In this document: piece after piece, positions 1 to 64,000 of the stretch | Layout: the number at the start of each line of letters is the position of its first letter | Position numbering within the stretch: the first letter of the stretch is position 1 | NCBI GenBank assembly: GCA_039096225.1 | Contig: JBBPEB010000015.1 | Location: 1,637,501 to 1,701,500 of the forward strand | Direction: 5' to 3' | Source: Blastocystis sp. Blastoise | Taxonomy: Eukaryota; Sar; Bigyra; Opalinata; Blastocystidae | Length of the DNA stretch: 64,000 bases | Made by a program: the position numbers and the translations under genes | The notes under the pieces: generated by a model | Databases searched by the model: none | What the model was told of the DNA's origin: nothing | What the model saw: only the letters and a program-made list of their open reading frames with translations

Positions 1-114
1 GACCTTATGTTCAATCTGGAACTGCAGATTATGTATATTCATATTATATATATATATTATATATATATTTAATATGGTTTTTAAAAAATGAAATCACTTT
101 TGATAGTGTAATAA

Positions 115-164
<50 letters not shown>

Positions 165-682
165 TACCCTGTATGCTTCATTTGATTCCCTCTCTTTTCG
201 AGCAAGATATTATTCATATTAATACCGCGATTATTTCTGTATCACCTCCAGGTATATTAATAGTACCGTCTGTGTCATATTCTATTATTTCATACATTCC
301 TTATGAATCAATATATAACTATATGAACAATTATTTTTCGTTATTCATAATTGATAATTATTTATTTTTATAATTTATTTTACCTATAAAATAATAGTAT
401 ATATATTTATTTCATTCAGATTCCCACGGTATTTGTACATTAGGAGCTTCTTGCGAATCCATGCCCACAATCCTAAAATACTGTGATGTATATATATATA
501 TATATATATATATTCACTATTTCTTATTTATTTCTACATCTATTCCTCCTTGATTATAGCATATAATTGCGGAGATAAATCCATATGTTCCTCGAACATT
601 TGGAGATGTGAATATACATATTAATAATATCGATAGAGCAGTTTGTGTCAACAATCCACTACCTATATACAATGCTTCTGAT

Positions 683-750
<68 letters not shown>

Positions 751-2230
751 TTTTTATTGTAATATATATTTTATTACCATTTTATATGTCGCTATATATT
801 TTGTAGTATATGTTTTATTATATTATTTCGTATATATCTGATTCTTATTCATATATTTGTATATACTTTAATACTATTATTAATAAGCAGTACATATATA
901 TATATATATATATAGAGCCAGATGTTATTTCTCTTACAATAGGTAAAATTATTGCAGAGAATTTTATTCAGAATGGTTCTGTATTACAAGTATATATATA
1001 TATAAAGATAATATTATTATCCTATGTACAAAATATTATAAACTATTCTATAATAGTTTATTATTTCTATACCATTATTCAACTATAAGTATATTATTCT
1101 AGATAGGAATTGGGTCTATTCCTAATGCTGTATATACATATTTAGATCAATTTCAAGATATAAGTATATATACTGAAATGTTCTCTGATCTCCTTCTTCC
1201 TCTTCTCTCCAAAGGTATTATCACCAACTCTAAAGTATATTTATATAATAAATTGTTATGATCACAATAACATAATTCCATAATTCAGAAATAATATGAT
1301 ATAATATATAATATAATATATAATATATAATATAATATAAAATAATAATATATTATAGAGTATTAATCCAGGGAAAGTAACAGCATCGTTTGCCATGGGA
1401 AGTGATAAACTGTATTATATATATATAGATATATATAGATATATATATAATATATATAGATATGATTATATTCATAAGAATCCATTATTTTTATTTCAAG
1501 AACAATCAGTGACTAACGATCCTATTAATATCATGAAAGTATATATATATATATATATATAGAATTCTTATTATTCTTTCTTTCATCAAATATATAATAT
1601 TTATATTTTTTAATAAACTGTATCTATATATATATTTATACTCATCTCTCATGCTATTCACTTATATATATAGCATGATCATATGGTATCTATAAATACA
1701 TGTATTGAAATAGACCTTACAGGTCAAATAGTAAGTGATTCTATAGGAGTAAAACCATATTCCGGATTTGGAGGACAAGTTGATTTCTTATATGGTGCCC
1801 TCCGAAGCCCTCATGGCGCGCCAATTATTGCTTTTCCATCAACAACAAAGAAAGGAAAAAGTAAAATTGTTGGTCTATTAACACCAGGAGCAGGTGTAGT
1901 TACAACAAGAGCTCTTGCAAGGTATTTATATATATGTATATTTATTTATATTTTTATTTATATATTTTATTCAAGAGTCAATATATATTGAAACAGTTAT
2001 ATTTATTATAATATATATATATATTTAAACATATTATTATACATTTACAAAAACACTATTCAGTCAATTATTATTTTATATATAGATATATAGTAACAGA
2101 ATATGGATGTGTTGATCTCTTTGGTAAAGACTTACGAGAAAGAGCTAAATTATTAATTAGTATTGCACACCCAAATCATAGGGATCAACTAACAAAAATC
2201 GCTAGAGAACAACTTTTACTTCAAATATAA
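1..2230 (+). CDS. acetyl-CoA hydrolase / CoA-transferase family protein (5' partial)
   Basis: Acetyl-CoA hydrolase/propionate CoA-transferase family, which moves CoA between short-chain acyl groups or releases it, usually in mitochondria. About ten exons can be joined in one frame, the first only partly inside the window (coding 3-32). The conserved order of blocks is kept: a segment ending VSPP, then DSHGICTLG after a split codon; NPYVPRTFG; IGIGSIPNA; TEMFSDLL; ASFAMGSDKLY; then the C-terminal GFGGQVDF and KSKIVGLLTPGAGVVTTRA. The gene ends QLLLQI with TAA at 2228-2230. Introns are GT-AG and mostly (TA)n. A phase-1 intron splits the Asp codon of PPDSHG, and a phase-2 intron splits the Tyr codon of KLYD. 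The N-terminal region with any targeting peptide lies outside the window. The precise CoA acceptor cannot be told from this fragment. Confidence 0.85.
121..162. repeat. (TA)n microsatellite in intron
   Basis: About 21 TA units form the 3' part of the first intron of the acetyl-CoA hydrolase gene and run straight into the acceptor TATATAG. Confidence 0.95.
685..746. repeat. (TA)n microsatellite in intron
   Basis: About 31 uninterrupted TA units immediately follow the donor GTATAT of an acetyl-CoA hydrolase gene intron. Confidence 0.95.
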
Positions 2231-2475
2231 CTCTTTCTTTAATTATTATTATTAGAATTGTCAATTAATGGAACTATATATTTTATTTAGTTGCTTTTAT
2301 TTTAAGTCAAATATAAAAACAACAAATCATCAAGAAAAAAATGTCATTTTATTTTTAATAAAGCACAAAACAAATAAGCAGTATAACAATTCAAGTCATT
2401 TGAAAGCGTAATAAAAGAATACAAAGATTAATAATTTATATATATTTCTTATTTTATGATACAATAATAAGTCGT

Positions 2476-5400
2476 TTAGAAACCGAAATCAAAATAATCC
2501 TTTTGAGCGGGAGCGGGAGCGGCAGGAGCAGGAGCAGCGGCAGGAGCAGCAGGAGCCATGCCCATCATACCCATGTTCATGTTCATACCCATACCCATAT
2601 TATTTTGTTGTTGAGGTTGTTGTTGAGGTTGAGACATGCCCATCATACCCATGTTCATTCCCATACCCATATTCATAGATTGTTGTTGGGGTTGTTGTTG
2701 AGGTTGAGACATACCCATCATATTCATACCCATACCCATATTATTCTGTTGAGGTTGTTGAGGTTGAGACATACCCATGTTCATACCCATTCCCATACCC
2801 ATATTACTTTGTTGGGGTTGTTGAGGTTGTTGTTGAGGTTGAGACATACCCATCATATTCATACCAAAGTCCATACCCATACCCATATTATTTTGTTGGG
2901 GTTGTTGAGGTTGTTGTTGAGGTTGAGACATACCCATCATACCCATACCAAAGTCCATACCCATGGATTGTTGTTGAGGTTGTTGGGGTTGAGACATACC
3001 AAAGTCAATACCACCTAAACCAGAGGAAGCAGCAGGAGCAGAAGCATTACCATAGAGAATATCATCAGCAGAGAGATTCTTTTGAGGAATAGCAGAGGGA
3101 GCATATAAATTAAGGAAGTTATCAGCAGCCTTCTTCTTAGGGTCTTCCTTGAGATCAGCAAAAGCAGTAGAGAGATCGGGAGTACCATTTTGACCAAGAG
3201 TATCGAAGATATCATCGGGAGCAGCAACGGGAGCAGGAGCAGGAGCACTGTAGTTACTGAAGATATCACCTAAGGCATCAGCAACAGAAGGTTGAGCAGC
3301 AGCCTTAGGAGCAGCTCTGGGAGCAGCTCTAGGAGCGGGACGAGGGGCAGGAGCAGCGACAGGAGCAGGAGCAGCACCGAATCCGAAAAGATCTTCTTCA
3401 ACAGGAGCAGGAGCAGCCATAGGAGCAGCAGCTACAGGAGCAGGAGCAGCAGCCATACCAAGCATATCAGCTAAATAGCAATATATAATATTATTATATA
3501 TTATATTATTTAATATTGTATATTATTATATTATATTATTTAATATTATATTATAATAGTATATATACATTCACGTAAAGTTTCACCAGGAGCAGGAGCA
3601 TCATCATCAGAACTATAATGTATATATATGTAAAATAATGAATAGAGAGAGTCTATATAAAAGGACATACTCGTTTTCATTACCATCAGAATTGACGACA
3701 GCATAGACTTCACCAGCCTAGAGAATATAAAATGTAATCAAATAGCAATAGAGTGTAATTATATAACAATATATAACATAAGAGAATACATAAATATAAT
3801 AAAAGAACAATATAGTTCACCAATAGTGAATATAAATGACATATAGAGGCTTCGAATAGTGAATAAATAATATACCTTTCGCTTGACCATAGGTTGATTG
3901 AAGGAACAGAGAGTGACGAGTTCTTCGTTGTTTTCTCTGAAATATTCCTTGAAAGATTCAGTGCCAGAAGCCTTGCAGACATCGTTGATGACACAAAGAG
4001 CCTTGTGAACAACCTTCCAGTTCTTGTCGGAGAGTTTCTTTAAGATAATAGGACCAACAACCTATAACAAAGATATATATATATATATATATAGAATAAA
4101 AAAATACATATTATATGCTACTATAAATAAGAGAATATAGATGATAGGACATAGTATATATACAGTAGCATTAAGAGTTTGACAAGCAGTACAGAACTTA
4201 GCGAGTTTATCTTCTGGAGGAACGGGTTTCATACCTTGAGCATTACATAATTCTTCAACGAGTTTACGTTCATAAACACTATAGAGAAATTATTGAATAA
4301 AATATATATTAAAAAAGTTAATTCAATAATAATAATTAATTTAATTTAATTAAATAATAATAATAATTAAATTAAAGAATCCCAATAAAAAAGGAAATAA
4401 AAAGCAAGTGTTTAATATATATATATAATACATACCCATCAGTATTAGCAGAACCAGCTTGGACGGGAGCAATGACAGGAGCCGTGTAACCACCAGGAGC
4501 AGGGGCAGCACCAGCAATAGGCCTAAAAGATAATTAAAACACAAAATGAGGAAAACAAACTTACTTTTCTATAGAGAAAGACAATAAGTAATGAAATAAA
4601 GTATATATGATTATAAAATAAAGTATATATGATTATAAAATAAAGTATATATGATTATAAAGAATATATAATTATAAAATAAAGAAATAGATGACAAATA
4701 TATAATTAATTGAATTAGAATACATACTAGTAGGAGCAGTATCATAACGACCTAAAACAGTCTTGGCAACTTGCTATAGAGTTATATATAGAGAATAAGA
4801 ATAAGAATGAAATATACAGGAGCAGCAGCCATAGGAGCAGCAGCAGCCGGTTTAATGGCTCCCATAGGGGCAGCAGCAGCAGCAGGGGCAACAGGAGCAC
4901 CACCGAAGGTACCTTTAGCTCTGGCCATCCAATCATCAGCAGCAGCTACAGGGGCACGAGAACCACCACCAATACCGCCCATACCGGACTTAGCGGCAGC
5001 AGCAGGAGCAGCAGACATAGTGGAACCATTGGCACCAACACCTTCCATAGGTCTACCAATAGTTTGAGCTCTATTACTATAGAGAAATAAATAATTAAAA
5101 AAAGATTCATTAGTTTTTAAATATATTGAAAATAAGATTTAAAATATCTTAAGAGTAATTACATTTATATAAAGAATAAATTTAGATTTTAATAAATCAA
5201 ATAGAATATAGAGTTTTCATGATAATAAAAGTAAAATAAAATGAAATAGAGACATAAATAATAGTATACCGAACGTTTTCATCGAAAAGGCAATCTAAAA
5301 CTTCTCTAGCAGCATTATGAACTAAAGTATAAGGTTCATCTCCCTTAAGAGGATCAGGGGGACCTTGGAATTGTAAACATGTTTTAATAAGATTAGCTTG

Positions 5401-5658
5401 AGTACCCATTTCTTTTTGGAATTCAGAACGACCATTGATAATTAAATATTTAATAGTTTTAAGGGTCTTCAGTTTGACATTAGGTTCAGAACGCTTCAGA
5501 CGAACAACAAGGGCGTCAGCAATAGATTTGCATTTATTGACACCTTCCATAGTAGAGTTAACTAATTCCTTTAAAACATAACCAGGAGCAGGAATATCAT
5601 CGCTACTAGTAGCCTTAGAAATAAGGGCTTTATCAGTCATAGTATTCTTAGAAGCCAT
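2476..5658 (-). CDS. tepsin/ENTHD2-like AP-4 accessory protein (ENTH plus VHS-like domains)
   Basis: Predicted adaptor-associated trafficking protein of about 730 residues in nine exons. The first exon (5658 to about 5269) encodes an ENTH domain. It contains SSDDIPAPGYVLKEL, then KLKTLKTIKYL, and the tepsin signature FQGPPDPLKGDEPY followed by a VHNAAREVL helix. An Ala/Gly/Pro linker follows. A middle region (VYERKLVEELCNAQG, then VVGPIILKKLSDKNWKVVHK) fits the VHS-like domain of tepsin and plant MTV1. The last exon (3470-2478) is low in complexity: an Ala/Pro stretch with EDLFGFG, then Met/Gln repeats with recurrent DFGM, ending YFDFGF. In animal tepsin, short hydrophobic motifs in the disordered tail bind AP-4; LFGFG and the FDFGF terminus are plausible equivalents by inference. 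The start is the first Met ahead of the ENTH domain, with no alternative nearby. Introns are GT-AG. Confidence 0.78.
2560..3010 (-). repeat. Met/Gln-rich coding repeats in the tepsin-like tail
   Basis: Imperfect repeats built from MGMSQPQQQPQQ and NNMGMGM units, some carrying DFGM, occur about seven times in the last exon. They are coding, in frame, and unlike the compact domains upstream. Confidence 0.9.
4606..4690. repeat. short tandem repeat in a tepsin-like gene intron
   Basis: A unit of roughly 22 bp, AAAGTATATATGATTATAAAAT, is repeated about three times and followed by a diverged copy. Confidence 0.7.
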
Positions 5659-7426
5659 TTTGGATTATCTAGAATACAAAAAAAAATAAGATATTTTGAC
5701 AAAACAAACTAATATAAAGCAAAAAAGGCATAAAAATATATATAATTCATAGAAAACATACCTAGAGAACAAATATATAAGAAATGAAATGATTATTTAG
5801 GAGTAATTTTCTATAGATTTCATTTTGTAAAAAAATATGTTAGCCAATAATATATAAATAAACTAGAAAATCCTAATTTAACTGGAGAATACTTGTCATT
5901 TCTCCAATAGAATTGTTGGATTGTTTCTCAATCTTAAAGAAATAGGAAACAAAATGTTTTTTTTCAAAGAGCCTAAAGATTGTAGTATAATCAAAAAAAT
6001 ATTCCATAAACTTGTAGAAAATCTCTGGGAACAGAGAATACCGCATCCAGAGCCGAGGACAGAAATCATGTTGATGTTAGTGATTATTGTTTTATAAACA
6101 CACAAAACAATAAGTACTCTTTGTTTTTTATACGCTTTAAACAGGTTACAGTGACATATTTATATGTACATATCACTTTTCGAAACAAATAAACAATAAT
6201 TGATAATTATGGATTACAATATATAGCGGAATTATATGTTATATTTTGTGATGATGAGTTGAATATATCAGATTGTTAACAATATAAAGTTGTTTATTTA
6301 CAAAAATGGCAAATGAATTCTTAAATATGATCATCTTTTAATAGATAAACGAAATAAAACAAAAATGTAATTATTTTTTGTCATACAGTCGCTAAAAGTT
6401 TAAAAAAGAAAGAATGAAGTTTTTATATTAATGGATAATGAATATGTTTTAATATAAATAATTTTAGTAATAGCCTTATTATTATAAATAACACAAAAAC
6501 AGTATAGTTTCTTAATCGAATCAACTTTGCTGTGAATCAATGTGTACTATTTGTTGTTTAAAAACATGTATACAATGTAACAATTTAGTTAGTGATCAAG
6601 AATAAACTTAAAAAGTTGTTGATAGTTTGTGTCTTTGTTAAAATAAAATAAAAAATGAGAAAAATAAGAAAACATTTAATTCTATACATAAAACTAATTT
6701 CCAATTTTAGTTATTTATAGTTCACTAATTATTTAAAAAAAAATATGATTTAGTCTCTTTAATTACGACTATAAGCAATTACAAGTATTTCAACTCATTC
6801 TTATTCGGTTTTATATATAATCAAGTCACATTTTATTTTTATATAAAATAATAATTAATAAATTATGTCAAAAACAAGATCTACGTTATTAGTTAATTAT
6901 TTTTTATTTACATATACTAAAAATAAGCAACATATTTTGTATATGAACAAAATAAATTCTTTTATTACAAAAAATAAAGATATAGAATTGATGTATCTTT
7001 CATTGTAGTATCTTATTTTATGCGTAATATTTGTAATTTGTTTACAACATAAATAGTTCTAAAGAATCAAGAAAAATAAATCACGTCAAACAATATATCA
7101 TATTTGCCTTAAACTTTATAAAAAGCTATTTAAAAGAAATGGCTTTTAAAAATGATGATTTGAATAAAAACTGCAGTACATACTAGTCTAATGATTATTC
7201 TATGTTTTGAATTATCAAAACCTTCTTTTTTAATTTGCTAGTAAAAAGGACTTAAATGAATCAGGGAAGAAAATGAAGAAGGAAGAAAACTGATTGAATT
7301 ATATGTACTGAATTCTGTTTTTGAAGCGGAAAAAACAAGTAATTCACGGTAATTTCTTCTGTTCCTTTTCTTCTAGATTATTTTTTCTTTATCTAATTAT
7401 ATAAGAATCTGTTATTAATTAAAAAA
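5659..7426. other. intergenic region between divergent tepsin-like and Rpn2 genes
   Basis: Nearly 1.8 kb without a supported gene. It is AT-rich single-copy-looking sequence. A small perfect hairpin (GGAGAA and TTCTCC around a 10-base loop) lies near 5883-5904. TTCACGGTAA lies at about 7343, upstream of the Rpn2 start. It presumably holds both promoters. Confidence 0.6.
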
Positions 7427-12064
<4,638 letters not shown>

Positions 12065-12311
12065 ATGCGTCACTAGATATACATAGCTATCCTTATATAT
12101 AGAATATATAATTATGTGTTTTTAAAACTTTTCTATTCTGTTTATATTGAATAATAGTTTAGTTAGTTTTTGTAAATTAATCATTTTTGTAGTGTATATA
12201 ACACAACAACTATATATCATTGACTTTTGATCAAGAACAATAAATAAAAAAGCAACAAGTAGCAATAGAAAGAGTCAATAAATATTTAAATATGTATAAA
12301 TATATATCTAT

Positions 12312-13303
12312 TTAAAGAGTACTGACATCAATAGGTTTCATGGATTCCTTAATTTGAGGGAATAAATCGGTCTTATCAAGATAATAAATATATCTAAAGA
12401 TATTATAAATATAAGAAGAATATATTCAATATAATATAATAATAAGAATATATTCAATATAATATAATAATAAGAAAAATATGTTCAATATAATAAAATA
12501 ATAATTCATAAATATATAAACAAATAAATAATAAAACATTAGTAAATCATTAATAAATATATCTCATGGGTTTAGCAGGGTCACTATAATACATTTCAAT
12601 GCAACCATAACCTTCAATTTTGTTTTCAGTCATATATTTATTGAGAACAGGATAACTATAAAGTGTAAAGTTATAGAAAGATATCCATTATAGAAAATAG
12701 AAAATATAAATATAAACTTTCATGGCTCCAAGCATACCACTCAGACTGTTTGTGAAAGGGAAATTACTTCTATACAAAAATTAAAAGTGAATACAACAAG
12801 AAATATGTAATATTTATGTAAAAATCATTAAAAAAATATTGCATACTCGAGAATTCTACTCTTAGGAAGGACAAATTTCTTGAATGGAGTTCCATCAGTA
12901 TTTATGGCATCATATTCTTCTTGATCGAGAACCCAATATAAGCCCCAAACATTTTTAGCTATACATATGAATTAAAATAGTTGAATATAATGATAAAATT
13001 TTATAATATTATCAATATATAAAATAGCATACATTGATCAGCAAGTGGAGGATTGTAGTAAAGACCACCAGAGGTCCATACCTTAGGAGCAACTTTGAAA
13101 TTCTTTAAATAATTTTCTTGATAATACTTATCAGCCTTCATATAATCCTTGAAAGGTCCTTGGAAGTTCATAGCAACAATATAAACTTCATCGATTTCAC
13201 CAACTATAGTCTTAGGAGTCATGAAAACACCCATTTTATAGAGACTCATAAGTATAGCAACACCAGCACAAGCAACACCAGACCAAACGTAGATATTTAC
13301 CAT
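12312..13303 (-). CDS. TEX264-like membrane protein, copy A
   Basis: Homologue of TEX264, an ER-membrane protein with one N-terminal transmembrane helix and a cytosolic GyrI-like domain; in animals it acts as an ER-phagy receptor. Residues 1-25 are hydrophobic (YVWSGVACAGVAILMSLYKM). The GyrI-like part then shows YIVAMNFQGPFKDY, SGGLYYNPP, NVWGLYWVLDQEEYD, SNFPFTNSLSG, YPVLNKYM, YGCIEMYY and a tail ending PIDVSTL. Exons 1-3 are joined by ordinary GT-AG introns. Two further interruptions, at 12656-12715 and between repeats at 12382-12395 and 12551-12564, lack a usable GT donor. They must nevertheless be removed to rejoin segments conserved with copy B. Without the second removal the protein would stop at PMRYIY, truncated by about 21 residues. 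I see no clear LIR motif. Length about 215 residues. Confidence 0.75.
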
Positions 13304-13960
13304 TTGTAATTAATTTAAAAAAGAGAAAATAAAATAAAATATGTTAAAAAGATGGATTAAAAGAGAAGAGAGACAGTCGAAGCTATTACAGAAGTTTCCA
13401 CAGAATGATTGGCAAATAATTTTATTGGTTATTATTGGTGAATATCTTGATGACGCATTAAAACAAACGGAATAATTTTTAATCTCCTCTTTTTGGTCTT
13501 TCATTTTTTTATTTATTCCATTTTTGGATGTTATCCTTCTTGAGATCATCATGAAATGGTTTTTATTAAGATGGATAATATAATTGAGATATGTTATAAT
13601 ATAAAAAAACTGAGAATCGATGACCTTTTTAAGATTCTACCCGGCATCCTAGTTTTAAAACTTGCACATTTTGATTGAAACTTATTTCATGTGATATGTT
13701 ATATGCTGTAATATGTCTGATATAAATAATTACGCATTAATAGTCATTATATAACTTCTTTCATTTTGGCGGCTTGGCAGTTTAAAAAGAAAAATCATTT
13801 TAAAACTAACGAGTTTGATTATTAAGTGTCAATTATGATAGAGTAGTGTTTAGAACATATATGATATTATGTGTATGAACTATTTGAAACAAAACAAGAA
13901 ATATAAAATTACAATTTTGTTGAAAATGTATAAATATATAATTGTGAGATATTTATGTAG
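13304..13960. other. intergenic region between TEX264-like copies
   Basis: About 650 bp between the start of copy A and the stop of copy B. It is AT-rich, with no convincing reading frame, RNA or repeat. Confidence 0.5.
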
Positions 13961-14915
13961 TTAGAGAGTTGACACTTGAATGCATGGAGTATCATTCAAA
14001 GCATCATTGAAGACTTCACATTCATCAATGTAGAATATATATTTAATGGGAACACCACTGCAGTTATAAAGTTCAACACAACCATATTGTTTGAAATTAT
14101 TTTGTTTAAGGAGTTCATTAAGAACAGGATAACTATAAATATAAATTAGTTTTAATCATTTAATTTATATATAGATATTATAGTTCTGTAAAAAAAAAAT
14201 AAAAAAAAAATTAATGATAAAAATATTGTTAAAAATAACATACGCTTTTCTAGAACCTATACCATAACTAAATACATTTCTCATCGGGAAAGATGTTCTA
14301 TATATATATATATAGTGAGTATATATTATTTATAGAAAAAGAAAGCTGTTTAAAGTTGATAAGCATTGAATAATAATAAATATGATAATAATAATAATAA
14401 TGATAATAATAATAAATATGATAATAATAAAATTAATAAATATGATAGTAATAATAAATATAATAATGACAGTAATAATAAATATAATAAACAAATAACT
14501 CTAATAATAACTATAATAATATATACAATGCAATATGAGATTGAGGAAGAGTATAGATTCTTAAATCAAGACCCACTTGTTGTTGATACTTTTCATATTG
14601 ATCAGGAGAGATAACAGCGAAAACAGACCATCGGAGAGTCATTTTATCACAATCAGGAGTAACCATATCATAGTATATACTACCAGTAGTAGCTTTATTA
14701 GGATATTCACCAAAACATTCTTTGTATTGTGTCATAAATAAGTTTACAGCATTGTTATAGTATCTGAAAGGACCTTGGAAATTCATATTCACTATATGCA
14801 TCTCATCTACACATTTGACAACAGCCTTAGGTGTATAGAAGAAACCCATGTAATACATGAATGATATAACAACTAAGATCACTAAAACTATTCCAAGTAA
14901 AATATAAAAGTTCAT
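13961..14915 (-). CDS. TEX264-like membrane protein, copy B
   Basis: Second TEX264-like ER membrane protein. Three exons are joined by two ordinary GT-AG introns. An N-terminal hydrophobic helix (residues about 3-24) precedes the GyrI-like domain with HIVNMNFQGPFRYY, TTGSIYYD, MTLRWSVFAVISPDQYE, TSFPMRNVFSYG, YPVLNELLKQNNF, YGCVELYNCSG and a tail ending CIQVSTL. Like copy A it ends VSTL, and the two share domain order, so they look like a local duplication that has diverged. Copy B is uninterrupted where copy A carries its repeat-flanked insert, and it has a normal GTATGT donor where copy A lacks one. Its start is 61 bp from a MITE. Length about 210 residues. Confidence 0.8.
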
Positions 14916-14975
14916 TTCAATATATAAAGCTCAATCAAGAAATAAAATAAAAATGGAAAAAATCATTAATTAAAT

Positions 14976-15114
14976 CAGGGTTCGCCAAACTGTACTTTGA
15001 GTACGGTCTGTACTCCAAGAGAGTTTTTATCTACGCCTTATGCGCCTAAAAGTACCCATGAAACTGGCTCTTTTAGGAAATTTGTACTCCAAGAGAGTCT
15101 TCGTGGCGAACCCT
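14976..15114. mobile_element. hAT-type miniature inverted-repeat transposable element
   Basis: A 139-bp element with perfect 12-bp terminal inverted repeats: CAGGGTTCGCCA at 14976-14987 and TGGCGAACCCTG at 15103-15114. The flanking 8-mers AATTAAAT (14968-14975) and AATTAAAA (15115-15122) match at 7 of 8 positions, consistent with the 8-bp target duplication of hAT transposons. The CAGGG terminus also fits that superfamily. Inside are a direct repeat GTACTCCAAGAGAGT (15010-15024 and 15083-15097) and a CCTAAAAG/CTTTTAGG inverted pair. The element is far richer in GC than its surroundings and has no coding capacity, so it must depend on a transposase from elsewhere. It sits in the likely promoter of TEX264-like copy B. 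Confidence 0.85.
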
Positions 15115-15122
15115 GAATTAAA

Positions 15123-16767
15123 TAGCTGAATAAATCTAATTTTTTGTTTTCAGTTCTTTTTAAAATAGTATTCGTTTCTTTGTTTAAGTTCAGATAGATC
15201 TCATTTAAAAAGTATTTTTATATGAACTGTAGATACTGAATATCTTTCAATAACGTACATAAGAAATCACCATTATTTAATCATTATTTGTTAAACAATT
15301 TGAGTTTTCTGAAAATTGATAGGTAAGGAACATTAAGAAAAATATGTAGAGACTTGACTAAGACAGTTTGAATTCATTAAAATTATTATGTTAATAATAT
15401 TGTGAAATCACTTTTTCTGTTATTTGTGATTACTTTACTATTTTTCACTTCAGATAAGATGCTACACTTTCGTGGTTCATTCATATTATTGTAAATTAAT
15501 TTTAATTTTCGTTTTCATTATGTATTTTTTGTTATCTTTATATTCAGACATCAGAAGACTTACGAGATATATATAGAAAATCATACAAAAGCATGAACAT
15601 ATCATTATTTGTTTTAGTTACCATAGTATATGTAAAATCTTAGTAAATTAATTAAAGTTCTATATTAATGTAATCCCTTTAAATAAACGTAATATAAAAC
15701 AAATATAAGATAAGATCATCATAGGAGTCATAAAAGGAATTGCTTTTATCTGTTTATTCACTTTGAATAGACTTATTGATTCATTTTTGCCGCCATTCTT
15801 TATTATTTGGTATTCATGAATAATTAGCAAAATAAAATAATATATTGTATAAGCTACTATCTGGTATTCTTAATTAAAACAGGATTTCATATTAAATAAG
15901 ATGAATTGTTGAAAATATTGTGATGATCTCCATTAGCTGTTAGAATATAATTCTATCTATTCCCCTACTTAGTAAAAAGCAAAGTCTGATGATAAATAAT
16001 TATGACTTTATATTATAATCTTATTTATATAAGCTAATTTTTAGCAATAATTGTGCCGCTGAATCGTCTATTGATTAAGAATTACTGTAAAAAGATTCTC
16101 ATGATATCATCATTTGATTTAAATAGCACCATAAAGAATTTTTAGGAAGACATCAATGGTTAACCAAGAAAACACATTTCTTATAAATTCTTGTCTTTTT
16201 ATTTCAACCTCACTTTTATTAAATATATGGATTGGCAATTATAGAATAATGAATATGTTGATTCAAAAGAAGAAAAACACAAAATACAACATTATTATGA
16301 CCTCCAAAAAAATGTAGTTTCTCTATCGGTTAATGATGGTAGAATTATTATTTTCAGAGAGAGGCGAATGAATGGTTTTAGTTGCTATTTCTCTGGAATG
16401 GACAACTATTAGGAGAAATTCAGTTTTCATAAGGATGATTGGATAATAAAGGATATAAACCAATCAGAATCGAGATGCTAGAGATATGACGTTTATGGTT
16501 TTTTGGTTTCATCGGCTCTTTTATGTCTATATACTAGGTAATAAGATATTTTGAAAGCATATTATATATTTATAGATAGAGATAATGAGACTTTTGAAGT
16601 CAAAAATGTGATTATTTCTTTTTTAAAGTAATTTATAAAAGAGATGGGACTTTTAGAAATACCATTCTCATATGACAAGTGATAGTGTCATCGCTTTTTC
16701 TAATTGGCATCTGTCGTTTCATTTGATCGTTTCAAGTTGTAACTACCTATTTTTGAGGCGACATGAA
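15123..16767. other. intergenic region upstream of the beta-galactosidase gene
   Basis: About 1.6 kb, AT-rich, with no supported gene, RNA or repeat on either strand. It separates divergent TEX264-like copy B and the beta-galactosidase gene. Confidence 0.5.
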
Positions 16768-16776
16768 CCGTGGGAA
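16768..16776 (-). promoter_or_regulatory. candidate TTCCCACGG promoter motif (beta-galactosidase)
   Basis: TTCCCACGG reads on the minus strand about 130 bp before the beta-galactosidase start codon. The same word recurs upstream of other genes in this window, so it is proposed as a shared cis element. This is inference only. Confidence 0.35.
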
Positions 16777-16905
16777 TTCTATTTTTTTAGCCACTTATAG
16801 AAAACACACGAGTGTGCGTCATACTAAAACTAAAAATACCATTCACAAAATGTTTACTGTTTTGGAATCATATTTATTTTGTTTTTCGTTTCTAGTATAA
16901 AAGAA

Positions 16906-18684
16906 ATGAGAAGTTTATTAATCGTTTTGTCTCTTATTGCTTTTGCAAGTGCTATTCCTACGTTTGAAGTAAGAAATCAAACTTTCTATAAAGATGGTGA
17001 AAAGTTCCAATATGTCTCTGGATCTTTCCATTATTTCCGTGTTCACCCTGATCGTTGGGATGATACATTCAAGAAGATGGCTGCTGGTGGTCTTAATGCT
17101 GTTCAAACTTATGTTGCTTGGAATCTTCATGAACCTAAGAGAGGTGAATTTAACTTTGAAGGTTTTGCTGATATTGAAAGATGGTTACAACTTGCTCAAA
17201 AGAACGGTCTTGTTGTTATTATGAGACCTGGTCCTTATATTTGTGCTGAATGGGATTTTGGTGGTCTTCCTTATTGGTTAGTTAAAGAAGAAGGTATTGA
17301 TATTCGTACTAAGGATGAAAAATATGTTAAAGCTGTTGATGAATGGTTTAACGTTCTTCTTCCTAAACTCAAGCCTTATCTTTATGAAGCTGGTGGTCCA
17401 ATTATTTCTGTCCAAGTTGAAAATGAATATGGTTTCTATCCTAAGTGTGATAAGGAATATATGGGTCATCTTCGTGATTTAAATCGTGAAATTCTTGGTA
17501 AGAATGTTGTTCTCTTTACTGTTGATACTTTCAGTGATAGTGCTCTTAGTTGTGGTAATGTTGATGGTGTTTATATGACTGTTGATTTTGGTGTAACTGA
17601 TGTTGCTAATGCTTATGGTATGCAAAGAAAATATGAAAAAGTTTTCCCTCTTGTCAATACTGAATATTATCCTGGTTGGTTAGATCATTGGGAAGAAAAG
17701 CATCATACTGTTTCTACTGAAAATGTTGTTCAAAAGATGGAAGATATGCTAAATATGGGTGGTAACGTCAATTATTATATGTATATTGGTGGTACTAACT
17801 TTGCTTTCTTTAATGGTGCTAATGGTGATAGTAATTCTTATCAAGCTGATCCTACTTCTTATGATTATGATGCTCCTCTTTCTGAAGCTGGTGATATCAC
17901 TCATAAATGGGAAGCTATTCGTGATTCTATTAAGAAATACAGACCTGTTCCTGAACTTAATGTTAAGAACTCCTCTAAGGTCTCTTATGGTACTGTTCCT
18001 ATGAAAGAAGGTATTTCTTTCTGGGATGCTTATACTATTCTTGCTCCTGAGCCTGTAAAGTCAGAAGAACCTCTTTCTTTTGAAATTATGGATATTGATT
18101 TTGGTTATGTTCTTTATACTACTGATATTTCTGAAGAAGGTGAACTTTCTATTCCTGTTGTTCATGATAGAGCTTATGTTTATGTTGATCAAAAATATAT
18201 TGATACTCTTACTCGTACTGGTAATAAGAAAACTCATATTCCTGCTGGTCATTTAGAAATTCTTGTTGAAAACATGGGTCGTATTAACTTTGGTGGTCAA
18301 ATGACTGAATTCAAGGGTCTTCCTCAAGGTGTTTTACTTAATGATCAATCTGTTAAGAATTGGGTTATGTTTGGTATTACTATGAAAGATCTTTCTTCTC
18401 TTAAATTCTCTACTGAATTACCTACTTCTGCTCCTGCTTTCTTTAGAACTGTTTTTGAAGTTAAAGAACTTGGTGATACTTTCTTAAATCCTAATGAATT
18501 CAAGAAAGGTGTTGCTTGGATTAATAAGTTTAATCTTGGTCGTTATTGGACTGTTGGACCTCAATTAACTCTTTATGTTCCTCAACCTGTTCTTAAGGAA
18601 GGTGAAAATGAACTTATCATTTTTGAAGCTGAACATATTGGTGATTCTATGACTCTTCAAGATACTCCTGTTATCGATATATAA
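16906..18684 (+). CDS. lysosomal-type beta-galactosidase, GH35
   Basis: Glycoside hydrolase family 35 enzyme of the animal GLB1 type, removing terminal beta-galactose in lysosome-like compartments. The chosen start gives 592 residues with a clear signal peptide (residues 1-16, MRSLLIVLSLIAFASA). An in-frame AT-rich extension upstream lacks such sense. The TIM barrel carries SGSFHYFRVHP, RPGPYICAEWDFGGLP, QVENEYG with the acid/base Glu at about 174, and NTEYYPGWLDHW with the nucleophile Glu at about 253. It continues with YMYIGGTNFAFFNGAN and PTSYDYDAPLSEAGD. The C-terminal beta domains keep VENMGRINFGG and FNLGRYWTVGPQLTLYVP. It is slightly shorter than human GLB1 (677), mainly at the C-terminus. 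It is a single exon among intron-rich neighbours, and its codons end overwhelmingly in T (GGT, GCT, CCT), as in a highly expressed gene. Confidence 0.95.
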   Translation: MRSLLIVLSLIAFASAIPTFEVRNQTFYKDGEKFQYVSGSFHYFRVHPDRWDDTFKKMAAGGLNAVQTYVAWNLHEPKRGEFNFEGFADIERWLQLAQKNGLVVIMRPGPYICAEWDFGGLPYWLVKEEGIDIRTKDEKYVKAVDEWFNVLLPKLKPYLYEAGGPIISVQVENEYGFYPKCDKEYMGHLRDLNREILGKNVVLFTVDTFSDSALSCGNVDGVYMTVDFGVTDVANAYGMQRKYEKVFPLVNTEYYPGWLDHWEEKHHTVSTENVVQKMEDMLNMGGNVNYYMYIGGTNFAFFNGANGDSNSYQADPTSYDYDAPLSEAGDITHKWEAIRDSIKKYRPVPELNVKNSSKVSYGTVPMKEGISFWDAYTILAPEPVKSEEPLSFEIMDIDFGYVLYTTDISEEGELSIPVVHDRAYVYVDQKYIDTLTRTGNKKTHIPAGHLEILVENMGRINFGGQMTEFKGLPQGVLLNDQSVKNWVMFGITMKDLSSLKFSTELPTSAPAFFRTVFEVKELGDTFLNPNEFKKGVAWINKFNLGRYWTVGPQLTLYVPQPVLKEGENELIIFEAEHIGDSMTLQDTPVIDI

Positions 18685-19092
18685 AAATATCTTATTTGAA
18701 TATGTCTTTTTAATTGTTATTTGTAATATTACTATGATATAAAATATATCGTCTGTTTTTGGTTTGATTTGATTTAGTAATATTTCTTTTGGTAAACATT
18801 ATATATATTTTTTTAATATATCAAGTTCATAAATTCTATTCGTTTTGTTTTTTCAATTATTCTAACAACAATTATATACCCAATGTTCTTTTTAATATCA
18901 TTTTCATCATAGAATTAAGACATTATTGTAGAATACGTCTTCCATAATAATATTATTGACACCTCATATAGAATAAGTTCATAAATCTTGTTTTAATAAA
19001 ACAAACAATTATTCTTGTAAACAGAAGTTTTTTTTTTGGAAGTTTCTGTTCTTCTAAATTATATTTTATTGTTATTTATTCTGTTATTTGAA
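18685..19092. other. intergenic region after the beta-galactosidase gene
   Basis: About 400 bp of AT-rich sequence between two genes in the same orientation. Nothing recognisable. Confidence 0.5.
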
Positions 19093-19494
19093 ATGGTATC
19101 TCTTCCACTTATTGGTGAAGTTACAGTTATAAAAGCTGCTTTTCTTGGATTATTGTTTGGAGCCATATTAGGTCTTCTTGATCGTTTAACTCATTACATT
19201 ACTGTCTGGCTTATTCATGTTCTTGGATGTGAAGAAGAGGATAGAAAGGGACGTGAAGAAGAAATGAGAAAACGTGGACTTTTGCCGTATATATTTATAT
19301 AAATTGTTGTTATCTTTATGTCTTTCTTTTTCTCATAAGTTTGAAAATATATATAATGTATATATAAGTGTATATACGCTATATTTTATAATTCTAGTCC
19401 TAAAGAGGAAGTGAAAGAACAAATTGGAGAAGGACATGAGTCTGATGAATCTTCAGAGACCAAATCTTTAAATGATAAAGAAAAAACTGATTAG
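19093..19494 (+). CDS. small single-pass membrane protein, unknown function
   Basis: I do not recognise this protein. Two exons joined by a GT-AG intron (about 19287-19397) give about 96 residues. A hydrophobic segment (AAFLGLLFGAILGLL, then YITVWLIHVLG) forms one long or two short membrane helices near residues 14-46. It is followed by a highly charged tail (EEEDRKGREEEMRKRG), then an acidic Ser-rich end (GHESDESSETKS). The start at 19093 is the first ATG in frame; sequence before it is in frame but lacks an ATG. The short length and simple make-up leave some doubt that it is translated. Confidence 0.5.
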
Positions 19495-19889
19495 TATTGA
19501 TTTCATTTTAATTATTTAGAAATGTCTTTATTATGATTAACGTGTAGTTATTTCTGTTTTAGCTGTATTTATTGTGTTTTTGTTTTCATTTATTTTAAAA
19601 AGTGTTGAATATTATCAAGAAACTTAGAAATTTAAAACAAAAAAAAGAAGTATACACATAATGAAGTTGAATAAAATATAAAAAAAGGAATAGAAAAGAA
19701 TTATGAAATCAATACAAATAATGAAAAGTTTGATCTCATTAGAGAAATTGAGCATAAATATTACTATCAATACTAAAACTGCAAATGATTAAGAGTAAAA
19801 TGAATGTAAAAGAATTTGAGCATTAAAGAAAAGGAAGATATATATACAAAATTACTATATATACAAATAATAGATATATAGAAATGAAG
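19495..19889. other. convergent 3' intergenic region
   Basis: About 395 bp between the convergent small membrane protein and Ubl-RING0 genes. AT-rich, nothing recognisable. Confidence 0.5.
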
Positions 19890-20479
19890 TTACTCTACAT
19901 CAAATCCTGCACAATGTACGTAACCATAAATACTATTAAGAATAAAAATTAATTGACTTTCTTCACAACCACCAGGAATATAAAACATAATATTATCTTC
20001 TAATTGATATCTATTTGGACATTCTTTACAATATAAACTTACATTGACCTATTTATAATGTATATAATAAATAGAATAAATAGAATAAATAGAATAAATA
20101 GAATAAATAAAATAAATAAAATACACAAAATAAATAGAATAATGTTATATATATACAGTTCCGACTTTATTATGTCGACTACATGAGGGTGTAGTACATT
20201 CCCCGCGTACTCGAAGGAGGTCACGAAACGTACTTTGACCCATTATCAGGCTTGTAGAAGGATCGACTAGTATACTTAATTTACTATACACAAAGTATTG
20301 TATACATATATATAGTATTACATAGACAATGCTTTTATAATATTATTATATAAACTACGATAATCATGAATATAAAAATAATTAATATATTTCTGATAAC
20401 AAAAAATACAATAATATAATATAACAATATATATAAAGAATAGTATATATATAAGAATAATATATACATATATATATAA

Positions 20480-20536
<57 letters not shown>

Positions 20537-20718
20537 CACATTTAGGACATATATATCTCCATTTAATTGCTGCACCGACGGTCTCACAGAATCGACATGT
20601 AAAACGAAAATTCTTTTCAGTGATAACTTCATTTAATATTGAATCTTTCTATATATGAAAATATGCATAAATATTAAATAAATATATCTAACAATAAATA
20701 TTAAAAAATAGGACAAAC

Positions 20719-20758
<40 letters not shown>

Positions 20759-20914
20759 CACATACAGATTGTCGTGAAACTAAGATTTTTGACATTTCGA
20801 ATACATTACTATTTTTAATTTGAGAATCATCTTCTAAAACATGTTGCATATGAATTAAACGTAATTCAACGGCAGGAATGTTTGATTGTTGCTAGAAAAT
20901 AAAATTATTAAATA

Positions 20915-20953
<39 letters not shown>

Positions 20954-21376
20954 AGAATAATATATAATAAATTAAAAAAAAACAATAAACATATATATGA
21001 ATACTTGAAGACTATTTTTAACTTCTGACCATTTTTGGTTGGGACTAACACGAATACTATAGGATACGTTATCTGTGAAAAGAAACGAAAGACTAAATTG
21101 ACCATTGCTTCGCGCTTTTGCATCGTTTTGATTTTGTAATTCCTTCTTCTTTTTCATAAAGTTAACAACTCTATTGAATGAATATTGATCACATCCAACT
21201 ATTTCATCGTCTTTCTTTTCATGTCCTTCGGCTAAAATGATCAATTCATCCTCAGGAATGTTATAGTTATTACTCAAAAAACGACGAAGCAAACGAAATG
21301 TTGCATCCTTTTTGATTCCAAGATATATGGGTGTCTTTTTACTACACTCAACAACTTTAATTTTGTATTCTTCCAT
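19890..21376 (-). CDS. parkin-like protein with two ubiquitin-like domains and a RING0 zinc domain, no RBR
   Basis: Five exons encode about 300 residues. Residues about 1-70 (EYKIKVVECSKKT to RVVNFMKKKK) look like a ubiquitin-like fold. A second, clearer Ubl spans the exon 1-2 junction: FSLSFLFTDNVSYSIRVSP, EVKNSLQQQSNIPAVELRL, then VLEDDSQIKNSNVFE. Then come FTCRFC, YICPKC, GECTTPSC and LYCKEC. The first two pairs, the C-x4-C of GECTTPSC and the final pair match the order and spacing of parkin RING0 (FYVYC, VQCSTC, GECQSPHC, FKCGAH). The linking TFRDLLRVRGEC resembles parkin CWDDVLIPNRMSGEC. The protein ends about 40 residues after RING0, so RING1, IBR and RING2 are absent. It therefore cannot be a parkin-type ligase by itself. 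Introns are GT-AG, and one holds (TA)n. The RING0 call rests on pattern and spacing. Confidence 0.65.
20475..20534. repeat. (TA)n microsatellite in intron
   Basis: About 28 TA units at the 5' side of an intron of the Ubl-RING0 gene. Confidence 0.95.
20720..20755. repeat. (TAA)n microsatellite in intron
   Basis: About 12 trinucleotide units in an intron of the Ubl-RING0 gene. Confidence 0.9.
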
Positions 21377-21776
21377 TTAGATTAATAAAAATAAAAGCAA
21401 TTAATGTTTAGAAAAGAGTATAATAAAAACTAGTTCGATTCAGACATTTTCATGTATGACTGAATATGACATCTCTTTATTGAAATTTTTTAGTAGTTTA
21501 TTCTATTTTTTTTAATACATATTCAAATAATTCATTTTTTATTTATTTATCATGTTGTTAAATATTAAAGAGTTTAGAGAAATATAATTATGCGAAATTT
21601 CAATATAACTTATAACGAATTAGACAATTAAAAAAATTTCTTGTTTTAATATGATAACAAAAGTTCAAATAAGGATTTATTGGAAAATGTAAAGACAATA
21701 AAGAATACATAAAACTCTGCTAAAAGATAAATAAGAAATTGAATATAAAACATAATACTCTATATGAATATGTCAT
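21377..21776. other. intergenic region between Ubl-RING0 and acyl-CoA dehydrogenase genes
   Basis: About 400 bp of AT-rich sequence that must include the 3' end of the acyl-CoA dehydrogenase gene and the promoter of the Ubl-RING0 gene. Nothing recognisable. Confidence 0.5.
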
Positions 21777-22196
21777 TTAAAGGAGTAATGGATATTTGCA
21801 TATATCTTTTGTCATATTCTTTTCATGGGCCTCATTCTATATAAAATATTAATTAATTCTACTATTTTGGATAATGAAAGAACCAATAATGTTATACAAA
21901 TAGTTAATTTTAAATCAATTAATAATAAAGATAATAATAAAAAATAATAAATAAATAATAAGAATAAAATAAATTGACTATAAATATAAATAATAGATAC
22001 GGTTCCTCCTCCAATTTCGAGTAGTTTGCTGTCCCTCCATAGACGTTCGACGACTTGATCACCCATATATCCATAACCTCCTAATACCTATGAAGTCATA
22101 TATATATATAGTAGAATTATTATATTTATTAAATTAAAATATTTTGTGTCAAATATAAAATATTTTGTGTCAAATATAAAAAATATTGTAGAAATA

Positions 22197-22231
<35 letters not shown>

Positions 22232-22783
22232 ATATATATATATATATATTCAAAGGGATATGAATAGAATAATGACAATAGAAAACAAGATCTTCAAGTA
22301 TAGAGAAGAGAAATAAAAACAAACACATATATAGTATATGATGAATTCAATTGAATATATAATTACTTGTATAGCATTATCAGCAATTATCTTTGCCATT
22401 CGTCCACAGTATAACTTCACACCATCAGTATCCGTACGATGACCACCACTGTACAGATTCATATTATTGGCTGTATTATATAAATAAGTCTTTCCAGCCA
22501 TATATTGGGAATAAGAAGAGGCTATCATGTGCTGTATTTGTCCAAATCGATTAATAGGTTGACCAAATGCCTCTCGTTCTTTAGAGTATTGAATCATAAT
22601 ATCCAAACAACGATGAGCAATACCCTATATAATAATAAGTATAATAATAATAAGTATAATAATAATAATAATAATATTTATGTATATATATACAACAGAC
22701 ATAGCTGCAAGTGTTAATCGTTCCATTTCCAAATTACGCATCTATATAATAATAATAATAATAATAATAAACAAAATAGAATG

Positions 22784-22844
<61 letters not shown>

Positions 22845-22845
22845 A

Positions 22846-22933
<88 letters not shown>

Positions 22934-24609
22934 GCATAATTACATAATATATATAGTAAACAGAATAGAATGATTAGAATAATATGTATACCATACAAAG
23001 AGTGGCTTTTCCTTCTTCTCCTACAAGATGATCTATCGGTACATGAACATCTTCTAATACCAATTCTCCTGTTAAAGAAGCACGCATTCCAAGCTTATCA
23101 TGGAAAACTTGACCAAGAGAAAAACCAGGAAGAGACTTATCTACAAGAAATAGTGATATCTTTCCATTTACTTTAGCATATACTAAAAAGGCATCTCCTA
23201 TTTCTATATATATATATATATTATTATTATGATTATTATTATGATTATTATTATGATTATTTTTATTATTATTATCATTAATAATAATAAAGAAAAAATA
23301 ATAAATATATATATACTATTTGGTCCTACAGCAGCATTTGTGATAAATATTTTTCTTCCATTTAATATATATCCATCAGAGACCTTGTTAGCTACTGTAT
23401 GCATATTGGCTAAATCAGTGCCTCCTTCAGGTTCTGTCATCGCTATTCCTCCAATCAAATCACCGCTGCAAGCAAGAGGTAAATAACTATAAACAATAAG
23501 AAATAAATATATAAAATAAACTAATAAATAACTATAAACAATAAGAAATAAATATATAAAATAAACTAATAAATAACTATAAACAATAAGAAATAAATAT
23601 ATAAAATAAATTAATAAATAACAATAAACAATTATAAATAAATATATAAAATAAACTAATAAATAACTATAAACAATAATAAATAAATATATAAAAAAAA
23701 ATAATAAATAACTATAAACAATTATAAATATATAAAATAAATTAATAAATAACTATAAACAATAATAAATAAATATATAAAATAAATTAATAAATAACTA
23801 TAAACAATTATAAATATATAAAATAAATTAATAAATAACTATAAACAATAATAAATAAATATATAAAATAAATTAATAAATAACTATAAACAATAATAAA
23901 TAAATATATAAAATAAATTAATAAATAACAATAAATAAATAAATAAATATATAAAATAAATTAATAAATAACTATAACAATAATAAAGAAAAATATAAAA
24001 TAAATAAAATAATACTCGAATTTTTGTTGACTAGATCCATTAATATATAAATTATTTGTAAATAGAATCGAATGAGCTATATATACATGAATAAAAGAAT
24101 ATAAACTATATCTTTGACAATCATAATATATATATATATATATACCTAAATAAGAAAGACAGAAAGCAGGATCAGACATGGATAATTCTTCATGAACAAT
24201 ACAAGAAGCAGTCTATATATGTTGAATAAATAGTATAAATAAATATGATAACATATAAAGAAAAACATATATATATATATACAGCATCGAGACCAGCGCC
24301 ACCATATTGCTCATCTACAGTAATACCTAGTAATCCAAGTTCACCACATTTCCTAAAGAGATCCATATTGAATTTTTCTTTTTTGTTATATTCAAGTGCT
24401 TGTGGCTCTACTTCGTTCTTCACAAAGTCTTGCATGAGATTTCGTAAAGCAAAATGATCTGGAGTTGGATTAAAAAGATTACTTTCATTACTATTATCTG
24501 ATGGCGTACTGAAAGATCTTAGAAGCACCGAATTTGTTTTTGTTGTGCATCTCAAAAGATTTTTCTGAAATACTCTAACACCTGTAAGAGGTTTCAAGAT
24601 GGCTCTCAT
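21777..24609 (-). CDS. mitochondrial acyl-CoA dehydrogenase, isovaleryl-CoA dehydrogenase-like
   Basis: Flavoprotein that oxidises short or branched acyl-CoA in mitochondria. Nine exons give about 420 residues, the usual length. Residues 1-35 are Arg/Lys/Ser-rich with no acidic residue (MRAILKPLTGVRVFQKNLLR), a typical presequence. The core shows GLLGITVDEQYGGAG, HEELSMSDPAF, IAMTEPEGGTDLANM, GYILNGRKIFITNA and HDKLGMRASLTGELVLEDVHVP. It continues with NLEMERLTLAA, IQYSKEREAFGQPINRFGQIQHM, VLGGYGYMGD and LLEIGGGTNEAHEKNM. The Glu of LEMERL lies where isovaleryl-CoA dehydrogenase has its catalytic base, and the alternative position (the GGGT loop) is Gly, so it belongs to that group. The exact substrate is not certain. 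Introns are GT-AG, some very repeat-rich. Confidence 0.88.
22201..22233. repeat. (TAAA)n microsatellite in intron
   Basis: About eight tetranucleotide units, followed by a (TA)n run, in an intron of the acyl-CoA dehydrogenase gene. Confidence 0.9.
22745..22933. repeat. (TAA)n microsatellite block in intron
   Basis: Long AAT runs in an acyl-CoA dehydrogenase gene intron, interrupted near 22770 and near 22845. In the sense strand of the gene this is a T-rich (TTA)n tract. Confidence 0.95.
23483..24000. repeat. intronic minisatellite of about 42 bp units
   Basis: About 12 tandem copies of a unit resembling TAAATAACTATAAACAATAA followed by TAAATAAATATATAAAATAAAT. They fill the intron between two acyl-CoA dehydrogenase exons. 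Copies vary by small substitutions and length changes; the last ones are the most diverged. Confidence 0.9.
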
Positions 24610-25410
24610 TGTGAATAAAAAGTATCAATGGAATAAAATGAAAAAAATAGGGGCTTTGTTTTCTTTTTGGAATTCGACGTCTTTTCTGACGACACCCTAT
24701 GTTAACTGTTTTATTTTCATATTAACAAAGATCTTTTTGATCACTAACAAAGGTTTTTTATTCCTTTTCATAAAGAAAAATACGATTCTTGCCACTATGT
24801 TTTCTTTATTAAAAACTTTGTTGTTAAGTAGAATATACTTTCTAAGAATGGCATTTTATTCGTCTCAAATACTGGAAGCTCAATGTTTTTCATTAATTAT
24901 TTCATCAATTAGTTATTCAATTAATGGTTGTAGTTGTTTTTCTGGTACTGAGCATTATATAAGATGGTCTATGAATGAAAAATAAAAAAGAATTATTAAA
25001 ATGAATTTCTTCTGTGTAGCATAATATTTAACATTAGTGCTCTAAATATGTGTATGCAACAAATAATTGTGAATCATATAAACAATAAAAAATAAAACGA
25101 CGATGAAACGATTCTGGAATAACAAATAAAAATACAAAAAAGAAACACACAATGTAAAATAAGGAAAAAGTTGGAGAACAATGGAAAAGTTCAATTTAAA
25201 AAAAAATGACAAATAATATAATCATTAGAAAACAAATAGATATGACGTCGAAAAGCATTAGAATTTTATAAAAAGAAGAATATTCATATCATATCGAGAA
25301 GAAAAAGAAAAAAACGAGAAGAGAGAAAAAGGAAAGCCAATAATAAATAAAATAACTATAAAAACAGTATTTATGACTTGAAAATTAAAAGAAATGTTGT
25401 TTGAAAAGAG
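24610..25410. other. intergenic region between acyl-CoA dehydrogenase and XPOT genes
   Basis: About 800 bp. An open frame on the plus strand (24599-24985) looks like chance. It overlaps the start of the dehydrogenase gene and encodes a low-complexity hydrophobic peptide without family features. Confidence 0.55.
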
Positions 25411-30246
<4,836 letters not shown>

Positions 30247-31126
30247 TTTTATGTTAACTAATAAAATATATATAGTTCTTAATCACAAATATACTCTAAT
30301 AAAATATACCTAGTAATATTTTGCTTTTTACAATGCTAGACCAGCTGAATCACAATTTTCAAGCATACAAGAAATTTCACACAATTTCTTTCATTCACAA
30401 AAATATCCGTGGTTTTTATTGCCAAATAAGCGAGAAATGATTCATTTTCATAATATTTTTTTACAATTGTTTTTTGTTTTTATTTCTTTCTTTATTAAAT
30501 CAAGTGACCGTAAAACAATTATCTATGAGGTTTCTCATGATAAAAATATGATTTTAAAATAAATATATTATATTATATATATTTTTATATTCGTTTGTAT
30601 TGATAAAATGTGTTATAAGTATTTTTAATCAATTTATATATACATGGAAAAGTTGTAAGATAAAATAAAATTTGTTGAGTCGGTCAAAATTATTTTGGAC
30701 AATTAAAAAAATGCTAGTTTTGTATAATAAATGATTAATTATAACTGTACAGAGTGATATCAATCTTGGAATTACAACAGAAATGAAATTATATAGACTG
30801 AATTTAAAAAATAAATGATTTGAAAACAAAGCTTGAAAGCAAGTGAAATAATTAAATAAAAAATAAAAACTGATATACTAATGAAATTGAAAAATCATTC
30901 ACATATAAAATAAACATATAAATAGATGTAAGAAATATCATAACAATGAAGAGATAACAAATAATTTATATATATTTATATATACCTTAATATATATATG
31001 TTATTCATATATATAACAAAGACTAACGAAATCTTGTTAAAAACAAAATTTTAAATTTTATAATATATAATTAAATATAATAAAATATATAAGAATAAGA
31101 ATAAAAAATTATTCCAAAGAAATTAT
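30247..31126. other. intergenic region between XPOT and kinase genes
   Basis: About 880 bp, AT-rich. A CCGTGG word (CCACGG on the XPOT sense strand) lies at 30418-30423, about 170 bp upstream of the XPOT start, and may be a partial copy of the motif noted at other promoters. Otherwise nothing recognisable. Confidence 0.45.
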
Positions 31127-32915
31127 TTAATCTTCACAATAGATTTCCATATCTAGGACTTCAAATAATCCATTTTCACCTTTAGGTTTATTAGGTTGAT
31201 TTACTAATGTACAATAATCATAAAAATATGCGGATCCATCTTGATTTACTGTTTGTAAATATAGTTTATTTGAATCAGATGAATGATATATAGCTAATTC
31301 TTGAAGTCCAAAAACAAATAAATAATTAGGATAGGACATCATAGCACGTTTTGACTTGGGATATTTCACATAATAACGATTTACATTAGTTTCTGGACAT
31401 AATGAAAAAAGAAAAGCGGAGTAATCAGGTACTATATAATAATAATAATAATAATAATATATATAAAAAAATAGTCTATAAATAATACTATCAATATACT
31501 TTGAGCTTCTAAGTTTGTACAGAATTGGAAATTTGTTGTATAAGCTCCAAGTTTTATGTATTCAGAATTCACTACAATTTGAACAAACACAAGGCAGCAT
31601 TTAGAAGGAAGAGGAGGACGAGATGTAGAATTGATATCAAATGTAGCATTTCTATATAGAGTTATTGCTAATTATCGTTTTGATTATGTTATATAAATAA
31701 ATAAAAGAAAAAAAAATAACATTTTTATAAAGCCAAATAGAATTAAATATATATTCTAGAGAATACTATATAGATAAAACAATAATAATAATTGGCATAC
31801 TTATAAGAATAATATTGCTTCCAACTTGTTTTATGTCCAATCATTCGATGAATTCGGTCTTCTTCAAGAGTATGAATTATAATAGAAGAAGCAGGAATGA
31901 AAGAACTTGCACGAGGAGTAGCAGGTATAGTATTTGAAAAATTATTATTAGGAATTGATGCATATTGAATATTCATGTTGGGAGGTAAATTACTTCGTGA
32001 TATTACTACTGAATTAACTCGTTGATGAAGAGGAGATGAAGAATTTTGTTCATATGAATGAATACTATAACTAGGTGAAGGGATCATAACTGAAGGATTA
32101 CGAAATGATCCTGTATGAGAAATAGAGGTAGACACAGGTCTCTGTAATGGAGTAGTTTCTGATATTTGAGGAGAAGGTTGAATTGTTTGAGGAATAGGAG
32201 GTGTAAGAACTTGCGGAATACTTGAATTCATAGAAGTAAGAGAACTAGAAGAAGAAGGATATTGGTTATTAACAAAAGGAGGAGGAGGTAATGAACTTGA
32301 ACGATTATTATTAATAGAAGAAATAGTATTAGAATTATATGTTGGTTGAGTATTGGTAGAAGATAATGAATTCTGTGAATTGATTGAAGAGATAGATTGA
32401 TGAATAGAAGAAACAGGAACAGAAGTAGAAGAAGCTCTTACTAGTGTAGCAGGATTAAAGGGTTGAAAGTTACTAGTAGAAGAAGAAGGAGATATAGAAT
32501 TAACATAATAATTATTATTATTTAGTACATTAACACTTTGAGATCTTGTACTTAAATGATTGTTAGTAGAGTTTCTATTTGAAGTAGAAGATGTATATAC
32601 ACTTGCAAGACTACCCGAACGATCATAAGTATTTATAGTATTGAAAGGAGGAGGGTTTATTGGTTCATTAATTTCTTCAGCATTTGAAGGTTGATCAAAT
32701 AAGGCAGTATTTAAAGGTATAGATTGAGAATGATTACTTGTAGAAGATATATGTGAATGAGATGAATTATAACTATCTCTACTTGAATGTAGAGCTATAT
32801 TTGGCTTTATTTGAGTAGCACTAAAGATAGAATTTGGATTATTTTCAATTGTATCAATAGACACATCTGAGTTAATAGGCTCAAGCGTATTTGGTGGTGT
32901 TTTTATATTCAGTAG

Positions 32916-32961
<46 letters not shown>

Positions 32962-33666
32962 GGACTTGTATGAGTAATAAATAAAGTTTTATTTAAACAT
33001 GACGTACTAGGTTGTTGTTGTTGCACAATTGGTTCTGATTCTTCAATTTTCCGTGTACATATAGAAATTAATTGATCATGAGAACAATTAAATTCTTCAA
33101 GACGATAATATGGACAACCATTCTAAGTATAATATATATGATAATTGAAATAAAATGAATAATATATAATTATTTATAATATGAAACATAAATATAATTT
33201 AGTATAATTAAGTACATACTATATTATATTCATCTTGAGAACATTCTTTTGGACCATTTGCATTATAAAACTCGTTTATTATAGGTGTTAAGTCATTTAA
33301 TGCATCTTTTACATATTCATGCTATATATATTAGTATTTATAATATATAATATATATTAAAATACATACATTAATTAGTTCACTAGCAAATACTCGTTTA
33401 TCATTAACGTTTTCGATACAAGAATTTGTAAAACTTGTAAAATTCTTTTGTTTTATTTTATCATTTAATTGTTTGCCAATGTCTCCATAATCAAGAGAAT
33501 AAAATCCAGAATCATTATGTTTATTAATTACTTCCTATATGACATAGTAATAAATAATATATATATATATATATATACTTCTAGATAAGTAGTTTCACCA
33601 ATTGGAATATATAACGCTTTAAGCATTAAATAATAAGCAATCTTTCCTAAAGGAAAAATATCATAC

Positions 33667-33725
<59 letters not shown>

Positions 33726-34428
33726 TACATTTGGGAAATATAAAGAGCAGTTATTGAATTTTTCAGGAGATTCATATACAGTTGTCCCAATAGATGGACA
33801 TTCTCTAGTGACGTTGCATGCACCTCCAAGATCAATCATTTTTATGGATTTTCCATCTTCACTTAAAATGAGATTCTCTGGCTTTAAATCCTATTAATAA
33901 TAATAATAATATATGAAAACATTATTTACTCGATTGATCATATAATTTCGTTGCATTTCAAGAAGACAACAAATAATAGATGCAAGAATATGAGGTATAT
34001 CATCTACATTAATAGTATATTTATCATCCTTTAAGACATCTTCCAATGATACACCTCTAGCCAATTCCATGACGATCTATATGAATAATTGTTAAAATAC
34101 ACATGAATTATTATATTTAAAAGGTAAATATTACGATATTGATAACGTACAGAATCTTTATTATCATGATCATACATTTTGACAATAAAAGGGCTTTTCA
34201 ACTTTTCTAGAGCATCCCACTCTTTAGCAAACATGTCGTCTGCTTTTGATTTGTATACTTTGATTGCAACAATATTTCCAGTCTTTTCTTCTCTAGCTTT
34301 GAAGACTTCAGCTTGACCTCTAAAGAATAAAAGTAATGCATTTACTAAACTACATACCCGTTACCCAATCTCTTTTCTTTGAGGTATCGCTTACCATTTA
34401 CAACAATAACGTCCTGATCATAAGACAT
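31127..34428 (-). CDS. protein kinase with variant catalytic motifs and long Asn/Ser-rich linker
   Basis: Ser/Thr-type kinase fold in about ten exons, total about 930 residues. The N-lobe starts near residue 1: YLKEKRLGNGGQAEVFKAR (glycine loop), then NIVAIKVYKSK with the ATP-binding Lys. The catalytic loop reads INRDLKPENL, so the usual His of HRD is Asn. The metal-binding motif is MIDLGGA (DLG for DFG), and SIGTTVYESPEKF serves as the APE-like segment. These changes leave the catalytic Asp and metal Asp intact, so activity is possible. After the kinase come about 100 residues, then a roughly 400-residue disordered segment with an Asn run, many Ser, Pro and Thr. A C-terminal domain of about 170 residues ends VLDMEIYCED and I do not recognise it. 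Introns are GT-AG. No substrate can be inferred. Confidence 0.8.
32919..32961 (-). repeat. Asn-coding (AAT)n repeat
   Basis: About 14 consecutive Asn codons in the linker of the kinase gene, nearly all AAT. Confidence 0.9.
33666..33725. repeat. (TAA)n microsatellite in kinase intron
   Basis: About 19 trinucleotide units beside the acceptor of the intron after FNNCSLYFPN. Confidence 0.93.
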
Positions 34429-35631
34429 GATTATAAATAAGAAAAATAATGAAATAACTAGTTTATAAATAATATGAAAACTTGTTAAACAAAAACCATA
34501 AAAAATCTGGAAATACTAAAAATGTTTTAGTATTATTTTGCATTTTAAACAGGATTTTTTTGGTTGTTTTACGGAAATCTCTTTAGATTCAAATAATAAT
34601 CTGTGTGTTGTCTTTCTTTTTGCAAATTTACTGTTTTTATTTTCAGTTTTTTTTATATATGATGAATGAATTATTATTGATAATTAATTAATTATTTTTT
34701 TATTTGTTGAATATATGTTGTTTATATTGGATGATGTAATTTTAGTCTTTATTATTTTTTTCATATTCATTCAAAATATGTTCTCTTCTACTGGAATAAA
34801 AGTTATAAATAACTTGTTCAAGAAATAAAGATCTTGATCAGAATAATGATTATTGAAAAAAATAAGAATTCATGTAGAAACCATCATTAATTACTTTTAA
34901 AATGGAATGAAAAATTAGTATATTAAAATCAAAACGCTATTTAATCAATAAACAAACGCTGATTTTCATGTTTTCACATTATAAAATGAAATACTTTTAA
35001 TTGTCACTTTTGCTTTTGTTATAGTCATGAATCTTTGTTTTAATCATATTCTATAAAAATACTTCATAAAAAATGATTAGACTAGAATAAATAATAGATT
35101 TTCAGAAGGTAAAATAGAATGATATGTTTTCATTCTAGTGTATTCCAAAGAATAGAGAATGCCAAAAAGTTCAAGTGACTTTTATCTCTTTTCCTTATCA
35201 TTGTTTCATAAATTATTCACTTTTTGAGGAGTGGTAAGTGTGTGAATTTACTATTAATTTGTAACCCAATAAATGCACTGCGTTATATAGTCCATATAAT
35301 AATAAGCATTTTGGTGTAAAGCAAGTATATATTGAAAAATATGCAAATTATTGTTGATTCATTCAAATCGTGTATGTATCCCATGGGACATTGATAAATG
35401 ATTTGAGAACAATATTTCAATTGGGAAAACTCAGATTTCTAGGGTTTCCAGGTCAATAACCGTGTTTCTTTTTAATATTATTATTTCTGCAACCTAATAC
35501 GTCTTACATCAATCCAGCACTTGTAATAGGCTTAATTATTGTTTTTTTCAAACACTTTTATTTCGATATTGAGATTATTATACTAATATCTAATATTGTA
35601 ATAAATCCTCTTTCAAGTGATATAAAAAAAA
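34429..35631. other. intergenic region between divergent kinase and PUF genes
   Basis: About 1.2 kb with no supported gene. TCCCATGGGA lies at about 35379-35388. Otherwise ordinary AT-rich sequence. Confidence 0.5.
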
Positions 35632-38600
35632 ATGCAAAATCAAAACAAACAATTTGAAGGAGCATTTAATCCACAACAAAATATTGGTATCTCAGATTCT
35701 ATGTACCATATGAATGAGTATATATTTTGATACAGAATTCACTTTATGAATATATGCTTTGTTTCTTATCTTTTTCTTTCTTTTTTTTCATTATTGCATT
35801 AGTATCTTGTTTCTCTTTTTTTGGTGGATAATATTTTATTTATTTATGTACAGTCCTCGTGCAACATCTCCAACTTATATGCAAAACGAAGCTTATGAAG
35901 GTATTCTCATGTTCATCCATACTATGTTAATTGTTTAATATATTAGATTATCCAATGACATCTAGAATATCTCCTGATATTGTATCACGTGGTAATTATA
36001 GAAACAACGTTCGTTGCTTATCTGAAAACTATGGTAAACGGTATATTCATTATATTTAAGATTATTATTCTATAAATATGATTTTTTTTTTTATTATAAT
36101 ATTATGGTATTAGTAACTAATCCTTGATATATGTATATAGAGCTCCTGCGCCTTCTCTTCGTCATCCTGTTCGTTGGTCATATCAAGACTCGAATCGCTA
36201 TGAATATACCAATTATCCTCATTCTAATCAAAATAACTATGATGTATATATATATATATATATTATTCATATTTTAATTATATATTATATTTATTTATTT
36301 AAAAAACTATTTATAAAATAATAATATAAATAGGTGCCTTTAGATAAAGATTACTATCCCCCTGACTATTCTCCTCATCCTTATAAGTATATATATATAT
36401 ATATAATCATATTTACAATTTAATTTTATTATTTTATATAAATATTATTATTATTATTATTTTAAAGAAATATTTACATATATATATATAGTAATCCTCG
36501 ATATAGTACTCGTTTAGTGAATCCATTACCTGTTTCTTCTCATCCCCAAGGGAATCCCTCTCATCCTATTCCTACAGAAGAAGATGATTCTAGTTATTCA
36601 TTTGATAGCTTACTTCCACAAAGATTTAGAAAGTATATATATGTTATATATAATATATATATATATATAATATAGAATATAAATATATAAATATAATGTA
36701 AATGTTATATATATATACTATAGAATATAAATATATAAATATAATATAAATATTATATATATAAATATAATAAATATAATGTAAATGTTATATATATAAA
36801 TATAATATATATAATATATATATAGAGTACCCCCTGAATATCTTCCTTCTGATCGTTCTCCTGTTCCTAATATATATACAAATACATATCGTCCTGGTTA
36901 TGATGATTATATGTATTCCTATACACGTACTACTCCACCTTCTCTTCTTCCCTCTTCTTCCCACGGGAATACGCCGACTGTTCCTTCTACTTCACATCCA
37001 TCTACGATGAATAGTCCTTTAAATCCTATATCTTCTGCTTCTACTACTCCTACTCCTACTCCTTCTACTACTCCTACTCCTCTTAATACTAATAGATATA
37101 AATCATTACCTTTATTTATAGAAAATCCTACACGTATGTCTATATCATTAAATAGCTATAGACAAGCTCAAAGTATGAATTTAGATCAACGTATTCAATG
37201 CTATAAAGACATATATCCAAATAATAATGAAAATTATGAATATATAGAAGAACAAGATCCTCATTATCCCGCGGGAATTCATGAAAATACATTAAGTAGT
37301 TATCCTGAATCTCCTTCAAATATAATAAATAATAATATGAATAAATCACCTATAGGAGATCCATCTATCTCTATATCCCATACTACTACTAATAATAATA
37401 CTAATAATACTAATACTAGTAATAGTAATAATAATGGAATGCCTTCTAAACTTCAAAAGATGTATATAAATACAAATACTTCTGTAAAAGACATGAATTC
37501 ACAAAGTTACTCTACTACTACTAATAATGATGATAATACTAGTAATAATAATAGTAATACTCCTTCTTCTTATTATATGAAATCTTCACCTTCTTCTATT
37601 AGTGGGTCTATAAATATGTATAATTCTAGTTCACCATTATCCAATCAAAATGATTCAAATAAAGTGAATTCCACAGGAATTACATATGCTTCAACAATTC
37701 TTGAAACTCTTGGAGATACTATTCCTAAATGGGAACCCGGGAACCGTACTGTGTGCAAGTTACTTCAAGATTTAGTAGATATAGCTGATGAACAAACTAT
37801 GGATATTCTACTTAATAATGTATATATTATTATGTTTATTATGTTTATTATTATTTTATTTGTTTTGTTTATTATTATTTTGTTTATTAAATTTATTATG
37901 TTTGTTATTATATATCTATATATATATATATAGATATTAGATAATTTAACAGAAGTTATGTTGGATGTGTTTGGTAATTATTTCTTCCAGAAATATACAA
38001 AGAAATGTAATGATGAAGCTGTATAAATATATAAATATATATATATATATATATGTTAATATTTTTATAGATTACAAAACTTTATGAGAAATGTGATGAG
38101 AAGATTCTGACGATTTGTTATGATAACCACGGGTCTCGATGCATTCAATCCCTTATTGAACGTACAACTACGGACTATCAAGTATATATTATATATACTA
38201 TTATATATTATTATAAATTATTATATATTTTATTCTATATATATATATAGCGTCATTTATTATTAAATCGTATTCAATCTGATGTGTGTAATATGTCCAT
38301 ACATACACATGCTAATCATGTGATCCAGCACGTGCTGGAGTATTTCCCCTTTGATTATATTCTCCCGATTATTCATGACCTTCAGAATAATCTCTCCTTT
38401 CTCTCCTCTGCCAAATATGGATGCTATGTCCTACAAGTATATATATATATATATATATATGTTATTTAATATATATATATGTTATTTAATATATATATAT
38501 GTTATTGAATATATATATAGAAAGCTTTTTCTGTATCCTCACCTCAAGAACAAAAACAATTTATTGATAAAGTATATATATATATATTATATATATATTA

Positions 38601-39010
38601 TATATATTATATATATTATATATATATAGTTATTACCTTGTTTATTTGATACTGTGAATGATGCGTATGGTAATTACGTTATACAACATTTCATTGAAAC
38701 TAGTAATACAGAACTATCGCACGTGATATGTCAACAACTGATTGGTCACGTTGTCGACTTATCAAGTAGAAAAATGAGGTATATATATATGTTAATATAT
38801 ATAGTTTTTATTATTTAATATATATTATTTAATATATATTATTTGATATATATTATTTAATATATATTATTTGATATATATTATTTGATATATATTATTT
38901 GATATATATTATTTAATATATTATATATATAGTTCAAATGTCATAGAGAGCTGTTTGAAGCGTGCTGACCTCGAAGATATACATATTCAAATAGTCAGAG
39001 AATTCTGTGA

Positions 39011-39057
<47 letters not shown>

Positions 39058-39299
39058 ATATATATATAGTAATGATCTTGCCCGCCTTCGTCGTCCCGGT
39101 TACGCATCCTACGTCATCAATAGAATTCTAAAAATGAAAGATTCATATCCTTTATATATATACTATTATATATATAACTATATATACTATTATATATATA
39201 ACTATATATACTATTATATATTTATAACTATATATATATCCTTAATAAAATACTGTGTCTAGCCCTCTGCGTCAAGTTTTAGGAATGCTGAGTCTTTAA
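35632..39299 (+). CDS. Pumilio-family (PUF) RNA-binding protein
   Basis: Post-transcriptional regulator that binds 3'-UTR sequences through PUF repeats. About 14 exons give about 780 residues. The N-terminal 500 are low in complexity (Pro, Ser, Thr and Asn-rich, with a Thr/Pro run near 37060). The C-terminal PUF domain begins near GNRTVCKLLQDLVDIADEQ. It shows repeats with VFGNYFFQKY, NHGSRCIQSLIE, THANHVIQHVLEY, AKYGCYVLQKAF, DAYGNYVIQHFIE, SSNVIESCLK and ARLRRPGYASYVINRIL. The Asn/Tyr/Gln and Ser/Arg/Gln triplets are typical base-contacting residues. Seven repeats can be listed by eye, one fewer than usual; the first is probably the region around LLNNILDNL. The start at 35632 opens exon 1 with an Asn/Gln-rich MQNQNKQFEG. 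All introns are GT-AG except the last (39145-39253), which has U12-type features. The gene ends VLGMLSL. Confidence 0.85.
38795..38926. repeat. tandem repeat in PUF intron
   Basis: About eight to nine copies of a 14-17 bp unit of the form TATATATTATTTGA, alternating with TTTAA variants. Confidence 0.8.
39145..39253 (+). other. candidate U12-type AT-AC intron in PUF gene (109 nt)
   Basis: Donor ATATCCTTTA directly after LKMKDS, a branch-like TCCTTAAT at 39239-39246, and acceptor AATAC ending 39253. The phase-2 join gives KDSVSSPLRQVLGMLSL and stop. The only GT dinucleotides in this stretch lie just after the acceptor, so no GT-AG alternative exists. Confidence 0.82.
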
Positions 39300-39844
39300 T
39301 AACTATATATATATATTACTTAATTCTTTATCTCTTTTATTCTTATTATATATTTTTATATTCATATATATATATATATAGATATTTATTTTGCTTTTTT
39401 ATTCCTCTTTCTTTTTGCTTCTTATTTCATGATTCTATTTAACAGATTTCAGTTCTTAGTCTATCAGTCATTTACATATTCACCTCTTGCTTTATATATA
39501 TAAATGTTTTATATATTTCATATGTAAAATATTTATTATTCATATTTTATTTTATTTTATTTTATTTGCTTTTATTTATTAAAAATTAAGAATAACTTTT
39601 TGTTATATTTAATATTTCATTTTTTCTATCCTCAATTCTTTATCTATATCAATATATATGTATATGTATATATATAATTCCTTGTCTCTTTATCTCTTCC
39701 AGATGACATTTTTATAGATATATATATATTTAAATTTATTTTTTTAAAATTATAATATTTAAACATTTAATATAAATTGTATATTTTTTTTTATATATAT
39801 AATTATTTCTTATTGTAAACCAATCAATAAATGTCTGGTTAAAT

Positions 39845-39920
39845 CATTATTTTATTTATTTTATTTATCATTATTTTATTTATTTTATTTATCATTATTT
39901 TATTTATTTTTTTTATCATT
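39845..39920. repeat. three-copy tandem repeat of about 24 bp
   Basis: Three tandem copies of ATTATTTTATTTATTTTATTTATC, the last with a longer T run. Confidence 0.85.
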
Positions 39921-42301
39921 ATCTATCCAAGCTAAACTAATTCTATTTTTTTTTAAAGATATTTAAAAAAACGTTAAATATAATAATTATTTACTATTGC
40001 TATTAATATCTTTTCGTTTATATCTTTTTTTTTTTACATTATATATTATATTCTCTTCTATTAATTGAAATATAATTATTTCTATATGTTTTTATTTATC
40101 TGTATATATATATATATATATAATTTCTTTATAATTGCTTGATTCTACTCTATTACCTTTTATATACATTTATATTTATTTTTATTCTTATTCTTATTTT
40201 ATTTATACAAATATTCTTCTATAATTCTAGATATATATGAATGAATATATGCTTATTATTTTGGTTAATAATTTCGGTTTTTTTTATTTTTATTTTATGC
40301 TACATTCTATAGCAACTATATATATATATATATTCTTTTTTGTTTTATTTTTTTTTTAAATATATTTTCGCTATATATATAATAGTAGTAGTTGTAATTC
40401 ATATTTATATAGGCTCGCTATTATCTCTTGTTATATATATATATTATATAATTCCACATTGTATATCCATGATATATTCTGTTATTGTATATATATATAA
40501 ACCTTTCTATATATATGTATATATCTTTTTTGATTCTATATTTTCTTTATCTCTTCTTTTTTCATATGATTTACAAACTATTATGAATTACATATATATC
40601 TATATATATATATATATATTTATCTCTATACGATACATGTAATTCTATATGTACATTGCTACAATTCCTATTAAGAGTTTATATTTATATTTTATTTACT
40701 TTCAATATGTATACCTATATATTATATATATATTTATACATATTTTTTTGCTTATTTATATTCTATATATATAAGCACTATTTTACTTTTTTAAAATTTT
40801 CCATTATATATTTATATACCATTATATATATATAAAATATATATATTCCTACAGCTTCAAATAACAAACATGATTATTTCTTTTTTATTTAATATTTCTA
40901 CTTAATTCAAAAAAATTATTCTTTTTTTTTCTTGTGTTTTTTTTGTGCTTTTGTGTTCTTTGTCATAATTTATTAATTCATTATTCAATATTTAATATTA
41001 AATATTTAATATACATATTCTATATATAACTAGAAAAATACAATTTAAATAGTTTTTTCATTTTTTTAGATTGTATCCAGTTTATATATATATGTATATA
41101 TATTATTCTTTTAAAGCTTATATGAAAAATGTACATATATATTCTTAACCAATATATTAATTGTATATTCTTCTTTTATTTTTCTTATCAATATTCTTCT
41201 TTCTTTAGTTTTTTTATTGATTTAAGCCCTATTCAAGCTACTCTTTTATTTGCATACTCTTTTATTTTGATCGTTATATATATATATATATTGATTTTTG
41301 TTTTATTTCATTTTTCTATGTTCATGACAACTTTACAACTATTTCAAAAACAATTGTTTACATTTATTATTTATTATTTTTCACTTACAAATCAATTTAT
41401 ACTTATTTTTTTTAATATAAAAAAACATACTAATATAAATAGTTAAGATATAATTACATTTGTTTGTTGACACATATATGTTACTTATATATATTTTTTT
41501 TATTGAATTAGAATTGTTTTTTTGAATAGTATTTTTTCTTTTACATATTTTTATTCCATTGGTTATTAGGATAGTTTCTCATGATCTCAATAGTAGATTA
41601 TACGTATGATGACAATAATCATTACCGTTAATAGAACGTCAATGGAGTATCACCTATATTTTTTAGAGCCATTATTGCTAGATATACTTTGATTTTTATA
41701 ATCTTTTATCAAATGTTTCGTATATTACAGATTAATAAACAATCAAAAAATTATCATTTTTTTAAATGTTATATTTATTATTCCGTTAATTTATTTTTAA
41801 TAAAATTAAAAAAAAAAAAAAAAAAAAAAAATAAGTGTTGTGTTGTATGTCGTCTATCATGAAGATTCATGATTCTACATACTATTATGATAAAAAGATG
41901 AAAGTAATAATTGTTTTTTTTTATTGATCAGACTTAATATATGTCATAAATCATATATATATTTTATATTTTACATAAATAACTCAATATAATTTCAAAA
42001 TAATTAGAAAATAATAGTTGTTTCTAAAAAAGACGACATTTAAAAAAGTAATTAAAGAAAAAAAATTTCTATTTTGCTTGTTTCAACTGATATTCTATAG
42101 AATATGCTAATATTAATCCTTTATCACTTCATAACTCATAGAATAATATATTTGCATTAAATGAAATTTTTCATTCTATTATGGTACATATTTGAATGTA
42201 TGTCTCTATATATAAATATCTTTTATAAATAGAATAAAGGGTTATAAATCAATAAATGTATCTCGAAATCACTTGCATTTTATTGGATAAAGGATCGTTG
42301 T

Positions 42302-42313
42302 TTCCCACGGGAA
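42302..42313 (+). promoter_or_regulatory. candidate TTCCCACGGGAA promoter motif
   Basis: A near-palindromic GC-rich word in AT-rich intergenic DNA, about 130 bp before the start codon of the coiled-coil gene at 42445. The core TTCCCACGG recurs upstream of other genes here. Function is inferred only from position and recurrence. Confidence 0.4.
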
Positions 42314-42444
42314 TATCCACAAAGAAATATCAAAATTATGATTTTGAAATGGGAAAAATCAATAATTGATGCCAATTTTATTTTTTTTCTCTTTTATTAT
42401 AGAGTATTATTTGATTTAAATCAAAGAATTAACATAATTAAAGA

Positions 42445-45400
42445 ATGGTAAATTTAGATATAGATATAAAATTAAAGAAACATTATTATTTTTGATTGTT
42501 ATAGTTTGGATTTGGAAAGAAAAAAACTACTGCTACTGAGCAACCTGAGTATGCTTTATGTATTTTTTTTATAACTAAAATAATTGTAGGAATACTCAAA
42601 AGAAGCAAGCATTTGGTTTTGATATCAAAGGTTTAGCTGCTAAAGGTTTTCAAAGAGAGAAACAAGAGACAGCAAAACCTGGAATGAATGATTTATTTGC
42701 TGGATTAAACAATGAAGCTCAAAAACAACAATCTAATTATCAACAACCTCAATTACCTGCTGTTCCTCCTAAACAACAAGTTCAACCTATTCATCAAACT
42801 AAACTTGCTCCTAATCAACAAGTTCAATCTAAATCAGGTATATAATTATTCTAATACTTGTTTATAATAGAAAGTAATTTATATATATATATATAGTACA
42901 AGATGATGAAGAAGATTTATTAACATTTTCTAGTCCTGCTCCTGTGGAGAATGTAGTTACTAAAGGTATATATATATTTAGTTATTCTATAAGAATAGGT
43001 TTACTATATATAATATTATTATTATGAATATCATTCATAATAATAATTTGATTATTCATAGTATTTAAACAAAATATTAATATTATTATTAATATATATA
43101 TTATTATTCATGAAAGAAATCATTATGATTTTGAATATAATTAGTGTTTCTATTACTATACTCTGTATTTATAGAAGAACCTACCCCTGATCCTATTCAA
43201 TTAGCTAAAGAGGAATTAGTTTCTGCTTTTTCTTTAAAAGGTGATGAACGTAAAGTGAATTTAGCTACTATACTTGTAAAAGATTTTAATATTGAATTAA
43301 ATGAAGAATTATTTAATTTTTTAGAATCTCTGAATCTTTCTATCGATGAGATGATGAATACAAATATAAATGCTAATGATAAGACAAACCCCTTAGAAGC
43401 TTTAAAACATGAGAGACAAGAGAAAATTACTATTCAACGTTCTTTATTACAAGCTCAAAAAGATTTAGAAAAGATGAAATCTCTTATGACTCAAGAATTA
43501 GAAAAGAAAACAAAATCTATTCAACGTGATTTTGAAAAGAAAGAATTAGAATTTAAGAATCAATTATTAGTAAAAGAAAAACAATTTGAAAGAGAAAAGA
43601 ATGATTGTATTTTAGATACAAAATCACGATTAACTGTTGAATATAATAATAAGTTAAAAGAACAAATAGATCAAGCTGTAAAACAAGCTCAAATCGAATG
43701 GGAAAAAACAAAGAGTTCTATTCCTGCTCCTTCTACTCCTTCTACTCCTACTACTCCTACTAATATGGTATCTTTTGAAGAAATGCAACAATTACAATCA
43801 ACAATGAATGAACAATATAAAGAACAATTAGATAATAAGGATAAAGAATTTAATGAATATAAAACAACCATGGAAAAGGAAATTGAACAATTAAAACAAG
43901 TATATATTATTTTATATATATTTAGTTTTTATTTATTAATATAATATATAATAATAATATATTATTATTATTATTATATATTATTATTTAAAAATAATAT
44001 ATAACATATGTTTTATTAAAGAAAATTCTATTATAAATATTTAATAATCTACTCTATTCTATACTATAGTCAAAGGAACAACTTCAAAATCAGTATATGA
44101 ATCAATTTAAGGATTTATCTGCTTCTAAAGAAAGTATATCTATTGAATTAAAACAACATATTGAAGTCCTTGAACAAGAAAAGAAGAAATATAAAGAAGA
44201 AATAGAGAATAATAAGAAGTCTCTTGAAGAATGTCAATCTTTACTTTCTCAAAAAGAAGAATTATGTACAGAACAAAGTAATAAATATAATGAATATGTA
44301 GAATCTTCTAAGAATGAAAAAGAGAATCTTATAAAGAAATATGATATGGAGAAACAACAAATAAAGAATGAATATGAAATGAAATTAACAAATTTAAATA
44401 AAGAATTAGAATCTATTCAAAAAGTATTAAAAGAAGAACGTGAGAATTTAAATAAGAATCAAGAAAGTGGTGAAGCTATTACAAATTCATTAAGACAGCA
44501 AATTACTGATTATAAATTAAAATTAGAAAAGATTAATAATGATTTAGAAGATAGTAAGAAGAATAATGAGAATTTGGAGAATGAAAAGAAATCTATTCTT
44601 GAAAATAATGAAATAGAAATTAATAAATTAAAAGAAGAATCTAAATCAGCTATGGATCAATTAACTAATGATTATAAATCAAAGAAAGAACAATATAAGA
44701 TTACTATTAATGATTTAAAGTCTCAAATAGATACTATTAAGAATGAAAAAGAATCTTTAGTTGATAATCATTCTAAAGAATTATTAGTTAAATCTGAAGA
44801 ATATAAAACACAGATGGATGCTTATACTATAAAGATGAATGAAACTACTGCTACTTATGAAAAACAAATAAATGAATTAAAGAATACACTTGAAACTAAA
44901 GAGAATGAATATAAGCAATTAGAAGAAGAAAAAGTAAAAGAAATTGAAAAAACAAAGAAATCTTATAAGCATGAAATAAAGAATATAAAGAATGAGAATG
45001 AAACTATTATAAATGAATTAAATACTAAATATAGTGCTTTAGAAGAAGAGAAGAAACAAGTAATTGAACAATATGAAAGTCAATTAACTAATAAACAACA
45101 AGAATATGAGAAATCTATTCAAGAGAAAGATAATGAATATGAACAATTAAAGAATAAATCTAAGAATGAACTTGAAACAATGACAAAAGAAAAAGAAGAA
45201 CAAATTGAATCTTTAACAACTAAATTATCTGATAAAAAGAATAAAGTAAAAGAATTAACTAAACAAATTGAAGAATTAAATAATAAATATACTGAAGATA
45301 TGGAATCTCTTAAGAATAAATATACAAATGAAATGAGTATTCAAAATGAAGAGAATATAAATAAAATGAATGAAATGATATCTACTCATCAACAAGCTAT

Positions 45401-46428
45401 ACAAAAGAAAGAAGAAGAATATCAAATAGAACTCAATAATATAAAACAGACTTATGAAGAAATTATTCAAAAGAATAATGAACAATATGAAACATCCGTT
45501 TCTACTATGAATTCTAATCATAAAAATGAATTAAATACTTTAGAAACTACATTAACTAATAAATATGAACAAGATATAGTTGAAATTAATAAGAAGAATG
45601 AAACAACACTTGAGGAACTTAAGAATGAATATAATAATAAGAATAAGAATGCTCTTGAAGAACAATCAAATGAATTTAAGAATCAACTTAATCAAGAAAA
45701 AGAAGAATTTAATAAGAAATTTGATACCATGTGTAATGTATGCTTATGTTAATTATTTTTTTTTATTTATGTTTGTATATAAGTATTGTTTTCATTATGT
45801 TTTTATAATAATATATAAATGCTATTTTTTAAAATTATTTTCTTTATTATTTTTTCATATTATTTGCATTATTATTAAATAGAGTATTATATATATAATA
45901 TATAATATATATATATAGGAAAAGGATACTCTTATTTCTGATTTAAATACAAAGATTGAAAATAATGAACAAATAATAAAGTCAATAAATGAAGAAATAG
46001 CTACTAAAGAATCTTCTATTACTACTTTAACTAATGATAAGAATTCTCTTACAACTTCTATTGAAGAAAAAACTACTATTATTAATGCTTTTAAGAAAGA
46101 TATTCAAGTTATGAAAGAGAAAGTAAGTCAATTAACTAAAGAAAAAGAACAATTAAATGAATCCTTAAAACTTCAAGAAAATGAATCTAAGACTCAAATA
46201 GAATCTATATATACTTCTTTAGAAGATAAACTTCGTTCTCAATTTAATTCTGCTATTGAATCTGCTATTCAAAATACTACTCAATATATTAAAGAAGAAT
46301 ATCAAAATTCTCTTATTCAGGAAATTCATAAAGTTGAAGATAAAAAAGTTCAATTAGCTTTAGCTGAAGGCAAATGCAATACTTCTTCTGCTGTTACAAC
46401 TAATCTTGAAAAGAAATATCTTAATTAA
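42445..46428 (+). CDS. large coiled-coil protein, about 1,080 residues
   Basis: I do not recognise an orthologue. Seven exons are joined by GT-AG introns; the first contributes only the ATG, spliced to FGFGKKKTTATEQ. Residues about 1-120 are Gln/Pro-rich and disordered, with short hydrophobic motifs such as NDLFAGLN and EEDLLTFSSP that resemble adaptor-binding peptides of trafficking proteins. A small helical segment follows (SLKGDERKVNLATILVKD to LNLSIDEMM). From about residue 190 to about 1,040 it is continuous heptad-rich coiled coil with Lys, Glu, Asn and Gln. The last 60 residues are less charged (FNSAIESAIQNTTQYIKEE) and end LEKKYLN. A tether or golgin-like scaffold is one possibility, but composition alone does not prove it. 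The upstream promoter has a TTCCCACGGGAA word. Confidence 0.8.
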
Positions 46429-47500
46429 TTTATATATATATTTTTGTTTTCTTTTATTTAATATCTATATATATATTTTGAACATATCTTTTTATATGTA
46501 TATTTATTTTTGTTTTCTTTTATTTATGGTGTCGTTTTCTTTTGTAATCTATTGTTAATTATATTTGCTTTATTAAATTAAAAAAAAAATTATAAAACAT
46601 ATTTTGTTTTGTAGATAATATAATAACAATTGTGAAATAAAGATAAAAACAATTTAAATTAATTAAGAGAGCCGAAAGCATCAACAAATTTATCAACACC
46701 TTCAGCATATCTAAAAATTATGCAGAGCAAATCTCTTGATAACGATTCACCATTTCATATAGAAATGCGCCAAATAGGCATACTGCCCTTTATGACTGGA
46801 ATTTCCCATCAATACCGATTATAAAATTAACGAAACACATCTTGATTAGAAGTATGTTTTCCTGTTTATCTTTTTAGAGTATTATTTGTATATTGATGAA
46901 ATGAGTTTGAAACTGAAATGAAATGAGTCAAGATGACTTGTATAGTTTGAGAAAATGGTAATTAATTGATATTATAGATTATTTTTTTAATATGTTCAGG
47001 AAATCTGAAGAAAATGCATGTAATAATTGTAGAGAAGTTTGAAGAAACTATGTGCATAAAATAAACAATTTTTCTTCTTTATAGCTTTGAGTTTCAACAA
47101 AAATAGACATTCATTTTTGTTTATAGTGTATTAGATCGTGTATAGATTTGCTTAAATAATAGAAGCATGGTCAACGTTAACTTTGTTAACGGTTTGAAGC
47201 ATAATTGAAGCATGTTTATTTAGTAATGAAGTGAATAGTGAAATATTTACATGTTAAATGGTATTCAATAAATATCAGAATGGCCAATGTCTTGTGAAAT
47301 GAACTAAACTATCCGAAATAATATAATTGAACATAATTTTGATTAAACTAAAAAAATATTGAATAAAAGAGTATATACAAATATAGAACAACTAATCTAT
47401 TTGAAAAAATAAGCTAATATGAGTATTATTCCTTAATAAAAGTATTACAATATATAGAAAATATTTATAAAAAAACAATTTACAATATATATATTTAGGT
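46429..47500. other. convergent intergenic region
   Basis: About 1.07 kb between convergent coiled-coil genes. AT-rich, no supported gene or repeat. Confidence 0.5.
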
Positions 47501-47996
47501 TTATAATTGTTGAATGGATGACAGAATAGTGTTATCATTTTGATATTGTGTCGAAATAGAACGTAAAACTTGGCTAAATGATGATTTTATTTGAGGATCT
47601 ATATAATATTAAGTATAATAATAAGTGTAATAATAATAAGAAATAAAATAAAATAATAAATAATAATAAAAAAATATAAATAATATAAATAATAATAAAT
47701 AATAATAAATAATATAAATAATAATAAAAAAAAAGTAATAATGATTATAGCATCAGTGATTAAAAACAAATAGTATATATAATATATATACCTGCTTGAA
47801 TACATTCTGTAATAAAATCAATAACAATTTCTACTGTATCGGAATTCGTAAGATATATAGAAAGACAAGAATCACAAATAAAATATAATTTATTTTTAAG
47901 TATATATGCTTTAGATGTATCTATAGAAAAATAATAATTATATTATTATTAAATATATTAAATAAAAAAATAAATAAAATTAATAAACATAATATA

Positions 47997-48036
<40 letters not shown>

Positions 48037-51000
48037 ATTTCGTATAGCATTGTCTAATAGTTGAATAATATCATTTAAAACAGATATACTCAATGTATCC
48101 TTTTTATTAATACAATATTTAGTTAATTTTGAATAGATAGAAGAGTATTTATTAAGATAAGCAATACATTCATCATAATACGAAAGTCTGGATAACAAAT
48201 GCGCGGGAAGTAAAATGGCGGTCATTGAAGATGAGGAGATAATATATTCTGTTAGTATAGTAATAGCATAGGTATTAATATAATAAGGTATACATTCATC
48301 ACTATCTGCTATATTATATAAGTATATACATATATAATCAACAAGAATAGAATCAGTATGATTATTATATAAACAACGAAGTACAGAATTAACGGTATTT
48401 ACAGATGAAATAGATGATTTAATTGATTTAAATAATGATGGAGATGATTGTGTTCCTAAAATCATATGTTTCCAAACACGTAATATCTTTGTTTGTATAT
48501 TAATAATAGATACTGATATAAAAGAGATAGATAACGAAGAACAAATAGAAGTTGAGGCTATTGATAGAAGAGAAGAATCTATAGATAATAAGAATATAGA
48601 ATAAATAATATAAAAATTAAAAAAAAATATATTAAAAAAATATAAAAATATTTTTTATTTAATATATACTATTTTTGGTAAGAAGTATAAGAATATTAAG
48701 AAGTACATTGAGAACCGTTTCATTCTTCGAATAGAATTCGAAACAAAGAGAAAGAGAGGGAATAATTTGACGTGTAAGAAGTTTGTTAAATTGATTATCT
48801 GAAGTATTTAATATTTTTTGAATATTATTTAAAAGTTGAATTGCCATATTTTGTTCTTTATAAGTATATTCTAATACATAAGGATATATATAGATATCAC
48901 CTCTTTCTATTAAGTATGTAATATCATTTAATGATAAAGATAAACTATTTATATAATTATTGACTTCTGTAGGCTGTTCACGACATAAATATATTAATTT
49001 TTCTAATTGACTATTATTATTATTATTATTATTATTATTATCATTATTATTATTATTATTATTATTATTAGGAATAGAATTATTGATTGAAGATATAGAA
49101 CTCTTTGTATCGGAAGCTAGGGGAGAAAGCGCAGAAACGTTCTTGGTAGGGAGAATAGCTTCTGAAGGAGTTCTAGAATGTGTTCTATATTATTAAATTA
49201 ATTAATTAATAAATAAATAAATAACAATAAATAAATAAATAAATAACAATAAATAAATAAATAAATAAATATAATAATAAAAAAAATACTTTAATGAACC
49301 AACTGCTTGTTCTCTGATTTTATTTATACCATCAAATGTATTTCTATAATATAATATATATATATCTAAAAGTTATCTAATAAGAAAGAAAAAAAAATGT
49401 CTATAAAATAAAAACAAATCAAGTAAAACAATATAATAATAATATATACTGTATCTTTTGAACGGATTGAAGATCAGCATATAATTGTTGTTCTAATTCT
49501 TCTATACGTTTATCACGTTCTTGAATCATTTTCTCACGGGAATTTAACTCTGTTTGAAGAGAAGTAATTAAATCTTCGAATCCTTGAAGTTTTGCAGTCA
49601 TATCACTATATATAATATAAATAGTACTATAGAGAAAACAGAGACAAAATATTAACAAGATTTTCTTTAAATATATAAATATACAATATATGTATTAAAT
49701 AATAAATAAAAACATACCTTTGTTCTTGGATAGCTTGCTTATATTGATTATTTAATTGATCATATAATTTAGATTTATCATTATTCACGGTATTTAATTG
49801 ATTATTATTTTCTTCTTTTTCTTTTAATGATTGTGCTAATTCTTCTTTTTCTTGTATTAATTGTTTCTCTTTTTCCTCATATTCTTCAACATATGTTTCT
49901 AGTTGTCTTTTTAATTTCTTCATTTGATCTTCTAATAACATATTTCTTTCTTTAAATTCATTTTGATCTTTTTCTTGTTCACTATTCTTACTATATATTT
50001 GATATTGTAAATCTTTTATTCTTAATTCATATTCATCTTCTTTCTTTTTCCATTGTATTTTCTCATCTTCAAATTGATTCTTTAATGTTTCTAATTGTTT
50101 ATTTAATTGACTTATATTATTTAATAATTCAAATTGTTTATTTGAATAATTATTTATTAATTCTTTATTCTTTTGATTTTCTAATTCATGACTATTTATA
50201 ATTCGTTCTCTATTTTCTAATTCTTTCTGTAATGTATTCATCTCATCTTTATAGGATTGATCTAAATGCTGTTTCTCTTCTTCTTTCTCATGAATTGTCT
50301 TCTCTACTAAAGTTAAACGATTTATATAATCACGCTCTTTATTCATATTCTCATCTCTTTCATTTTTAATTATATTATTTAATTCTTCATTTTCTTTCTT
50401 CAAATCATCCAATTCTTTTTCTAATTCTTGTATATGTTTAGAATTATCACTATATATATATGATAGCATTATTAATAATAAATAATAAATAATAAATGAT
50501 AAATGATAAAATATAATTATATATAACAAAAAATTGAATACATTTTTTCTTGTTCATAAAGTGATTTATTTTCTTCTTCTCTTTGAATAATCTTTGCTAT
50601 TTCTTCTTCTTGTTCTTTCTTTAAATGAACTATTTCTTGTTCTTGATTTTGTTTTAACTCATTTATATTATTATTATTTTCTTCAAGAATTTTTGATATT
50701 TCATTAGATTTATCTTGATTATTAGTATTTAATAGAGTATTAGTTTCTTCTAAATCTTTAACTTTCTTTTTCTCTCCTTGTAATTCATCTTCTTTCTCAT
50801 TAAGAAGTGAAGTAATTTGATTATTTTTATCTTTTAAAGAATTTTCTACTTGTTTCATTTCTTCCTCAAAATCTGTATATTTTATCTGAATATCTTCTAA
50901 TTGTTGCTGATTTTCTTGTAAACTCTTCAATAAAACATTATTCTTTTGAATTAATTCCTCATTTTGGTCTTTTAACTGTTTAATTTCTTTCTCTTTCTCT

Positions 51001-54000
51001 TCTAATTTAACTTTATTTTCTTCTTTATTTTGATCTAAAGAAATCAATTCATCTTCTTTATTATTTAATATATTATCATATTCTTCTATTTGCTTCTTAT
51101 TATTATCAATAATATTTTCTAATTGTTGATTCTCTTCTTCTTTCTTATGAAGATCTTCAGATAATATATTATTCTTATTCTTTAAATCTTCAATCTGTTC
51201 TTTATATTGATTGATTTCATTATTATTATCTTCAATCTGTTCTTTATATTGATTGATTTCATTATTAGTCTCTTCAATTTTCTTCTCTAATAACTCAATT
51301 TCTTTCTCTTTATTCATAACAATCTCTTCTAAATTATTTATTTGATCTTTATTCTCTTCTAATTCTTTTTGTAAGTGATCTATCTTATCTCTACATTTAT
51401 CTAAAGAGTCTTGTAATTCATTTATAATATTCTTATTCTCTTCAATTATCTTATTTAATTCATCTATTTTATGATCTTTCTCTTTATTTTGAGTATTTAT
51501 CATTAAAACTTGTTTATCAGTAGCTGATAACTCATCTTCTTTATCATTTAATATACTATCATATTCATTCAATTGATTCTTTAATTGATCATTTTCTTCT
51601 TTTAATTGTTGAGCCTTCTCTTCATATACTTTACAAATCTCTATATTCTTATTATTAATATCATTCTTCTCTTGTATAGTTTCTTCTTGCAATTTTTCTA
51701 ATTGAATTTTTTCTTCTTGTAAATGTTTTATTTGTTCTTCTTCTTGTTGAATAGTATTCTTTAAGGATTTCATTTCTTCTTCTTCTTTTTCTTTTTCTTG
51801 AATTGTTTCTTCTTGAAGTTTCTCTAATTGAGAATACTGTTCTTCTAATTCTTGATAATCACTTATTTTCTTTTCCATATCTTTCTTTATCATTTCACTC
51901 TCTTTTTGTAATATAGACATTTTTTCTAATTCTTCTTTATATTCTTTTTCTTTTCCTTCTAATTCTTCAATAGATTCTTTTAATTTATCATTATCTTTTT
52001 GGAATCGTTTCATTTCTTCTTCTTTATTCAATAATTCTTCTTTTGAATTTGACTCTAATTGATTAATCAATTTCTCTTTTTCTTGAATTTGATTTTGAAG
52101 TGATTGTATTTCATTCTCTTTCAATTTATTCTCTTCAGATAAATCATTCATTGATTTCTTTTGTTCTTCAATACTTTTCAATAATTCTTCTTTTTCTTTT
52201 TGTAATTGTTCTATCCTATTATTATTATCTTGTATTTTCTTTAATAACTCTTCTTTTTCTTTTTGAACTAACTGAATTTCTTCTTCATATTCATTTAATT
52301 TCTTAGCTATATTTGAATTCTTTTCTTCTTCTTGATTTATATTGGATGATAATTGTTCGATAGAATTCGATTTATCTTCAAGTTCTTTATTCATAACATT
52401 ATTATTATCTTCTAATTGTTTTATTTGTTCTTCTAATTCATTTATCTTTATACAATTATTATTATTAGTATCTTCTAATTGTTTTATTTGTTCTTCTAAT
52501 TCATTTATCTTTATACAATTATTATTATTAGTATCTTCTAATAATTTAGATTCTTCCTCCAATTCATTTATCTTCAAGCAATTATTATTATTAGTATCTT
52601 CTAATACTTTATATTCTTCTTCTTTTGAAGATAATAATTGATTTAATTGATCAACTTGTTCTTTATAATTTCTCATTTCTTTTTGTAAATTTAAACATTG
52701 TTTTTCAGATAAACCTTTTTGCTCATATATATCTTTTAATTTATTTTCAGAATCTTTTAATTGATTTTCTAAATTATTTACTTGATTCTTTAATATTTCT
52801 TTTTCATTTAAAGTTTCTTCTAATTCTTTTTCTAATTTTTCAATTTCTTCGTGAAGTTTCTTTATCATTTTTTCATAATTCTCTTCTTTTATTTGATAAT
52901 CATGTTCTATATCTTCTTTTTCTTTCTTTACTTTATTTAATTCATTAATAGCATTCACTAAATCATTATGATATGTATTTTTTTCATCACTTAAAACTTT
53001 ATTTTCATCATTTAATAATATATATTTTTGTTTTTGTTCTTCTATTTCTTTCTGTTTTGATTGTAAATCTTCTAATTGTTCATTATATTTCTTTATTAAA
53101 GCTTCACTTTCAGCTATTTGTTTCTTTGCTTCATCTTCCATTAATTGCTTTTCTTTTATCATCGATTCTAACTGATTCTTTTTCTCTATAACACGATTCT
53201 TCCAATCATTTGTTTCTAATTCTTTTAATTTTAATTTATCTGAAGTTTCTCTTAAATTATTTTTTAAATCATAATTTTCACGTATTAAATCTTCATTTTT
53301 ATGTACTTTTTCAGATAATACTTGTTTTTGTTTTTCATATTCTTCTTTTAAATGATCATTTCGACCATCAGAATCAATTAAATCTTTTGCTTGTTCTTCA
53401 TAGGCTACTTTTAATGCTAAATAAGAAGCTTGTTGACCTTCATAAGCTTCATTCTTTTCTTTTTCTTCTTTTAATTCATTCTCAAGTTTAGTATATTCAG
53501 AATTTAATAATTCATTATTTGATTTTAAATTCTCATTTTCATTAGCAAGATCTTGAATTAATTTTTGTAATTCACGTTGTTTTTTCATTAATTCTTCAAA
53601 ATTATCATCATAAGATTTTAATTTTTCATTACATTCTTTTTGAATATTTTCTTTTTCTTCTTTTAATGCTAATACTTGAGTTTCATCAACTGTAGGATTT
53701 AGTTTTTCTTGATGTTTTTCTAAACGTTTCTCAGCTTCTTTCAGTAATCGATTCAGTTCATCTCCTGCAATCATATTTTCTTGTGCTTGTTTTAAATCCT
53801 TTTCATTTGATTTTATGTCAGAATTAATTTGTTTTATTTCATTCGATAAATCAGTAATATGATCTATATTTTGTTGTTTCATAATTTCTGCTGAATATTG
53901 ACGAAGATTATCTGTATAATCATTATTCTTTATATTTCTTTCTTTCTTCTTTTCTTCTATTTGTTGATATAATTCTTGAATTTGATTCTTCTTTGCTAAT

Positions 54001-55268
54001 ATATATGCATTGATATCTTTAGATATATCATCACTTTGTTTTATTAATGTATCTTGAATATTCTTTCGAGTTTTAAATACTTCATCTGAATTCCTATATA
54101 GAATATATATATATAGATAGAATAATAAAAAGAATAGAATTATAATAAAGAATAGAATTATAATAAAGAATAGAATAATAATAAAGAATAGAATTATAAT
54201 AAAGAATAGAATTATAATAAAATACTTTAATTCTGATTCTATATTAATTATAATATGATTTGTTTTCTTTGATAATTCTTGTAAATCTTCTATAGATTTT
54301 GTATTATTCATAAATATTTTCATTCGATCTTGAATAGAAGGACCATCATCAAAATAAGAACTTACTGTTGATAATTGATCTTCTAAATCAACTTTCTCTC
54401 TAAATGATGTTATTATTTATATATATGTGATCATAATAAATGAAATAATATATAACGAAATATAAATATAATATTATATATTAATAGAATACTATATATA
54501 CTCAATTAATTGAAGAAGACGATCTTGATATTCATTTAATAAATTCATATCATTATTATCAACAGTTTTAACCTTTGCACTATATTATTTTAATATAGAT
54601 TTATATAAATAAAATAATAAATAATAATAAACATAATAATAATAAATATAATAATAAACATAATAATAATAAACATAATAATAATATATATATACAGTTC
54701 AGGAGCCATAGAATGTAAGAAAACAATACCTTGTTCACTTCCATCATCAATTTCTTGACTCTTGGAAATAGCTTCTGCAAAATCAACATATTTATCACCA
54801 AACATATCTATAGCTTCACCTGTTTGGAAATCAAAGGATAAATCGAAAGATTTTGCATGATTTATAAAAAATTCCATAAAACGATTACGAGCACGAATCA
54901 ACTCTCTAAAAAGAAATATATATTATATATATATCTCATATTATATTTTCGAATATATATAAAAAAAATATTTATATATCGAATGAGAAAACATAACATA
55001 ATATTAATTTTGAAATACTTATCCTTAAGTTCTGCTATCTCTCTTTGCTCCTTAAGATCCTTTTGAGTTCGATCTAATTGTTTTGTAAGTGTTACCTTCT
55101 CACTTCTTAACAATGAAATTGTACTAAATACATAGGCAACAAATTAATAAGTAACTAAAAACGTACTCGTATACTATAGAAAAGAAAAATGAATCTTATA
55201 ATTCATATAAAAATATTTAAAAAGAAGCAGATCTATTGATATATACATTTTGATTTATCAGCATCCAT
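47501..55268 (-). CDS. giant coiled-coil protein, about 2,190 residues, with helical C-terminal domain
   Basis: I do not recognise an orthologue. About 13 exons. Exon 1 is 22 nt (MDADKSK) and exon 2 only 7 nt (55173-55167); together they join LYDTISLLRSEK in frame. Residues about 60-140 (RARNRFMEFFINHAKSFDL to FLHSMAPEL) could be a small N-terminal domain. About 1,600 residues of coiled coil follow, mostly in one exon (about 54105-50540). They include a 21-residue repeat with LEDTNNNNCIKINELEE, about four times (52340-52620). An Asn run and Ser-rich linker lead to a C-terminal region of about 370 residues made of hydrophobic helices (MAIQLLNNIQKILNT, NVLLNILILLTKN, YINTYAITILTEYII). This looks like armadillo/HEAT-like repeats. 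The protein ends SSIQQL. Such layouts occur in cytoskeletal or vesicle-tethering proteins. No function is claimed. Confidence 0.75.
52340..52620 (-). repeat. 63-bp coding repeat in giant coiled-coil gene
   Basis: About four tandem units encoding LEDTNNNNCIKINELEEQIK variants. The nucleotide sequence is also nearly identical between units, indicating recent duplication. Confidence 0.88.
54118..54225. repeat. 18-bp tandem repeat in intron
   Basis: About six copies of AAGAATAGAATTATAATA in an intron of the giant coiled-coil gene. Confidence 0.9.
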
Positions 55269-55396
55269 AATTCTACTACTTTTGAATTATTTATGGAGAT
55301 AGATATAAGAAAAAATTTAAATGTATTTTTTGAAAAAAAGAAAACGTATGCATAGACTGAACAGGGACTTTTTTGTTTTTTCCCTTTCTTATACTA

Positions 55397-55407
55397 TTTC
55401 CCCACGG
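55397..55407 (+). promoter_or_regulatory. candidate TTCCCCACGG motif in a bidirectional promoter
   Basis: TTTCCCCACGG lies in the 222-bp gap between the divergent giant coiled-coil and PEX1 genes, 84 bp before the PEX1 ATG. It resembles the words upstream of the beta-galactosidase gene and the coiled-coil gene at 42445. Confidence 0.38.
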
Positions 55408-55490
55408 TTTTTCAATTAATTGTTAAATTATTGAATCACTTGTTTCTTCTTAATCTTTAGATATCTTCAGAAAATTAAGAGATATAAGAG

Positions 55491-58400
55491 ATGCCTACAA
55501 TAAATGTTCATTGTTCTACAAATCCAATAAATTCAGAAAACATTATTTATGTCAATGGAAAGAAACCTAGCGTCAATTCATCAAGACTAGTCCTTCTTTC
55601 AATAAGAGAGCAACAAGATGAAGATGCTACGAAACAAATAATTCTATTCAAACCAATAATTAAGGAATCTATTCCTGATTCTTATGCTTTCATTGAGACC
55701 TTTCACGAGTATGATATTAAAGATGGAGAATATGAAGTTCAAATAATTCCAAAGTATTCCGTTCCTGTGTATAAGTCTGCTCTAGTTGTAGTAGATAGCA
55801 TTGAATTAGGAAGTTCATTAGATATGACACATTTTCTTCATGATCAATTATTAAATCGTATTGTTAAACAAAGAGATGTAGTGAAACTAAATACATTACA
55901 AGGAAAATCAATAACTGTTGATATCTATTGCCATTCATTTAAACAATTGTAAACTATATAGTTATTATTCTATATAATATGAACCTATATTTTGAAAATA
56001 ATAATTATATATATATATAGATCTAATAATGATATTTATTCATATGGTGTTATTAGTAAATCAACATATATATATTATTCTAAGAATGTTCTTTCTTCAA
56101 AATCTCATTCTTCTCTTTCTATTTCTGTTCCTTCTTCTTCTTTATCTGCTATATCTACGAAAACAGAGCCATTATTTATAAATACTTTATCGATACAAAG
56201 ATTATATAATACTTTAGATTGGAATTGTGAATTATATAAAAAATCTGATTCTTTAATTATATCTGTAAGTTTTATTTTGTTATTATATACTCTTTTTATT
56301 TATTATGTTTTTTTAAATGTTTTTTATACATTTAGTTTATTTTATATTAAAATAATAATTATTAATTATTAATTATTAACTAGTATTATTAATTATATAA
56401 TTATAATTATATACTCTATATAATCAATGCTTTTTTTAAAATTCTATATATCTATATAGTCAACGAATAGTCTATTATTATATGGACCTCCAGGAACAGG
56501 AAAACAATATAGTATTGAACATTATTTTGAAAAGAAATCAATTCCCGTGGTTAAAGTGGATCCTTGGGAATTAGCTGTTCAATATGGAAAAGATATATAT
56601 ATAGGTCTTCAAAATATATATCGTCAATTATCTCAATTTAATTATTCTGTATATATATATACTTATTATAATGAATATTAGTTTATAATAAATATATTTA
56701 GATTTTACTTATAAAACCCTTAGAGAGTTTTTTCCCTCGTTTATCGTCTGAAATTGATCTGAATTCAGGTGAAGATGATGAATTCGATAATTCTGATAAT
56801 TATAAACGTCAATATATGGAATATATTGAATTCATATTAAAAGATATTCAAACAAAAAATAATATATGTATATATCTAGTTGTTTTCGCAAAATATTATA
56901 TATACTATATATATAGGTATAATAGCTATATCAAGTAATATTTCTTCTGTGTCTCCATCAATTATCAAATACTTTGAAGAAAAGGTATATATATGTGGTT
57001 ATTCATATTTATATATTTATTCTTATATATGTATGATTCATTAAGTATTATTTATATATATTATTATCTATATATCTATATATTTATATTAATAGATTGA
57101 ATTTTTCCTTCCAAATACTGAAGAAACTTTATCCTTTTATACTTATATAAATAAATTATTTCCTTCTTCATTAAATACTCAAGATATACAATTCTTATCA
57201 AGATATACGTATATATGTATATAATATAATAATACTATATTTATATATATATTATAGACATAATTATACTTATCGAGATATATATACATTATATTCAACT
57301 ACATATATAAATAAACAAATTCAAATATCTTCTTCTTCTTCTTCTTCTTCTTCTTCTTCTTCTTCTTCTTCTCTTCTATCCCTTCATGATATTCAACAAA
57401 CATTATATACATATAAACCAGATATTCAATTACTTTCTAATTATAATTTAGATATATCTATACCTCGGAATGATTGGTCAACTATGGGAGGAATGAAAAC
57501 AGTCAAACAAATACTAGAAGAAAGCGTTTTATATCCTATTCTATATAAAGAAGTAAGTATACTATATATGTGTATATTTATTTATTTATTTATTTCATTT
57601 TATAATATATATTTATATAAGAATAATATGTTTATTCTAATTATTTATTTTTTTTTATAGTTATATTCTTATTTTAATATATTTCCTCCCACGGGTATAT
57701 TATTATATGGTCCTCCTGGTGTTGGAAAAACCGCGATTATTAAAGGTTTAGCAAATCGTTGTGGATATAATTTTATTAACGTTCAAATGAATAGTATTGT
57801 AGAGAAAGAAGTTGGTGGGAGTGAATTGAAATTAAGAGAATTATTTAAAAGAGCTATTCTATCTAGGTATATATATATTAAGTTAAAGAAATGTTTTAAT
57901 ACAAATATCATATATGATGATTTGAGATTTATATAGAGTATCTATATAATAAAAGAAATTCTATGTTTTTTAGATAAATATTATGAAAATACTATTAAAC
58001 TATATTCTATATTTTAATACAATTTATAGTCCATGTATTTTATTTTTTGATGAAATTCAATCGATATTTTCGTCACGTGATTCTTCCGGTAACGGTTCCA
58101 AACAACTCATTTCTCAATTACTTTTACAATTTGATGAATTAAATACAATTCAAAGAAATAATAATCATTCAAAGAAAAGTATATTAACATAAATGCTTCT
58201 ATTGTTTATATATTTATTATTTAAAAATATATATATATTTATATTCTATTTATTATATAGATAATCATGTTCTAGTTATTGGCAACACAAATTGTCCATG
58301 GGTATATATATATATATATATTAAATAATAACAGTTTTAATTATTATATATTTATAGTTAATTGACCCTTCCTTATTACGTCCAGGAAGATTTGATAAAT

Positions 58401-58592
58401 ATATTTATATATATATTAATCATAGTTGTTATTTTAATTAATATATATATTTATATTGATCTTCCAAATGAAGAAGAAAGAGAAGATATTTTATATATAT
58501 ATTTAAAAGATTATAATCATGATTCTATCAATTTTAAAGAATTATCACAACGTATATATATATATTTAAGATATATATAATTCCTTTTCATT

Positions 58593-58624
<32 letters not shown>

Positions 58625-58872
58625 TATATATAGATTTAGAAGGTTTTTCAGGTGCTGATATATCTTATCTTTGTAGGAATAGCATCCTCTATTGTATTCA
58701 TCATCAACTTGTATATTTATTTTTATGTACTATAATAATAATAAATAATATAAATAATATATGAATCCTATAGCCATCCATAACTATGGAGATAATTGAG
58801 AACTCGTTGAAGGATGTCATTCCATCAACAAATAAAGATGAAATAATGAAATTAAAAACATGGAAACCTTAA
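55491..58872 (+). CDS. PEX1: peroxin-1-like AAA+ ATPase
   Basis: AAA+ subunit that with PEX6 extracts the import receptor PEX5 from the peroxisome membrane. About 13 exons give about 800 residues, shorter than most PEX1 (1,000-1,280), mainly in the N-terminal part. The first ATPase domain has GPPGTGKQ, with Gln for the usual Thr/Ser, and no clear Walker B (ILLIKPLESFF), so it is probably weak or inactive. The second domain is intact. WSTMGGMKTVKQILEESV and PPTGILLYGPPGVGKTAI hold Walker A; PCILFFDEIQSIFSSRDSS holds Walker B; VIGNTNCPWLIDPSLLRPGRFDKY has the arginine-finger region; LEGFSGADISYLCRNS is sensor 2. A run of about 13 Ser is coded by (TCT)n near 57331. Most introns are GT-AG. A 46-nt interruption at 58399-58444 within FDKYIYIDLPN is flanked by 12-bp direct repeats and has no usable splice dinucleotides. 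Confidence 0.82.
57329..57372 (+). repeat. Ser-coding (TCT)n repeat
   Basis: About 14 TCT codons in PEX1 between its two ATPase domains. Confidence 0.92.
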
Positions 58873-59429
58873 AGATTTAGAATTATCCTTTTTACTTGCG
58901 GGTATCGTATACTTGGCTTGAGTTGCAATCGAATATATATATTAAATTGATTTAAATGTTTTGTTTTTGTTCAATTTTGTGAATTTGAAGAACTAAAAAG
59001 AATCGATCAAGAAAATGATTCATTCTGATATTATTATCTGATTATTGTAATGATCAGTGATTGATAGAACGATCGTTTATGGTAATTTGAATATTATTGT
59101 TATAACGAAATGGTATAGAACGAAAAACATTCAACTTAATAAACAGAAATATCAATGACAACACTCTTGATGATAAAAAAAGATTCATTATATTATCATA
59201 GCATTAAAAAAGATCAGTTGAATACAATAATGAAAATAAAAATTTTCCTGGAAAAATGGAAAATCAAAGAAAAAAGCAATTCCAATAAACTGGACATCAT
59301 TCCTTTTTTCAAAATAAAAAGGAAATTAAAAAAGAAAACAGAAGTGATTCACTATAGAGAGTGAAAACGTCTTTAAATAGCTTCATTATTGTTTAATTCA
59401 AATAAATTTAATTATAAGGTTGTTTTATA
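58873..59429. other. intergenic region between PEX1 and DHHC genes
   Basis: About 560 bp. A short Lys-rich open frame at 59155-59364 lacks support. Otherwise AT-rich and featureless. Confidence 0.5.
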
Positions 59430-62043
59430 ATGGAGAAAGACTACGATGAGAATGAGGAAACTCCTATTCCAGAGGATATAATTCCTAATTTTGAGCCTTT
59501 TGAAGATGCTTTGCTTCATGATAATGTTGAAAGTGTATGTGCATAGTATTTCAATCATGATTATGGTTATAAATAGTTATTAAATTTATTGAATGGCGAT
59601 CCATTGGCTGTATCTACCTTATTTTACAAAGGTGATTCTATTTTACATTATGTATATATATCTATGATTAAATTAAATAATTGTTAATAATTAAATATCT
59701 GTTTATAGGCTTGTCGTTACAATTCAAAGGATATTTTACATCGATTATTAGAGTCTGGTGTAAAGCCTGATATAAGGAATGAAAATCATCTCGAACCAAT
59801 TCATGTAGCTGCTATGAAAGGAAATGTTGTTCTAAGTAATTGACATTGTTCAAAGTTAAATATAGTATATTTATATAGTGAATGATTTAATTAATCATGG
59901 TGCATCTATACTTGCTAGAGATGACAAAGGATCATCTCCAATTCATTATGCTGTTCAATCTGGTATTTTTTTATTGTGTTTTTTTTTCAAAATGTAAATA
60001 TAATAATTGTCTATTCATATATATTATATAGGTAGTTTAAGTGTAATATATTTATTAATGCAAAAAGGATGTACTTTACAAGAACGTGATTATAAAGGTA
60101 AAACACCTATTATGATAGCTGCAAAATATGATCAACTTATTGTATATATAATATTATTATTCTTATTATTTTATTTTATTTTATGTGTTTATTATGGTTT
60201 TCTTATATATATATATATATAATAATAATTATTATGATTATAAAGGCATTTGATTGGTTGATTGAGCACCATGCACGTATCTTAGATCAAGATAGTGAAG
60301 GAAACACAGTACTACATTGTGCTGTCGATTGTGGTAGCGAAAGTATATATTTGTATTTATAATTATATATAGAAGGATATATACTATAATTAATAAAATC
60401 ATATTTTAATAAATAATATTAATATATATATATATATAGGTATTATTAAGAGTATATTAGATAATATATATGGAAAACAATTAACGAGAACTGTTAATTT
60501 TAGAATGCAAACCCCTTTACAGGTATTTACATATATATATATAAAACATATAATTTCAATCTATATACATGAAGATTTTTCTACATATTATTATAATATA
60601 TATAAAAACATATAATTTCAATCTATATACATGAATATTTTTCTACATATTATTATAATATATATAAAAGCATATAATTTCAATCTTTATAAATAAACTT
60701 TAATATATATATATATAGTTAGCTCAGAAGAAAACGGAGAGAGCAACCTATGATGTTTTAAAATATAAAAAGATATGTAATTATTTATATCGATTTACAT
60801 ATCATGGTATATATGCTACAATATATCGTTATATACAAACACATACAGCTATTCTGTTATTTCCTTTATTTGGAATATATGGATTATATATACATTTTCA
60901 TTATATATTACCTTCAATGATGGATACTTCTTTATTTTATTTATATATATTCATTACTATAATAACATTATCCTTATGGATATATTTGGTGTTTTCGGAT
61001 CCTGGTACTATTCTTGATAAACATCAAAATCCAAATCCAAAAGTGAATCATTCCCAGGATTATCGTACATGTTTTGAAGAAATAATGAATGGTCAATCTC
61101 GTGAAACTCGATTATTATGTCCAAGTTGTCGAATAGAAAGACCCAGAAGATCCAAACATTGTAATCAATGCAGAAATTGTATACTAAAAATGGATCATCA
61201 TTGTAGGTTTATATTATATTTATATTTTATTATTATGTTTATTATGCTTATTATTATGTTTATTATTATATTTATTATTATGTTTATTATGCTTATATTT
61301 TATTATATTTATATTTATTATTATATTATATTTTATTATGTTTATTATGTTTATTATTATATATATATAGGTCCATGGATTAATAATTGTGTAGGAAAAA
61401 GAAAATATCCTTTACATATATATATATTAAATATATATATATATTAAATATAAATCATGAATAATAAAATGAATGTCTTTAATAATATATTCATCGTCAA
61501 TTCTTAGTCTTCTTAGTATCTTGTGCATTATACTTATGTTTATCTTATTATATGCTCTATATATTTATGGAAAAGAATTCATTTCCTACTGTAGGTAATA
61601 ATAACGATATACAAACTGATATTCTTATTTTTATGTTTTATTATATTAATGCAGCATGGCTACTTGCGTATATATATATATAAATATATTTAATATATAT
61701 TAAATAATAAATATGTATAATAATAATCAATGCGAATCTATATTCTATTATATATCTAGTTATTGTATTTATTTATTATTCTTTCAAATTATACAAATAA
61801 GTCGAAATATCACTACAAATGAAACTATTAATTGGAGACATTATTCATATTTATTAATTAATGTATATATATATATAATTGTAATTTATAAATAAACTAT
61901 ATATGTTTATACTATTCTTTTCTTTATATCATTACTATATATAGGGTCGTTCATTTCATAATCCTTATGATAATGGTTTCTTTTGGAATTGGATCGATTT
62001 CTGGGGACTCTCAAGACATAATTATGAACTTATATCAACTTAA
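59430..62043 (+). CDS. ankyrin-repeat DHHC palmitoyltransferase
   Basis: S-acyltransferase of the zDHHC13/17 and Akr1 type, adding palmitate to cysteines on Golgi or endomembrane proteins. About 12 exons give about 550 residues. Ankyrin repeats cover residues about 40-240 (KGDSILHYACRYNSKDILHRLLESGV, EPIHVAAMKGN, SSPIHYAVQSGS, KTPIMIAAKYDQ, NTVLHCAVDCGS). Two membrane helices follow (TAILLFPLFGIYGLYI; LFYLYIFITIITLSLWIYLVF), then SDPG. The cysteine-rich domain is LLCPSCRIERPRRSKHCNQC, NCILKMDHHC, PWINNCVGKR. After it come another two helices, TTNETINW (TTxE motif) and NPYDNGFFWNWIDFWG (PaCCT motif). The catalytic Cys codon is split by a GT-AG intron (61203-61370). Only 34 coding bases later a second intron (61405-61490) starts ATATCCTTT. 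Removing it to base 61491 gives CVGKRNHRQFLVFL, which fits the family. Confidence 0.88.
60530..60700. repeat. tandem repeat of about 62 bp in DHHC intron
   Basis: About 2.6 copies of a unit containing CATATAATTTCAATCTATAT and ACATGAATATTTTTCTACAT. The copies are almost identical. Confidence 0.9.
61405..61490 (+). other. candidate U12-type intron with AT-AT ends in DHHC gene (86 nt)
   Basis: Donor ATATCCTTTACA and branch-like GTCTTTAAT at about 61474-61482. There is no AG or AC near the site required by the protein. Ending at 61490 (AATATAT) restores Asn of the conserved NHR block. One-base sliding (TA to TT ends) would give Lys instead. Confidence 0.7.
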
Positions 62044-62599
62044 ATTATATAGATATATTCATTCTATAAGTCATTCTTTATATATATAAATTATATATTA
62101 TTTTTCATTAAAGTAAAATAGTTCATTTTTTTCATAAATAATTATATCTGTTGATATTTTTTTTTATTATTTTCTAAATATATAATTATTTATAAATATT
62201 ATGTTGCTCATTATATAGTATATATAGTGTTTTTAAATTCTTATTCTTTTTATTATTTTTTTAATATTTCTCTTCTAGTTTATTATAGATATATAAATAT
62301 TTTCTTTTATGAGTATTCAATTGTATATATTTTGAAGTGTATATTTTTTAAAATTTTGTTTAAAATGAATAGGATATTTTTAAATTAAATTCAATTATTA
62401 ACTACTTTATATTAATTAAAAAATTATATTTTTGTTTATACATAATATATAATGGATAGTAAATTAATTTTATATATCCTGATTATAATAAGAATTATAA
62501 TTTCAAAGTATATTTATGATTGTAACAAAATATAGTTTTAATACATATTATATAAATAGATATATATGATAAATAATTATATATAGAGATTTATTTGTG
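62044..62599. other. convergent 3' intergenic region
   Basis: About 555 bp of AT-rich sequence between the DHHC and UFD1 genes. Nothing recognisable. Confidence 0.5.
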
Positions 62600-63947
62600 T
62601 TACTTTAATGTATGTCCATTTCCTTTAAATGCTTCTTCTCGTTTCTTTTGTTCAAATACATTTAATGGCTTTTTCTATTAATATTAATAATTAGTATATT
62701 AATAATAATAAATATATATAAATAATAAATATATAAAAAAAAATAAATATATAAAAAAAAATAAATATATTTAAAATAATAATATATTAAAAATAATAAG
62801 TATATTAATAATAATAGTAAATATATTAATAATAATAAATTAATAATAATAAATACTAGTAACCGACTAGACATAGTTCCTCTATTTTGACTACTACCTA
62901 ATGTATTACCCGTTGATGAAGAAGTAATAGTAGCATTATTAGTATTATTCCCATTAGTAGCAGTAGATAAAGAATGAGAAATTGGTTTACCATCTAATCG
63001 TTGACCTGAACCAACAGATTCCCATGTAAATGATGGCTTTGCAAAACGACTTATTGGACCTAAATAAGTTATGAATATATATATATATATATATAATATA
63101 ATGATTATGATTATTTTATTCTATAATAATTAACGATAATAATAATAAAAATAATAAATCAAATAATAATAAAAAAAAAATAATAAATCAAATAATAAAT
63201 CAAATAATAATAAAAAAGAATAATAATTATAAATATAATAATAAGCATACGTTTCTTATGTTCTTCTGATTCTTCATTTTGTTCTGTAAAATGTGTATCG
63301 ATGTCAGATATAGCTCCTGTCATAGAAGGAGGCATAGGAGAAGAAGGAGTAGATCCAGTAGGAGTGGATTGAGGTGTATATTTTGGACTAAATAATATAT
63401 ATATAATAGTTATTTTATACAATAATATATAGTATAAAAATAAAATGCACTATTTATGAATAATAGTATATATATAATTTATATAATGTGAAAAATAAAT
63501 AAACAAATATATTCATAACACTTTTATTTATAGTTATATACGTATTATCAGCTTCTTCAAATTCTATTTCTACATCTGTTTCTACTATACTACAAATATT
63601 AGCAGGTTTTAAATCTATAATTTGTAATATATAATTCTTATTATTATAACTAATTTGATAATAATCGTTCTTTTGTGCTACTGTATAAGTTACAAGTATA
63701 TGTTCTAATCTATATATATATTATCAATAATAATATTTAAACTATATATCTAGATATCTAAAAAACATAATAAATAATATATCCTATATAATTTAATCTA
63801 AATATATAAATATACACAGCTTTAGGATTTGATAAATTTAAGAATTCATAAGTATTTGGTTTTAATTTAATAAAAGTAGCTTTTGGAGGACTAATATTTG
63901 TAACTATAATCATTCCATCAGATGTAATACGAAGCTTTTTATACATC
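62600..63947 (-). CDS. UFD1: UFD1 (ubiquitin fusion degradation protein 1), 5' partial
   Basis: Cofactor that with NPL4 brings ubiquitinated clients to the Cdc48/p97 ATPase. Five exons in the window give about 245 residues. The most upstream begins right after an acceptor CTAG at about 63947, so earlier exons lie beyond the edge. The visible Ufd1 fold includes YKKLRITSDGMIIVTNIS, then PPKATFIKLKPNTYEFLNLS and NPKAVLEHIL. A beta segment follows (YYQISYNNKNYILQIIDLKPAN, then SIVETDVEIEFEEA), then a Pro/Ser/Thr linker. WESVGSGQRLDGKP and the C-terminal EAFKGNGHTLK with TAA at 62600-62602 match UFD1's repeated FxGxGxxLxGK-type ends. In other species these parts contact p97 and NPL4. Introns are GT-AG. 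Confidence 0.85.
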
Positions 63948-64000
63948 TAGATATATATTAATAATAATAGATAATAATAATATAATAATAATAATAATAA

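Follow-up and report, generated by a model that had tools for sequence, protein, structure and literature searches.

Candidate Ubl-Ubl-RING0-like proteins and parkin-like RBR proteins encoded by separate genes in Blastocystis sp. Blastoise

Starting from a 64,000-nucleotide window of contig JBBPEB010000015.1 of the stramenopile Blastocystis sp. Blastoise and extending the analysis to the whole genome examined (33 Mb, 34 contigs), we describe a gene, P0001, whose product joins two ubiquitin-like domains (Ubls) to a putative RING0-like zinc domain and ends there. Together with its paralogue P0002, this protein may represent a free-standing Ubl-Ubl-RING0 regulatory subunit acting in trans on two RING1-IBR-RING2 (RBR) ligases, P0003 and P0004, i.e. 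a parkin in two parts, a reading to which we assign a probability of about 0.38. It builds on the anatomy of the protein, its RING0-like sequence, the existence of the paralogue and the occurrence of parkin-like RBR proteins alongside it in this genome. The new element is that the genome encodes two RBR proteins that, taken together, are closest to parkin by profile and for which no Ubl was found. Among open-licence papers, no literature on a parkin-like system in Blastocystis was found.

Results and discussion

Structure and integrity of the P0001 gene

P0001 occupies positions 21376-19890 of the window on the minus strand, where five exons separated by GT-AG introns form an 897-nt coding sequence without internal stop. 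The 298-aa product is identical to the NCBI model WA158_001316, and its domains follow the order Ubl1, Ubl2 (residues ~92-166), zinc domain and tail, up to a genomic TAA (Table 1). The preliminary description of this DNA had stated that the gene stops after its zinc domain, and this is what the gene model displays, the RING1-IBR-RING2 module that a full parkin would carry being absent from the chain. Missed RBR exons downstream of the gene, an eventuality raised in the same description, were rejected, as no Cys-rich frame was seen in the 289 translated bases past the TAA (to 19601); beyond the 3′ end, a plus-strand gene stops at about 19494 as judged by eye. According to PMC5608401, stop codons can be created by polyadenylation in other Blastocystis. 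Such a stop is unnecessary for P0001 because a genomic TAA exists, and no TGTTTGTT occurs within 600 bases of it. Finally, a truncated or broken gene is ruled out by the intact splice sites, the identical NCBI model and a paralogue of the same layout.

Two further open reading frames of the window were recorded in passing. One (50517-54323, minus strand, 1268 aa) consists by eye mostly of coiled coil with short repeats, and the other (16879-18684, plus strand, 601 aa, intronless) presumably resembles a secreted GH35 beta-galactosidase.

Table 1. Features of the P0001 gene (window positions; residue numbers refer to the 298-aa product)
Feature	Position	Strand	Content
Exon 1	21005..21376	-	Residues 1-124: Ubl1 and first part of Ubl2
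Ubl1	21376-21137	-	Residues about 1-80; supported via paralogue P0002
Exon 2	20766..20891	-	Residues 125-166: remainder of Ubl2, including S158, the equivalent of ubiquitin Ser65 (alignment column)
Exon 3	20536..20648	-	Residues 167-203, plus part of 204: CxxC pairs one and two of the RING0-like domain, with K195 and R197 at basic-patch positions
Exon 4	20157..20283	-	Rest of residue 204 to 246: F223-R-D-L-L motif, C233-x4-C238
Exon 5	19890..20048	-	Residues 247-298 with the TAA stop: final CxxC pair (C253/C256), C-terminal tail partly common to P0002, no RBR
RING0-like zinc domain	20016..20609, introns included	-	Residues 180-257; hhalign against parkin RING0
C-terminal tail	19893..20015	-	Residues 258-298; a helix is modelled at 276-292 with low confidence

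Tandem ubiquitin-like domains

Ubl2 of P0001 passes the Pfam model PF00240 (residues 102-162, E 8.2e-8), while Ubl1 alone lies below its threshold. In P0002, PF00240 matches two stretches, and the predicted model of this paralogue resembles linear di-ubiquitin structures in a Foldseek run that is informative on the Ubls only, because the two-sequence structure prediction failed for the zinc domain. The order Ubl-Ubl-RING0-like, initially proposed from the letters of the DNA, is supported. The tandem Ubls are devoid of a C-terminal GG. Ubl2 of both P0001 and P0002, Ubl1 of P0002 and the ubiquitin encoded by this genome carry Ser at the position aligned with Ser65 of ubiquitin, where Ubl1 of P0001 has Asn.

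A genome-wide PF00240 search matched 21 places. Besides the paralogue and polyubiquitin, four of these places were read, of which two belong to locus L043, one to L046 and one to L047; no RING0-like domain was seen in the four. Locus L043 (G000:C3:1631232-1631864, minus strand) contains a 232-residue open reading frame in which about three stretches look ubiquitin-like by eye and PF00240 matches twice; a zinc domain was not seen there.

A divergent RING0-like zinc domain

In the alignments, C184/187/200/203/233/238/253/256 of P0001 are in register with C150/154/166/169/196/201/212/H215 of human parkin, which we take to be the zinc ligands of its RING0. All eight are kept in P0001 and P0002, in parkin order and with near-parkin spacing, and the motifs R-x2-C-x2-C, W/F-x-D-L/V-L and G-x-C-x4-C are common to both zinc domains and to parkin RING0. 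The parkin-like cysteine spacing and flanking residues noticed at first sight were thus recovered.

Similarity to parkin RING0 beyond the cysteine pattern was detected by profile-profile comparison, while the scores of single proteins remained within those of shuffled sequences. Using hhalign, the zinc domains of P0001 and P0002 aligned to a three-parkin RING0 profile with a probability of 90% (P 1.6e-6, score 35.7), a score reached by none of 200 Cys-preserving shuffles (maximum 23.9), and to human RING0 alone with P 2.6e-5 (6.7e-5 with the tail included). Ten other zinc domains, comprising RING1, IBR and RING2 of parkin, four domains from the genome's RBR proteins with a ZZ-like end (RBR-ZZ) and fragments of HypA (P 0.0011, the best of the ten), DnaJ (0.0013) and TFIIB (0.0034), all matched less well. 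Extended to Ubl2 plus RING0, the alignment with human parkin was collinear, with a probability of 95%, P 2.6e-8 and the eight ligands in register, and none of 100 shuffles of the zinc domain and tail alone (Cys kept) attained its score. In the PDB, the two-paralogue profile matched parkin over a stretch covering both Ubl and RING0 (lowest E 2.4e-5), parkin accounting for 5 of the best 60 of 343 matches, and the profile restricted to RING0 and tail found no parkin there. By contrast, neither P0001 nor P0002 matched the Pfam RING0 model PF17976 at E up to 10 (human RING0 control, 1.1e-40), and the exon-by-exon PF17976 search of the genome, in which the controls were silent too, returned nothing. 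A parkin RING0 HMM gave 5.2 bits for P0002 and 1.2 bits for P0001, both within their own shuffles (maxima of 7.9 with 486/500 reported and of 9.0 with 478/500 reported, respectively). Two-sequence AlphaFold2 models were poor in the zinc domain (pLDDT about 27-57).

The PF17976 misses, together with single-protein scores within shuffles, would be expected from an ordinary zinc-ribbon domain that came to resemble RING0 by convergence. So would the affinity of the isolated P0001 segment for HypA (PF01155, 21.1 bits, E 3.4e-4, below the cut-off of 28.9) and, more weakly, for PF07191, PF08271 and PF14803 (E 0.0017 to 0.0059, below cut-off). We consider such convergence unlikely, since profile comparison sets parkin RING0 apart from the HypA, DnaJ and TFIIB fragments, the HypA match falls to E 1.8 on the P0002 segment, and both the order after a Ubl and the eight ligands match parkin. 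The zinc domain of P0001 and P0002 is, in our assessment, very probably a divergent RING0-like domain. P0001 itself is not classed as parkin because its chain holds no RBR, and it also misses the Pfam RING0 model.

Paralogue and distribution of the family

The paralogue P0002 (WA158_003952; contig C16, 1033078-1034421, plus strand) has the layout of P0001 at 31% identity. Two intron positions are identical between the genes and a third is displaced by a single residue where the alignment has a gap, the phase being the same in all. The only cysteines invariant between the two proteins are the eight of the zinc domain, and their tails have scattered residues in common. Searching the whole genome with P0002 (E up to 10) revealed no further paralogue. 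Three protein searches spanning 5.8 billion proteins, in which candidates must have 5-residue words in common so that divergent relatives may be missed, retrieved, up to E 10, the four Blastoise proteins and no others (1/350, 2/2075 and 2/279 candidates), and viral contigs held no relatives. The family looks confined to the Blastoise genome within such word-limited searches.

The absence of an RBR from the P0001 gene and the reduced mitochondria of Blastocystis would also suit a formerly fused parkin of which P0001 is a degenerating remnant. This scenario is highly improbable given that the diverged paralogues have retained all eight ligand cysteines, a common layout, a portion of the tail and the intron positions, and that the ligase gene P0003 reads through all its exons without a stop, both ligases being predicted by NCBI.

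Parkin-like RBR proteins elsewhere in the genome

The preliminary description had called for a partner carrying RING1-IBR-RING2, and two parkin-like RBR proteins without a detected Ubl were indeed recovered elsewhere in the genome. An IBR family search pointed to six places, five of which were read: four are RBR proteins ending in a ZZ-like domain by eye (L020, L021, L022 and L024) and the fifth is P0003. The P0003 gene (contig C33, 299093-297111, minus strand) comprises nine exons encoding 351 residues, identical to WA158_008018, and P0004 (WA158_002447, contig C8) is 47% identical to it. With P0001 on contig C4 and P0002 on C16, each of the four genes is on a contig different from the others. 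Pfam detects IBR (PF01485) at threshold in P0003 and has no match in P0004. Both proteins combine RING1-IBR-RING2 with the catalytic Cys and, two positions further, the His (C273 and H275 in P0003), as in parkin, and with a motif N-H-W-F/W near the end comparable to D-H-W-F of parkin.

In a phmmer search of the PDB, 15/16 matches of P0003 were parkin (best E 2.7e-8); P0004 alone and the P0003+P0004 profile found no parkin there, for which we suspect the composition filter. Without composition correction, a parkin RBR HMM gave 70 bits for P0003 and 62 for P0004, compared with 14 to 42 for the four RBR-ZZ proteins and with maxima of 28.8 (P0003) and 31.5 (P0004) over 500 Cys-preserving shuffles each. 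With correction, P0003 retained 26.2 bits and P0004 1.9, the latter under three RBR-ZZ proteins (10.4, 3.7 and 3.2) and still above its own shuffles (maximum -12.6). The joint RBR profile of P0003 and P0004 reached P 3.8e-15 against parkin RBR, and a profile built from three RBR-ZZ proteins out of the four P 3.7e-7; these RBR-ZZ proteins have the same RBR core as P0003 and P0004 but are far from them by profile (P 0.004). Of what was compared, other RBR families being covered by the PDB search and by this genome, the RBR module of P0003 and P0004 appears closest to that of parkin.

Outside this module, both proteins differ from parkin. Inspection by eye of three frames upstream of either gene revealed no Ubl, the NCBI protein models begin at an N-terminal zinc domain, and none of the 21 PF00240 places is nearby, which is weak evidence by itself because that search also missed the intron-split Ubls of P0001; an additional Cys-rich tail follows at the C-terminus. 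The RING0 identity of the N-terminal zinc domain is doubtful: it scored 28.0 against RING0 with 0/200 shuffles as high, yet over 17 aligned columns only, and gave P 0.0023 against human RING0 alone and P 3e-4 against the HypA fragment. Moreover, it had no detectable similarity to the RING0-like domain of P0001 and P0002, with 34/200 shuffles scoring as high.

Other RBR-like loci were encountered. The parkin RING1 model PF17978 had two weak genomic matches below cut-off: the one on C30 was rejected as it looks like noise, and the one on C2 corresponds to another RING1-IBR-like gene. At locus L051 (G000:C2:173500-179500, minus strand), a long open reading frame ends in RING1-IBR-like cysteines and is followed by further exons that presumably resemble the RING-Cys-relay (RCR) region of MYCBP2/Highwire, possibly forming a single RBR-RCR fusion gene. 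The RBR genes L010/L024 (C1:383908) and L011 (C10:43331), with identical scores of 31.3 bits and open reading frames of 1118 and 1103 aa, are perhaps near-identical copies.

A possible parkin switch split over two chains

Compared with parkin (PRKN), P0001 and P0002 resemble its Ubl-RING0 (UPD) part in placing a Ubl before the zinc domain and in the ligands, motifs, R163 and Ser65 position described here; they differ by two Ubls instead of one, a short linker, a C-terminal tail of their own, no RING1-IBR-RING2, the loss of K211 and a Cys in place of the last ligand His. According to PMC3730226, parkin RING0, in which loops 1+4 and 2+3 share zinc, covers C431 of RING2 and accommodates F463 of the RING2 tail in a pocket formed by F146, P180, W183, F208 and F210. 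The equivalents of these five positions are F/Q/F/V/L in P0001 and L/T/W/F/I in P0002, i.e. four of five hydrophobic in each. In PMC11368401, phospho-Ubl binds the K161/R163/K211 patch of parkin and displaces RING2, also in trans. According to the alignment, the R163 equivalent is present in both paralogues, that of K161 in P0001 only and that of K211 in neither.

Because the hydrophobicity of the pocket, R163 and the Ser of Ubl2 are kept in P0001 and P0002, alongside a matching ligase tail, we infer binding between the chains, a direction of regulation and a phospho-switch. RING0 of P0001 would dock via its hydrophobic pocket on the RING2 tail (N-H-W-F/W) of the ligase, covering the catalytic cysteine. 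Phosphorylation of S158 would then let Ubl2 occupy the basic patch of a RING0, freeing RING2, so that the parkin switch would operate across two chains. Analogy favours this two-part model: PMC11368401 reports that phospho-Ubl can bind RING0 in trans and proposes that human isoforms lacking Ubl or RING2 complement in trans; the Ubl/RING0 and catalytic parts of these isoforms sit on separate chains issued from one gene, those considered here on products of separate genes. Against it, the same paper indicates that a phospho-Ubl donor bound Ubl-less parkin only after the IBR-RING2 linker was cut. No PINK1 was found in the genome by an insensitive, exon-wise search with a PINK1 query, which returned two matches (best E 2.2e-6), the better one, the one read, resembling a CDK-like kinase. 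Also counted against the model are the loss of the K211 equivalent in both paralogues and of K161 in P0002, the N-terminal zinc domain of the ligases being neither securely RING0 nor like that of P0001/P0002, the parkin misses of P0004 and of the pair profile in the PDB, the low corrected score of P0004, the dispersal of the genes over four contigs and the poor zinc-domain models.

The trans-acting inhibitor, phospho-ubiquitin reader and ancestral form named in the preliminary description are all candidate identities, the phosphate-binding patch being only partly kept and no PINK1 having been found. Two other readings were considered. P0001 could be an adaptor unrelated to parkin-like ligases, its Ubls binding the proteasome, p97 or other ubiquitin receptors and its RING0-like domain binding cargo, so that parkin ancestry would be real and the function moved. 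Tandem Ubls that lack a C-terminal GG point to receptor binding more than to conjugation, the tail common to the paralogues was not seen in parkin and two of the three basic-patch positions vary, which makes this a possible, if tentative, reading; it sits less easily with the Ser65 position of Ubl2 and the largely hydrophobic RING2-docking pocket, both kept, and with the parkin-like RBR proteins without a found Ubl in the same genome. Alternatively, P0001 could be a stand-alone phospho-Ser65 sensor whose RING0 reads phospho-ubiquitin (pUb) or its own phospho-Ubl2 independently of any RBR ligase, as the conserved R163 equivalent, K161 in P0001 and the Ser residues of the Ubls and of the genome's ubiquitin might suggest. 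Such a sensor seems unlikely in view of the lost K211, the Asn of Ubl1 in P0001 and the undetected PINK1, and pUb binds, in parkin, the RING1 pocket and not the RING0 pocket according to PMC11368401.

Implications

Returning to the parkin in two parts, the full statement that the P0001/P0002 chains control the Ubl-less P0003 and P0004 in trans, in a stramenopile without detected PINK1, appears rather doubtful on present evidence. If true, it would provide a natural split of the regulator from the enzyme, making cis-versus-trans activation of parkin addressable with whole natural proteins, as well as a non-animal outgroup for studying how parkin originated. The parkin switch itself would then be older than its animal single-chain form, or separable from it.
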